Part shown: one piece after another, positions 1 to 64,000 of the stretch
How the letters are laid out: every line of letters starts with the position of its first letter
Numbering within the stretch: position 1 is the first letter of the stretch
Notes under the pieces: generated by a model
What the model was told of the DNA's origin: nothing
Seen by the model: the letters and a program-made list of their open reading frames with translations, nothing else
The model's database searches: none
Assembly: GCA_008080735.1 (NCBI GenBank)
Contig: SHMW01000009.1
Span: 28,117-92,116 of the forward strand
Origin: Promethearchaeota archaeon
GTDB taxonomy: Archaea > Asgardarchaeota > Lokiarchaeia > Sigyniarchaeales > SOKP01
DNA: 64,000 nucleotides
Direction: 5' to 3'
Program-made: the position numbers and the translations under genes

Positions 1-175
1 TTTGCCCAGTAGAAACAGAAAGCACATCTACCACAGCAATGATAAATCCATATTGTTTGGTAATTATTCCTTCATAGTCTTCGCTGAGAATTAATCGCGC
101 GCTGACTTCTTTGGGCTGACTAAATAAGAATGGAGGAATTTCCACTTTCGCCTCCAAAGTTATGAGTTTAAACAA
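1..175 (-). CDS. rpo7: DNA-directed RNA polymerase subunit Rpo7/RpoE' (Rpb7-like), N-terminal part, cut by window edge
   Basis: Minus-strand reading gives (TTG)FKLITLEAKVEIPPFLFSQPKEVSARLILSEDYEGIITKQYGFIIAVVDVLSVSTGQ..., resembling the Rpb7 N-terminus (xxLEDxVxIPP...YEGxxxxxYGFIIAV). Not in the ORF track. Alternative GTG start at 145 preceded by GGAGG. Confidence 0.65.
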   Translation of the reverse strand, partial: MFKLITLEAKVEIPPFLFSQPKEVSARLILSEDYEGIITKQYGFIIAVVDVLSVSTGQ

Positions 176-316
176 CTGTTTGACACCGATAAAGAGGATA
201 AAATTTAGTTAAATGTCAAAATGAACTATAACATTAATATTTTGTGGTTGAAGAATTTCGCCTGTAGTCTTGCTCATTCTACTCATTAAACAAGCCTTAT
301 TTTTGGAAAATAAAAA

Positions 317-652
317 TTACCACTCATTACCTTCATTATTGGTAATTTGGCGGAGTTTATATTTTAAATATTCTATTTCTTGTTCTAGTGTATGTATTTG
401 AGAATTTAAAGTCATGATAATTTCATTCCCAAGTGATTTTACATCCTCATTCATAATTTCGTTATTACCAATTTCCTTTAGTATTGATTTGTCCACTTTA
501 TCAAAAATATAGGTTAATTGATAATTTTGTTCAATTTCTAATAATATTTTAAATCCCGTTGCTCCACGCAAAATCAATTGCTTTAAATATAGCAATTGTT
601 CTAATTTTGAGGATCTCTGTTCAAACTCCTCTTCAATCTTCTCTCTATTCAT
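317..652 (-). CDS. hypothetical coiled-coil protein
   Basis: 111-aa ORF with Glu/Lys/Leu-rich heptad-like pattern; no family recognised. Confidence 0.5.
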   Translation of the reverse strand: MNREKIEEEFEQRSSKLEQLLYLKQLILRGATGFKILLEIEQNYQLTYIFDKVDKSILKEIGNNEIMNEDVKSLGNEIIMTLNSQIHTLEQEIEYLKYKLRQITNNEGNEW

Positions 653-886
653 TTATTTCTATAAATCCCAAGATCTTATTGTTTTTCTATTTCAATTTTT
701 ATTACGTTTTAAGCAGAATACTAAAGTTCAGTATAGTTTAGAATATAATCTTAATAATTATTTTAAATCTTATCGGATTCCATAGAAAAATCCTTTGGTG
801 AATATCCTATTTAAGGTTAAACCCTTTTTTAAGCGGTTCTAAAGGCATAAGGTTTAAATTTAGTGTAGGTAATTGATATATAGGAT

Positions 887-1474
887 ATGAAAATTGCGGT
901 GGATGTGGATGGTGTTCTTCTTGATTTAATGGATACATATTGTGAAGTTTATAATGAACAATTTGAAACAAATTATAAAAAAAGTGATGTTACTCGATGG
1001 GATTTTTTCGAGGAATGGGAAATAAGGGAAAGAGATGCGTTTGAGATCTTTCATAAAATATACGAAAATAGCTCAGATATTCCTTTTATTGATGAATATG
1101 CGTTATTTGTGTTAAAAGAAATAAATGAAATCCATCATGTTGATATAGTGTCAGCACGTAGCGAACAATATAGCGTACAATTAGGCGACACCTTGAAGTC
1201 TCATGGAATTATTGATGGGATCCATTATCAGCACCTCATTCTGGTCAATGAAAAGCCTTATGATATCAAACTGAGGTTAAATTATGATCTCTACATTGAT
1301 GATAATCCGCATCTAGCGTGGGCAATTAAAGAGAGAACAGAAATTGTTCTTTTTCTTTATGATCAACCATGGAATCGTAATATTAATGAAAAAAATAAAA
1401 AGAATATTTTTAGAGTAAAGAATTGGATCGATATTAATCGAGAAATAAAAGGTTTAGAATTACTTCTTGAGTAA
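887..1474 (+). CDS. HAD-superfamily 5'(3')-deoxyribonucleotidase-like protein
   Basis: N-terminal DVDGVLLD motif, later YIDDNPH; small NT5C-like length. Confidence 0.7.
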   Translation: MKIAVDVDGVLLDLMDTYCEVYNEQFETNYKKSDVTRWDFFEEWEIRERDAFEIFHKIYENSSDIPFIDEYALFVLKEINEIHHVDIVSARSEQYSVQLGDTLKSHGIIDGIHYQHLILVNEKPYDIKLRLNYDLYIDDNPHLAWAIKERTEIVLFLYDQPWNRNINEKNKKNIFRVKNWIDINREIKGLELLLE

Positions 1475-1938
1475 CATAGATGGTAAGAAATGGGAGAATC
1501 AAGGATATGGTTATTAAACTCTGGTATTTTTTTTTGAAAACATTGAACTTACCCTCTGTTTCTTAATCTAATTGAAACGATTAACAATATCAAAATTTGT
1601 TATTTAAATCTATAAGGACCAAGATTTAACATCCAAATAGGGGCATCCCATGGGAATTCTATCCTTAAAATATCCTTAATAATAAAAGGCTTAGCAAAAT
1701 AGATATGAAAAATTAACGTATAATTCACTTCCTCTAAACGAATGTTGTTCCGAGCAATCTTTTTATTTTTAATTTATAAAGTGTGGCAGTCCAAATAGAA
1801 AAATAAAGATTACAGTACTAAGAACACTGAAAATGAAGAGTCTCGTAAATCTTAATTTTTTAATGGATCGCTTTAAATAGGACGAGTTTGTTGTATAGAT
1901 CGATTACATTTCGCAATTGAAACAGGGTGTTAGAGTAA

Positions 1939-2184
1939 ATGAGTAAGAGTGATCTCGAGATAATCATCATTGAAAACGTGCGAATTGATGGTGAATACTA
2001 TCCGTACTATCCCCTCATTAACTTAGAATATGCTGAAGAAACTTTAGGCTCAAGAATTTCAAGAAAAATAAAAGAATTGGCAAAAAGCATATTTAGAGCG
2101 TTTAGTTATTATAATAAGACGAGCGTGAGGGCAAAATACGGATCTACAGACGAAAAAGATGAAAAAGAGGATGGAGAAAAATAG
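1939..2184 (+). CDS. small hypothetical protein
   Basis: 81-aa ORF with charged C-terminus; no family recognised. Confidence 0.4.
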   Translation: MSKSDLEIIIIENVRIDGEYYPYYPLINLEYAEETLGSRISRKIKELAKSIFRAFSYYNKTSVRAKYGSTDEKDEKEDGEK

Positions 2185-2389
2185 CATCCCAGTGGCCTAT
2201 CGTCCCGTAGTCTGATGGTTTAATTTTATTTATCAATTATTAACCAAAGAGCTAATTTTTCTCCTGGGATGATATATGATATATTCCAGATTGTATTTAA
2301 AACTCATCAGGCAAATTTAGTCTCGGGATTCAGAAAAGACTTTCCTAAATTTGCTAGTGCTCCTCTCCCTATCTCCAAACCCAAGATAA

Positions 2390-2995
2390 CTTAGGAATTT
2401 TTGGGGGAATCCGAGTGTTTATCCATATTCATTTGGAGATTTTCAAGCTGTTGTTGACCTTACTATGTTTGGGTTAATCGGAGCGCTTTTTTTCATGATT
2501 ATTTCAGATCTTATTCGGGTTTTATGGGGTCCGGAATATTCGATGTTTAATTTTTTAACAAAATCCATTCTTAGAAACAAGGAATATAATGCTGTTGGTC
2601 CACAGATATATTTGGTAATAGGTGCAGTCTTTTCCTATTTACTTTATGCGGTTGGTTGGGTAGATATTATGATTGTATATTCTGGGTTATTAATAGCTTG
2701 TTTTTCAGATGCTATTGCTGTTTTAATAGGTCGAAGATTTGGAAATCATAAAGTTGAATGTATCGGTGGAGAAACTAAAACAATCGAAGGATTTATTGCA
2801 GGAATTGCTTGTTCATATATAATAGGATTACTTACGGTTGGTCCCTTTTATTCAATCATAGCAACGCTCATATTCTTTTTATTAGATTATTTTCCTTTAC
2901 GTGTAGCTGATAATATCCTTAATCCAATAGTCATAACTATTGTTTTAGGCCTTTTATCTTATTTTATTGGATTCCCTATTGGAATTTATAATTAG
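2390..2995 (+). pseudogene. truncated dolichol-kinase/CTP-transferase-like membrane protein (C-terminal half)
   Basis: ORF 2465..2995 aligns by eye to the C-terminal half of 6508..7659 (FGLIGAxxFMxISDLIRVLWG...YSMFNFLT; GGxxKTIEGFIAG). Homology continues in frame upstream (NFWGNPSVYPYSFGDFQAVVDLT) to an in-frame TAA at ~2387; N-terminal half missing. Confidence 0.65.
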
Positions 2996-3116
2996 AATTG
3001 GTATTTGACGAATAAATTTTACATAATAGTCCAAAAGATAAGAAAAAGAATTTAAGTTATTAATTTGATTAATTTAATAGATGAATTCTTAGTTAATTAT
3101 TCTAAATCATATAATT

Positions 3117-3824
3117 ATGACTGCTTTGGATCCTAACCGATTTTATATGTTATATATTTATCAAGGAGCCTTACTTGTGTTTTGTTTATTTATAATATAT
3201 AAAATCTTGACACGTAGTAAGAAAAGACTAAATATCGTCTTTAGTATGGTGTATATTTGGAGTGCCGTTGGTTTAGTTTTGAATATGGTATTTGCTTTTA
3301 TTATTATTGAGGAGATTGTTCTTATTTTGGATTTTCTTACCAATTTTAGTGTCGCATTTGCTCCAATCTTCCTTTTGATTTTTAATATGATTTTATTGAA
3401 ATCAGAAAAATACATGAATACTCCAAAACAGCTTGGTATAATTGGAGTGTATGCATTAGTTTTGTTTTTAAAAATATTCTTTTTTGTAGATGATGGTGTG
3501 ATAGTAAATGAATCAACCGATTGGTTTCCCATATTTAGTCTTGCTTATTTATTATATGTAATTGTGATTAGTACTCTATTCACGACTATTCCTATATTAT
3601 ATACCAGTTATAGGATTTATAAGAGATTTGATGACCTTGATATTAAGAAAAGATGGAAATTTTTTATAGTTGGAGTAATTGGATTGATTTTATATATGGA
3701 CTTTGTGTTTATAGCTAATTATACTTCGAATATTATTGTATCAATAGGATTAAGTATTTCGCTGTTGGGCATCTTTTTCTATATATATGCTATGTATTAT
3801 GGAGTGGGGAGACAATTAAAGTAA
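3117..3824 (+). CDS. multi-pass (~7TM) membrane protein, paralogue of 7864..8601
   Basis: Hydrophobic segments; shares TALDPxRFxxxYxxQG, NxxFSxxY and C-terminal YGVGRQ with 7864..8601. Confidence 0.65.
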   Translation: MTALDPNRFYMLYIYQGALLVFCLFIIYKILTRSKKRLNIVFSMVYIWSAVGLVLNMVFAFIIIEEIVLILDFLTNFSVAFAPIFLLIFNMILLKSEKYMNTPKQLGIIGVYALVLFLKIFFFVDDGVIVNESTDWFPIFSLAYLLYVIVISTLFTTIPILYTSYRIYKRFDDLDIKKRWKFFIVGVIGLILYMDFVFIANYTSNIIVSIGLSISLLGIFFYIYAMYYGVGRQLK

Positions 3825-3929
3825 TGATATGAGTATGTTTAAATAATATAATATTTCTATTAACTATCTTACTAAGATGATTAAAGAATTAGTTATTTAC
3901 TAATTCTATCAGTATAATATTTCTAATAC

Positions 3930-4100
3930 ATGGTTTTTAAAATGATAATGCAACTAGACCTTACACGTTTTATACAAGTCTACATAATCCAAGGATTAGT
4001 AATTGCGTTATACTTTTTTCTTGCTATTCGTACTATACAAAGAAATAAGAAGAGATTAAATTTAATATTTAGCGGATTCTATTTTTCTATCGGTATTGGG
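3930..4100 (+). pseudogene. 5' fragment of a third copy of the ~7TM membrane protein
   Basis: LDLTRFIQVYIIQGLVIALYFFLAIRTIQRNKKRLNLIFSGFYFSIGIG matches the N-terminus of 7864..8601, then similarity stops abruptly at ~4096. Confidence 0.65.
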
Positions 4101-4537
4101 TTTCCTAACTTTTTCTCAATAGCACTCAAATCCATATTCTTACCGTAAAATCTATTGAAAATAGCCGCGATTCTGGAAATAATGCTGAACTCCGTCTTCT
4201 CCAAATCTTTCCCATACATCTTATAATGTAAGCCCGATTTCTCGGAAACATATGGCGTTGTGTATGGATTACTAAGAACCCATCCATCAAACATTTCTGT
4301 GATATCTTCTCTAAACTGTTCGTACTGGGAGGAGGTAAGCATCGAACGTATCTCATTCTGATGGGTATTTGGAAAGAGGTTTATAAATTTATTATAGGAG
4401 CGTGTACTTAATACATCTCGGACCCAAAATATTGTCCTAGGTTGAGGTCTCTCCCTATCTAAAAATACCTTCTTTAAATAGTTGGAATCGTCAAACATAA
4501 ATTCTGAGAATCGATGCGTCTCGATCAGAAGATTCAT
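4079..4537 (-). CDS. hypothetical protein, possibly C-terminally truncated at the junction with the 7TM fragment
   Basis: 152-aa ORF; its last ~6-10 codons are antisense to the truncated 7TM gene. Confidence 0.45.
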   Translation of the reverse strand: MNLLIETHRFSEFMFDDSNYLKKVFLDRERPQPRTIFWVRDVLSTRSYNKFINLFPNTHQNEIRSMLTSSQYEQFREDITEMFDGWVLSNPYTTPYVSEKSGLHYKMYGKDLEKTEFSIISRIAAIFNRFYGKNMDLSAIEKKLGNPIPIEK

Positions 4538-4658
4538 GATATCGCCCTCTCATTGGATCCCCCAAAAAGATCCTCATTCTCAAACTCAAGGTTGGGAGAT
4601 GCGATCCTTTTCAGACCTTAACGATGAGATGAAATTCCTTCTCATCTTTAGGAATTAT

Positions 4659-5030
4659 CTAAATTAGTTTTGCAATTTTCTCGGTCGTCCGTTTACAATC
4701 CAGAAAAATGAGCCCGAGTCGGACATCGGGAGTAGTGGAGACTACAAGCACCGCATTTGGACCTGCTGCGAGGACGAGTAGGTAACCATCCGAGCCTTTG
4801 ACCATAATCTGTTCGAGCTCACCTTTGCCCATTTCATGGGCGGCTCTTTCCCCTAGGGACAAGATAGCTGCGGTCATCGCAGCGATACGCGTCTCATCAA
4901 CCCCTTGCGGTAATGCAGACGCAATTGGAAGTCCTTCGACAGATACGATAGCTGTCGATTTGACTTCGGGAATAGCAGCAAGAAGTTGCTTCAGGATTCC
5001 ATCGAGAGTTTCACCAGTAGATTCTTCCAT
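4659..5030 (-). CDS. roadblock/LC7 domain protein
   Basis: LDGILKQLLAAIPEVKSTAIVSVEGLPIASALP... VKGSDGYLLVLAAGPNAVLVVSTTPDVRLGLIFLDCKRTTEKI is a typical prokaryotic roadblock/LC7 pattern. Confidence 0.85.
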   Translation of the reverse strand: MEESTGETLDGILKQLLAAIPEVKSTAIVSVEGLPIASALPQGVDETRIAAMTAAILSLGERAAHEMGKGELEQIMVKGSDGYLLVLAAGPNAVLVVSTTPDVRLGLIFLDCKRTTEKIAKLI

Positions 5031-5322
5031 AAGTTAAGTCTCCAAAAATGTGTTATTTTATGTAATGATTGGATGATATATTATTGTAACCTAGTAAGTT
5101 ATATTTAAACTTAGATTGATATTATTTAATTTTTATTATATTTTAAAACTTTTTTTGTTTTTTCAAATAGAACATATTACCAGATTATTAAGATTTAAAA
5201 CTCTTGCTAATAAATAAAAATTTCGAAAACGATATAATCGGATGGTTAAGCAAATGATGAGTAGATTCTGAGTGGAATCTGAGAGCAAATGTTGTTCATT
5301 CCATCGTGATATCGTGAAAAAC

Positions 5323-6399
5323 TTACATCCCTAAAGATTTATTATATGTCTGAACCGATTTAATCATAGCATATACATTTTCTGGTTTTAAAATTTCATT
5401 TATTTGTTGAGTAGGAGAAATAACTAAGCGAGAGTGAGATTCTTCGGCTGAATGTAATAGGTGTTGTACATAAGAGCGAACTTCTGAGGATTTTGCATAG
5501 GTGAGCATCGCGCCATTATCTATATTTCCGATGAAGCAGATCTCATCCCCGTAGGTTTCAAAAAGGGTAAAAATGTCGTTACCTGCATTTGGTTCGATAC
5601 TTTGGACAGCATCGAACCCCATTTCAATGAATAAGTCAATTATATTGTCAATGTAGCCATCAGAATGGAGGATGAGGTGATTTCCGTGTGAATGAATTGA
5701 GTTTGCTATTATTCGGTATTTCTCTAAAAAGAACTCTTTTATATAGGATTTCGGAATGAAATTCCGCTGATTGTATCCCATATCGTCTGCCACAAGAAAG
5801 ATTTTCGCACCAGCTGCTTGTAAAATTCCCACCAAATCAAGTATATAGTCAAAAAAAAAGTTGATAACAGTCCGTATAAGTGCTGGATTTTGGCGAAATG
5901 CTTTTGAAAATGTAAGAAATCCCATGGACTGCCATGTTTTTTCAAATAAACCGGGTAAAGATAACACAAATTCAATGCCGTAGGTTTGTGCTAAGAAATG
6001 CGCTAATATGTCGATTTCATTTTGCTCGGGAGGTTGAAGCTTCGACCAGTCCTTAACGATCCTTTCACTCTTAAAGACTCCATCCCATGAATACCATCCA
6101 TTCTTAATAATTCTTCCCCACGCATCGACTTTCTCATCTGATTTGGGAGGGGTATACTCAGAGTAAGTTTTTCCCCGTCTAAAATCCCAAAGAGACACTG
6201 CATCGAAGCCCATATTTTTAATCAGAGAAAAGTCCTTTCCATTTAATACAAAGTTATCATTTTCATCGGATTTAATGCCATATTGTTCGAGATAATTTTC
6301 CATAAATGCGTGTTCTGGATATCCCGTGCAATAGAGGGGAATATAGGTCCTTTCAGACTTCTTAAGAACTTCTGTGAACTGAATGATACTCTTCTCCAA
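5323..6399 (-). CDS. uroporphyrinogen decarboxylase (URO-D) family protein, methyltransferase-like
   Basis: LHSDGYIDNIIDLFIEMGFDAVQSIEPNAGNDI...CFIGNIDNG is typical of URO-D/MtaA-like proteins. Confidence 0.75.
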   Translation of the reverse strand: MEKSIIQFTEVLKKSERTYIPLYCTGYPEHAFMENYLEQYGIKSDENDNFVLNGKDFSLIKNMGFDAVSLWDFRRGKTYSEYTPPKSDEKVDAWGRIIKNGWYSWDGVFKSERIVKDWSKLQPPEQNEIDILAHFLAQTYGIEFVLSLPGLFEKTWQSMGFLTFSKAFRQNPALIRTVINFFFDYILDLVGILQAAGAKIFLVADDMGYNQRNFIPKSYIKEFFLEKYRIIANSIHSHGNHLILHSDGYIDNIIDLFIEMGFDAVQSIEPNAGNDIFTLFETYGDEICFIGNIDNGAMLTYAKSSEVRSYVQHLLHSAEESHSRLVISPTQQINEILKPENVYAMIKSVQTYNKSLGM

Positions 6400-6507
6400 T
6401 TTAAAATTTTAATTTGAATGGTTTTATTCTACATATTTAGGCAATTTAATTAGAAATTTATTTGATTAATTATTCTCAAATATAATTGAATTTTTTGTTT
6501 AGCCATT

Positions 6508-7659
6508 ATGAATTTTGTTATTTTGAATTATTGGGATATTGTTGGCAAGGCATATAATACGACATTAACTTTTATATTATTGGCAATCGTGTTTTTGATG
6601 GTGTATATCGGTAAAACGGGGCGCAAGAAGAATCCCTATGGGGGACTATCAACCTTTGTATGTGCTTCCTTGCTCCTTTTTGTAGCCTATTATAACTCGA
6701 TTATTGGGCTCTTCCAATACCCGCTCACCGGATTTATGATATGGTGGATTGGAATACTGATGGTACTTTTTGGAGGATTCGGATATTTAGTAAAAAAAAC
6801 AGACCGCAAAATGACCGAGGAGGATTTTAATACCTCAAACGGCGACTTACCGCGAATTAAACGGTACATCAAAAAGATGAAAAAACAAAATCCGTACAGA
6901 GAACAGATCCCGATAAAGATGGAAATCATTCGGAAAAGTTTCCATCTTACTGGATTATTATTCATTTTTGGCTATTTTGGATGTATTATACTCCCACCTA
7001 TTGCAGATTTGGCAAATTTAGGGATATTTATTTTGATTAATTCTACGGAGCCATTGTATAATGTACTATGGGGGGAGGTATCTAATTATCCTTACGTTTT
7101 AGGGAGTTTAGAAGGCATCATTGACATCACTTTATTCGGTCTTATTGGAGCATTTATGTTTATGGTCATTTCCGATTTGATCAGGGTTCTGTGGGGGGCA
7201 AAATATTCAATGTTTAATTTTCTGACCCGTTCAGTGCTGCGCAATCAAGAGCATAATGCTGTAGGGCCGCACATATATTTAATTGTTGGAGCAATGTTTA
7301 CATATCTCTTATATGTTTTAGGAGTTGTTCATATTTTAGCGTATACAGCAGGATTAATGATAGCCTGTTTTTCTGACGCGTTAGCTGCCTTAGTTGGAAG
7401 AATTTTTGGAAATAAAAAAGTCATTTGTATTGGAGGGCAAGAAAAAACCATTGAGGGCTTCATCGCGGGTGTTGCTAGTGCCTATTTATTCGGATTGGTT
7501 ATCGTAGGTCCTATCTATGCGATCATTGGAGCATTGATATTTTTCATTTTCGATTATTTTCCCATGGTTATCGCAGATAATATTTTAAACCCCATTTTTA
7601 TCACGTTAGGTATTCAATTATTCCAAGTTATCCTCGGATTTCCCTTAGGATTATTTTAG
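6508..7659 (+). CDS. dolichol kinase / phosphatidate cytidylyltransferase-like integral membrane protein
   Basis: Multi-TM; RKSFHLTGLLFIF and C-terminal DALAALVGRxFGxxKxxxxGGxEKTIEGFIAG...ADNILNP characteristic of the SEC59/CTP-transferase membrane family. Confidence 0.7.
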   Translation: MNFVILNYWDIVGKAYNTTLTFILLAIVFLMVYIGKTGRKKNPYGGLSTFVCASLLLFVAYYNSIIGLFQYPLTGFMIWWIGILMVLFGGFGYLVKKTDRKMTEEDFNTSNGDLPRIKRYIKKMKKQNPYREQIPIKMEIIRKSFHLTGLLFIFGYFGCIILPPIADLANLGIFILINSTEPLYNVLWGEVSNYPYVLGSLEGIIDITLFGLIGAFMFMVISDLIRVLWGAKYSMFNFLTRSVLRNQEHNAVGPHIYLIVGAMFTYLLYVLGVVHILAYTAGLMIACFSDALAALVGRIFGNKKVICIGGQEKTIEGFIAGVASAYLFGLVIVGPIYAIIGALIFFIFDYFPMVIADNILNPIFITLGIQLFQVILGFPLGLF

Positions 7660-7863
7660 ATGAGAAGCATCGGGTAATTGTTTTTTAAATTTTTGGCAAT
7701 TTTTTCATGGTCAAATTAGCAACTAATCATGGATAGGTCACTACAAGATGATATTATAGAATATAGTTTTTGATAATAGAGATAATGGAAATCATAGAGA
7801 TAAAATTAAATAGGTATTCAGTTAATAATTTATTATTATTGAATATAAGAATATTATTGGAAT

Positions 7864-8601
7864 GTGGTCATAATTACAGCTTTAGATTTAGATCCGATTC
7901 GATTCTTTCAAATCTATGTCATCCAAGGGCTAATCTTTATTGTATGTATTTTTCTAGGATATCGCACCTTAAAACGCAATAATAAACGAATAAACCAGAT
8001 ATTTTCAGGATTTTATTTTTCTGTAGGACTGGGATTGTTTCTCAATTTTATTTATGCACCCCTCCAGATTGAAGGTTTAGAGGCGGTCGTTCTGATTCTG
8101 AACTTTTTTACTAATTACTTTATTAGTTTAGGACCTATCTTTTTCGTAGTATTTGTACTTTTAATCTATAAATCGGGAAAAGTCATAGATAGTTATAAAC
8201 AGCTCAGCATCATTATTATCTACGGTGCGCTGCTTTTTTTGATGCTCCTTTTCCTTCCATTTGAGGGTGTATCGATAAATCCTGATACTAATTGGAAACC
8301 TGTTTACACTCTGGGCTTTTTTATATATCTTATGCTCGTGCTCTTTCTTGGGGCAACAATTCCTTCCTACTATTATGCTATAAGGATATATACCAATTTC
8401 ACCACAAAAGATCTCAAGGATAGATGGAAATACTTTATTCTTGGAATCACGTTTCTGTTTTTATTCATGTATGGAACCTTTTTTGCTAATTATTTAAATA
8501 TAGACCTTTTTAGGACGATATGGTCCATTATTGGATTATTTTTAGTTATTGCGGGAATCCTATTGATTTATTTCGGGGTCGGGCGACAAATTGAAAAATG
8601 A
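7864..8601 (+). CDS. multi-pass (~7TM) membrane protein
   Basis: Repeated hydrophobic segments; GTG start; paralogous to 3117..3824 and 3930..4100. Confidence 0.65.
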   Translation: MVIITALDLDPIRFFQIYVIQGLIFIVCIFLGYRTLKRNNKRINQIFSGFYFSVGLGLFLNFIYAPLQIEGLEAVVLILNFFTNYFISLGPIFFVVFVLLIYKSGKVIDSYKQLSIIIIYGALLFLMLLFLPFEGVSINPDTNWKPVYTLGFFIYLMLVLFLGATIPSYYYAIRIYTNFTTKDLKDRWKYFILGITFLFLFMYGTFFANYLNIDLFRTIWSIIGLFLVIAGILLIYFGVGRQIEK

Positions 8602-8716
8602 ATCTTCAAAATGAATTTTAAATCATAGCCCTTTTCTTTTTTTATTATTAGCTCTTCTGGTATTAAGAATTTTGCTAAAGATAAAAAAAAATAGCACATT
8701 ATGTAAGGTAATTATC

Positions 8717-9562
8717 ATGATTGAATTAATTCCAGAATTAGCAGAGTTAGAGTTAGCTATTTTTGACCTAGACGGTGTTGTATATCGTGGAAGTCAATTA
8801 ATTCCAAATGTGGATTCGATTATTCAAACCCTAAAGGATAATTCCATTGATGTGGTATTTAATTCAAATAACTCCACCGCAACCAGAAAAGCGTATGTGA
8901 AGAGATTAACTAATATGAATATCCAATGCAAGAGAGAGGACTTTTACACAAGTGCATCGATTACAGCATCCGAGATAACCAAGTTAAACCAGAATGCGAA
9001 AATATTCGTAATTGGAGAGATTGGATTAAAAGAAGAACTCAAAGCAAAAGGTCATTATATAATTAAGCATAAAAAAGAATTCAAGCTCGTAGATTATGTA
9101 ATTGTAGGGTTAGATAGAGATTTTCACTATAAAAACTTGGCAATTGCCCAAAAATGTATTTTAGAAGGAAATGCGATTTTCTATGCTACAAATGCAGACT
9201 CTACACTACCAAGCGAAGATGGTCTAATGCCAGGGGCAGGAGTTATGGTAAACGCCGTCCAAGTTTGTACTGGTCATCCACCCAAGAAAATTTTTGGAAA
9301 ACCTAATCCCTTTGGAATTCTATCAATTTTAGAAGATAGGCAATTAAGTGCTGAAAAAACCTGCATTTTTGGAGATAGATTAAATACTGATATTATGGCA
9401 GGGAATAGGGCAGGAATTAAAACAATCGCAGTTATGACGGGAGTCACGAACAAGAAGGAAATTAATGAACTAAGGAAGAAATCACAAAATTCCGATAAAA
9501 TTGATAAAGATTTACTACCAGATCTAGTATTAGAAAATCTTAATGATCTTTTTGTGCGTTAG
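8717..9562 (+). CDS. HAD-superfamily class IIA phosphatase (NagD / phosphoglycolate phosphatase-like)
   Basis: IFDLDGVVYRG, NSNNST, GKPNPFG, FGDRLNTDIMAGNRAG motifs; internal ATG at 8717 is a better start than 8672. Confidence 0.8.
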   Translation: MIELIPELAELELAIFDLDGVVYRGSQLIPNVDSIIQTLKDNSIDVVFNSNNSTATRKAYVKRLTNMNIQCKREDFYTSASITASEITKLNQNAKIFVIGEIGLKEELKAKGHYIIKHKKEFKLVDYVIVGLDRDFHYKNLAIAQKCILEGNAIFYATNADSTLPSEDGLMPGAGVMVNAVQVCTGHPPKKIFGKPNPFGILSILEDRQLSAEKTCIFGDRLNTDIMAGNRAGIKTIAVMTGVTNKKEINELRKKSQNSDKIDKDLLPDLVLENLNDLFVR

Positions 9563-9563
9563 G

Positions 9564-9929
9564 TTAGGCTAATTCTAATTCTCTGAGCGCCGCAATAGGA
9601 AGATATCCATTTTCCTGTCCGCTATCGAGATTATTAAGAACTTTTTGAGCAATTACCTCTATCTCTTTTTCGAAATCTTCTGGATCTTCAAGAATGTTCA
9701 ATATCAATACGACAAAATAATTAGAGGACGGACCAGAATAATAGGAAATAAAATTTATCGATTCTAAATTAAGCCACGCCGTTCCTTCTTGCCTGGAGTA
9801 TTGGTGCATGTTATATACTTGAAGTAAGGTTTTTTTAGATATACGAGATGCGATCTCCTTCGGATGTTTATCTAAAATTTCTATTCCACTTCTATTATTA
9901 AAATGGAGTAACAAGAGCCCTTCTGGCAT
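9564..9929 (-). CDS. longin/roadblock-like small protein
   Basis: 121 aa, compact alpha/beta pattern (GLLLLHFNNRSGIEIL... YFVVLILNILEDPEDFEKEIEVIAQKVL) resembling longin-type folds. Confidence 0.5.
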   Translation of the reverse strand: MPEGLLLLHFNNRSGIEILDKHPKEIASRISKKTLLQVYNMHQYSRQEGTAWLNLESINFISYYSGPSSNYFVVLILNILEDPEDFEKEIEVIAQKVLNNLDSGQENGYLPIAALRELELA

Positions 9930-10264
9930 TTTTCCCTAACCACTGTTAATCTTATTCTTATCATAATAATACAAATGCGAATTTATAAAATTTGATTAAT
10001 TTGATTAAGATTCCCTCAATATCAAATATTTAAAAAATCGCCTCTACTTATCAAATATAGCATTAAATGACGCAATTTATTATATAAAAGAATTTCAATC
10101 AAATGCAGCTAATTCTGGCGGAGAAAAAAGTGTTTAAATATTAGCATGATATGTTCCTTTTAGAGGCCTAAGATATTAATTAAATTATAGAAAACTTGCA
10201 GAGACTTTATATTTAAAATACTTAATAATTTATAATCTATAATCCTTAAGAAAGAGGGAGAGAA

Positions 10265-10462
10265 TTGGATAATAGAATTGAGCAGAGGATAATGGAATTA
10301 CAGCGTGCCATCGAGATTTTGGAAGATCATCTCAATAAATTTGGCTCAAACATAAATTCAGACCAAGTATCGTTCATTCGAGATAAGCTTGAATTATATA
10401 AGCGTGAAATAAAAATTCGGAAAGATTTTCCAGTCCATTTGGCAAGATATTCGAAAATATGA
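10265..10462 (+). CDS. small coiled-coil hypothetical protein
   Basis: 65-aa ORF, TTG start preceded by purine-rich GAGGGAG. Confidence 0.4.
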   Translation: MDNRIEQRIMELQRAIEILEDHLNKFGSNINSDQVSFIRDKLELYKREIKIRKDFPVHLARYSKI

Positions 10463-11218
10463 ATCTGTTTTATTTGTAAATAATAAAAATCAAGTTAACT
10501 GATATTCTAACGAATTAGTTTACATGAGTGTATTTTGTTTTATTTTTTTATCATCCAATTAATATAAAGGATTTATATTGAACTTTAACTAGATAGTTAA
10601 AATAGAAATAGACAATCACATACATTCGAAATTGCGTGAGGTAGAAATATTATAATTTAGTAATTGTTGGAATTTGAGAATTATTTTAGACAAATGTATT
10701 CTTAAGTTGATATGCAAAAATAATTTCTTCCTTTCATAGGCAGCCTTGATAGCTTTTATTTCTGGATGCTATGGAAAAATAGAGAAAAAAATATGCTACC
10801 TTATATATTCAAATTGTTTTTGCCAAATACAATTTAAGCAAAATACAATATTACACTTAAAGATTGAATATACTTTGAAAATTTTTATGGGATGGCCATT
10901 TTTATTCCATAGTATTGCATAGAGTCCCCGACAAATTATGTCTACGGACATCTTTAAAAATGTCTTCGCAAATAGTCAAGAAAATTGACTCTGATTTATA
11001 TATCAATTTTAAAATAAACTAAGCAGAAATAAGATAAGTTGGAATCTCTAAGACGAATATTCAAAGAATAAATTACGTAAGCTACTTAGAAATGGAAATA
11101 AAACATTTCATTAGTCATAGGGTTTACAATTATTATTATTAAGGTGTTAATAAGGATATTAACTCATTAATAACTGCCTAATAATTCAATATGACCGAAT
11201 AGAACAAGTTTTGAGGTA

Positions 11219-11782
11219 TTAGATGTGCTTGGTCTCTTGAGTTGCTATACCAGATCTCTGCAATAATAATCGTGTAATCGTCTCGAATATTTTTTCGACA
11301 TTTTTTCCCGTCTTCGCAGAGCATTCCATATATTCATACAGATTCTGGCTTCTTACTACCGCCTCCGCTTGTTCACGAGACACAGACCGTTTATACTCAA
11401 GATCTAATTTTCCTCCCACCATTAGGACTGGTAACGTATTACCAGATTGTTTCAAATGATAACCATCCCTGAAAATATTAAGCCAATCTTCGAAATTTTT
11501 CAGACTTGTGTATCGAGTGATGTCAAACATAAAGATTCCTCCAGATGAACCCGCAACATAGCTTGGAAGTAAGAACCGAAATCTATCTTCACCAGCAAAA
11601 TCCCAGATTTGCAGTGAAACTTTTTTCCCGTACATTGTTAGTTTCTTTACATAAAAATCTACCCCGATTGTCATCGTTGTGGAAGTATCAAAAATACCAG
11701 TGAGAAATCTCTTCACTAGAGTTGTCTTTCCTACTCCTCCATCTCCAAAGATTACAATTTTGAAAAGCGCATCGCTAGGAAT
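11219..11782 (-). CDS. Ras-superfamily small GTPase
   Basis: In-frame upstream extension gives (I)PSDALFKIVIFGDGGVGKTTLVKRF (P-loop); then TIGVDF, WDFAGEDRFRFLLPSY (G3), GGKLDL, CSAKTGKNV (G5). No ATG/GTG/TTG upstream of the P-loop; AAGGAGG lies 8 nt before ATT at 11782. Confidence 0.85.
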   Translation of the reverse strand: MPSDALFKIVIFGDGGVGKTTLVKRFLTGIFDTSTTMTIGVDFYVKKLTMYGKKVSLQIWDFAGEDRFRFLLPSYVAGSSGGIFMFDITRYTSLKNFEDWLNIFRDGYHLKQSGNTLPVLMVGGKLDLEYKRSVSREQAEAVVRSQNLYEYMECSAKTGKNVEKIFETITRLLLQRSGIATQETKHI

Positions 11783-12264
11783 GATATATTCCTCCTTTTT
11801 GAAATTCTAATTGAGAGTTGAATACCCATGAATCGAAAACCCAAGTTTGAAAATATGACATTACAAATTTCTCTTACTATTTCAATTTTTTCATAGATAA
11901 AGCTTTGAAAGGTAAACTATATTCTTAATCAAATCTACCCAACTTTACAATATTATAAATATAATAAAACAAGCTGTTAAAAAAAATTTGTATTTTCACA
12001 AAAACCCTATGAAAACTGGAATTTTTTTCTTAGAAATACCTAATTTTTTAAAAAAAATAAGATATATTACTAATATAGTTTTACATTTTTGTTTGGAATA
12101 TTGATTCAAGTTGTTAGAGCAGATTAATTAGAGATAGATTTATACATTTTGATTAGGGAATACATAATTTTAAAATCTCTATACTTACATATTGAGAATC
12201 AAAAAATAGAAAAAGTTGAACAAGGAATTATATATACTAAATAAAACCTCAAAGACTGAAGAAA

Positions 12265-13434
12265 ATGAGCAAAAATAAAACAATAGTATCTATTGTTAAT
12301 ATTGAAGGTTTCCCCACAACTGAGGAAGCAATAATCCATGCTATAGAGCTTATCGAATCTGACTTTCATTTTAATCTAAATAGCGCAAAGCAGATTCTAT
12401 TAAAACCAAATCTTTTGATAGGAAAAAAGGACGCATGCACGCAGCCTAGATTTGTTAAAGGAGTAATTAAATATTTGCAAAAGAAAGAGGTCCAGATCAA
12501 AAATATTTTTATAGGGGATAGCCCAGGACAATTCAAAAAAAATGCTATTGATATCGCGAAAAAAGTAGGAATTTACGAAATCTGTAATAACTCCGGGGTA
12601 GTTTTCAAGGAATTCGAAAATGAAATCCCTTATCATGAAAAAATAGAAGACGGAGAGAAATTGACAGATTATTATGTATCAAAACCGATCAAAGATTCTG
12701 ATATTATTATCAATTTACCCAAACTAAAGACGCATGGAGAAGCTACTATGACAGGTGCGATAAAGAATTATTGGGGAATAATTCCAGGTGGTCTAAAGGC
12801 AAAATACCATCTCTTGGGAAAAACACCATATGAGTTTGGGAAATGTATCGCAGATAATTTTTCTTGGGTTTATCATAACAAACTCAATCGCATCATCGTA
12901 TATGATCTCCAAAAAATAATGCAAGGAACTATGGGACCTGTATCAGGCAAAATGGTAGAATGGAATTTGGTAATGGCGGGTACAGACGAATTAGCATTAG
13001 ATACAATCGCCTTAGAGCTCGGCGAAGTTGATCCAGACTTGATTCCTCATTTAAAGGAGGCAAAAAAAAGAGAGTTGGGAGTTAGTGAGCTTGAAAAAAT
13101 CGAGATAGTGGGAATGTCACTCAAAGAGGCTAAAAAAAAGACTCCAAAATTTAAAATTCCTGGAAAGCGCATGCTAAAGATAGGTTCCTATATAACAAGT
13201 AGGATTGTGTATAAAGTTACTAAGAAGATTCCGATCTTAAACAAGAATAAATGCGTAGGCTGTCAAGAGTGCGCCCAAATTTGCCCCGCAGATGCGATTG
13301 AATTCAATAATTCAAGATATCCCGAATTTCAGAGAGAAAAATGTATCTCATGTTTATGTTGTTCAGAATTATGTAGTCAACAAGCAATCGAGACAAAAAG
13401 GCGAGGAATTAAGGGATTATTCAAGGGATATTAA
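12265..13434 (+). CDS. DUF362 protein with C-terminal 2[4Fe-4S] ferredoxin domain
   Basis: LLKPNLLIGK...NLPKLKTHGEATMTGAIKNYWGIIPG; two clusters CVGCQECAQICP and CISCLCCSELC. Confidence 0.85.
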   Translation: MSKNKTIVSIVNIEGFPTTEEAIIHAIELIESDFHFNLNSAKQILLKPNLLIGKKDACTQPRFVKGVIKYLQKKEVQIKNIFIGDSPGQFKKNAIDIAKKVGIYEICNNSGVVFKEFENEIPYHEKIEDGEKLTDYYVSKPIKDSDIIINLPKLKTHGEATMTGAIKNYWGIIPGGLKAKYHLLGKTPYEFGKCIADNFSWVYHNKLNRIIVYDLQKIMQGTMGPVSGKMVEWNLVMAGTDELALDTIALELGEVDPDLIPHLKEAKKRELGVSELEKIEIVGMSLKEAKKKTPKFKIPGKRMLKIGSYITSRIVYKVTKKIPILNKNKCVGCQECAQICPADAIEFNNSRYPEFQREKCISCLCCSELCSQQAIETKRRGIKGLFKGY

Positions 13435-13443
13435 TTCCCCATT

Positions 13444-14853
13444 TCAAACTGAATCAATCTTATTTATACGGTTTTTATACGCGTTCAAAAAGAAATGATA
13501 ACCTAACCGCGCATTCAAAATAGAATTTAATTTTACAAATTCATTCGCAGCGTGAGCATTTCCTCCAATTCCGAGTCCCCCCGTGATATAATTCATACCG
13601 AATTGATTTTGCATTATATTTAACGGAGAAGCTGCCGCACTAATAGGCCAAATTTCTGTAGATATATTTAATTTTGTGAATGCTTCCTCAAGACTCTGTA
13701 CTAAGGTTGATTTTTTCGGGACTTTTGAACTTCCATACCCCATATTTTTAGTGATTCTGACATTTGAGTGTAGTTTATTTTTATATTTCTTTACTTTTTC
13801 TTGCAGTTGATGAAATAATGTATCAATAGAAATGTTGTGAGCAAATCTGATATCGATATTACATGAAGATCTATTAGGAACAGAATTTTTAAATCCTGAG
13901 TTTAAATAACCCGATTTAAGTGTTGATATATTGAAAGTGGGTTCAAATAGATATTGATTAAAAAATTCATCCGGTTCAGTGTTAATTGAATTTATTATTC
14001 CCGCTTTTTTTTCAATATTTTTAATAGATTGTTTATAGGTAAGATCTTTAAGAAGTTGTCTATCTTCTGTTGATACCTCGTATTTTTTTGAAAGAATTGG
14101 GAGCGAGATTACATCATCTGGAAGGAGATAATTAATCAATCGTATAAGATCGTAAGCAGGATTCGGGACATTATTTGCATATGAAGAATGCACCTCTTCA
14201 TTATCACTGAATATCTCTATCGTGAACGATAGAATCCCTTTATAGCCCAACTTGAGAACGGCATCTCCATTGAGATTTTGTTTTAGCGCTGGATAATATG
14301 CATCCTTACACTTTCGTATATGAGTTAAATTGTTTTGAATGAATTTAGCAAACGAAGGAGAACCCATTTCTTCCTCTCCATCGAATATTAGATAAAGCGA
14401 TAGAGGTAATTGATTCATTGATTTTAAAATTTTTACTACATTTAAAAAGGCGATTAACGGAGTTTTAGAATTATAGGCCCCTCGGGCAAAAATACATTCA
14501 CCTAACTCTGACAAAGAAGGATTTATTTTTATTTTCGCTTTAGAAGGAGGTGAAATCCATTTATTTCCATTTTTTATTGGTTGGGTATCATACATCATGT
14601 ATATTAATAGATACTTTTCCGAGTCCCCTCTTACGTGTGAGAGAATTATGGGATTAATCTCACCTTGGAATTCTATTATTTCCTCTGAAATATCTTCGAT
14701 GTATGATTTGATATAGGTTATAGCTTCATTTATTCCCTTTTTATTGGCTGTATTACTTTGAATTCGTAAGAAAGGAATCAATTCATTTCGAATGAATTCA
14801 TTGTCTGTTCGATTAATTTGTTTCACAATATCATCTTGCATATCAAAAATCAC
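13444..14853 (-). CDS. M20-family metallopeptidase (ArgE/DapE/carboxypeptidase-like)
   Basis: YMMYDTQP, ARGAYNSKTPLIAFLN, LIFDGEEEMGSPSF, GGNAHAANEFV motifs. Confidence 0.8.
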   Translation of the reverse strand: MIFDMQDDIVKQINRTDNEFIRNELIPFLRIQSNTANKKGINEAITYIKSYIEDISEEIIEFQGEINPIILSHVRGDSEKYLLIYMMYDTQPIKNGNKWISPPSKAKIKINPSLSELGECIFARGAYNSKTPLIAFLNVVKILKSMNQLPLSLYLIFDGEEEMGSPSFAKFIQNNLTHIRKCKDAYYPALKQNLNGDAVLKLGYKGILSFTIEIFSDNEEVHSSYANNVPNPAYDLIRLINYLLPDDVISLPILSKKYEVSTEDRQLLKDLTYKQSIKNIEKKAGIINSINTEPDEFFNQYLFEPTFNISTLKSGYLNSGFKNSVPNRSSCNIDIRFAHNISIDTLFHQLQEKVKKYKNKLHSNVRITKNMGYGSSKVPKKSTLVQSLEEAFTKLNISTEIWPISAAASPLNIMQNQFGMNYITGGLGIGGNAHAANEFVKLNSILNARLGYHFFLNAYKNRINKIDSV

Positions 14854-14901
14854 TTAAATTATTATAAAATTAAATTGATATTAATTCTTCTAGTTAATTA
14901 T

Positions 14902-15291
14902 ATGGATAATCCAAACCCTACAGATATTCCGAAAATTAGCAAATTGAATGAAATAATTGATGATATAAAGGTGCAAGGGGATCTCTCGGGGGTGATCCTT
15001 GCTTATAAAGATGGAAGATTGATTGTCGAAAATACAGAAGGAACATATAATTTTGATGAGTTTATTCCTCTTATCGCTTCAGCATTACGTAGTGCAGAAG
15101 ATATTGGTGATTGTGTGAGCGGTAGGAAGGTTAAGAAGATAATTGCCCAATTAGAAGATATTTCTATAATGATCTTAAAGACTAAAATTAAAAGTGCTTT
15201 CTTAGCGCTTATTATTAATGAGGAATCTTGTGTAGGCTCTGTGTTGGAGAATTTTGATACTTTATCAAAGCAAATAGAAGAAAATATATAG
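14902..15291 (+). CDS. roadblock/LC7-type protein
   Basis: LNEIIDDIKVQGDLSGVILAYKDGRLIVENTEG...FIPLIASALRSAEDIG; M at 14902 is the better start. Confidence 0.7.
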   Translation: MDNPNPTDIPKISKLNEIIDDIKVQGDLSGVILAYKDGRLIVENTEGTYNFDEFIPLIASALRSAEDIGDCVSGRKVKKIIAQLEDISIMILKTKIKSAFLALIINEESCVGSVLENFDTLSKQIEENI

Positions 15292-15375
15292 AATTCAACC
15301 ATTGTATTCTATAAAACGATTTAGCTAGATAAATCTATAAATATATTTAGTAATTTCAAACTCAAGGTAATTTAG

Positions 15376-16254
15376 ATGAATAGAGCATATATGAAGAATG
15401 AAACTTTTGATGGAACTTATCCATTCAAACCGCATTTTGAGAAAATTAATGGATTTAATATGCATTATGCAGATGAGGGAACGGGGGAGCCTATAGTATG
15501 TTTACATGGTGAGCCTACTTGGTCTTATTTATACAGAAATTTTATCAAAGAGCTTTCAAAAGCAAATCGAGTAATCGCTCCTGATCAAATGGGTTTCGGA
15601 AAGAGCGATGTACCACAAGATAAAGAATATTTAATGAAAGAACATGTTGAAAATTTCACGCAATTACTACTTAGATTGGATCTAGAGAATATCACATTAG
15701 TAATACAAGATTGGGGAGGTCCAATTGGGTTAGGATTCGCAGTCGATCATGCGGAGCGAATTAAACGCTTAGTGATTATGAATACCTCAGTTGGGATAAT
15801 GAATGAGGATAGGAAACCGTGGTACGCAATATTGGAAGAGAAAGGGATTTATAAACAATTTATCATGAATATCGAAGGTTTAATTAAGGGAGGAATTTAT
15901 CAGAAGGATAATATTACCGAATCAATGATTAATGCATACACAGCACCCTTTCCGAGTGAAGAATATTATATCGGGGCATTCGCCTGGCCTAAAGATATTC
16001 CCGTGGGTGATTCTCATCCAAGCGCACCAATTATGTCACATGTAAGAAATAATTTGGATAAGCTTTTGGAAAAGGATAAGATTTTAATATGGGGCATGAA
16101 GGACCCTATATTTCCTGAGAAAACGATTGAATGGTGGCATAAGATTTATCCAGAAATAAAAACCTTTCAAATTCAATATGCCTCACATTTTCTTCAAGAG
16201 GATGCTCCTCTTGAGATTATCAGAATAATTAAAAAATTTTTAGGGGAAACTTAG
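15376..16254 (+). CDS. alpha/beta hydrolase, haloalkane dehalogenase-like
   Basis: LHGEPTWSYLYRNFI, APDQMGFGKSD, VIQDWGGPIGLGFA (nucleophile Asp), C-terminal ASHFLQEDAP. Confidence 0.8.
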   Translation: MNRAYMKNETFDGTYPFKPHFEKINGFNMHYADEGTGEPIVCLHGEPTWSYLYRNFIKELSKANRVIAPDQMGFGKSDVPQDKEYLMKEHVENFTQLLLRLDLENITLVIQDWGGPIGLGFAVDHAERIKRLVIMNTSVGIMNEDRKPWYAILEEKGIYKQFIMNIEGLIKGGIYQKDNITESMINAYTAPFPSEEYYIGAFAWPKDIPVGDSHPSAPIMSHVRNNLDKLLEKDKILIWGMKDPIFPEKTIEWWHKIYPEIKTFQIQYASHFLQEDAPLEIIRIIKKFLGET

Positions 16255-16258
16255 TAAA

Positions 16259-17203
16259 TTAGATAATGATCAGAATAACGCCGATAATAGTTAACATTAC
16301 ACCGATAAAACCTTTTTTCGAAATTTTTTCTTTATTTAACATATAACTTATTGGAAGCGCAAAGAGAGGATTAGCCGAAGCTATTAATGACATTACGGAA
16401 GCTCCTGCTATTCGTGCTGCTTCTGTAAAAAAATAAACTCCCATAGAGGTGCCGATTATCGAAGCGGAAATTAGCCATAACCATGTACTTTTCTTCTCTA
16501 AATTATTATCAGTTTTTTCTTTCTTTACCATAATTGACAAAAGAGCAAGCGCAAATGGAAACCTAATAACATTTCCAACTACTGAACTTAAATTTTCATT
16601 AAAAAGGATACGATTGATTTCATTTGTAGCATAATCAATCATAATTAGTCCTAATGCCCATCCAAGAGAAGCAAATATAGCGAATAGTGAAGGAATTATT
16701 TTGAAGTTTTTTGAATCGTGTTTGAAATTCTTAATTTTTTTTTTCACTCTTAATTCCTTTTCATTTATATTTAAATCAATTTTGTATTTCGAAATGATAA
16801 GTATTCCTATAGAAATTAATATGGCTGATGGAATCAAGAAGATTTCAAAAGGTCTCTCTAAGAAAAGGAGATCTAGAATAAACGTGAAAAAGGGAAAGGT
16901 CATGGAAATTGCCAGAGCTTTAGTGGTACCCAACTGTTTTTGAGATTTAAAATAAAAAGTGTCACCAATAACTTGACCGAATACAAAGCTTATGATTAAT
17001 ATTATCCATAAAGTCCAAGGAAGTGAAAAAATCGTATTAAAAATACCAAGAATCAAAGAAAATATAATAAATGTTATTAATCCGACTCCAGTTCTGAACA
17101 TATTAATAAAAATAGGTGAAACATCATCCTCAACTTTGCGAAACATAGCGTTAGATGAAACGAATGCTAAGTTTGCTAAGACGGCAATTATAACTCCGAT
17201 CAT
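16259..17203 (-). CDS. EamA/DMT-family transporter
   Basis: Two repeats of about five hydrophobic helices; C-terminal GASVMSLIASANPLFALPISYMLNKEKISKKGFIGVMLTIIGVILI. Confidence 0.75.
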   Translation of the reverse strand: MIGVIIAVLANLAFVSSNAMFRKVEDDVSPIFINMFRTGVGLITFIIFSLILGIFNTIFSLPWTLWIILIISFVFGQVIGDTFYFKSQKQLGTTKALAISMTFPFFTFILDLLFLERPFEIFLIPSAILISIGILIISKYKIDLNINEKELRVKKKIKNFKHDSKNFKIIPSLFAIFASLGWALGLIMIDYATNEINRILFNENLSSVVGNVIRFPFALALLSIMVKKEKTDNNLEKKSTWLWLISASIIGTSMGVYFFTEAARIAGASVMSLIASANPLFALPISYMLNKEKISKKGFIGVMLTIIGVILIII

Positions 17204-17320
17204 CTATTTTAATAAAAACATAATTGCTTATAATTTAAATGATCCTAATAAATTCTGACGGGAATATATAATATATAGAAAGATTATCAGAAACTCTACA
17301 TCGAAGAATTAATTAATTCA

Positions 17321-17488
17321 ATGAGGTTGAGGGACGGTCAAGGTTGGGATATAGAAAGTGGAGGCACCGGACTTGGTCTTTATATTGCAAAAATGATTGT
17401 CGAATTACATGGTGGGCAAATATGGGTTAAATCTGAAGGAAGAGATAAGGGTTCAAGATTCTATTTTACACTTCCTATAAAAAGTTAG
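17321..17488 (+). pseudogene. sensor histidine kinase C-terminal remnant (HATPase G2 region)
   Basis: [55 protein letters not shown]; rest of kinase absent; below the ORF track length cutoff. Confidence 0.75.
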
Positions 17489-17628
17489 ATATGATGTTTT
17501 TAATTAATAAAAAATCTCTTGAAAACATATTAGGATTGTTTTAAGTAATACCCATAATGCTGGAACACCACATTTATAAAAATGAACTATCTGAAGAGAG
17601 AGATCACGAGAGAGTTTTTTATTTTGTC

Positions 17629-17793
17629 TCAGAATACTTCTACAGTCATATCTTTTTCTTCTTCCATTATAGAAGACGCTACCTTTTCATCTAGCAAGCT
17701 ATTAATGACTTCGGTAAAGGTTTTTGATACACCTTTGAACTCTCTCAATCTATTGAACGTTTCTTCATCCACATAAATATTTCGTAATGCCAT
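17629..17793 (-). CDS. VapB/DUF217-type antitoxin-like small protein
   Basis: MALRNIYVDEETFNRLREFKGVSKTFTEVINSLLDEKVASSIMEEEKDMTVEVF*; 54 aa, missed by the ORF track. Confidence 0.65.
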   Translation of the reverse strand: MALRNIYVDEETFNRLREFKGVSKTFTEVINSLLDEKVASSIMEEEKDMTVEVF

Positions 17794-17993
17794 TTATAGG
17801 ACACCTATATAGACTATATATACTATATCTTTCTATTGTTGGTATATTTTATATATATTTGGAAGTATTTAAACATTAAGGTTTAAATTCACAAAACCAA
17901 GATAGGATAAATAAAAATATTTAGTAATGTAAAAGGAAATTACCAGAAATAAATAAAAAGAAATGATATAAGAGAAAGTTAAAAAAAGTGGAC

Positions 17994-19979
17994 CTATTTT
18001 GGAACTTCAACGTCCATTTTTTCGCGTTCTTCTAAGAGATCATCGACAACTGAAGGATCTGCCAATGTGGTGACGTTTCCGATATCCGTTCCAGCTGCGA
18101 TTGCTTTCAGCACGCGTCTCATGATTTTCCCACTCCTTGTCTTAGGAAGTGCATCCGCAAATTGAACAACATCTGGTTGGAACACGGGACCGATTTCCTT
18201 TCGAACATGCATCGTAATCTCTTTCCTGAGATCTTCTGTTTTTTCCACACCTTCCATTAAGGTAACATATGCCCAGATTGCGTTTCCCTTTATTTTATGT
18301 GGAAATGGTGCGACAGCAGCTTCAGCAACTTTAGGATGACTTACGATTGCTGACTCCACTTCCATCGTTCCAATTCTATGGCCCGAGACCTTAATAACAT
18401 CGTCTAAACGCCCTAAAATCCAATAATATCCATCTTCATCCCGTCGTGCGCCATCACCAGTGTAGTAATAACCATCATACCTACTTAAGTAAGTGGATTT
18501 GAAACGATCGGTATCTCCCCACACATCTCGAAGCATTCCAGGCCAAGGTTGCGCCATACAGAAGTATCCACCCTCATCCGGTTCCGTCACCTCGTTTCCT
18601 TCCACATCAAAAATTACGGGTTTAATTCCTAAGAAGGGTAAGCAACAGGATCCTGGTTTGGTCGGGGTTGCGGTTGCAATAGGAGTCATAATAAAGCCCC
18701 CAGTCTCAGTTTGCCAATATGTATCGACAATGGGGCAGCGTTCCTTTCCAATAACTCGATGATACCAAGTCCATGCTTCGGGATTTATAGGCTCTCCCAC
18801 AGTTCCCAAGACTCGTAAGGAACTTAAATCGTGTTTATTTACAGGATCTTCACCGAACCGCATTAAAGCCCGAATTGCGGTTGGAGCGGTATAAAATTGG
18901 GTCACTTTATGTCGTTCTACTATATCCCAGAATCTGTCTACGTCAGGATACGTAGGTACGCTCTCAAACATCAAGCTTGTAGCACCATTTGCCAAAGGAC
19001 CATATACAATGTAGCTATGCCCCGTAATCCAGCCTATATCCGCAGTGCAATACCATATATCACCTTCTTTATAGTTGAAGACAATTTTTTGTGTGAATGA
19101 TGTATATAATATATATCCGGCAGTCGTATGTTTTACACCTTTAGGCTTACCAGTAGTTCCGCTCGTATAAAGGATAAAAAGCGTATCTTCAGAATCCATC
19201 TCTTCGCATTTACACTCAGTATCCATACCATTAATGAACTCTCGATACCAAATATCTTTATCTGTGTGTGGAACCTCATTGCCAGTTCGTTCGACCACGA
19301 TTACATGCTCTATAGTCGGTACATCATCAATAATTTGGACGACATCACTCATTTTCGGGTACGTTTTCCCTGCGCGTAAGGTTTGATCGCATGTAAACAA
19401 TAATTTTGAATCAGAATCATCGATTCTGTCCTTCACTGCTTCTTTTGAGAATCCGCCAAAGACTATAGAATGAATCACTCCAATTCTGGAGCACGCAAGC
19501 ATAATAATAGCTAACTCTGGGATCATTGGTAGCCAGATTGTGACTCTGTCTCCTTTTTCGAGTCCGAGATTTTTCATTCCATTCGCAACCTTACAGACTT
19601 CTTCTTTAAGTTGAGTATAGGTGAATTTTCGCACTTCGCCGGGTTCATCAGCCTCCCAAATGATCGCGACTTTATCACCTTTTCCCGCTTCAATATGCCT
19701 ATCTATACAATTATAGCATACATTTAATTTTCCTCCGACAAACCACTTTCCAGGGAAAAGGTCGGTTTTTTCCCACACCTTATCGTATGGTTTAAACCAA
19801 TCAAGTGATTTGGCTTGTTCATCCCAAAATCCTTCCATATCTTCGATGGATTTCTTATAAAGGTCTTTATACTCATCAAAAGACATACCGGTTTTTGCAT
19901 ATTCTGGATTTAATTTAACCGGATCGAAGACTCTCTTCTCGGAAAGGATGCTTTCCATTTTTTCTTCTTTTTCAGACAT
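17994..19979 (-). CDS. acs: acetyl-CoA synthetase (AMP-forming)
   Basis: YTSGTTGKPKGVKHTTAGY, DIGWITGHSYIVYGPL, YWQTETGGF, YYTGDGA, KTRSGKIMRRVLK motifs and full length. Confidence 0.95.
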   Translation of the reverse strand: MSEKEEKMESILSEKRVFDPVKLNPEYAKTGMSFDEYKDLYKKSIEDMEGFWDEQAKSLDWFKPYDKVWEKTDLFPGKWFVGGKLNVCYNCIDRHIEAGKGDKVAIIWEADEPGEVRKFTYTQLKEEVCKVANGMKNLGLEKGDRVTIWLPMIPELAIIMLACSRIGVIHSIVFGGFSKEAVKDRIDDSDSKLLFTCDQTLRAGKTYPKMSDVVQIIDDVPTIEHVIVVERTGNEVPHTDKDIWYREFINGMDTECKCEEMDSEDTLFILYTSGTTGKPKGVKHTTAGYILYTSFTQKIVFNYKEGDIWYCTADIGWITGHSYIVYGPLANGATSLMFESVPTYPDVDRFWDIVERHKVTQFYTAPTAIRALMRFGEDPVNKHDLSSLRVLGTVGEPINPEAWTWYHRVIGKERCPIVDTYWQTETGGFIMTPIATATPTKPGSCCLPFLGIKPVIFDVEGNEVTEPDEGGYFCMAQPWPGMLRDVWGDTDRFKSTYLSRYDGYYYTGDGARRDEDGYYWILGRLDDVIKVSGHRIGTMEVESAIVSHPKVAEAAVAPFPHKIKGNAIWAYVTLMEGVEKTEDLRKEITMHVRKEIGPVFQPDVVQFADALPKTRSGKIMRRVLKAIAAGTDIGNVTTLADPSVVDDLLEEREKMDVEVPK

Positions 19980-20265
19980 TTTCTTTACAACATTATAGTA
20001 AAATTATAATTGGGTTTAATGAAAAACAAAATATTCTGACAAATAATAAATTTGTCAAGGAAAGTTTTTATGAAATCATTAGTTTATATTATAGGATCCG
20101 AACATCATCTTGATAGAATCGTAAATTGGGATTTGATTTCACTTCATAAAAAATTAAGAGTTTAAATTCTCTACAAGAAAACTCTGATTTTAAAGAGGAT
20201 CTCTAGATAAAATATATTAAAGCAACAGAAGATAATATACTCATTAATCATATTAATCATAAACT

Positions 20266-22164
20266 ATGGAAAATATAGAGCATCTAACTTCAAATTGGAG
20301 AGATAAATGGAGAGATAAAGAGATAAGCGTGGAAAATGCTATAAAGAAGATTATACCAGGAAATCGGGTATTTATTGATTCAGGCTGTTCTGAACCCCAA
20401 TCACTCACCAAAGAGTTAATGAGACAATCAGAAAGATTAGTCGATACCGAAATCATCCATTTTCTAACCATTGGTCCCGAAAAATATTTTCCAAAACATA
20501 AACGAGAAGATGCTTTTAGACACAACGCACTCTTTATCGGCGACACACTACGAGAGGAAGTAAATAGTGGACAAGCCGATTATACACCGATACACGTGAG
20601 TGAAATCCCAAAGTTAATTAAATCAGGACGGAGATATATTGATGTGGCTTTAATCCAAGTATCTCCCCCAGATCAATACGGTTTTTGCTCCTTAGGGATA
20701 AATGTAGATATTGCTAAGCCAATTGCCCAAACCGCATATCTTACGATTGCAGAAATAAACCCGCAAATGCCCAGAACATTAGGTAGTAGCTTTATTCATT
20801 TAAAAGAGATAGATAATTTTATCTATCACGACCACCCTTTATTAGAATTTAAATTTGATGAGCCTACTGAAATTGTGGATAAGCTAGGTCAGAATTTATC
20901 CAATTTGGTTCAAAATAAGTCCACTATTCATATAGGATTTGGAGATTTACCCAATAATATTTTGGAATACCTTTCAAATAAGAAAGATTTAGGTATGCAT
21001 TCACATTATATAACCGATGCGATTATTCCATTGATAGAAGACGGTATTTTGACATGTCGCAAGAAAAACTTCCATCCCGAAAAAATCATCACGAGTTTCG
21101 CTTTGGGTTCACAGAAGCTATATGATTTTGTTGATAATAATCCCTATATAGAATTTTATCCATCAGATTATGTGTGTAATCCAAAATATATAAGTAAAAA
21201 CAAAAATATGGTCTCAATTAATTCTGCCCGACAGATCGACTTAACTGGACAAGTAAATGCGGCAACCGAGGGCTATTCATTTTATTCGGGATTCGGAGAG
21301 ACAGTGGATTTTATTCGAGGAGCCGCCTTTTCAAAGGGTGGAAAGCCCATCATCATTATGCCTTCTGTTACAAGAGACGGAAAACATTCGAGAGTTGTTT
21401 CGCATTTAGATGAGGGTGCGGGAATTTTATTATCACGAGGAGATGTGCATTATGTGGTGACAGAATGGGGTGTTGCATATTTACATGGTAAATCAATTCG
21501 AGAACGTGTAATTGAACTAATAAGCATTGCCCACCCTAATTTTAGAGAGCAATTATTAAAAGAGGCAAAGACTCTGAATTATATTTATTCAGATCAAATG
21601 CTCCCTGTAGACACGGAGGGAAATATTGTACGATATCCCAGAGAATATGAAACGATATATAAGACTAAAGAAGGAGAGGAAATCTCAATCCGTCCTTTAA
21701 AAACAACGGACGAGGATTTACTTAAAGATTTATACTATTCTCTTGATGAAAGGGATAGATATTTACGATTTTTCGAAGTTCGAAATGAATTTGCTCATAA
21801 AAAGACTCAAAATGAGGTTAATATCGATTATAATAATGTGTTTTCGATAGGGGCTTTTGTTGGTGAGATAGGGAATGAAAAAATGATTGGGAACGCAACC
21901 TATTATTATAATCCGAATCAAAATTCTGCCGAGTTTAGTTTTGTGGTCCATAAAGATTGGAGAGGAATCGGATTAGGCTCATATCTCTATAACTATATGA
22001 TAATTATTGCGAAAGAGAAAGGAATTCAATCATTCTATGGTAATATCCATATCGAAAATAAAAAGACGGTACATGTTATTAAGAAAGCAGGAAAAGTTAA
22101 GATTACGCCCCCCGAACTTGGTGGTAAGGAATTATTTTATGAAGTCGATTTCGAGGAGGTATAG
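20266..22164 (+). CDS. acetyl-CoA hydrolase/CoA-transferase fused to C-terminal GNAT acetyltransferase
   Basis: CoA-transferase region (GQVNAATEG...GFGETVDFIRGAAFSKGGKPIIIMPS) followed by GNAT region (SIRPLKTTDEDLLKDLYYSL...FSFVVHKDWRGIGLGSYLYNYMIIIAKEKG). Confidence 0.85.
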   Translation: MENIEHLTSNWRDKWRDKEISVENAIKKIIPGNRVFIDSGCSEPQSLTKELMRQSERLVDTEIIHFLTIGPEKYFPKHKREDAFRHNALFIGDTLREEVNSGQADYTPIHVSEIPKLIKSGRRYIDVALIQVSPPDQYGFCSLGINVDIAKPIAQTAYLTIAEINPQMPRTLGSSFIHLKEIDNFIYHDHPLLEFKFDEPTEIVDKLGQNLSNLVQNKSTIHIGFGDLPNNILEYLSNKKDLGMHSHYITDAIIPLIEDGILTCRKKNFHPEKIITSFALGSQKLYDFVDNNPYIEFYPSDYVCNPKYISKNKNMVSINSARQIDLTGQVNAATEGYSFYSGFGETVDFIRGAAFSKGGKPIIIMPSVTRDGKHSRVVSHLDEGAGILLSRGDVHYVVTEWGVAYLHGKSIRERVIELISIAHPNFREQLLKEAKTLNYIYSDQMLPVDTEGNIVRYPREYETIYKTKEGEEISIRPLKTTDEDLLKDLYYSLDERDRYLRFFEVRNEFAHKKTQNEVNIDYNNVFSIGAFVGEIGNEKMIGNATYYYNPNQNSAEFSFVVHKDWRGIGLGSYLYNYMIIIAKEKGIQSFYGNIHIENKKTVHVIKKAGKVKITPPELGGKELFYEVDFEEV

Positions 22165-22283
22165 AAAGATAAGAATTAAAAGGGCCTCAAAAAGACAAAA
22201 TTGACTGTGTCGGTTTTATTAAAGTGAGAATTCGGTTATAGTACCACAGAAGATTATTTCAGCTACGTTTAATTGTTATTATT

Positions 22284-22985
22284 ATGAATTCACAAGAGAA
22301 ACTGAAGAATTTAGAGAGTTGGGATCAAAAGCAAATTTTAAAATATAATGGATATGGGGGGAGATTTTTCACTTATATACTACGAGTTGTTTCTTTTGTG
22401 GGAAGAGAAACTATCTGGTTATTTTTAATTGTGTATTTTTCTTTTATTTGGTTTGATCCGAGATCTTTCTCATATATTGGAATTGGGTATCTATTGGGAA
22501 TTATAATAATTGTTCCAATTAAGCAAATTATAAGGAGAAAAAGACCTTCCAGTGTACTTGAAGATATTGTGCTTTACGAACGTAAATCAACCTCGGGTAG
22601 TTTTCCATCTTGGCATTCTTATAACGCTGCGTCTCAAGCCATTATTATAGGATATATCATATCATCCCCAATTATGTTATTCCTCTTATTAGGAGGCGCG
22701 GGAGTGATAGCATTTTCCCGAGTCCAATTGGGAAGTCATTATCCTTCAGACGCAATAGTAGGATATATAATTGGAATTATCGGTGCAATTATAACGATTC
22801 TTTTTCTTGGCCCTCTCCTATTTAATCTAATACTTCAATTAAATAATCTTAGTACCATCCAGTTCGAGTTTTATACATTTAATTCACTTCTCTATACAAA
22901 TATTCTATATTTGATAATGTGTGTTATGATTTTTGGTAGTATAATCTTATTGTCTAGCCTTCGATATATAAAGGGGCTTTTATAA
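22284..22985 (+). CDS. PAP2-family membrane phosphatase
   Basis: KQIIRRKRPS, SGSFPSWHSYNA, RVQLGSHYPSDAIVGYIIG (three PAP2 motifs). Confidence 0.9.
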   Translation: MNSQEKLKNLESWDQKQILKYNGYGGRFFTYILRVVSFVGRETIWLFLIVYFSFIWFDPRSFSYIGIGYLLGIIIIVPIKQIIRRKRPSSVLEDIVLYERKSTSGSFPSWHSYNAASQAIIIGYIISSPIMLFLLLGGAGVIAFSRVQLGSHYPSDAIVGYIIGIIGAIITILFLGPLLFNLILQLNNLSTIQFEFYTFNSLLYTNILYLIMCVMIFGSIILLSSLRYIKGLL

Positions 22986-23025
22986 ATAAATTAACCCGAT
23001 TAAAAAATGAAATATGCATGAAAAA

Positions 23026-24216
23026 TTAGCGTTCCAATTGCTTTTTCTTATTAAATAAGTCTTTAAGCTCATTTAGAACTTGACCTCTCACATTTTGTTC
23101 GCTTGTCTCTTTAATCTGATCAGATGTCCTAATCTCGAGAGGGACTCCAGACTGAGCTATATGAAATGCTCCACTTTCAATGGCATTTAAACGAGCATCT
23201 ATCTCATTCAATTGTTCAGATATACTTTCTGAGAGGCGGATAACACCATTCATAACTTCTTCTAAGGTCTGAGCTAAACCTTCCACTTTCCTAACAGTAG
23301 GATCTGTGAGGGAAAAATTCGCATTGAGCACATCTTTCAAGTACTTAGAAAATTCAGGTTCGCGAGCGAATTTTGAATATATAGAGCTTAGATAAGTCTC
23401 ATAATCAAAATCGAAATTGTGCTCTTTAAAAAGGTCTTTTATTTTTTGTTTAAGAAGTTCGACATTTAATTTAATTTTTGGATCGTTTTTTATGTCGGGA
23501 TCGTGTTTATGGATTAAAATCAAAATATAAGGGGCTTCCTCTAATAATTCCAAATAATTTAAAATGTCGTCAAAATAATCGAATGATTCATCAAATCGTT
23601 CTGGATCTTGTACATCTATTACATAAATGAGCAAGTCAGTTTGGAGAAAATATTTTTCTGGATCTTGAAGATATTTATCCCGATAGGATTTCTGACCACC
23701 AAAATCCCAAATGAATAAATCCAAATTTGGTCTGTTAAGAGTTTGACGATTTACTCCTTTAGTGGGTTCTAAATTAGATAATTTTTCAATTCCTTTTTCG
23801 AGCCCAACTTTCGATATTATAGCAGTCTTACCTGCGTTATCTAATCCAATAATTATGATTTTCTGCGTTTCTTTGTCTAAAATTTCTCCTTCTCCTTCAA
23901 TTTCCAATAATAAGGAAGAAAGAGTAATGGCTTTTTGTAGATTCGTTTCAAGATTTTCATACTTTTTTTTATATATCTCAATTTTAATTTCAACATCTTG
24001 AGAGAGATTTTCTTTCTTGGTTTTAGTTTGTTCCTCGATATACGTTTTTAAGGGTTCTTTTTTATCTAATTTACCTAATTCTTCTATATATGAGGCTTTT
24101 AATATTTCTGTAATAATTCTCGCTTCATTTTTTTCTAAAAATTTATAAGCAGAGATGGGAAGCTTCAATATTTCTTCTATTGATTCAAACTCACTATTTT
24201 GGTGCTCCTCACTCAA
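23026..24216 (-). CDS. Arf-like GTPase with N- and C-terminal helical/coiled-coil extensions
   Basis: KIIIIGLDNAGKTAIISK (P-loop), LDLFIWDFGGQKSYRDKYL (G3), HKHDPD (G4-like), helical N-terminus and coiled-coil C-terminus. Confidence 0.85.
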   Translation of the reverse strand: MSEEHQNSEFESIEEILKLPISAYKFLEKNEARIITEILKASYIEELGKLDKKEPLKTYIEEQTKTKKENLSQDVEIKIEIYKKKYENLETNLQKAITLSSLLLEIEGEGEILDKETQKIIIIGLDNAGKTAIISKVGLEKGIEKLSNLEPTKGVNRQTLNRPNLDLFIWDFGGQKSYRDKYLQDPEKYFLQTDLLIYVIDVQDPERFDESFDYFDDILNYLELLEEAPYILILIHKHDPDIKNDPKIKLNVELLKQKIKDLFKEHNFDFDYETYLSSIYSKFAREPEFSKYLKDVLNANFSLTDPTVRKVEGLAQTLEEVMNGVIRLSESISEQLNEIDARLNAIESGAFHIAQSGVPLEIRTSDQIKETSEQNVRGQVLNELKDLFNKKKQLER

Positions 24217-24706
24217 AAATCTTTTAAAGACTTCTATGACTGCTGAAGGTTTTGCTTCTGAAGAAATTTCGATTCACGACCTCTTTATTAACTAATTATA
24301 GCAATTAAACCATCTAACCTAAAAAAATTTTAGATTTTTTAGGATAAATCAAGCTTATGACTTTATATAAATTTTTGAATATATAAATTTATTAGAATTC
24401 TGAAAATTGTTGGACTAATACCAGCAAATATTATAATACGATTAAATTTTGGAAATATTAGTAATTTCTTTTTCTCATATTATTAAAAATTTCAATTATG
24501 GTGTAGTAGATCATCTGCTCACTCTATATATTAAATTATTAGAAAGACAAAACAGAATGCTCTAGTTGATTTAAATATTGTATCCGTCTTTTTTGAGAAT
24601 ATGTAAAAAAAATATCGATAGAGAATTACATTTATATATATAACAATATAAATAGTATATATTGTGCGATTTTGATTTCCAATATTGGTCATTATTCTAA
24701 GAAGAC

Positions 24707-25621
24707 ATGCCATCTAAAAATGATAACGAGGATTTCTTGGAATTAGATGAAAAAATTCCATGTTGTGATTCTCCCAAAATATCGGAAGAGGATGGATATT
24801 ATGTCTGTTTAAATTGTGGGCTTGTGTTTTCAAGGATATTGGATGACTCTCCTCGTAGAGCATTCACTGCTGAAGAGATAGAAAAGCGGAAAAGTAATGA
24901 AAGAGTATATAGTCCGATTGGTCCTCGAACAATTATACGTGGAAATCGGGATGCTCGAGGCTCCTTATTGAGTCCGAAATTTAAGTCAAAATTCAATAGA
25001 CTAGCCAAAATTCATAGATCTTTGACCACGAGTTTTGAACGAAATTTGTGGATTGCTTTACCTAATTTACAGAGATTACAGAAGAAATTAAGCATCCCGG
25101 ATCAAGTGGCAGAAGATGCCTTACGAATTTATACCCAGACAGTTAAAAAGAAATTGACTATGGGGCGCTCAATTGATACACTATTGTCAGCATCCATTTT
25201 TTGTGCTTTGAGAGTTCATGGAATCCCAAGAACCCTAGAAGAAATTACAAATGCTGCCCAAATTACCAAAAAAAAAGTGATAAAAAGTTATCGCCTTATT
25301 CTGATGGAAATTTTACCAAAACTTAAGCTTAAAGTCCAACATTTTACCTCAGATCGTTATGTTGATAAATTTAATGATGAGCTGAATCTGTCTATGAAAT
25401 GTAGAAATATTGCTGTTAAAATGATAAAAAAAGCCAAGAAAAATGGGTTTAATTCCGCTGGGAAAGACCCTAAGGGGATAGCGGCGGCATCGCTTTATAT
25501 TGCGTCTAAATTGTGTGATGAAAACAAAACTCAAAAAGAAATCTCTGATTTAGCCCAGATCACAGAAGTTACTTTAAGAATGCGAGTTAAGGATCTTAAT
25601 AAATACAATAAAATTGATTGA
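24707..25621 (+). CDS. tfb: transcription initiation factor B (TFB/TFIIB)
   Basis: N-terminal zinc-ribbon-like CC...CLNCG, two cyclin-like repeats (LLSASIFCALRVHGIPRTLEEI; PKGIAAASLYIASKL...TQKEISDLAQITEVTLRMR). Confidence 0.9.
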   Translation: MPSKNDNEDFLELDEKIPCCDSPKISEEDGYYVCLNCGLVFSRILDDSPRRAFTAEEIEKRKSNERVYSPIGPRTIIRGNRDARGSLLSPKFKSKFNRLAKIHRSLTTSFERNLWIALPNLQRLQKKLSIPDQVAEDALRIYTQTVKKKLTMGRSIDTLLSASIFCALRVHGIPRTLEEITNAAQITKKKVIKSYRLILMEILPKLKLKVQHFTSDRYVDKFNDELNLSMKCRNIAVKMIKKAKKNGFNSAGKDPKGIAAASLYIASKLCDENKTQKEISDLAQITEVTLRMRVKDLNKYNKID

Positions 25622-25650
25622 AAGATAGGAAAAGTTTTAAAAATCTTCGA

Positions 25651-28600
25651 TTATAATTCTATCGGCAACAAACTTTCTTCTTCTTCAAAAAGTGGGAGAT
25701 TACGAAGCATTTGATTTATGGTGGATAAGAATTTGTTGATATCATATTCTATTAGGTCAATGATGAATTGTATCATCATAAGGGTAAATAATTCACTTAC
25801 TATACCACGCGATATACCCAATGAATTCAGAAAAGATTCAACATTTTTTTTTACATCGCTTAGCGCAATATTGGTTTTTTTAGAGCATATTACATACAAT
25901 AATAACATTAATGATCCCATTTTATAATCTTTCCGTCCAGCAAATTTCTTTGCTAAATCTAAATACTCTGTTGATGCCTCTTCTAACGCTCCCTTTGATA
26001 AATGCTCCAATATAATATCGTAATATCGTTTCCTCATAGCGCTTCTCTTTTTAAACATCTCCTTAAATTCAGAGCGATTATCTTTTAGTTTCTGATTTAT
26101 TATATCTATTTTTTGATTAAGTTCGCGTAATTTTTTAGACTTTTCTTCTTTCTCTTCTTTTGATAAAAGTTTTTTAGGGGATTTAAATTCAAGATCTTGT
26201 TCTAAATACGACTTTATAAGGTTTTTTTCCATTTCGAATAATATAAGATTATCCTTGAAAAAATTAAGCGAAAGTTGTATCAAATCATCAATTTTAGCTT
26301 GCCACGCTTTCAAAAATTCTTTTAAAAGCCTAATTTCTGGAAGTGTTGAAAGTCGTGTATGTTCACCCAATAATTTTTCCAGATTAGTATATGCTATCTC
26401 CTCATGTTCGTTAAATATAAAAATTAACGTAGAAAGTATCAAACACACAGCCGCATGTTTTTCAAAATCTTTATCAATAAGTTCCTGAATGAGATCATTA
26501 TAAGTTGATGCTGCTTTTATATATTCATCTTTATTTATGTTTTCCAAAATACCCTCATAATATCTCTTTTTCATTAGCTTCCGTTTTGCTATATCTTGCT
26601 TATCCCTTTGTATATTTTCAGATATGTTAATAATATTCTTTTTTACCGTGTCTTTATCTAGTTCGGTAGATTCTTCTGGTTTAGATGTGGGTTCTCCAAC
26701 ATATTCGACACCTAAGATATCATATAGGAGTTTTTTCTCCTCCTCAAATAGAGGCAGATTTTCAATAAAAGACAATGCTTCTTCTAATTTATTCTGATCC
26801 TTTGCTTTATGGAGATCAATAATATATTCAACTAATAATACAGGAAATGTATCCAAAAAGAGTTGATTTGAAGAAGTGAGAGATTTAATATACTTAGCAA
26901 AGGCTTTTATCTTATCTTGTTTTATTCGAATCAGTGAAAGAATTGCGAGTGATACTGCCGCAAGATAATATTTTCGAAGATCATTCATTTTTTCTACAGT
27001 ATTTTTATAAATTTCTGCTGCTTTCTCATATTCTTCATTTTCTAATAGTTTAAGACCTTCGTTAAAATATGCTCGTTTTAATCCTTTTCGCTGCCTTAAT
27101 TCAAATTCTTTATCCAACCGGGCATCTTGTGATTTTTTTTTTATAATTGATAATCTTTCTTGTAATGATTTCTTTTTCAGCGCCGCTTCAACTTCTTTAG
27201 CCCGAGAGGCGATCATTTCCTCTTCTGAGCTTGATAATTTATTGTAAACTTCTTTTTTATAGAATTTATCTTCAATTTTATCCAGATAACTTAAAGCGGA
27301 AGATAAATCTCCTAATTCAATGAATTGTTCGGAAATAACTTTATATATTTCGTCAAAGTCAGGTTCGTAATTTTCCAAATATGCATTTGAAATATTTTGT
27401 GCTCTCTTTATTAATTCAATTGCATAATTTATGCTTGATCGACTCTCCTCTCGCTTAATACTATTTAAAGCTTCTTTATTTATGATTGTGATGAATAGTT
27501 TGCTTAGTTCTTGAGATTGTTCATAAAGCATTTGATCTCGATATATTGAATTGGCTTTCTCTAGCAAGTCTTCAATTTTTTCATAACTGGATATCTCACT
27601 TAATTGCTTTATACTTTCTATTAAAAATGGAAATGCTTGTTTAAGATATTCCTTTTTAATTGTTTTAGTTTTTATCATCAGATAGGTATCAAAAAATTTT
27701 TCTATTTGATTTCCTTCTAATAAAATGTTCAAAGATTCACATAAGAGATCATCAGCTATCTTTTGCTCTCCAATATTTATAAGTTCTCTTGCATGAGATT
27801 CTAAGTAAGCTGCCGCTCTTATATAATGGTTTTTTTCTACGAGCGTATTAGCGTTTTTCAGTTTTTCTTTATTTAGAGATTCAATTAGTTCATTTTCTGA
27901 TTTCATAAAGGAATTGATAATCTCAATTCCCTCTTTTAAATCTCTTTGTAGAGCTTCTCTTCGTAATTTTTTATTCTCATCTTCTACTTCAGAAGTATAT
28001 TCTGTTAATTCCTTTTTAAGAGCTAAAGAATCAATTTCATTTAGTAGGTACGTTGCCATTCCAAAGTCTTGTTTATGTAGGAATTGTTTTATGATTTCTT
28101 CTAAATGTTCATCTAGATTAATTTTTTCCACATCAAATGCTTCCCACATATTTTCGATCTCATCATAAGTTTTCTTCGCTTCATAGGTTTCCTTATTGTT
28201 GATATTTTTTTCCAATATCTTAATTAATATTTCAACGAGTTTATCAGTGAATTTTTCCATTGATTCAAAAAGGCCTTCCCTCTGATAGGTGTGGATGCTA
28301 ATATATAATTGTTCCCTTGCTGCTCTCAAATTACCAATCGAAACGAGATAATCTGCCGCTGATAATACTTTTTCTGTTAAATCTTCCAGAGTCTGTTTTA
28401 TTTCTTGATGAGGTAATCTCTCTAATATAGTAAATGCATTTTCTACTCGACACGCAGATATCCAAGAATTTATCGCCAATTTAAATGATTTTATAATTAA
28501 ATCTTTATTTTTAAGTTCGATTAAAGACCATTGGGCAGCACTTTCATATTGACGTGCGGCAAACTCATAATCGCCCTTTGTAAATAATTTATTCCCTTCA

Positions 28601-29358
28601 CGTATCATTGTCTCAGCATATAAGCGTTTATATTCTTTAGCTTTTCGCTTGTTTACATCTTCTATGATTTGAGCAGCTTCTAAAAAAAGATTCATTTGAG
28701 AATATAAATATGCCGCTTGTTCGCTGATAATATAATAATCTTCTCGTTCAAATATATTACTAATAAAAGCTGCTTTTTTAATTGACTTTGCGGCCTCATA
28801 AAAATTACGGTTTTCGTAATAATAATTCGCCTGCATTATTAGGATGGGAAATCGAAGCCATGCGTTTTCAAGATCTAAAGGATTATCACCCGAAATCATT
28901 GCAGAACACAGACAATGAAGTGCTTGACGGAAGTCTTTCGGGTGGAGATTGACAAATGTTTCATAATCAGGATATCTTATCCATGATTCTTCCAACAATT
29001 CTGTGATTGAGATGGAAAGGATACCATCTTCATTATAATACATTAAAATGGTTGGAATATCTCTTTTAATTTTTTTGAAAATGTCAAGAATAATTTGAAA
29101 TAATTCTCTTTCTTGGTTATCTAAAGGATTCATAAAGTATAATATACCATCCACACTAGGTATAATCTCATCAAAGTTAGCAGTTTCGCTGGTAACCACA
29201 TCTATTTCTAAATCACATATATTTTCTAAAACATGAAGTTCTCGGTTCCATTTCACGAAAGTTTCTTTATCTTTTCCCATCTCATTTAGGGCTGTTGAAA
29301 CATAAGGTAAAGATAGATCAGAATTACCCAACACTAAGATTCTAAAAATATATCTCAT
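25651..29358 (-). CDS. large alpha-solenoid (TPR/SNAP-like) protein with degenerate GTPase-like N-terminal domain
   Basis: 1235 aa; N-term FRILVLGNSDLSLPYVSTAL...VDGILYFMNPLD...ILMYYNED resembles a GTPase fold without the GxxxxGK[ST] P-loop; then many helical repeats (NYYYENRNFYEAAKSIKKAAF; GNKLFTKGDYEFAARQYESAAQ). Confidence 0.65.
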   Translation of the reverse strand: MRYIFRILVLGNSDLSLPYVSTALNEMGKDKETFVKWNRELHVLENICDLEIDVVTSETANFDEIIPSVDGILYFMNPLDNQERELFQIILDIFKKIKRDIPTILMYYNEDGILSISITELLEESWIRYPDYETFVNLHPKDFRQALHCLCSAMISGDNPLDLENAWLRFPILIMQANYYYENRNFYEAAKSIKKAAFISNIFEREDYYIISEQAAYLYSQMNLFLEAAQIIEDVNKRKAKEYKRLYAETMIREGNKLFTKGDYEFAARQYESAAQWSLIELKNKDLIIKSFKLAINSWISACRVENAFTILERLPHQEIKQTLEDLTEKVLSAADYLVSIGNLRAAREQLYISIHTYQREGLFESMEKFTDKLVEILIKILEKNINNKETYEAKKTYDEIENMWEAFDVEKINLDEHLEEIIKQFLHKQDFGMATYLLNEIDSLALKKELTEYTSEVEDENKKLRREALQRDLKEGIEIINSFMKSENELIESLNKEKLKNANTLVEKNHYIRAAAYLESHARELINIGEQKIADDLLCESLNILLEGNQIEKFFDTYLMIKTKTIKKEYLKQAFPFLIESIKQLSEISSYEKIEDLLEKANSIYRDQMLYEQSQELSKLFITIINKEALNSIKREESRSSINYAIELIKRAQNISNAYLENYEPDFDEIYKVISEQFIELGDLSSALSYLDKIEDKFYKKEVYNKLSSSEEEMIASRAKEVEAALKKKSLQERLSIIKKKSQDARLDKEFELRQRKGLKRAYFNEGLKLLENEEYEKAAEIYKNTVEKMNDLRKYYLAAVSLAILSLIRIKQDKIKAFAKYIKSLTSSNQLFLDTFPVLLVEYIIDLHKAKDQNKLEEALSFIENLPLFEEEKKLLYDILGVEYVGEPTSKPEESTELDKDTVKKNIINISENIQRDKQDIAKRKLMKKRYYEGILENINKDEYIKAASTYNDLIQELIDKDFEKHAAVCLILSTLIFIFNEHEEIAYTNLEKLLGEHTRLSTLPEIRLLKEFLKAWQAKIDDLIQLSLNFFKDNLILFEMEKNLIKSYLEQDLEFKSPKKLLSKEEKEEKSKKLRELNQKIDIINQKLKDNRSEFKEMFKKRSAMRKRYYDIILEHLSKGALEEASTEYLDLAKKFAGRKDYKMGSLMLLLYVICSKKTNIALSDVKKNVESFLNSLGISRGIVSELFTLMMIQFIIDLIEYDINKFLSTINQMLRNLPLFEEEESLLPIEL

Positions 29359-29487
29359 ATCAATTATTTAAAAATGTTTTTCCTTTATGATTTCTTTACT
29401 ACTATAAGATATAGTATGAAATATTAAAGAATATTTTTATTTCAAGAACAACTTTTAAATACATAATATTGTGAGGAATAGACAGTA

Positions 29488-30141
29488 ATGGACTACGTGG
29501 AAAGAAATTATGAGATTTTAGAGCAAAAAATGATTGAGAGTATGGAAAATGCTCTGGAATTTGGACGGGAACTAATAGATTCCGAACTCGATGCGGGGTT
29601 TTTTAACGCTCTTGTTAAACCTGTATTAAAAACCTTTTATGATTATTGGTGTGATAAGGACGCGCGGACGGGAACCAAAAAACAGATAAAAGTTACATTG
29701 GACATTGCCAAAAAAATGGTTGAGAATGGCTCAGATGAAAAATTTGAAAACTTAATTGAGGATAATTTTCAAGAATATCTTAGTGGGGATCAAACCTATA
29801 TTTATTGTAGTAAGAATCATAAGAATTTTGAAAGGTTAAAAAAAATTACTAAAAAGTGTTTTGTCTCGCAAGTAAAAGATGCAGTACGATTTCTAAAAGT
29901 TCAAGATAATGTAAGTTCTTATAATGAATTAACTCGTACTGTGTTTGAAACGAAAGATGAGGCATACGATTCCCTGTCCCGACAATTGGATTTTAATGAT
30001 GAGGGAATACGAATTGTTGAAGAAGATCCTTCCATCTTGACTGTTCCTACAGGAAAAAAAATAATCCTAAAAATTCTACGAAAAGGATTTGAAGAAACTA
30101 AGAGAGAATTGATTAATCGTTTGGACGAGATCTATTGCTAA
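29488..30141 (+). CDS. hypothetical protein
   Basis: 217-aa ORF with good length and start context; no family recognised. Confidence 0.55.
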   Translation: MDYVERNYEILEQKMIESMENALEFGRELIDSELDAGFFNALVKPVLKTFYDYWCDKDARTGTKKQIKVTLDIAKKMVENGSDEKFENLIEDNFQEYLSGDQTYIYCSKNHKNFERLKKITKKCFVSQVKDAVRFLKVQDNVSSYNELTRTVFETKDEAYDSLSRQLDFNDEGIRIVEEDPSILTVPTGKKIILKILRKGFEETKRELINRLDEIYC

Positions 30142-30181
30142 ATTCATTGAATTGAATTACTATATATAGTCTTACTGAATT

Positions 30182-31279
30182 ATGAGTGTTGATCATAATC
30201 GAGAAGATAATATTGAAGGGGGAAAACCTTCCAGTACTCCAGAAAATAGCTTAACTAAGAAAATTTTTCTGAATCTTCTCATAGGAATGTTCTTTCTCAT
30301 GGTTTACTTCTATTTTTCTCAAAGTTTTGGATCCATCTCCACATCGTTCATTAAAAATCCCGAATTATCAATTCAATTCGGAGCTACTTTATTAATATTC
30401 ACATTTCTTTCAGTGTTAGCAGGGCCTATACGTGCGACGATTTTGGGATTTTTGGGGGAATTAATCTATCAGCTTTCCTTTTATGAAAGTCTTAAAATAG
30501 AATGGAGTATAATTGTGGCATTAATAGGATTAACTGTTAGTATCTATAAATACAAGCCCTTGAAATATAAAGATGGGATAAAAGTATATTATACGTTTCT
30601 GACATTGATGATTTCGTCGGTGTTGATAAGTGTTTTAATTGGAGCGGTACAATTTATCATATCTCCATCAATGAGCTTGGAAACAATTATTGGAGATTAT
30701 GGATTCAATTATTTTATGCAAGCACTTCTTTCCATCGTGTTTATTGTACCCTTTCTTCTATTATTGTATGATCGATTTTTAGCAAAAAAAGAACGTCATA
30801 TATATCATTTATTTCTCACTCATCATCCAATATATCAAAGCGACCATACCTTTTTTCTAAAATTCGGCAGAACCTATATATATTTTTGTTCACGTTGTTC
30901 TGGGGCAATACTCGGAGGAATTTTTACAGCATTCTTAATAGATATTCTCCGCAAAGCAATTGGATTTAGTATCAGTCCCGAATTAGCAGTGTGGTTATGT
31001 ATTTTTTTACCCATCCCGGGAATAATAGATTGGGGCACACAGCGATTATTATACCGTAAGAGTACCACGGAATCCAGATTATTTACGGGTTTTATAATTG
31101 GAGTCGCTCTCTATTTTCTAGCCTTCACTGATCAATATTATTTCTTCATGCTTTTTCTTGTGATTTTTTATTTTTCATTAGTGGGTATTCTTATGTGGTT
31201 GGGTCAAAAAAGAGCACTGAAACAAGAACAAGAGGCAGAGAATAATATTCCTTCTTTCGAAGAGGATCAATATGAGTAA
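30182..31279 (+). CDS. multi-pass membrane protein with C-terminal DUF2085-like domain
   Basis: FGRTYIYFCSRCSGAILGG...PIPGIIDWGTQ resembles DUF2085 (FGxxxPvCxRCxGxYxG; P..iDg..Q). Confidence 0.6.
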   Translation: MSVDHNREDNIEGGKPSSTPENSLTKKIFLNLLIGMFFLMVYFYFSQSFGSISTSFIKNPELSIQFGATLLIFTFLSVLAGPIRATILGFLGELIYQLSFYESLKIEWSIIVALIGLTVSIYKYKPLKYKDGIKVYYTFLTLMISSVLISVLIGAVQFIISPSMSLETIIGDYGFNYFMQALLSIVFIVPFLLLLYDRFLAKKERHIYHLFLTHHPIYQSDHTFFLKFGRTYIYFCSRCSGAILGGIFTAFLIDILRKAIGFSISPELAVWLCIFLPIPGIIDWGTQRLLYRKSTTESRLFTGFIIGVALYFLAFTDQYYFFMLFLVIFYFSLVGILMWLGQKRALKQEQEAENNIPSFEEDQYE

Positions 31280-31784
31280 TGTAATATTTGTTCATGGATT
31301 AGAAAGTTCCGGACACGGATTTAAAGGGAATTTATTTCGAGAAAGGATTCCCGGATGTTTCACGCCTGATTTAAAAGAATACTCTCCCCAAATTCCTTAT
31401 CAGGAATTATTAAAAGAGAGGATGAGACAATTATCAGAGATTCTTGAAAGGAAAAATAAGTGGAAAATTATTGGATCTTCTTTTGGGGGGTTAATGAGTT
31501 CTTTATACACATTAAAGCATTCTAAAAAAGTCCAGAAACTTATTTTATTAGCACCGCTTTTAGCTGTTCCAGAATTGAATCCATCAAAATTCGAAAAGGT
31601 TGATATTCCAGTTATTGTTTACCACGGTAAGAATGATGAGGTAATTTCTATAAAGCCTACCAAGAAACGGGCAAACATGTTATTTAAAAATCTTTCCTAC
31701 AATCTCGTGGATGATGATCACATGCTTCATCCCACTGTAGAGAACTTGAATTGGAAGGAATTACTGAATATAGAGAACGATTGA
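31272..31784 (+). CDS. small alpha/beta hydrolase (YqiA-like esterase)
   Basis: FVHGLESSGHGFKG, IGSSFGGLMSSLYT nucleophile motif, VYHGKNDEV, DDDHMLH. Confidence 0.75.
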   Translation: MSNVIFVHGLESSGHGFKGNLFRERIPGCFTPDLKEYSPQIPYQELLKERMRQLSEILERKNKWKIIGSSFGGLMSSLYTLKHSKKVQKLILLAPLLAVPELNPSKFEKVDIPVIVYHGKNDEVISIKPTKKRANMLFKNLSYNLVDDDHMLHPTVENLNWKELLNIEND

Positions 31785-31830
31785 ACCATTTATTAGAAAT
31801 TTCCTCAAAGAGGTATTTTGTTGGGCAAAT

Positions 31831-32715
31831 TCATAATCCTTTTAGCAGTTCGGAAAAATTTGGCTCTTTAAATATGGAATTATATTGCTTTAGCAGGTCA
31901 ATATTAGCGATGTGAATTTTCTTTCCTTCATTATTTTTAGATGATTTAATTAAATCCATCTTTTTCATTTTGTTAAGATGATAATTAATGGTTCCGGGGT
32001 ATACATCTAATTTCTCTGCAATAGTAGAAATGGCAATTGACTCATCTCTAAATAACTCTTCAATAATTTGCGGAATGAGAGGATTTAAGAATAGGGCTTT
32101 AAATTTATCATAATCTTCTGGCACATCTTTTAGAAAGTAATGAAGAGTTTTTCCAATTTTTTTAGACCTAATTAGTTCGAAGTTTTCAAGGGTCATGATA
32201 TGTTTCAAGAATGGCGTTCTAGTAATTCCTAGTTCCTCTTCGATTTTTTCATCCCTAGCATGGATACCAGGGTTCTCCCCAATAAAATCTAATATCGCTG
32301 AGAGTTTATCATTCGATAAAATCTCTAGTTTCGTTCTCCGCTCGTTCGTGACAATCCAATTTTTTTCTTCTAAACTTCTAATTGCCAAGAAAAGATCTTC
32401 TTTGCTGTATCCCTTATTATAGGCAAGTTTTGCGATGCAGGTTGCGTATAATTTTTCGATGATTGGATATTTTTGAATTTTAGCTTGGGATTCAACTTCA
32501 AATTCCGTATCATATCGCTTTAACTTGAGAATGTCCTCAGCTACTTCCAGAACCTCTTTTTCTATCTCAGAGAGTTCCCCTATAAGTATTTTCTCTTCTT
32601 TAGAGACCAAAGGAGTGAAATCTGTTTCTCGGAAAGAACTTTCCTCCAGTACAGTTCCATTCTTTTGTTCTTTAGTATCTCTCCTTCTCTCAAGCGACAT
32701 TTTTTTTAGGATCAC
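31831..32715 (-). CDS. winged-helix transcription regulator with two predicted HTH segments
   Basis: GENPGIHARDEKIEEELGITRTPFLKHIMTLENFELI and ESIAISTIAEKLDVYPGTINYHLNKMKKMDLI. Confidence 0.75.
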   Translation of the reverse strand: MILKKMSLERRRDTKEQKNGTVLEESSFRETDFTPLVSKEEKILIGELSEIEKEVLEVAEDILKLKRYDTEFEVESQAKIQKYPIIEKLYATCIAKLAYNKGYSKEDLFLAIRSLEEKNWIVTNERRTKLEILSNDKLSAILDFIGENPGIHARDEKIEEELGITRTPFLKHIMTLENFELIRSKKIGKTLHYFLKDVPEDYDKFKALFLNPLIPQIIEELFRDESIAISTIAEKLDVYPGTINYHLNKMKKMDLIKSSKNNEGKKIHIANIDLLKQYNSIFKEPNFSELLKGL

Positions 32716-34322
32716 GCATATTTTTCTAAAAATTGGATAAATTCAATCTGTTCTTCAGAGTCCATATATTTAAGCTGTTTAGCGATTTTTTCATAGTTTT
32801 CTGGTTTTACATTAGGAAGTTTTCTAATTTTGTCAATTAATTTTTGTGGAATCCTTTCTTGATAAAGAGTGATAATGGCTTCTATATATTTTATTTGTTG
32901 CTCTTTTGTTAAAAAGGCCAGTTCTCTGAGTAATTCTTGCTTTTCCTTTTTGGGAATCTTTAAATCAATAATTCTCTCTCGAATATCTTTTGAAAGTACT
33001 GCAAATATTTTTGCAAAATATTCTTTCACAAGTTTTTTATCTTTCTCATTTTTTACGGGCAGAAGTGATTCATGTAATTTGGTCTCAATTTCCTCTTCCT
33101 TATATTTTGAAATCTCTTGTTCTCTACTTTTTTTCTCTTCCAACTCTTCCTTTTTTATTTTTGTGATTTCCTTTTTAACTTGTTCCTTTTTTTCTTCGGT
33201 TATTTCGATTTTTTCGGGTTCTTTAACCGAATCTATTTCTTGGAGGTCTGGTTTTGGTAATTTCTCTTCCCTTTCTTGGGGGACGGGTTTTGCTGGTTCC
33301 TTTTCTTGAGATTTTTCTCTTTTCAATTGGATCTCTTCTTTTTTATATCCTTCAGGCTTAGCAAGATATAAAATGAATAAGAGAATTCCTTTTAGCAAGA
33401 TAAATATCCCAGCGGAAAAAAACATCACGCTAAGAACTCCTAAAATAAAGGTTCTCACGCCGTCTTTGACTTTAAAGGATTGTTTATATTTTATTTTATT
33501 TTTTAAATGATAATCTATAATTAAGGGAATAATAGCTAAAAGTAGAAACACACCATATACGATGAGATAAGGAAAAATCTTCATAATATTGGAGGGGGAG
33601 ATATACAGTAAATATAAGCCGAATGGCTCACCTTGGATCTCAATACCACCACCAAATAAAGCAGTGAATACAAAAATTATTATGATAAAACCGGCTTTAG
33701 AAGAGAAATGGTTCAGTGAATTTTTCGCCAGCAGACCTATATCGTATGCATTTTCCCCTGTGTTTTTTCTATTCAAGATTACAAATAATATTAATAATAT
33801 TCCTTTGAGTAATAGGAATGCTCCAGAGCCGTAAATTATGCATCCTAATATACCAAAACAAAATCCATCAAGAAGAATATCTCCATACTTACCTTCTTGG
33901 ATATGTTTTGAAATATATCGTTTATCTATGGCAGTAATAATAATACCTATGATTCCGAGGAGTGATTGACGAATGACTATTAGCATCCAATCATCGAGAT
34001 TCCAGATTATTTCCAATATCATCGCGAAAGCTACAAGTGCTCCGATTAAGCTGATAATATAAGTAAATTTATTGAGATTCTGAATTGCCTTATTTAAGGA
34101 GGAGTAGGTTTTGGGTTTATGAAGAGATTTCGTAAAACTTCTTGGATAAGATCTTCTTTCAGGAGCCTCAAATTGTCTCTGAGTAAATCTTTTCCCCTCT
34201 AAACTAAACGGTTTACCACAATGTTCACAATAAACTTGAGTTCCCTCTTCAATTAACTGCGATAGTTCATCTGGAAAAAGATACCCGCACTCTGAGCACA
34301 CAAACACTTTTTTCTTAGACAT
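32712..34322 (-). CDS. zinc-ribbon membrane protein with Glu/Lys-rich linker and C-terminal helical domain
   Basis: N-term CSECGYLFPDEL...VYCEHCGKPFSLEGKRF, several TM segments, long charged linker, helical C-terminus; overlaps 31831..32715 by 4 nt. Confidence 0.65.
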   Translation of the reverse strand: MSKKKVFVCSECGYLFPDELSQLIEEGTQVYCEHCGKPFSLEGKRFTQRQFEAPERRSYPRSFTKSLHKPKTYSSLNKAIQNLNKFTYIISLIGALVAFAMILEIIWNLDDWMLIVIRQSLLGIIGIIITAIDKRYISKHIQEGKYGDILLDGFCFGILGCIIYGSGAFLLLKGILLILFVILNRKNTGENAYDIGLLAKNSLNHFSSKAGFIIIIFVFTALFGGGIEIQGEPFGLYLLYISPSNIMKIFPYLIVYGVFLLLAIIPLIIDYHLKNKIKYKQSFKVKDGVRTFILGVLSVMFFSAGIFILLKGILLFILYLAKPEGYKKEEIQLKREKSQEKEPAKPVPQEREEKLPKPDLQEIDSVKEPEKIEITEEKKEQVKKEITKIKKEELEEKKSREQEISKYKEEEIETKLHESLLPVKNEKDKKLVKEYFAKIFAVLSKDIRERIIDLKIPKKEKQELLRELAFLTKEQQIKYIEAIITLYQERIPQKLIDKIRKLPNVKPENYEKIAKQLKYMDSEEQIEFIQFLEKYA

Positions 34323-34586
34323 ATATCACACTGACTTATATGTGTTATTTGTTTTTTATAGTTTATTTTTTTTGTTATTTTCGCAAATTTGCTACTCTTA
34401 GATTTATTATTCTATATAATTCTTATTCAACTCTTTTTTCTAATTTGATATACAAATCAGTTCAGCAATTTAAAAATAACATTCTCTATGAAAAATGTTG
34501 TTTTAATAATAAAAAATAAAATGGAGTCCAATTTTTTCATATCGGATCTATTAAAATTAGCTAAAGGTCAAATCTCGATTTCTTTT

Positions 34587-35459
34587 TCACATTAAATTCT
34601 TGATTTGTGGAAGTGATTTTACCAGTGTTTGAATTGCCCTGTCTATTCCATTTTCCATATCTGGGTGGATTTCATTCGTTTCTAAGAGGTCATATTCGGT
34701 TCCCGGAAGATCGGAAACGGCTAAAATCGCGCTTGTTTCGAGATTATATTGTTTTCCCAATAAAAACATGACACTTGACTCCATATCAATCGCCTCAACG
34801 TTTATGGCTCTCATTGCGTTGAGAAAATCGGTAGTCTCACAGAAAAGGGCATCGGTCGTCCATAGATCAACTTTTTTAAGATTTTTTGGATATAATTTTC
34901 TACCCTCCTTGAATAAAGTATTTGTTAAATCTTCATGAGGGGTGGTAATAAATATCTCAGGACAACCTGCGATTAAACTTTGAAATCTGCTTATGGGATT
35001 TGAAACAGAGCCAAAACGCGTTGAAAGTCCGGGAAATTTCAAGATATATTGAGGAGAAGTTCCATCACCGCAATAGGTAGCATTTGGAATGATAACATCT
35101 CCGATATTAATATTTGAACTTAACCCTGAAACGCCACCACAAAAATCTACACGAATTATCTTCTTTGCTTTAGTTCTTCTGAGACTCTCAATCATGATGG
35201 CCATATTTGGAGCTCCTACATGACATTGAATAATACTCACTCTTATCCCATTAATAATCCCATTATAGACTTTTCCTTGTTTATTTTTACCATCTAATTT
35301 ATTTACCAACTTTTTCATTACAGCTTTTACTGTTGGAAGAATGACGATATCATTTACATGATCTGGTTTTGTTTCTAGAAACATTCGGACAATTTTTTCA
35401 TCAACATCGATAAATTTCAATCCTAAATTCAAAAGCTCAGATTTAATTCTGTTTATCAT
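34587..35459 (-). CDS. purine/uridine nucleoside phosphorylase family protein
   Basis: RVDFCGGVSGLSSNINIGDVIIPNATYCGDGTS and INVEAIDMESSVMFLL are nucleoside phosphorylase motifs. Confidence 0.85.
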   Translation of the reverse strand: MINRIKSELLNLGLKFIDVDEKIVRMFLETKPDHVNDIVILPTVKAVMKKLVNKLDGKNKQGKVYNGIINGIRVSIIQCHVGAPNMAIMIESLRRTKAKKIIRVDFCGGVSGLSSNINIGDVIIPNATYCGDGTSPQYILKFPGLSTRFGSVSNPISRFQSLIAGCPEIFITTPHEDLTNTLFKEGRKLYPKNLKKVDLWTTDALFCETTDFLNAMRAINVEAIDMESSVMFLLGKQYNLETSAILAVSDLPGTEYDLLETNEIHPDMENGIDRAIQTLVKSLPQIKNLM

Positions 35460-35592
35460 ATTAAACCAATTTGTTATTTTTTATAAGTTAGATTCTATTT
35501 ATATCTACACTTATAATTCTAAATTGAAATCCTTATTATTTTTAGTTTTTTATTGTTAATAAGGATAAATGAGATTTATGTGATTTGGTTAT

Positions 35593-36879
35593 ATGAAAAA
35601 TCGGTATATCAAGGATAATACTATTACAAATGAGTTTGTTGAAACCTATACAAAATCGACTTACAGAATAATTGGCGACCATAAGCATACTGCGATTAAG
35701 CCATGCCATTGGTTAGAACAAAAATTAATGACTGGCAGATCAAATCGTAATTGTTATAAAGAAGTTTTTGGCGTTGAGAGTCATAGATGTCTTCAAAATA
35801 CTCCATCACTGCCCTTTTGCAATCATCAGTGCGTCTTTTGTTGGAGAGATATCGAGCAAGGATCAATAGGAAGTGAATTTTTAGTTGAGCCCGATAATCC
35901 CGAAGATTTGGTAGAGGAAATGTTTCGTCATCAACAAGATATAATTAAAAATCATTTACCCCTCAAAAGATATCTCGATAACTATGAGATTATGATTGAT
36001 CTTGTTTATTATATGCTTCTCCATGATGGATTACATAGTATTGATTCCCTTGCCACCCATATCCATGTAAGTAAGAATAAAATCACACGAGCATTGAATC
36101 TCCTTAAAAATCAAGGCTTCATCACCCCAATTGGTACAGATATGAAGCATTATGAGTTGAATTATGAAATAAAAAATTCATTAGAAACGAAAGACGAAGC
36201 AGAGCTTTTAATAAAAAGAGAATTAACCAGTCCAGATGACATCATGCGAGCACATTCAGAAGCTTTATATCCCAATCATGCGGCAATATCATTAGATGGA
36301 GAACCACTTTTATACCCTCGAATTTCAGAGTTAATTCATGAATTTAAAAAACGGAACATGACTACTTTTGTCGTGACCAATGGAACTCTTCCGCAAAGAA
36401 TCGAAAAATTATCTCCCCTTCCTTCTCAATTATACATCACCCTACCCGCACCCAATGAAAAAGTCTACAAAAAAACCTGTAGACCTATGATTAAAAATGG
36501 GTGGGAAAATATTATGGAGAGCATAAATTTAGTTGATTCACTTTCCACTAGAACTTTAATACGGTTAACTGCGGTTCAAAACCTTAATATTGATGGTTAT
36601 TTGGATGAATATATCAGTCTAATTGAAAAAGCCAATCCAAATTTCTTTGAAATAAAAGGATTTACCTTACAAGCAAAAGCATTAGACATCAATAAAAGAC
36701 TAAAGAGCGACCAACCAGTTCAAGACTTTTTTCCGGATTATCAAAATCTCAAACAATTAGCAATAGAATTCGAGAAAAAGAGCGGTTTTCCTATAATATA
36801 TACAAATGAGACCAGTCGAGACATTTTATTCGCTGTGGATTGGAACAAAAATAAAGACCCTATAATCAAGAAGCCTTAA
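35593..36879 (+). CDS. taw1: tRNA 4-demethylwyosine synthase (Taw1-like radical SAM) with winged-HTH insertion
   Basis: HRCLQNTPSLPFCNHQCVFCWRDIE (CxxxCxxC), NHAAISLDGEPLLYPRISELIHEFKKRNMTTFVVTNGT; additional MIDLVYYMLLHDGLHSIDSLATHIHVSKNKITRALNLLKNQGFITPIG segment between them. Confidence 0.85.
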   Translation: MKNRYIKDNTITNEFVETYTKSTYRIIGDHKHTAIKPCHWLEQKLMTGRSNRNCYKEVFGVESHRCLQNTPSLPFCNHQCVFCWRDIEQGSIGSEFLVEPDNPEDLVEEMFRHQQDIIKNHLPLKRYLDNYEIMIDLVYYMLLHDGLHSIDSLATHIHVSKNKITRALNLLKNQGFITPIGTDMKHYELNYEIKNSLETKDEAELLIKRELTSPDDIMRAHSEALYPNHAAISLDGEPLLYPRISELIHEFKKRNMTTFVVTNGTLPQRIEKLSPLPSQLYITLPAPNEKVYKKTCRPMIKNGWENIMESINLVDSLSTRTLIRLTAVQNLNIDGYLDEYISLIEKANPNFFEIKGFTLQAKALDINKRLKSDQPVQDFFPDYQNLKQLAIEFEKKSGFPIIYTNETSRDILFAVDWNKNKDPIIKKP

Positions 36880-36886
36880 TTCGATA

Positions 36887-38110
36887 TCATGGATTCAGAA
36901 ATATTTTCATAAAACGTTCTCCATTCTCAATTAATTTATACTCCCCATATTTTCCGCTTAATTCTGAAAATGGTCTTTTAGTATTATGTTTATAATCCGG
37001 ATTAAAAATAGCAAATGGAACGGGTTCGGCTGAATGGGTTCGTATCTCACATGGAGTAGGATGATCTGGTAAAACACCAATAATCAATTCATTGCTAAAA
37101 TCTTTTTCTGCTCGAAGTAGTGGACCCATAACTTTCTCATCAAAATCTTTTAAGGCATCTATTTTCTTTTTCGGATCACCAGTATGCCCCATCTCATCAA
37201 TAGCTTCAATATGCAAATAGACGAAGTCTCTTTGCTTCAGTTCATTTATAGCGGCCTCTACTTTTCCCGCATAATTCGTATCTGGGAGTCCTGTTGCTCC
37301 TTCCACATGTATGGGTTTTAGTCCCGCTGCGATTCCTAACCCAAAAATCAAATCGACCGCAGAAATTACCGAACCATTAAGGCCATATTTCTTATAAAAA
37401 GGCTGGATTTTTGGTTTTTTGCCTCCACTCCATGGCCAAATATTCGTTGCGATGTTCTTTCCGATTTCTTTTCTATTTTGATTTATAGTATGAGGGACTA
37501 ATAATGTATTACTTTTTTCTATCAATTCGATTATTTTTTCTGCAGTTTTTTGGGCTCTCTTATCCTCATAATTGGAAGGTTTTGGAAGATATTCTTTATA
37601 GGATTCATCCAGAACATCATGAGGGGGAGTAGTGATGATATTTTCTGAAAATACAGTCCCATTTAGTTTTAATATGTGTCTGTATTGTACACCAGGATAA
37701 AAATCAATACCATCTTCTGCTAAATGTTTTTGAAGAAATTGTATTAACTCTTGACTTTCAGGGGTGGAGATATGCCCCGAAGAATAATCTTTAATTAAAT
37801 CATTCTTAATAGTTATTAAATTGCATCTAAAAGCTATATCAGTATCATTCAAGGGAACATTAGCACTCAATGCTTCCAATGGGCCCCTTCCTGTGAGATC
37901 CTTTTCTGGATTATATCCCATTATTGTCATATTGGCACATTCACTCCCAGGCTTCATACCTTTTGGGATTGTCCTAAGTAATCCCATTTTCCCATGGGAG
38001 GCGATCCAATCCAAATTAGGAGTTTGAGTTGCTTCAAAGATTGTTTTATTACCCAGAGTTTCGATAGGCCAATCTGCTGCTCCGTCACATATTATAATTA
38101 AAAATTTCAT
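36887..38110 (-). CDS. apgM: 2,3-bisphosphoglycerate-independent phosphoglycerate mutase, archaeal ApgM type
   Basis: MKFLIIICDGAADWPIETLGNKTIFEATQTPNLD, GPLEALSA, EAIDEMGHTGDPKKKIDALKDFDEKV, LPDHPTPCEIRTHSAEPVPFAI. Confidence 0.95.
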   Translation of the reverse strand: MKFLIIICDGAADWPIETLGNKTIFEATQTPNLDWIASHGKMGLLRTIPKGMKPGSECANMTIMGYNPEKDLTGRGPLEALSANVPLNDTDIAFRCNLITIKNDLIKDYSSGHISTPESQELIQFLQKHLAEDGIDFYPGVQYRHILKLNGTVFSENIITTPPHDVLDESYKEYLPKPSNYEDKRAQKTAEKIIELIEKSNTLLVPHTINQNRKEIGKNIATNIWPWSGGKKPKIQPFYKKYGLNGSVISAVDLIFGLGIAAGLKPIHVEGATGLPDTNYAGKVEAAINELKQRDFVYLHIEAIDEMGHTGDPKKKIDALKDFDEKVMGPLLRAEKDFSNELIIGVLPDHPTPCEIRTHSAEPVPFAIFNPDYKHNTKRPFSELSGKYGEYKLIENGERFMKIFLNP

Positions 38111-38207
38111 TGATTAGTTCCAATTAATGATTATTTAGAATTTTAACTATATTTCCAGAATATTGCCTTTTTTATGAAATCTCTTTCGAAAATAGATTTT
38201 TTAATAT

Positions 38208-38864
38208 TTATTTATCCTGAGCTTCTTGATAATTTCTTAATACATAATAGAGCGCTTGCTTTAAATCTCCTAAATTTGTTTTTTTTAATGCGGAAAACTC
38301 TAAATAGGGTAGCGCTTGCGCATAGTCATACCCGAAATCGTCCAAATGCACAAGATTCAACCCATATTGTCTTGCTGTGTTAACAAAATAAGTTATAATT
38401 CTTCTTTTATCAAAAACAGATACTTTGTCAACTTTATTGATTAAAATTATGAGTGGGATAGCGAATTCCAGCAAAAATGTAATCAATTCAAAGCTCAAGG
38501 GAATTGTCTGCTTCTTTTTATAAAAATATTTCTCAAGCTCGTCCTCAATCCTTAAGATATTAATGACCACTAATCCTAAAAAATATCTCCTGTGGTGTTT
38601 TTCGATATGCGAGATAGTCTGTTTCTTAATATGTTCCTCTCGTCGATGACTGCTTTTTTTGGCAAATCCAAATCCTGGCAGATCTACTATTTCGTACTGC
38701 ATATCTTCCTGGTGGATCGGTTTGATCAGTAAGGTACTTCCAGGAGTCTTTCCAATTTTACCTTTATATCCGCTGGGGTTTGACAAAAGGAGTTTTGTGA
38801 TAGTACTTTTACCCGTATTAGCATTCCCGATGATTAATAATCGAGGGTGTAAAACGTGCGCCAT
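38208..38864 (-). CDS. engB: EngB/YihA-family GTP-binding protein
   Basis: LLIIGNANTGKSTITKLLL, GKTPGSTLLI, EIVDLPGFGFA, INKVDKV, HRR...RR. Confidence 0.85.
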   Translation of the reverse strand: MAHVLHPRLLIIGNANTGKSTITKLLLSNPSGYKGKIGKTPGSTLLIKPIHQEDMQYEIVDLPGFGFAKKSSHRREEHIKKQTISHIEKHHRRYFLGLVVINILRIEDELEKYFYKKKQTIPLSFELITFLLEFAIPLIILINKVDKVSVFDKRRIITYFVNTARQYGLNLVHLDDFGYDYAQALPYLEFSALKKTNLGDLKQALYYVLRNYQEAQDK

Positions 38865-38944
38865 AATTGGAAAATCTTATTTTATAAGTTAAGGTAGATA
38901 ATCAATAAAATGAAATAAAATTTAGGACTTTAAAATTTTTTTAT

Positions 38945-38971
38945 TTCCTTCAGTCCTTAACACTGAAGGAA
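38945..38971. terminator. perfect 10-bp stem, 7-nt loop hairpin (possible terminator)
   Basis: TTCCTTCAGT-ccttaac-ACTGAAGGAA, followed on + by ATACTTTTTA; lies downstream of the 39114..39290 ORF. Confidence 0.5.
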
Positions 38972-39113
38972 TACTTTTTACATCAGGATGATGATATCGT
39001 TTATTATAAGCCACAATTTCTCCGTAAATTACCTGATTAGGTATATGTCAGTCCTCTACTCAAAAATGAAATATCGGCAATAATGGTAATAATAAAAATA
39101 AAGAAAAATAATG

Positions 39114-39290
39114 CTACTTTTCAAGTTGGTCTCTTAAATACATATTAACTGTCTCGTATTCGGACAGAATACCGTGTTGAAACTTATTCTTCGCTTTTTC
39201 CAGGCATTCCGGACAAATTGCTAAGTTTAAGTCATTTTTGAATTCTTTTTCACAGTCTAAACAAAGGTGATACTTGTCTAATGTTAACAT
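39114..39290 (-). CDS. small zinc-ribbon protein
   Basis: MLTLDKYHLCLDCEKEFKNDLNLAICPECLEKAKNKFQHGILSEYETVNMYLRDQLEK*; two CxxC pairs; 58 aa, below ORF track cutoff. Confidence 0.7.
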   Translation of the reverse strand: MLTLDKYHLCLDCEKEFKNDLNLAICPECLEKAKNKFQHGILSEYETVNMYLRDQLEK

Positions 39291-39416
39291 TTTAAAATTC
39301 CTATTACTAAAAATTATGTTACAAAAAGTAGTAAAAAGCTGCTTAAATAAAGGGAGGGAGCATAAATTTTCTAAATAATTCGTGAAACTGAATAAGCAAA
39401 TAATAATGAGTAGACC

Positions 39417-40277
39417 TTAGAATTCGGAAAAATCTTCTTCTAAAAATTCTCGGAACATTCGTTTTTTTTTCTCCTCTTCAATCTGCGGTTTTGTAATTAT
39501 GGGATCACCTGCTTTTTCCAGTATTTCTTGAATGGTGGTGATATCATAATTGATCTTAAATGATCCTCCAGTAACGTAGCGAACGACTTGCTCTTGATTT
39601 ATCTTGAGGCGAAGGATATATCCTAATCCAAAATAAAATTGGTGCTCTGGGATCGGATTTATTGCGCTCTTACTTGTATCATCTTTAAGCATTTCGTAAA
39701 GAATATTTTTACTTGCGGTATGATCTTCGACTTCGAACGCAAGGTAATAGAGCGCATGATACCAAATTTTATCTCGTTTGTCTTGAATATAATCCAGAAA
39801 ATCATCCTCAGTAGTAGCCTCCCGCTGCTCCTCTTCTTTCTTTTTTTCGCGAAGTTCTTCTTGTATGCGTTTTTCAATATCGTCAGAAAGAGAAGAGGTG
39901 GGTTTTTGAGAGTCTGATTTTCCCTGGGATAAGGTTTCTTCCTGTTTTACCGTATCAACGGCTTGTTTCATCTGCATCAACTCCTCCAAATCCATTTTTC
40001 CAAGATCAGAGAAGTCTACCAGCATCTCTTCTTTCGATTCTAAAGTGTCTTGAACCTCGTCCATAGGTTCCTCTTCTTCTAAAACTTCAAGGGCTTCTCC
40101 ACTCTGCTCCACTTCTTTAACTTGAGAGATTGCTTTTTTCATATCTTCAATTTCTTCCATATCTAACTCTTCTAAATCAGAATAATCAGACTGGAGCTCC
40201 GCAATCTCATTCAAATACACTTGATAATCTTCATTTTCTTCCTTTGCGATTTTATTGTTTTTCTCCTCTTCGGCCAT
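39417..40277 (-). CDS. acidic hypothetical protein with repeated SDLxxxDxEExxxMKxAV motif and C-terminal helical domain
   Basis: SDLEELDMEEIEDMKKAISQVKEVE and SDLGKMDLEELMQMKQAVDTVKQEE repeats; 286 aa. Confidence 0.6.
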   Translation of the reverse strand: MAEEEKNNKIAKEENEDYQVYLNEIAELQSDYSDLEELDMEEIEDMKKAISQVKEVEQSGEALEVLEEEEPMDEVQDTLESKEEMLVDFSDLGKMDLEELMQMKQAVDTVKQEETLSQGKSDSQKPTSSLSDDIEKRIQEELREKKKEEEQREATTEDDFLDYIQDKRDKIWYHALYYLAFEVEDHTASKNILYEMLKDDTSKSAINPIPEHQFYFGLGYILRLKINQEQVVRYVTGGSFKINYDITTIQEILEKAGDPIITKPQIEEEKKKRMFREFLEEDFSEF

Positions 40278-40391
40278 AACAATCCACCTTACATTAAAGA
40301 TTCCTTCACATTTAGATTATTTATCTACACATCAATATTATTATGAAAATATAATAATTAAAATTATTTTGACCATTTATCATGATAAGCT

Positions 40392-41102
40392 ATGGAAAAA
40401 ATTGCCTTAGAAAAGTATAAAGGAATTATTTGGGATTTAGATGGAGTTATTTTTGATATAACAGAAGCTATCAAAAAAGCAGTGGAGGATGGAGTTGAAA
40501 AATATAATTTAGATGTCCACGTCGACAGTGTATTACAAGAAGTAGCACATTTAATCGAAGAGATTCAACATTATCCTGTACCTAAAATTATTCTTAACTC
40601 ATACAATCTTCTTCAGGTCGATTTTCTAGAAGATATGAGTTATATGAAAAAGCTCAGAATAGCTGTATTTCTTTTTAATCAATTTAATGAATACAGGGAA
40701 GATTGTACTATTTTTAAGAGAATTGATCAGATCATTGAAAAATTACACGAAAAGAACGTCAAATTGGCCATCTTAACGAATAATAAAAGTCAATATGCGG
40801 AGGAAATTCTTGCGAAATTCAATCTAAGTGTGTATTTCCCGACGATTATCGGATTTAATGATGTGTCAGAAGTCAAACCCAGTCCAGAGGGAATTCTTAA
40901 AATCATTGAAAAGTGGAATATGAAGCCTGAAGAGGTAATATTTATTGGAGATATGACGACAGACGTAGATGCAGGAAAGGCAGCTGGTGTAAAAATGGTT
41001 TGTGTTGCAAGTGGTTTAGCAGAGAAAAATGCCCTTTTAGAGCATGATCCAGACTTTTTAGTGGAAAATACCACTGAATTAGAGGAAATATTCAATTTTT
41101 GA
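40392..41102 (+). CDS. HAD hydrolase, phosphoglycolate phosphatase-like
   Basis: IWDLDGVIFD, LAILTNNKSQ, EVKPSPEGI, FIGDMTTDVDAGKAAGV. Confidence 0.85.
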   Translation: MEKIALEKYKGIIWDLDGVIFDITEAIKKAVEDGVEKYNLDVHVDSVLQEVAHLIEEIQHYPVPKIILNSYNLLQVDFLEDMSYMKKLRIAVFLFNQFNEYREDCTIFKRIDQIIEKLHEKNVKLAILTNNKSQYAEEILAKFNLSVYFPTIIGFNDVSEVKPSPEGILKIIEKWNMKPEEVIFIGDMTTDVDAGKAAGVKMVCVASGLAEKNALLEHDPDFLVENTTELEEIFNF

Positions 41103-41122
41103 ATCTTTACTTTTATAATTAT

Positions 41123-42235
41123 TTATAGGAGCTCCTCAATATCTTCGAATTTATAATTGAACTCGTCTGCTATGGGTTTTGAAGTTACCTTTCCTTGAAA
41201 AATATTAACCGCTTCCCTTAAGGATTTTTCTTTTCTGAGTGAACTATGTATATCCTCATTTGCTACTAACTTTACTAAAAAAGGATACATATTTACTGAT
41301 AATGCTTCAGTTGAAGTTCGTGGATAGGCACCAGGCATATTAGTAACGCCATAATGGATAATATCTTCTTGAATAAATATTGGGTCTTCATGAGATGTTG
41401 GTTTACTTGTTTCAATACAACCACCTTGATCAATCGCAATATCAACAATAACAGATCCTTTATCCATTTGCTGAATCATATCTCTGGAAATTATTCGTGG
41501 CGCTTTAGAATCAGGAATATAAACGGAGCCTATTAAGATATTTGCATTTCCTATATAGTCCCTAAGATTATGTAAATTGGACATTAAAACAGATATGCCG
41601 TTAGGTAAAATCTGATTTAAATAACGAATACGATCCATATTCTTTTCTAAAATAATTACATGAGCACCCAAACCATAAGCAGACATAGCAGCACTATATC
41701 CTGCTGTGCCTCCTCCAAGTATTACTACGTTTCCACGGTATACCCCCGATGATCCACCCAATAATACTCCAGAACCTCCATTATGGGTTGATAATAAATT
41801 CGATGCAACAATAATAGACATTTTTCCTGCTATTTCTGACATGGGTTCAAGAATTGGAGCTTCTTTGTCAATTCTAACTGATTCAAATGCAATAGCTGTA
41901 GAATTTCCATCTATAAAAATTTTAGTTAAATTATGATTTGCTGCTAAATGAAGAAACGAAAAAATTACAGGTCCGGGTTCAAAAAAATTTAGTTCTTCTT
42001 TAACTGGTTCTTTAACTTTAACTATTATATCGGATATGGCATAAGTATCTTTCTTTGAATTAATAATCTTTGCTCCAACAGATTCATAATCATTATTAGA
42101 AAAACCCGCAATTTTACCAGCATCAGTTTCAACGAAGATTTCATGCCCTTTATTAACTAGGTCTTCAATATTTGCTGGTATTAACGCAACCCTTCCTTCT
42201 CCCTTCTTAATTTCTTTCGGAATACCAATTTTCAA
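41123..42235 (-). CDS. ald: alanine dehydrogenase
   Basis: [89 protein letters not shown]. Confidence 0.92.
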
Positions 42236-42495
42236 ATTTATTAAACCTCTATAATTAGCTTATATTTTATATATTCTTTACTTTATTTTTAATTTTTATA
42301 TATATATGCGTTTTATCTAAGTTAGTTAATCTTTTGAATGGGAATATTGGGGAATCTACTTTACAAAACATTATTGAAACTTAAAAATATAAAAACTTAT
42401 CAGACTTAAATCCCTCTTTAGATGAAAAATTAGCAAATAGGAATATAAGAAAATTTTAAAAAAAACTTATAAAAGAAATGGAAAATAAGAAAATT

Positions 42496-44748
42496 TTAGC
42501 TTCTCCTATAGAGAAATCGTTCCCATGAGCTTACATTAGGAAGCTCTACTTTTGCACCCTTTCGCTTTCGAATGTCTAAAATGAGTTCATCCTCTAAACT
42601 TCGGGGGACTTGCTCAAAACCATAGAACTCATATCCGAAAAAGGCACGTCCTTGTGTGGAACTGCGAATCTCGTCCGCGATGCCAATCGTCTCACTGGCA
42701 GGTAGTAAGCCGTCGATCACCACATATTCACCTTGCGGTTGTACATTATTCACGCGACCTCGATGCTTGTTAATGATTGCTAATACACCCGCTTCAGAAC
42801 CTTGTGGTGTTTTAATGTCAATCTTTTGGACCGGCTCGTATAAATGTGGGTCTGCATCTATCATAGCAAGGGAAAGAGCGGCAAATGTCATGCTTGCGAT
42901 CTGGTTATAGCCTGTATGCGCGGGATCTTCGTGAATGGTCATATCTGTAAATACTGCCTTGATTCCCATTGCGGGCTCTTTTGCCAATACACACGAATCA
43001 ATCCAATCCCGAAATGCTGCTGTTAAATAAGACTTCACTCTGTCAAATCTTTGCAGACCTTTCGTCCCATTTACTAACACATTACCTTTATACACATCCA
43101 CCACCCGTTTCGCTTCTTTTGAGTCCCAATTGGCCTCTTCGCGTAAAATTTCGGCACGTTCTCTATCATTCATCAAGTCGGTAATTTTTCCTTGTTCTAA
43201 TAATTCCTCAGTGTCCTCATCTAAGGGTTCGAGAAAGAGTTGTAATCGATTATGCGCGTTTGAGGATTTGGTATGGAATTCCCTGCTCTTTTTCTTGATT
43301 TTTTCTCGATAGACTATAATTGGCTCGCCGATATCAATCTCTACTTGGTTGTTGATTCTCTTTGTTAAAATGTCTATCTGGAGCGGGTCTATTCCTGAAA
43401 GGATGTACTCTTTGCTCTCCTTATCTAAGCGGAATTCAGCAGTGGGGTCAGCCATGAGCCATTTCTTTACGACCTGTCCAAGCTTCGCAAGGTCTTGTGG
43501 GTCTTTTGGTTTGATGCTTCGAGACACTACTGCTTCACATGCATAACTGATACTTTCGAACGAGGGTACCGTTGATGCATCTTCTTTACTGTCGGGAGCA
43601 TTCTCCGCGGCGATAAAGGATTCACCAGAGGGACAAATAAATCCGTAAAGGGCGAAAAGGTTTCCCGCAGGGACACGATCGATATCCAAAATGTCGGTAA
43701 TTTCCATTACTCCTAAACGTTTAATTCTCTGTGTTTTTCGTTGATTGACCAAATAGATCTCGTCTGTCGAATCTAACGTTCCAGAAAATACCCGCCCTAT
43801 AAGTGTCGCACGATAATTTTGCTTAGGATCAAGGAAGATCTTTGTAATCATCCCTGACAAGGGACCCTTTGGATCGCTCTTTACTAAAGCCTCTCCTAAT
43901 TCTGATTCAACATCGCCAGACCAAATCTTCGGAATTCGGTATTTCGAAGCGGTGACTGGATCAGGGATATGGTCTACAACCATTCTCAGCATAGGCTCGT
44001 CCAATGGTAAATTTTTTCGAAGCCATGGGATATCTCCTTCATTATACTTTTCAAACACCTTTAATGGAGTGTAATCATGCTCTTTCAGGATTTCATACGT
44101 AAAACCCCATCCGTGTTTTGCTGATCCTACAGCTACAGAGTTTTGTGCAAACTCCACACCCCAATCCGACCATTCCGGTCGCACTTTTTTAATTAAATTA
44201 TTCACTTGCTTGGTAATTTCATCAATTCTTTGGTAGGTTTCTTCGGGGCTTAGTTTCAACTCACTAATTAATCTGTCAACTTTATTAATAAATAGTACGG
44301 GTTTACACAGCTCGTTTCCAACGGCTAGTCTGATATTGGTTTCTGTCTGCGTCATAACACCTTCAAGGGCATCGACCAAAATGATACACCCATCAGAACC
44401 TCGTAATGCTCTGGACACTTCTCCGGTAAATGAGATATGTCCCGGAGTGTCATTAATCTGAAAGATATATTCTTCTTCATTATCGGGCTCTCGTGGATCG
44501 TTAAATGAGAGGAGAACTACGCTTGTAAAGATGGTAATTCCGCGTGCTTGCTCTTCCTCGTCTGAGTCGGTCATCTGTAATTGACCTGCATCTTCTTCGC
44601 GCATAAGACCTGCTCTTCGCATCAGGTAATCGGATGCGGTAGTCTTACCATGGTCGATGTGCGCAACGATCGAAAAGATTCTCTTCTTTTCATAAGAGCC
44701 AGTGGTGATCTCCTTCGCAATAGTCTCAGGGTTCTTAATTTTCACCAT
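42496..44748 (-). CDS. fusA: translation elongation factor 2 (aEF2 or EF-2 paralogue)
   Basis: FSIVAHIDHGKTTASDYL, DEEEQARGITI, NDTPGHISFTGEVSRALRGSDGCIILVDALEGVMTQTE, INKVDRL; archaeal EF-2 length and C-terminal domains; divergent diphthamide loop. Confidence 0.92.
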   Translation of the reverse strand: MVKIKNPETIAKEITTGSYEKKRIFSIVAHIDHGKTTASDYLMRRAGLMREEDAGQLQMTDSDEEEQARGITIFTSVVLLSFNDPREPDNEEEYIFQINDTPGHISFTGEVSRALRGSDGCIILVDALEGVMTQTETNIRLAVGNELCKPVLFINKVDRLISELKLSPEETYQRIDEITKQVNNLIKKVRPEWSDWGVEFAQNSVAVGSAKHGWGFTYEILKEHDYTPLKVFEKYNEGDIPWLRKNLPLDEPMLRMVVDHIPDPVTASKYRIPKIWSGDVESELGEALVKSDPKGPLSGMITKIFLDPKQNYRATLIGRVFSGTLDSTDEIYLVNQRKTQRIKRLGVMEITDILDIDRVPAGNLFALYGFICPSGESFIAAENAPDSKEDASTVPSFESISYACEAVVSRSIKPKDPQDLAKLGQVVKKWLMADPTAEFRLDKESKEYILSGIDPLQIDILTKRINNQVEIDIGEPIIVYREKIKKKSREFHTKSSNAHNRLQLFLEPLDEDTEELLEQGKITDLMNDRERAEILREEANWDSKEAKRVVDVYKGNVLVNGTKGLQRFDRVKSYLTAAFRDWIDSCVLAKEPAMGIKAVFTDMTIHEDPAHTGYNQIASMTFAALSLAMIDADPHLYEPVQKIDIKTPQGSEAGVLAIINKHRGRVNNVQPQGEYVVIDGLLPASETIGIADEIRSSTQGRAFFGYEFYGFEQVPRSLEDELILDIRKRKGAKVELPNVSSWERFLYRRS

Positions 44749-45075
44749 AATAACTTCACAATCTAATACTGATAATTTTTAAAATTTAGTTTATTCAAAT
44801 CGAAAATAAAATTTCTTTCTTGATGTAGTAAATATACAAAACCATAAAAATTTTATGTATAACTTAGAAAGAAATTAGAGGAATGGTTTCAAGGATGGAT
44901 TTCCTTCACTTTAGAGCTAAATTGAATCTTTTATATAGGAAATTGAAATATATTCTAGAACAAATTTCAATTTACAATGTTATTACATCGTATTTCATTG
45001 CAAAATATATGGGAAATTTTTCATGATTGGGAATTCTTTTATTGATCCTAAAAACTCGATTTACGCTCATAATGA

Positions 45076-45441
45076 TTATTTTAGTATGGTATGATAAAGA
45101 AATCCAAGTCCATGAGGTGTTGCTTTCCAGCCTGTTTTAGTATTCATGAGAAAAAACATTTCTTCGAGCATCGACAAATGATAGTTCAATTGCTCGTCTT
45201 TAAATTGAAAATGCTCGTTCAATTCATCAAAAGAGCGCGCATGAATATCAATAAATTTGAGAATCTCCCGTCGCGTCTTATTGGTCATAACGGAATAGAG
45301 ATGATCATGTTCGTCTTTTGGATCAATATGTTCTGTTTTCTTTAAATATTCGTCCATTTCCTCTTTACTTAAGATACATTTATCTAATATATCATGGCTT
45401 CCGACAAATGTAGAATGGTAGATATCATCATCCTGTTTCAT
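45076..45441 (-). CDS. ArsR-like winged-helix regulator (paralogue of 45701..46066)
   Basis: HDHLYSVMTNKTRREILKFIDIHARSFDELNEHFQFKDEQLNYHLSMLEEM. Confidence 0.75.
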   Translation of the reverse strand: MKQDDDIYHSTFVGSHDILDKCILSKEEMDEYLKKTEHIDPKDEHDHLYSVMTNKTRREILKFIDIHARSFDELNEHFQFKDEQLNYHLSMLEEMFFLMNTKTGWKATPHGLGFLYHTILK

Positions 45442-45700
45442 ATAGAATGATAAGAAAATGGCGCTTATAACATTTATAGAAAATTAAATGGTCAGATTGC
45501 CAAAATATGTGAAAAGAATTTCACTACATTTATTAAATTATTGCGTTAATCATTTATGTTAATTTTGGAAGGATTTTGTTTTAAGAATTATTCACATGAT
45601 CAGATTCTCCTCTATTTATCAATTATTTTAGGAGAAAAAAGAAAGGAAAGAAAAGATAAAAGAAAATACTCTAACGGTTCTCATTTTTACTTATATAGGA

Positions 45701-46066
45701 TTATCTTAAGATTGTATGATACAAGAAGCCGAGTCCTCGTGGAGTTGCTTTCCAGCCGCTTTTAGTATTTATAATGAAATAGACATTCTCGAGCATAGGG
45801 AGATGATAATTCAATTGCTCATCCTCTAAACTAACCTTATCCTTGATTTCTTCAACAGAGCGAGCATTAGTATCGATAAGTTTCAACAGTTCACGTCGGG
45901 TTTGATTGGTCATGACCGAATAGAGATGATCATGCTCCCTCTTCGGATCGATTTCCTCAGTCTTTTGTAAGTATTCATCCATCTCCTCGTCTGTTAATAT
46001 ACTTTTATCCAAGATATCTTGATCCCCCATAAAAGGTGAATGATACGGTTCTTCATCCTCCTTCAT
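45701..46066 (-). CDS. ArsR-like winged-helix regulator (paralogue of 45076..45441)
   Basis: HDHLYSVMTNQTRRELLKLIDTNARSVEEIKDKVSLEDEQLNYHLPMLENV. Confidence 0.75.
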   Translation of the reverse strand: MKEDEEPYHSPFMGDQDILDKSILTDEEMDEYLQKTEEIDPKREHDHLYSVMTNQTRRELLKLIDTNARSVEEIKDKVSLEDEQLNYHLPMLENVYFIINTKSGWKATPRGLGFLYHTILR

Positions 46067-46112
46067 AGGGAAGGATAAGAAAAAGTGATAATAATTATAA
46101 GTCTTATAATAA

Positions 46113-46547
46113 TTATATTTCTACAAAATTCGAAAAGAATTCCTTTACATTCATTAAGCTCTTCGTATTCAAATCCATTACAAATCTAACCGCCTTAACA
46201 TCAGCCAATAGGGTCTTATCTGATTCTCGATAAAGTTTATGACGAAATTTCATCGATTTGGATCCTAATTCCTCAAGAGTTGTCTCTACAAGAATATAGT
46301 CGCCAAAACGAGCGGATCCTTCATAAGAAACTTCCACATGTTTTACTCCCAGCGCAATTTTCTGATGAATCAATTCCTCAACCTTTCGGGAGGTACCCAG
46401 AGAATTCATAAAACTGACAAAACCATCATCAAAATACATCATATAGTTCATGAAATGGACAATTCCCATGGCATCTGTGTCGTTAAAGCGTACTTTTACT
46501 ACAGTCGAATCAGAATGATTTAGAAGATATTCCGTTATATCGCTCAT
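46113..46547 (-). CDS. 4-hydroxybenzoyl-CoA thioesterase-like acyl-CoA thioesterase
   Basis: VRFNDTDAMGIVHFMNYMMYFDDGFVSFM is the hotdog 4HBT signature. Confidence 0.88.
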   Translation of the reverse strand: MSDITEYLLNHSDSTVVKVRFNDTDAMGIVHFMNYMMYFDDGFVSFMNSLGTSRKVEELIHQKIALGVKHVEVSYEGSARFGDYILVETTLEELGSKSMKFRHKLYRESDKTLLADVKAVRFVMDLNTKSLMNVKEFFSNFVEI

Positions 46548-46686
46548 TTAAGTGTTCACCAGATAAATATTTTAAATAGTTTTCCGTTAAAAAGTTTCTA
46601 CTTAGAAATTTCCAACAAAATAATAATCGAAATTATTAATATTGAGAGAAATTTCTATATTTATAGAAGGAACAAAATATTAATCA

Positions 46687-47082
46687 ATGAAAAGTAAAGA
46701 AAAAGTTGATTTATTCTTTGAACGAGCGGAAAATTTCTTAAAAGGAGCCCAAGAGAGATTTCAGGACAGTGATTGGGATCTTACATGTTTTATGGCGGAA
46801 CAATCTGCCCAACTTTATTTGAAAGCAATTATTTTAGAAAAAACAGGAGATTTTCCAAAAACTCATTCAATAAAAGAGTTATTTAGTACGCTGTACAACA
46901 TAACTAAAAATGAGCGTTTTAAATATAATAGACAAAAATTGAGATTTTTAGAAGCTGCCTATTTCAATGCACGTTATTTTACTATTAGTTATGATGAAAA
47001 AGACGCAGAAGATGCGTTAAAGATTGTAAATGAGGTGAAAAAACTTGTTGGAAGCATTAGAAGTGATAAAAAAAAGAAATGA
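46687..47082 (+). CDS. HEPN-domain protein
   Basis: FERAENFLKGAQERFQDSDWDLTCFMAEQSAQLYLKAIILEKTGDFPKTHSIKELF... AAYFNARYF is the HEPN signature. Confidence 0.85.
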   Translation: MKSKEKVDLFFERAENFLKGAQERFQDSDWDLTCFMAEQSAQLYLKAIILEKTGDFPKTHSIKELFSTLYNITKNERFKYNRQKLRFLEAAYFNARYFTISYDEKDAEDALKIVNEVKKLVGSIRSDKKKK

Positions 47083-47083
47083 A

Positions 47084-47407
47084 ATGATCAAAAACAATAG
47101 AAAATATTTAAAAAGAATCAACACTCATATTAAAAAAATTTTGCCCGAGGCACAGAGCTTCTTATTTGGCAGCATTCTCGAAAACAAACTAGTAGCGGGA
47201 AGTGATGTTGATATATTAATCATTGCCGAAGTTCCAAAAAGTCAGATGGAACGAGCAGGAATAATTGTAAGAATCGAAAAGGGAGCCAAATTACCTTACG
47301 TCCATCCATTTGATTTTCATCTCCTTACACAACAAGAATTTGATGATTGGAATTCTATTTATAAGTTAAAGATTAAAAAAATGGAAGAATATCTAAATGC
47401 TAACTAG
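47084..47407 (+). CDS. minimal nucleotidyltransferase (MNT)
   Basis: FLFGSILENKLVAGSDVDILIIAE is the GS...SDxD nucleotidyltransferase motif; directly follows the HEPN gene. Confidence 0.85.
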   Translation: MIKNNRKYLKRINTHIKKILPEAQSFLFGSILENKLVAGSDVDILIIAEVPKSQMERAGIIVRIEKGAKLPYVHPFDFHLLTQQEFDDWNSIYKLKIKKMEEYLNAN

Positions 47408-47496
47408 GAAAATTTATAGTTAAATAATTTTTTGAGTGGATTTGAAACCAAATCAGCATAACTAAGATTATATATGAAACAAATGGATTTAGGATA

Positions 47497-48339
47497 TTAC
47501 CCACTTAAGAAATCTAGCATATCTATTATCACTTCTTTTCTATTTCGCATAAAGAGGTTATGACCATAGTTCTCATAAAGTTTCAATTGTGCATTCGGTA
47601 TACCCTCAGCGGTTTTTTTTACATCCTCAGCGGTATATCCTATATCTTGTGCTCCGCTTAAAACTAATGTAGATGCCTTAATATCTTTCAACCGATTTAT
47701 AAAATTCATTTCTCTATCTCCCTGAATTTCATTGAGAAAGTCATTCGGATACTCAACATCTCCTATGAATTTTCTTCCAAACAATAAAATTAATGGATTC
47801 ACTATAGCCTTCAAAAATCGTGTACTATAGACCATATCAGTGATCGCCGTCATCGATTTACCGTATTTCGCTTGTTTAAAATAGTCTGCCGCCTTTTTTT
47901 CGATTTTCGCTCCTTCTTCGCTCAGTCGATATGCAGTAGAAATGAGTATAAGTTTCTTAACAACGTCAGGATGATCAGCCGCTAAATATTGAGCGATTTG
48001 TCCTCCTGTAGAAGTACCCATGATATTTACTGGAAAATTAAATGTTTTGCGTATCAAATCGGCATAATCTTCAGCCATTTTATCAAACAGATACCCTTCG
48101 GGTAAATTTGGTCAGCGTCCGATAAGATAATAAGTGAAGTCTTCAGTGAGCAATTTACCCGACTTTATGAATTCCTTCAGCATCATCCCAGACGGGGGTT
48201 TATGTATGAATGATAATGCTTCAATTTCGATGAGAATTTCTGATTTGTTGCCCATACGTGCGTATGGTAATCTATTTTTAAAATACCCCGTCTCAATCCC
48301 ATATTTTTCCTTTAATTTTCTATCTTTATCTTTTTTCAA
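47497..48339 (-). pseudogene. alpha/beta hydrolase interrupted by one in-frame TGA
   Basis: ORFs 48112..48339 and 47497..48078 are in the same frame, joined as ...YYLIGR-[TGA]-PNLPEGYLFDK-MAEDYADLIRK...MGTSTGGQIAQYLAADHPD; continuous hydrolase protein except the stop. Confidence 0.7.
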
Positions 48340-48514
48340 AATTTTAATTATCCATATATGTGTTATATTATAATGTTCATAGAATCTACTCTATTTAAAA
48401 TTGTTTTTTGGTCGCAAAATTCATGTACACACTAATGGTATTTAATCTCTTCAGATGAATAAAAAAGTCAATAAACTCAAAAAAAGAAAAAAATATGAAA
48501 TTATTTATATATGG

Positions 48515-49927
48515 TTATTCCTCGTACTTAATGCCCAATTCTTCTAATCTAGCTTTCTCTTTAGCTTCATGGATTTGAGCTAATTTTTGTTTTGTACCTT
48601 GCCATTCCGGTCCATCTAACGGATACCAATACATGGCAATAAAACAGACAAAAAGTAAAAGCGCAGGGATAAGCATCCATCCAATTATAATGCCGGTTTC
48701 AGCCAAAGAATCTTGGTTACCCACCATGCTTTCAGTGGAGATATAGCCAAATGCTCCTATGATGAGGAGAAAAGCGCTCTGAGCAAGGTTGATGGCATAT
48801 TTAGTTACAAAACTATTGACTCCGGCATACATTCCTTCTCGCCGTTCACCAGATACGCTCTCATCGTAATCAATTACATCACCATTCATCATGGGAATGA
48901 GGTAGAGCCCACCGCAGAGTCCCATCCCGATCCCAATAAAACCTATCATCGTAGGAATTAAAAACCTTCCTAAGATTAAGATGAGGAAACATCCAGCAGA
49001 AAAGCTTGCCAACATTATTTGCATCGATTTTTTTACACCAAACTCATGTCCTTTAATGATAAAGAGATAAACACCCACAAATACTCCAACTATCAACATT
49101 AAGATCAAGGCGAGAAAATTAGTTTCTAATTCATCTGTATAGTAGAAGAGACCAAACATCAAACCGCTTTGGACATATATGATGGTAAAGCTAATTATTT
49201 CGAAGATAAGGAAAGATTTATTGGTCAGTGTCTTTTTCAAAGAATCAATAAATGGAACAGGTTCTTCTTGGCGTTGGTGTACTTTTTCTTCGTAGAAAAA
49301 TGTACTTAGAAAGACGATGGCGCCTACTGCAATCCCCAAGATGATATGGAATAGTATGTAAAACGTAAGATCTCCACTTGAGCTGGGTTTAAGCGCTGGT
49401 AAAATAAACAACGGGGTTGCCATAGCGAACACACTGAATATTACCTTCCAAATGAAGATGGTGCCTCTAGCTTTATTTGAAACCGCCATTTCATAGGGCA
49501 TCACATATAGACTGGTCGCAACTGCGGTATATAGGGTATCATACAGAAATAAAGTAATGAGAAATTGGAAAAACATTATCAATTGATTACTTTCTGTGCC
49601 CGGGATGGGAAGCCAACATAAAATGTAGGAAAGCCCTAAAATTGGACCACCATACCGAATATAGGGAATCCTTCGACCAAGCTTATGTCTAGTTCTATCA
49701 CTAATCGACCCAAAAATTGGATCATTTATAATATTCCAAAACCCGAATAGACTCAGCACAATTACAGAATAGATGGGATCCAAACCTCTTGTAGTGGTGA
49801 AATAATACGTTAAAGTTCCGCCTCCGATTATTGTTTGAGCAAATGCTACAATTCCATCCGCACCCGATACTGAGATTCGGCTTTTTAAGGGAACATATTC
49901 TTCTTTCAAGTTCTTGTTTTCACTCAT
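48515..49927 (-). CDS. MFS transporter, GPH (glycoside-pentoside-hexuronide:cation symporter)-like
   Basis: About 12 TM; NIINDPIFGSISDRTRHKLGRRIPYIRYGGP near the N-terminus is typical of the MelB/GPH group; M at 49927 preferred over 49963. Confidence 0.8.
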   Translation of the reverse strand: MSENKNLKEEYVPLKSRISVSGADGIVAFAQTIIGGGTLTYYFTTTRGLDPIYSVIVLSLFGFWNIINDPIFGSISDRTRHKLGRRIPYIRYGGPILGLSYILCWLPIPGTESNQLIMFFQFLITLFLYDTLYTAVATSLYVMPYEMAVSNKARGTIFIWKVIFSVFAMATPLFILPALKPSSSGDLTFYILFHIILGIAVGAIVFLSTFFYEEKVHQRQEEPVPFIDSLKKTLTNKSFLIFEIISFTIIYVQSGLMFGLFYYTDELETNFLALILMLIVGVFVGVYLFIIKGHEFGVKKSMQIMLASFSAGCFLILILGRFLIPTMIGFIGIGMGLCGGLYLIPMMNGDVIDYDESVSGERREGMYAGVNSFVTKYAINLAQSAFLLIIGAFGYISTESMVGNQDSLAETGIIIGWMLIPALLLFVCFIAMYWYPLDGPEWQGTKQKLAQIHEAKEKARLEELGIKYEE

Positions 49928-49983
49928 GATCAAAATTTTTCTATTTTTATAATTAAGTAACATAACATAAAATGATATTTAAG

Positions 49984-50005
49984 TGCTACACATTAGTGTG
50001 TAGCA
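49984..50005. promoter_or_regulatory. perfect dyad, candidate operator upstream of MFS gene
   Basis: TGCTACACA-TTAG-TGTGTAGCA (9-bp arms, 4-nt centre), adjacent to an AT-rich TATA-like CTTAAATATC on the minus strand. Confidence 0.6.
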
Positions 50006-50053
50006 ATCAATTAAGAAAGTATTAAAAACTATTAAAGTGGACAAGATTTTAAT

Positions 50054-51514
50054 TCAGTATTCTGAGCAAAAGGGTAATACCATATTCTTCAATATATACA
50101 GTGTTTTGCGCCCTGATTTTGTTTTAGCATATTTTGAATTGGATATATTAACGATATCTAGGTTTTCTGGAATTCTTTTTTGTATTGTATCTGATAAGAA
50201 CTTATCAAATCTGTGGTAATCTCTTTTTGTCTCAGTCCATAAATATCCATTTTTTTCAAAATAATTAGGATTTTTCATTTTGAATTTTCTCACATGTTTT
50301 TCTGCTTTCGAGGGTGGACCCCTTCTTTCATAAGTAGGATTTATCTGAGGATTTTGGCAATATAAAGCGATATTATATTCTCTTTTAGGAACTTTGAAAA
50401 AGACTTCAAAAAAAATTTTTCCAAATCGTTTTTCATGTGTATATTCTTTTTCACCATGGGTGACTAAAAAATCTCCTAAAGAGTATAGCTTATCTCGCGT
50501 TTCTGTGTAGTGTATATCAGATTTTATATCTTTTGATTCCACGATAAATAATCTTTCTGTTAATCTTGGGGTGTCTGCAGGCTTAAATAATGGGATCTCT
50601 TCAATTCGAAAAAATTTTTTAGAAGGATTTTTTAAGAATTTGAGAACTTGGGAATTACAATATCTATAAGCTTTTTGTGAGATGGCCGAGGCGACATTTC
50701 TAAACTTATCAATAGGGTCAATGATTATGAGAAAATCGTTGTGAAAATGATCAATTTCATTTAATTCTTCTTTAGTTCTCCCATAATAATCAAGAGGGGT
50801 CATTTCAAGCGCATTAAAATTTTCAAAAACTCTAATAAGATCTCCAAAATGATATATCAGTAATTCTGCGCTATATCCAATAAAACCTACCCTCCCCAAT
50901 GCGCTTTTATCGCCATAACTATGACACGCTTTAAAAAATTGCTTCAGAAGTCTTACATCGTCCTTTTGGGCTGTACTTAATTCTTTTTGAACAAATTTGC
51001 CATGCCAAGGGGATCTATCAACCGCAGTAATAGGTCCATTTTCTCTGATATATTCTCGCTCTAAATCAAAATAAAGGACTATGTCGACTTGTATCGTAAT
51101 ATCCTTTTTTTTATATTTTACTTGTACATATGGATGTTCTGCATATAGAAGTGTCGGATTTTTAAATTCAGAGGGGGCTAAGGATTCAATTATCCAGTTG
51201 TTGCAATACCATAAAAACTTCTCTTTTATTTTTTTTTTTAAGTTGCGCGTATCTAAATTGTCGTATTGTTTTTCAAAGGCTGTATAATCCAGTCCAATAA
51301 AAAGATCTATGTCGAAATCGTCTCTTAATTGAGTTTGTTTTATCCCCGTCGATCCTTGAGGTTCGATATCTCTATAATCTATATTTAACTCTTCTGCTTT
51401 TTGACGAATTAAACTTGAAAGTTTTTGGACTATTTTATCTATTAAATCTATTTCTTCCTTTGTAGGTCTTATTTGTTCCAAAATTTCATCAAAAATATCT
51501 TCAATCGGGGTCAT
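50054..51514 (-). CDS. cca: CCA-adding tRNA nucleotidyltransferase, archaeal class I
   Basis: IEPQGSTGIKQTQLRDDFDIDLFIGLD motif, GYSAELLIYHFG, archaeal cca length. Confidence 0.92.
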   Translation of the reverse strand: MTPIEDIFDEILEQIRPTKEEIDLIDKIVQKLSSLIRQKAEELNIDYRDIEPQGSTGIKQTQLRDDFDIDLFIGLDYTAFEKQYDNLDTRNLKKKIKEKFLWYCNNWIIESLAPSEFKNPTLLYAEHPYVQVKYKKKDITIQVDIVLYFDLEREYIRENGPITAVDRSPWHGKFVQKELSTAQKDDVRLLKQFFKACHSYGDKSALGRVGFIGYSAELLIYHFGDLIRVFENFNALEMTPLDYYGRTKEELNEIDHFHNDFLIIIDPIDKFRNVASAISQKAYRYCNSQVLKFLKNPSKKFFRIEEIPLFKPADTPRLTERLFIVESKDIKSDIHYTETRDKLYSLGDFLVTHGEKEYTHEKRFGKIFFEVFFKVPKREYNIALYCQNPQINPTYERRGPPSKAEKHVRKFKMKNPNYFEKNGYLWTETKRDYHRFDKFLSDTIQKRIPENLDIVNISNSKYAKTKSGRKTLYILKNMVLPFCSEY

Positions 51515-51695
51515 TTTAGTAGTTTGAATTAAATAGGCTCTTGCTTACGTTTATAGGAAGTAAGATTAATGTATATAATCATTATTTAGATAAATGATTT
51601 GTTTTCCCTATTAATAAAAACCAGAGAAAGTTTAGATTAATTAATCCAAATTTTTGGGGGAATGAATATATATTAGAAAAAGATTCAAAAAAGCC

Positions 51696-53501
51696 TTACA
51701 TTCCCCACCATGGATGTTCAATTTCTCTCATAAGTTGGATATATTCTCTTAATGCATCCTTTTGGTCTGTTCTTAGGTCGTTTAAAAACTTTGATATTAA
51801 TTGTCGTACGTGTGATTCGGGTACTTTAACGTATAACGTCTCATCTTTATCTATATCGCGACCTATCTCTATCCCTCTGACTGAAATTGCCACTTCCGCA
51901 TCTTTCTCCGCTTTATCGATATTTTGTCCCTTATCTTGTAATTGATGAACTCGTCCAACCTTCTTTCCATAATCTGTAATCAATGGTACTTTTGGTTGAA
52001 CTGTTCCCGCCTCTACGTTTACTCCAAATACTGCGGGATCAGAGTTGCGAAAAACATATTGCGGGAACATTTTGATTTTGGCGGGTAAAATTAGTTCCCC
52101 AAGTTCTTGAGCAGTATCTTCTGCTTTCCTTGTTTCAGAATATTCGAGATAATCATCTAATAATCGATAAATCACATTATTTGTGAAAATTCTAATATTA
52201 TCTTTATTTGCTTGTTCTTGGGCTTCGGGCAATACGGGAACATTAAATCCCAAAACCACAGCAGAATAAGGATCAAAATCTTTTACAATGTTCGCATTTA
52301 AAATATCTTCTTTTTTTATTGGCCCTACATCAGCAACACTTATATTCACACCGCTTTTTGAAAAGTGATTTTCTAAAGCTTCAAGTGAACCTAAAGTATC
52401 CGCTTTCAGCACAACTCCCGCTTTATCCGTATGAATCTTAATCCGCTCAACCTCCTCTTCTATCTCATTATACACTTGCTCTTCTTCCTCGGTTTCTGTA
52501 AAACTCTTAAAAGGAGAACCCGCAACAACCTCGTCAATATCGGGAGCTAATATCTTAATTCCAGCAGCTGCACTGACCATCTCTACAGAATCAAATTTTT
52601 GACGTGGATCTCTAATTTCATCCATCGGTTTCGGAGTGAGTAATGCTCGCACCTTCGATTTAATTGGTTCATTTAATCCCCCAACAACAAACTCATCACC
52701 TTTATGAAGTATTCCATTATAGATTAACACATCCATGGTTTTTCCGTATCCGCGCTCTTTTTTAACCTCGAGGACAACCCCTATAGCATTTCCCTCAGAG
52801 AATTGTAAATTTTCAGTTAAATATTGTTGTACTAAACCCATTAATACCATCAATAATGTACTTATCCCCTCACCGGTTTTTGCGCTTGTGGGAACAATGG
52901 CAATCTTCCTAGTAAAATCTTTGATCTTGTCATATCTATCAATTCCTTTGTATCCTTCTTCAAGGAAATCCCCCATCATACGATATATTGTTTCATTCAG
53001 GTAATCTTTGACGTGTTGTTTCTGTTTTTGATAAGTGTCTAAAAAATCGGCATCTTTTTGAGATTTCCATCCCGGTATTCTATCTATTTTATTTGCAGCT
53101 ATAACAAACGGAGTTTTTCTCTCACGCAAGATTCTTACAGATTCCCACGTAATTGGTTGAGTCCCAGACATTACATCTACGACTAATATTGCGATATCGG
53201 CAACTGCACCTCCGCGCTTGCGTAAATTCATAAATGCGGCATGACCTGGAGTATCAACTATTAATAGCCCCGGTAATTTGAGCTTTCTCTGCGAAAATTC
53301 TTTCTTAGATTTCACGAGGAATTCTTTAAGATCATCAATCGGAAAGAAAGAAGCTCCAATATGTTGAGTAATTCCCGCGGCTTCTCTCTGTTGTACTACA
53401 GTACCGCGGATGTAATCGAGCAAGGACGTCTTTCCGTGGTCTATATGGCCCAGAATACACGCTATCGGAGCCCTTATGGGCTTCTCCTTCTCTTCAGTCA
53501 T
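51696..53501 (-). CDS. infB: translation initiation factor aIF5B (IF-2)
   Basis: CILGHIDHGKTSLLDYIRGTVVQQREAAGITQHIGA, IVDTPGHAAFMNLRKRGGAVADIAILVVDV, NKIDRIPGW. Confidence 0.96.
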   Translation of the reverse strand: MTEEKEKPIRAPIACILGHIDHGKTSLLDYIRGTVVQQREAAGITQHIGASFFPIDDLKEFLVKSKKEFSQRKLKLPGLLIVDTPGHAAFMNLRKRGGAVADIAILVVDVMSGTQPITWESVRILRERKTPFVIAANKIDRIPGWKSQKDADFLDTYQKQKQHVKDYLNETIYRMMGDFLEEGYKGIDRYDKIKDFTRKIAIVPTSAKTGEGISTLLMVLMGLVQQYLTENLQFSEGNAIGVVLEVKKERGYGKTMDVLIYNGILHKGDEFVVGGLNEPIKSKVRALLTPKPMDEIRDPRQKFDSVEMVSAAAGIKILAPDIDEVVAGSPFKSFTETEEEEQVYNEIEEEVERIKIHTDKAGVVLKADTLGSLEALENHFSKSGVNISVADVGPIKKEDILNANIVKDFDPYSAVVLGFNVPVLPEAQEQANKDNIRIFTNNVIYRLLDDYLEYSETRKAEDTAQELGELILPAKIKMFPQYVFRNSDPAVFGVNVEAGTVQPKVPLITDYGKKVGRVHQLQDKGQNIDKAEKDAEVAISVRGIEIGRDIDKDETLYVKVPESHVRQLISKFLNDLRTDQKDALREYIQLMREIEHPWWGM

Positions 53502-53708
53502 TGATTTTCACGTTATATAATATTATTAGTGATTAATGGTAATATTCTATTTAGAAAATGAATATTCTCATTAGAATTTTTTGGATTTTAGTTCCGATAT
53601 AATATATGATTATTAGGAATACCTTTAATATAATTTTAAATTCTATCATTTATAGTTTACATTATAATTGATCAATATTTATAAATCAAAATTTTTTTAT
53701 ACTTTACA

Positions 53709-54431
53709 ATGACAGATCTCGGTACTACACAATTATTAGAAGGATTCTTAGGTTTTATATGGGTTGCTATTGCGATATTCATTGGAGTCCGTATTATTTT
53801 CAAAGCAAAAGAATTAGATCGAAAAGAATTAATCACTGTAGGATTATCATATATTTTTGTGTCGAGTGCTTGGTGGGGAGTCGCTGTGCAATTGATCTCG
53901 TACGGGATTTTTTCCTTTCCCATAACATATATTCCGTATTTATTAATTGCCAATATATTTGTACCTCCAGGATTGGTGTGTTGGGTATATTCATTTTCAG
54001 AAATGGTTAATCCCTATCTAAAGAAAAAGTTATTATTGATTTATGTTCCGTTTTGTATCCTATGGGAAGTTTTAATTTTTGTCTTTCTATTCACAAATCC
54101 GGATTTTGTTGGAAGCTTTGAATTTCCATTCAATTCGAGTCATGGTGATGTTATTCGAATATTTATTATCATAGCGATCTTTTCATTTGTGTTATCTGGA
54201 GTCTATTTTGCAATGCAATCCATGAAATTAGAAGATCCTGAAATAAAGTGGAAAGGGAGATTTCTTTTTGCTGCGTGGATTTCATTCTGTATCGGAGCGT
54301 TAATGGATGCTTTATTACCTCTTATACCAGTGATTCTGATACTTACGCGACTAATATTGATAACTGGGGCGATTGAATATTATTTAGGGTTTTTTCTGCC
54401 TTCTAAGTTTAAAGAATGGTTATTACAATAA
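53709..54431 (+). CDS. multi-pass (~7TM) membrane protein
   Basis: 240 aa with about seven hydrophobic segments; architecture similar to 3117..3824 and 7864..8601. Confidence 0.65.
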   Translation: MTDLGTTQLLEGFLGFIWVAIAIFIGVRIIFKAKELDRKELITVGLSYIFVSSAWWGVAVQLISYGIFSFPITYIPYLLIANIFVPPGLVCWVYSFSEMVNPYLKKKLLLIYVPFCILWEVLIFVFLFTNPDFVGSFEFPFNSSHGDVIRIFIIIAIFSFVLSGVYFAMQSMKLEDPEIKWKGRFLFAAWISFCIGALMDALLPLIPVILILTRLILITGAIEYYLGFFLPSKFKEWLLQ

Positions 54432-54463
54432 TATAACTCTATTGAAAAACATTATACAAGGGA

Positions 54464-54886
54464 TTGAGTGGTTTGGCCAAAATATTGCATGATTTATGGA
54501 TTATTACCAATGATGGTATTGTTTTATTTAGTCGAGTATACAATCCTAAGGTAGAAACTCAATTATTTGGTGCTTTATTAAGCGCTATCAATTCATTCGC
54601 CGAAGAGGTTTCTGATGGAGGATTAACGAATTTTGAACTGAGTAATAAACAATTTATTCTGTTAAAACAAAATAACCTTCTATTTATTGCTACTTCGCCA
54701 AAGAAAACCAACAAAAATATTGTGATTAGTGAATTAGAAAAAATTTCAGATAGATTTTTTTCAAAATATCCACAGATGAAGAAAAAAGATCAATGGGATG
54801 ATGATATTAATCTATTCTCTGACTTTGATGAATTTATTGAAGATGCTCTCGAAGATCCTGTAAAAAAGTTTTGGAAAGGATTTTAG
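54464..54886 (+). CDS. longin/roadblock-like protein
   Basis: LHDLWIITNDGIVLFSRVYNPKVETQLFGALLSAINSFAEEVSDGGLTNFELSNKQFILLKQNNLLFIATSPKKTNKNIVISELEKISDRFFSKYP; longin-like pattern. Confidence 0.6.
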   Translation: MSGLAKILHDLWIITNDGIVLFSRVYNPKVETQLFGALLSAINSFAEEVSDGGLTNFELSNKQFILLKQNNLLFIATSPKKTNKNIVISELEKISDRFFSKYPQMKKKDQWDDDINLFSDFDEFIEDALEDPVKKFWKGF

Positions 54887-54919
54887 CTCATAATTTATAA
54901 TTCTATATTATCTTTTTAT

Positions 54920-57787
54920 TTACCTTTCCAAATATTTCTTAAGATATTGACCTGTATATGAGTTTTTATGGTGAATAAGTTCTTCAGGAGATCCCATAGC
55001 AATTATTTTTCCCCCATTTTCTCCCCCCTCGGGGCCTAAATCAATGATATAATCAGAAGACTTGATAATTTCCATGTTATGCTCTATAACAACCACCGTA
55101 TTTCCTTTATCAACCAAACGTTGTAATACATTCAATAGATATTTGATATCGTGGTAATGGAGTCCTGTTGTAGGTTCGTCAAGAATATAAAGTGTATTTC
55201 CCGTACTACGTTTCCTTAATTGCCGGGCGATCTTAAGTCGCTGAGATTCACCCCCACTTAAGGTAGTTGACGGTTGACCTAATTCCAGATATCCTAATCC
55301 TACATCCACCACGGTTTTCAAAGTCCGTTTTAAATTTGGAAAACTATCAAAAAACTCTAATGCTTGAGTAAAGGTCATATCCAAAACATCTGCGATATTC
55401 TTTCCTTTATATCTTATTTCGAGAGTTTCCGCATTATATCGTCGTCCATTACATAAATCGCATTTAATATACACATCGGGTAAGAAATACATCTCTTTCA
55501 AGATATATCCTCTCCCGATACATTTTTTACATCTACCTTCCTTAGTATTGAATGAGAATCTCCCCTTCTTATAACCTCGTGCTTTTGCTTCTGGAAGAGA
55601 TGCGAAATACCTTCTAATATAGTTAAAAGCCTTCGTGTAGGTTGATGGCACGGATCGGGGTGTTTTTCCGATAGGACTCTGATCAATATTAATGATTTTA
55701 TCTACTTTCTTGTAGTTAATAATCTTATCAAAATCTCCTGTAATAACTTTTGAACTTCTTGTATTTACCAGATTTTTCATACCTTTATACAAACAATCCA
55801 CAATGAGACTTGTTTTCCCGGCTCCAGAAACACCAGTTACACAAGTAAATACCCCAATTGGAATTTTTGCGGATATATTCTTGAGATTATGTTCCCTTAC
55901 ACCATTGATCTCCAAAAATTCTTCAAATACTCGTCTTTTATTTGGTAATGTAATTTTCTTCTTTCCAGAAAGATACTGAGCTGTGAGTGAAGTATTTTTG
56001 GATAGAATCGTCTCCAAGTCTCCTTCTGCGGCAATCTCACCACCTTTCTCACCTGCTAATGGCCCTAAATCTATAATATGATCTGCACTTCTTATAATTT
56101 CTTCGTCATGTTCAACAACAACCACGGTATTACCTAAATCTCGTAATTTTTTGAGCATATTGATTAAACGGGTAATATCTCTCTGATGTAATCCAACACT
56201 AGGTTCATCCAATACATATAACACACCAACTAAACTGGACCCTAATTGAGTTGCTAATCGTATTCTCTCAGCCTCTCCAACTGATAAAGTATCAGATCTT
56301 CGACTAAGAGAAATATAGTCGAGTCCAACATTCTTCAAAAACGATAAACGACTTTTAATTTCTTTCAATACTTCCTTTACGATTTTTTGCTCAGTTTCGT
56401 CTAATTGTAAATTTTTAAAGAATTCTAATTCATCTTTTACTGGCAATTCAGTGAGTTCTGCAATATTTAAGTCTTGAATTGTCACGGCTCTACTTTCTGG
56501 TTTCAACCGTTCTCCTTCACATTTAGGACACGGTACTCTATCCATAAATTGTTCATAGATTTCTCTTCCTCTGTCGGAGTTAGTTTCCATGTACCTGCGA
56601 TGAAGCATTGGAATAATACCCTCAAAAGGTTTTACGAATTCATATGAAGATCGATTCTCATACTTAGAATATCGATTATTCACATCTTCTTTTTGAAATT
56701 TGAAATGAATACTCTCTTCACCCGTACCGTATAATAGCTTACTGATTTTCTCGGGTGGGATTTCTTTGATGGAGGATCCCTCAGTATCAAACTCATAATG
56801 ATTAGCAACCTCTCTCAACATTTGCCAAGAATAGCTGGATAAAGTTTTAAAGCCCGGGATATTTCTTATTCTGCTCTCTATTAAGGGAACGGATAAATCA
56901 TCTCCCAATATCAATCGGTAGTCAAATTCCATTACGGAGCCTAAACCATTACATCGTTTACAACTTCCATGTGGAATATTAAACGAAAACATTTTATGAT
57001 CGAGGGGAGGGATAGAAATTCCACAATCTATACACGCGTAATGCTCTGAATATCTTTGCTCACCCTTTCCAACAACCTCAATATTAATTATTCCCTCGGA
57101 TAAATTCAATGCCGTCTCTATTGAATCCGCCAACCTTGTACGTATATCATCTTTCATTACCAATCTATCAACGATTACATTGATGTTATGTTTGATGTTT
57201 TTGTCCATTTCAATATTTTCATCTAGAGTATATTGAATTCCATCTATGTCAACTCTAAAAAATCCTTGTTTCTTCAGATCTTCTATCAGATCTTTATATT
57301 CACCCTTTCTATCCCGAATAACTGGTGATTTGATAATGAACTTTTCACCCTCCTCAATAGAATTCGAAACTTGTTCAATAATCTGTTGAGGTGTCTGCGG
57401 TTTAATCTCCTTTCCGCAGTTTGGACAATGTGGTGTGCCCGCGTTAGCATAAAGAAGGCGAAAGTAATCATAAATTTCTGTAACCGTTCCAACTGTGCTT
57501 CTAGGATTTTTAGATAAGGGTTTCTGTTCTATAGCTATCGCTGGGCTTAACCCTTCTATACTATCTACGTCCGGCTTATCCATTTCACCTAGAAATTGCC
57601 TCGCATAGCTCGATAGGGACTCTAGAAATCTCCTCTGGCCCTCTGCATAAAGGGTGTCCATAGCTAAAGAAGATTTTCCACTTCCACTTATCCCCGTGAT
57701 GATTACTAATTTATTTCGAGGGATTTCTACATCGATGTTTTTTAGGTTATGTTGTCGTGCTCCTTTTATTACAATATCTTTTTGCAT
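54920..57787 (-). CDS. uvrA: excinuclease ABC subunit A
   Basis: [49 protein letters not shown]; CxxC zinc motifs; two ABC signatures ([32 protein letters not shown]). Confidence 0.97.
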
Positions 57788-58237
57788 AATGGGTTAAAAC
57801 TATTTAGTAAACCAAATATAATAAAAACAATAAAATTAACTCTTAAGAAAAATAAAACATTAAATTAATAGGCATAATTTAAAAATATCTAAGAAATTTG
57901 ACCATAACCTTAATATCATATAATAAAGCTGTGTTTTCTCCGCCATCTGAAAAATACATATTCTTTAAATTTCTTTTTATTGTAGGCTCAACCTATTTAA
58001 TAAAACCTAGCAGATCCTAAACTAATTCTTTTGGATCAAAAATTAGAAGATTGCTCTTCATTGAATACCTCTCTTAACTTATCAATCTTCTCTTTAAAAT
58101 TATCGGTTAGAATGATTGATATTCTATCGCCCAGATTTCTTAACTTTTTCTGTATATTCTTGAATTATATCTGCTGAAATCCAATGTGGCTGTTTTCCAT
58201 TTATACAATCCCTTTAATCGGTAAATTTAGAAAAATT

Positions 58238-60235
58238 TTATATCTTAATTTTATAAGTTTTTTTCATATCCTTGATTTTGTCTCTTAAATATGCAGCATC
58301 CTCAAATCGTAATTCTTTTGCAGCTAAATACATTTTATTCTCTAAATATTGTAGTATAACATCCATATCTCCCATCTCTTCTATTTTATGTTCTATAGAT
58401 TTCTTTAAACGTTTAGCTTCTTTTTCTTTGGTTTCTTTTTCTTCCGAAAGGGAACGCAAAATATTTTTCTTGATGGTTTGAGGGGTGATATTATGTGTCT
58501 CATTAAATTTTGTTTGTTTTCTTCTTCTTCTATTTGTTTCTTCAATCGCTTCTTTCATTGCTTTGGTGATTCTATCTCCATATAAGATTGCTCTTCCATT
58601 CACGTTTCTTGAGGCTCTCCCAATTGTTTGGATTAAGGATCGCTCGTCTCGTAAGAATCCTAATTTATCGGCATCTAAAATAGCAACTAGTTGTACTTCG
58701 GGAAGATCTAGCCCTTCTCTTAATAAGTTGATTCCCACTATCGCATCATACGTCCCATCACGCAATTTTCGTAGGATTTCAAAACGTTCGACAGTATCAA
58801 CTTCACTATGTAAATATGCTATTTTTATTCCCAATTCTGAATAGTATTCGGCGATGTCTTCTGCCATACGCTTTGTGAGTGTGGTGATTAATATCCTTCC
58901 ATTGTTAGATATTACTTTTCGAATTTCTGCTAAAAGATTATCAATTTGATTTTCTGCAGATCTTACTTCTACAGCGGGATCAATTAACCCAGTCGGACGA
59001 ATAATTTGTTCCGCAGATATTCCACCGCTCTTTTTTAATTCCCAATCCCCCGGAGTCGCACTCATAAAAATTATATATTCTATTTTACTCTTCCATTCAT
59101 CAAAAGTTAAGGGGCGATTATCAAAAGCGCTCGGTAATCTCCATCCATATTCTACGAGATTCTTTTTTCTCGACCTATCTCCACCTATCATTCCATGAAT
59201 CTGGGGGATGGAAATGTGCGATTCGTCCACCACAATTAAGAAATCTTCGGGAAAATAATCAATTAAACACATGGGAGGGGTTCCGGGATCCCTACCATCT
59301 AAATGTCGTGAGTAATTTTCAATCCCTTTACAGTACCCCATTTCACGCATCATCTCAAGATCAAATTTGACTCTCTGTTCTATTCTTTGAGCCTCGGCAT
59401 ATTTTCCCTCTTCTCTGAATTTTTCAAGGTGTTCTTCCAATTCTGCTTCAATAGAGATTAGAGCCTGTTGTTTGTTCTCATCGGGTATAATGAAATGAGT
59501 GGCGGGAAATATACGAATATTCGGTATTTCTTTTATCTTATTATAAGACACGGGATGAATCTCTGTAATTGATTCGATTTCCTCTCCAAATAACGAGATA
59601 CGTATCCCAGTTTCTAGATAAGCGGGAAATACATCTATTACATCACCTTTTACTCGCAAAATTCCTGGTCGAAAATCAACATTCTTCCGTTCGTAATTCA
59701 TTTTAATAAGGCGATCAATAATTTCCCTTCTATCGATCTTTTGCCCTACTTCCAAGCTTAAGGCGACATTTGTCCATACTTCTGGGTTTCCAATCCCATA
59801 AATACATGAAACTGTAGCTACAACAATTACATCTTTTCTCGTACGCACGGCATGAGTTGCAGCTAACCTTAATCGTTCTATCTCTTCATTTACACTGAAA
59901 TCCTTCTCAATATACATTGCGGTGGTAGGAATATAAGCTTCTGGCTGATAATAATCATAATATGAGACGAAATAGTGAACCGCATTATCAGGAAAGAATT
60001 GTTTTAATTCCTGGTATAATTGAGCTGCTAAGGTCTTATTTGGAGCCATCACTAATGTGGGTTTTTGGATCTCTTGAATTACATTAGCGATTGTAAAAGA
60101 TTTTCCCGTTCCGGTTGCTCCTAAGAGAGTCTGAAATCTTTTTCCATTATTGATATTTTTAGCAAGTGTCTCAATTGCTTTTGGTTGGTCACCTTTGGGT
60201 TCAAATTCGGACTCTAAATTAAATTCTGAACTCAT
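58238..60235 (-). CDS. uvrB: excinuclease ABC subunit B
   Basis: FEPKGDQPKAIETLAKNINNGKRFQTLLGATGTGKSFTIANVI; YYDYYQPEAYIP; C-terminal UVR motif. Confidence 0.97.
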   Translation of the reverse strand: MSSEFNLESEFEPKGDQPKAIETLAKNINNGKRFQTLLGATGTGKSFTIANVIQEIQKPTLVMAPNKTLAAQLYQELKQFFPDNAVHYFVSYYDYYQPEAYIPTTAMYIEKDFSVNEEIERLRLAATHAVRTRKDVIVVATVSCIYGIGNPEVWTNVALSLEVGQKIDRREIIDRLIKMNYERKNVDFRPGILRVKGDVIDVFPAYLETGIRISLFGEEIESITEIHPVSYNKIKEIPNIRIFPATHFIIPDENKQQALISIEAELEEHLEKFREEGKYAEAQRIEQRVKFDLEMMREMGYCKGIENYSRHLDGRDPGTPPMCLIDYFPEDFLIVVDESHISIPQIHGMIGGDRSRKKNLVEYGWRLPSAFDNRPLTFDEWKSKIEYIIFMSATPGDWELKKSGGISAEQIIRPTGLIDPAVEVRSAENQIDNLLAEIRKVISNNGRILITTLTKRMAEDIAEYYSELGIKIAYLHSEVDTVERFEILRKLRDGTYDAIVGINLLREGLDLPEVQLVAILDADKLGFLRDERSLIQTIGRASRNVNGRAILYGDRITKAMKEAIEETNRRRRKQTKFNETHNITPQTIKKNILRSLSEEKETKEKEAKRLKKSIEHKIEEMGDMDVILQYLENKMYLAAKELRFEDAAYLRDKIKDMKKTYKIKI

Positions 60236-60390
60236 TGCTTTATGATATCTTGTATACTTTTTTAAAAAATTACTTCATTATTAACTACAGTTAAAATAAG
60301 AATCACAATCTTATGTTTTTTATGGTAATATTTTAGGAGTAGTGTATTTAAAAGGAGATAGAGTATGATTTTTTCTATAAATAAAAAAAT

Positions 60391-63300
60391 TTAGGTTTCG
60401 TCGCTTATAACGGACAATATATAGCTATCGAATATCCCTTCTTCAGTTTTCACAATAATTTCTAATTCCGTACCTATTATTAGTGTCTGATTGACAGCAA
60501 ATGACAAGATAGCTACATCTTGGGGTCCTAATGTAGAAGTACCGTATGTAAGAGAGATATTTTCTACGCCCAAAGATTCATTATCAAATGATATAAGATC
60601 TTGACTAGTTAAGTTCAAATTGAGTGTTCCATTTCCCACATTCTTAATGAGCACTTGACCTAATGAATTATTATTGATATAGGTTGTATCATAGCCATTT
60701 ATCTCGTCCAATATTGACAAATCGGCGGTTTTATTCATTAAATGGAAAAATCCTATATCTGACGCAACTGTGCCTTCATATACACCAATGGGTCTAACCC
60801 CAATCTCATCATTCAAACCAAAATAGCCTGAACTTATATTAATTACTATGCCAACTTGTTCATTGGGCAGAATATAGTCAAAATCATGAGTGAAGTTATA
60901 ATCGCTTTCCGGAATGGTATCTATATCCGGAAAATTGCCTTCAAATATATCTATGGAGCTGAGATAGAATCCACGGTTTCCGGTATTTTTTAATTCAAAA
61001 GTAATTGACACTGTACCATCATTATTTAAATAGGCAGACGCCGATTCAGTAGAATTAATAAATATTCTTGTAGAGAGATTAGTTTGACTTAATAACTCTG
61101 GAGCACTATATCGTGATTGCGGGGATATTATCAACCCATATTCCTCATCTTCAATTATACGATTAGCTGTAAAGATAGTTTCGTCTTTTATTCCATTACG
61201 CGTGATTATTCCTAATTCCCTGATTCCTTCTACAGGGTCTGAAAATGATATCGAAGGGTCTGATAGTTTTACTCTGGCAGATTGCCCAGGCTCAAGAATA
61301 GATGAACCGCTGAGAAATTCAACTGTCGAGAATGTATTACCAATAGAATTAACATAGAAATCATCAAGAACTACGGGGCTATCGCCAATATTCTCAACTT
61401 CGATATAAGCTTCACTTTGATCAGTTGTTTGATCATAGATCAATTGACTATTTTCTCTATTTATTCTTACAGCTCCCTCTTCAGCTTCTCTCACGAAGAA
61501 ATTACTGGTTGAATTGGAAAAGGTATATGTTCCCCCTCCTATAGCTGTTACCGTAATGTTCACGGTATCATCCACTTCAAATCCAGATCCAGTATCGATC
61601 CAGACGATATCTTCTTCATCCTCAGAGATGATATTATCATTGATCGACGAGCCCATAGTAAAATTTTTAGGTACACCATTGACAGACACATTAGTGATTT
61701 CTAATTCTTCGGAGCCAATATTTTCCAGCTTGAATGTTCCATACCCTGTGTCAAAGATCTTAGGTTCATCTATTCTAAATTTAGATTCTAAAGGAGTATA
61801 GTCAACTTTAAACAATTTTACTAAGCCATTACTCGAGAAATGCTCCACTGAAAAGATTTGAGAAGCTTGATGGTTAATTTTTTCTATTTCCGATTTCCAG
61901 GTATCTCCATCGTTATCCCTATTATTAGATATCGTAGAGATATAATGTTGAATAAGTGACCCCTCTGGATAAGTGTCTGAAGGATCTGAGGTTGGAACCC
62001 CCCACGTCAGGAGCCTAACCAGAGTTGATTGGAACCATTTATCCTTATACTTACCGTCTGTCTGATTCACATAATCGCTTTCTAAAAACACAGAATTCTC
62101 TGCCCAATTATCTTGCACTAATCCCTTTTTGATATATGTTTCATAGTGATTATTTGGTATTCGAACCATCCATTGCCATTTACCCTCATCTCCACCTAAA
62201 CCATCATAAAAATATCCAAAATACACTAATACATATTCCGCATGGAGTTCTTTTAACATTTGAGCACTATAAATCTCATCAGTCTGCATTAGAGCGATTC
62301 CGGTCATTCCATCTTTCCAAACCCTAATATTTGAGTTATCATTAACTGTGGTTACATTCCCTATCGGAGTCAACCAATAGCCATAATCCCACCAGCTTAC
62401 GACAACAGTCTCTCCTGGTAAATTAGTTCTCATCCAAGTTAGAGAATCTTCCCAGTCGTGGAGAACCCCTCCAGGGACAAGTTGAGAATATGATAATTGT
62501 GAGGTTGCTAAATCTGTCGCATGGACTACTTGTGAAATACATAAAAATCCAACTAAAAAGTATACCGCATATATTTCACCTTTCCCAATAGTTTTTCTTC
62601 TACGTAAAAGCTTTTTCCTTCTTCTGCGAATCTCAACCTTCTGCTCCTTATAAAAGCTTCCGAATATTTTTAGAATATTTACTAGGCCATAAGCACCAAG
62701 AAGGGCGGCCGCAGGGGCAAAAAGTAAGATAATCCTCACCATACTACCCGTAAAATAAAAAATTGTAATGAGAAACACAATCATAAAAATATCGGCGGCA
62801 ATATAGCGCTTAAAACAAAAATATATACCCAATGGTAGTATCATTAACGGGATTAAAATATTATAGTAAATACTACTCCACGTACTTGGTGTATGCTCCG
62901 CAACGCTGGCTACAAACGCAACTTGATTTCGAATAAGCGGATTAAGAATACTTTGAAATTTAGTACCAAATCCAAAAGGTATTATATCTGGTACGGTGTA
63001 AATTATCACTGCTAACACAATAGCAGCGGGAATAACCCCCCATTTTATCAAATTCATAATACTATTATATAATTTGGGCCTTTCGTTCCTTTGTGTGTAT
63101 AAGATATGATATATGATAAGTAAGCCCGTAAATAGAATCAGTCCTCCAATATCGATACTTGTAAAAAGATCATCGAATTTAAAATTTACAAATAATGCGG
63201 ATATAAATAGACCAGTGCCTTGAACTCCAGCATATGCAATAAGCACATTCGCATTATATTTATTTAGTAATATTAAGAAAAATACAACGATTGGAATTAT

Positions 63301-63975
63301 GTAAAAAACATATTGATACCCACCCCAAGATAATCCTAAATAACCAGAAAAAACACCACCCAATATTGAATAAGTTATTCTCCCAGTACGGATCGCTTTT
63401 AAAAAAAATAAAAATGTCATAAGAACTGCAAAGACTCCAATAGTTTCGTTATCGAAGAAACCCGCAACTGTTCTCTGCATATGTCCCGGACTAAACGTCA
63501 AAAAAAAGGCTGCAAATAATCCACATCTACGATCCAATACTTCTTTCCCCAGAAAGTACATAGCTAATACAGTGAGTCCCCCCATTATTGCAGGAAAGAA
63601 ATAGCATAGATCATATAAAGAGATTGGAAAGCCAAGAAAATGGAAAATATTATAAACTCCAACAATGGTAAAAGTTAATCCTGGTCTTAGGGTGTATCTC
63701 GCTATTCCTTCAGGATACCAACTTTTATAATCAAACCAGTGGAAATAATCATAGATCGAATGAGTTGACAAAAATTCCGCATTATAATATTGAATCCATG
63801 GATCGAAAGCTTTTATCAAGCGATTATCATGAATAATAGGGGAGAGTCGAATTAATATCGCGATTAGAACAACTAAAAAAACCGCGAGAAAAAATAATAT
63901 ATTTCGTTTTTTAACAGTTAAACTAGCGCTGACTCGGTCGCGGAAATTTTGTAAAGATCGATAAACCTTAGACAT
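60391..63975 (-). CDS. aglB: oligosaccharyl transferase AglB/STT3 with long extracytoplasmic C-terminal extension
   Basis: FDPWIQYYNAEFL, multi-TM, VVSWWDYGYWLTPIGN catalytic WWDYG motif; long C-terminal region with repeated beta-sandwich-like ENIG/NTGN segments. Confidence 0.93.
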   Translation of the reverse strand: MSKVYRSLQNFRDRVSASLTVKKRNILFFLAVFLVVLIAILIRLSPIIHDNRLIKAFDPWIQYYNAEFLSTHSIYDYFHWFDYKSWYPEGIARYTLRPGLTFTIVGVYNIFHFLGFPISLYDLCYFFPAIMGGLTVLAMYFLGKEVLDRRCGLFAAFFLTFSPGHMQRTVAGFFDNETIGVFAVLMTFLFFLKAIRTGRITYSILGGVFSGYLGLSWGGYQYVFYIIPIVVFFLILLNKYNANVLIAYAGVQGTGLFISALFVNFKFDDLFTSIDIGGLILFTGLLIIYHILYTQRNERPKLYNSIMNLIKWGVIPAAIVLAVIIYTVPDIIPFGFGTKFQSILNPLIRNQVAFVASVAEHTPSTWSSIYYNILIPLMILPLGIYFCFKRYIAADIFMIVFLITIFYFTGSMVRIILLFAPAAALLGAYGLVNILKIFGSFYKEQKVEIRRRRKKLLRRRKTIGKGEIYAVYFLVGFLCISQVVHATDLATSQLSYSQLVPGGVLHDWEDSLTWMRTNLPGETVVVSWWDYGYWLTPIGNVTTVNDNSNIRVWKDGMTGIALMQTDEIYSAQMLKELHAEYVLVYFGYFYDGLGGDEGKWQWMVRIPNNHYETYIKKGLVQDNWAENSVFLESDYVNQTDGKYKDKWFQSTLVRLLTWGVPTSDPSDTYPEGSLIQHYISTISNNRDNDGDTWKSEIEKINHQASQIFSVEHFSSNGLVKLFKVDYTPLESKFRIDEPKIFDTGYGTFKLENIGSEELEITNVSVNGVPKNFTMGSSINDNIISEDEEDIVWIDTGSGFEVDDTVNITVTAIGGGTYTFSNSTSNFFVREAEEGAVRINRENSQLIYDQTTDQSEAYIEVENIGDSPVVLDDFYVNSIGNTFSTVEFLSGSSILEPGQSARVKLSDPSISFSDPVEGIRELGIITRNGIKDETIFTANRIIEDEEYGLIISPQSRYSAPELLSQTNLSTRIFINSTESASAYLNNDGTVSITFELKNTGNRGFYLSSIDIFEGNFPDIDTIPESDYNFTHDFDYILPNEQVGIVINISSGYFGLNDEIGVRPIGVYEGTVASDIGFFHLMNKTADLSILDEINGYDTTYINNNSLGQVLIKNVGNGTLNLNLTSQDLISFDNESLGVENISLTYGTSTLGPQDVAILSFAVNQTLIIGTELEIIVKTEEGIFDSYILSVISDET

Positions 63976-64000
63976 ATGAGATATAATGAATTAATTAAAA

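Follow-up and report, generated by a model that had tools for sequence, protein, structure and literature searches.

The locus analyzed here raises the question of what a protein that joins a GTPase-like N-terminus to a very long helical remainder might do in a Lokiarchaeal cell. Lokiarchaea are related to the ancestor from which complex cells arose, and Asgard archaea encode dozens of small GTPases; the genome studied here has at least 64 small-GTPase matches, and to our knowledge little is known about the effectors and scaffolds of these proteins. Both pseudoGTPases and TPR scaffolds are familiar in their own right. Our literature search returned no paper pairing "Asgard" with "pseudoGTPase", and, as most subscription papers and preprints lay outside its coverage, this is no proof of absence. 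We addressed the question by analyzing the gene and its neighbors in a window, here the whole stretch of 64,000 nucleotides, together with homologous loci in related genomes (table 1).

The ORF of 1235 aa is on the minus strand, a point that the earlier note left unstated. It is well beyond chance, because full-length orthologues with 26–51% identity were found in dozens of genomes by a single-sequence search (17–18% for the most distant), which detected homologues in 47 of 61 relatives; the start MRYIF, or a near variant, is common to most homologues. Homologues are present in other Asgard genomes: a profile search gave matches in 76 of 232 genomes of the phylum, including two weak TPR-type ones outside the order. 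These two (in G181 and G053) were rejected as orthologues, being helical proteins, one of them clearly of TPR type, and all true matches fell in four families of a single order (Lokiarchaeales plus Sigynarchaeota). The rows of family f4 were included in the profile, yet they had first been detected with the single sequence (E 1e-22 to 1e-12). The gene is single-copy in its own genome, and orthologues occur in two cultured strains, Prometheoarchaeum syntrophicum MK-D1 (L196) and Lokiarchaeum ossiferum Loki-B35 (L185), and in a Sigynarchaeota MAG (L195). This single-copy family is ancient and restricted to one order, and the gene was shown to be inherited by vertical descent. NCBIfam and PADLOC gave no match for the protein, and a PDB sequence search with the whole-family profile returned chance matches only.

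Table 1. Features of the locus, with positions in the window and the evidence for each.
Feature	Residues	Position	Strand	Evidence
PseudoGTPase-solenoid protein, whole gene, 1235 aa		25651..29358	minus	ORF and orthologues
N-terminal Ras-like pseudoGTPase domain (predicted)	1-160	28879..29358	minus	AlphaFold, Foldseek, hhalign
Site of absent P-loop (G1), GNSDLSLP	11-18	29305..29328	minus	Motif scan and alignment
Site of absent G4 after strand 5, TILMYYNEDG	103-112	29023..29052	minus	Motif scan
Solenoid module A1	246-439	28042..28623	minus	Profile-profile match to A2
Long linking helix	445-508	27835..28026	minus	Model
Solenoid module A2	494-691	27286..27879	minus	Profile match to A1 and model helices
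Long linking helix	698-759	27082..27267	minus	Model
C-terminal module B1	755-888	26695..27096	minus	Profile match and alignment
C-terminal module B2	925-1056	26191..26586	minus	Profile match
C-terminal module B3	1103-1233	25660..26052	minus	Profile match and alignment
Arf-like GTPase, intact P-loop GLDNAGKT, candidate partner		23026..24216	minus	Pfam Arf 7.8e-25
TFB (TFIIB-type factor)		24707..25621	plus	Pfam TFIIB 1.3e-37
217-aa helical protein, most widely kept neighbor		29488..30141	plus	Synteny
365-aa membrane-type protein, second conserved neighbor		30182..31279	plus	Synteny in f1 and f2

The AlphaFold model of the N-terminal domain, built from 42 sequences (pLDDT 89.7, pTM 0.87), has the element order b1-a1-b2-b3-a2-b4-a3-b5-a4-b6-a5, which is exactly that of a small GTPase (b1 2-11, a1 13-24, b2 34-43, b3 46-55, a2 62-68, b4 71-76, a3 81-96, b5 103-107, a4 118-128, b6 133-136, a5 140-156), and only two residues form the turn between its b2 and b3, as in the hairpin of Ras. 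When the model was compared with the PDB by Foldseek, the best 50 matches listed were all Ras/Rab/Rho proteins (E 9e-8 to 6e-7, TM about 0.6-0.7 over ~165 columns), with Rab4a as the best (9.3e-8). In profile comparisons by hhalign, the domain matched 30 Ras-like GTPases of its own genome at 96.0% (E 3.8e-9, colinear over 107 columns) and 20 Arf-like GTPases of this genome at 52.5%. The values for eleven neighboring-gene families were 0.2-1.1%, a comparison that is not a pure negative control, since the highest of them (1.1%) belongs to the Arf-like GTPase neighbor itself. A PDB sequence search with the domain profile placed septins (E 0.018) and KRas (1.6) in the right register, at values not significant alone. 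Together, the model and the profiles show a predicted Ras-superfamily small-GTPase fold. One weak match to the domain (G035:C6) was set aside as an MglA-like GTPase whose P-loop is intact, and a STAND or NACHT ATPase identity was dropped in view of the Ras-like fold.

The G motifs were almost entirely missing from this fold throughout the family. Neither GxxxxGK[ST] nor any GK[ST] was found in 73 distinct homologous N-termini, and the same was true of the G4 motif [NT]KxD (0/73), which is present in 32 of 51 GTPases of the same genome; a DxxG-like G3 string occurred in only two of the 73 homologues, and the G5 motif SA[KL] in none. A pseudoGTPase is defined by one or more missing G motifs (PMC5593906); thus, with a small-GTPase fold in the predicted structure and with G1 and G4 absent in 73/73 homologues, the domain is a pseudoGTPase by definition, and it has no intact P-loop GxxxxGK[ST] or NKxD by which to be classed as a functional Ras/Rab/Arf GTPase. 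We infer from these motif losses that the domain binds no nucleotide. D70, G71, I72, P78, and R99 were nevertheless invariant in the homologue alignment, and N77 nearly so. The median identity of the domain (45%) was about as high as that of the best-kept part of the solenoid (47%), which indicates that the domain is under selection and is not decaying. The earlier note, which had read a small-GTPase strand/loop order in the N-terminus, a loop after the first strand without GK[ST], and a pseudo-GTPase fused to a solenoid scaffold, was thus borne out by the topology, profile, and motif analyses.

Downstream of this domain, residues 166-1200 were all helical in the AlphaFold model of residues 1-1200 (mean pLDDT 83.8), in which, at a pTM of only 0.42, neither the position of the head nor the global shape can be relied on. 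The solenoid is built of repeated modules: A1 and A2 match each other in profile-profile comparison (97.4%, E 1.1e-11, 192 columns) as copies of a duplicated module of ~195 residues, and B1, B2, and B3, with mutual matches of 98.6-99.7%, are three copies of a module of ~125 residues, the last of which carries a conserved LPLFEEE near its end. Family members of ~1060-1110 aa are without the middle module B2, whose presence or absence requires eight Fitch changes on the family tree and which was therefore lost or gained repeatedly; in the Sigynarchaeota rows, B2 was partly aligned (47% of columns). Such repeated loss fits a length-tolerant scaffold.

The best PDB folds for the solenoid in Foldseek were Ski3, IFT-A, Naa15, Ctr9, and Tom70 (E 3e-7 to 1e-5, 9-14% identity). 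With TM-scores near 0.1, as would follow from flexibility of the superhelix, these matches indicate the TPR architecture class and not kinship, and this class is all that Ski3/TTC37, the IFT-A subunits, Naa15, Ctr9, and Tom70 have in common with the window solenoid. TPR_2 was matched in 20 of 36 members (best 9.9e-8); in the window protein, Pfam gave a sub-threshold TPR alone (21.9 vs 27 bits at the curated cut-off). These results show that the residues after the N-terminal domain form a solenoid of duplicated A and triplicated B modules and indicate that it is of TPR type. The helical, TPR-like character read in the earlier note for the remaining ~1000 residues therefore stands; the matches are to generic TPR scaffolds and showed no kinship with SNAP or coatomer. 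The alpha-SNAP profile (PF14938) matched only weakly in 4 of 38 B modules used as single-module queries (best E 5e-4), no SNAP chain was among the PDB sequence matches, and a PDB sequence search gave module B no tie to any solved family. COPI and clathrin were absent from the 50 best solenoid folds, where IFT-A appears as a generic solenoid only, and the coatomer/clathrin coat type does not apply to a protein whose N-domain has a GTPase fold in place of a beta-propeller. Weak matches of module B elsewhere in the phylum were set aside, as the proteins are short, helical, and perhaps no more than generic TPR caps. In another genome (G057), two adjacent ORFs (L242 2-670 and 679-2022) match alpha-SNAP, one of them above the Pfam cut-off (27.6 vs 25 bits).

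We propose, with a probability of about two in three, that the protein is a cytosolic scaffold or adaptor in which a nucleotide-independent Ras-fold head is joined to a TPR-type arm; it is probably a fixed docking scaffold and not a switch. On this proposal, a Ras-superfamily domain would have stopped binding nucleotide before the order radiated, the dead head would serve as a constitutive protein-binding module, and the solenoid of ~1000 residues, with its duplicated A modules, triplicated B modules, and long helices, would be the arm that holds partners together. The most tentative element is that the protein may work with the small-GTPase network; in family f1, the Arf-like GTPase next door would then be the most promising candidate.

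Known systems offer partial parallels. Class i pseudoGTPases, such as pG1/pG2 of p190RhoGAP, CENP-M, and the fungal dynein light intermediate chain, likewise combine a small-GTPase fold with degraded G motifs, and the domain serves protein interaction or structure inside a larger assembly (PMC5593906). The window protein, which we liken to them by fold and motif loss, differs in being archaeal and in the N-terminal fusion of the domain to a giant TPR-type solenoid, and the absence of nucleotide that was measured in class i proteins is deduced here. SgmX of Myxococcus, likewise a large TPR protein, belongs to a prokaryotic small-GTPase system as an effector of the Ras-like GTPase MglA, which it binds through its C-terminal TPRs (PMC11580455), and thus illustrates how a TPR arm could read a GTPase and bring in machinery; the likeness lies in the TPR character, since SgmX is described as TPRs only, whereas the window protein has a GTPase-like domain. 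By analogy with SgmX and from the gene context, a link to GTPase signaling is plausible. Asgard small GTPases fused to roadblock or longin domains show that GTPase-fold domains are joined to others in the same lineages, but those proteins are described as GTPases, unlike the window pseudoGTPase, and the terms TPR and pseudo do not occur in the main text of this structural survey (PMC10933270).

A narrower version of the scaffold explanation, and one that can hold together with it, makes the protein a dedicated partner of the Arf-like GTPase, as an effector or a GEF/GAP scaffold, perhaps with the TFB in one regulatory unit. We regard this as a tentative possibility. The MglA effector SgmX shows that TPR proteins can take on such a role (PMC11580455), and throughout family f1 the gene order Arf-like GTPase, TFB, pseudoGTPase gene, 29488 protein, 30182 protein is kept. 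In an f3 genome (G038), the Arf-like GTPase and TFB genes are also neighbors, about 1 kb apart, on a contig other than that of the pseudoGTPase gene; thus, the f1 arrangement appears to combine two blocks of older origin. In family f2, however, only the 29488 and 30182 homologues, which are not GTPases, remain near the pseudoGTPase gene, and G042, G052 (Loki-B35), and G037 have the protein with only generic paralogues of the Arf-like GTPase. As G042 and G052 are closed genomes in which the protein is retained although the neighboring GTPase has no clear orthologue, the small-GTPase link is weakened. The 29488 homologue adjoins the pseudoGTPase gene in f1 and lies near it in f2 and f3; its family, which extends across the class, often in tandem pairs, matched no Pfam or NCBIfam family at cut-off. 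In a Sigynarchaeota genome (G045, L206 7626-10871), two paired 29488 homologues are found close to an Arf-like GTPase, at a site apart from the pseudoGTPase gene. The Arf-like GTPase next to the pseudoGTPase gene forms a tandem triplication in L034 (2909-7021) and is apparently duplicated at G002:C266:1473-3741.

A further hint of partnership came from three same-genus genomes that form one clade, G001,(G003,G004), with support 0.999, and whose syntenic locus is without the pseudoGTPase gene. In G004, 125 bp separate the TFB gene from the 29488 homologue, and G003 is alike; in G001 the TFB gene is missing from the locus too. The profile that matched 76 other genomes found no pseudoGTPase gene elsewhere in these three, in a search that included no positive-control genome; the three genomes, by comparison, are 92% (G004), 61% (G001), and 72% (G003) complete. 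Their best matches to the Arf-like GTPase scored 207-212 bits without the N-terminal part (G003 and G004) and 136 bits (G001), compared with 204 bits for the paralogue in the window's own genome and 282-444 bits in most of the complete f1 genomes; being at the paralogue level, they indicate that the GTPase orthologue is absent as well. The TFB of G003 and G004 is 64-65% identical to that of the window, compared with 79-84% in most other f1 genomes and 71% in a divergent g6 pair, and their flanking markers, unlike TFB, are not faster. Relaxed constraint is a possible explanation, although a second TFB paralogue at 71% in the genome blurs this rate argument. That the GTPase and pseudoGTPase genes were lost together, with the TFB between them kept in at least one genome, suggests a functional link and suggests that the three proteins act together in f1. 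Against the dedicated partnership, the joint loss is a single clade event, with both flanks directly visible in G004 and G001 alone (the G003 contig does not include the left flank). The proposal in the earlier note of an adaptor for GTPase-controlled processes therefore gains contextual support from the f1 linkage and the joint loss in one clade, and loses from G042 and G052, which have no recognizable GTPase orthologue.

It would go further, and we think it rather unlikely, that the Lokiarchaeal protein and the Arf-like GTPase, with the co-encoded TFB in f1, form a GTPase-gated assembly platform. If true, an archaeal alpha-solenoid would bring a dead and a live GTPase together, as is otherwise known from complexes of trafficking, motors, and kinetochores in eukaryotes. 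GTPase-fold scaffolding is well known in eukaryotes, and a conserved single-copy protein in MK-D1 and Loki-B35 offers a concrete test of whether it already existed in archaea.

It is unlikely that the N-terminal domain is instead a sensor that binds nucleotide or another small ligand non-canonically, with the solenoid as its output arm. Such a role would account for the kept alpha/beta fold and the strictly conserved positions described above, and some degenerate GTPases, those of classes ii and iii, do bind nucleotide (PMC5593906). However, besides the universal absence of G1 and G4, G3 and G5 are unrecognizable in nearly all homologues, and no alternative nucleotide motif is evident. Another three-layer Rossmann-type fold that is merely GTPase-like is very improbable: a published description treats the CheY-like receiver as a degraded version of a small-GTPase-like fold (PMC5593906), but the Ras-type turn between b2 and b3, the 50 listed fold matches across the Ras superfamily over about 165 columns, and a profile homology that is limited to GTPases all point away from a receiver domain. 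The scaffold with a dead Ras-fold head is thus the reading we prefer.

Two further observations concern other parts of the window. Another small P-loop protein (GNANTGKST) is encoded at 38208-38864, and the syntenic locus L044 contains a homologue. In addition, the tandem 121-aa ORFs at 45076-45441 and 45701-46066 have closely similar N-termini and represent an apparent duplication.
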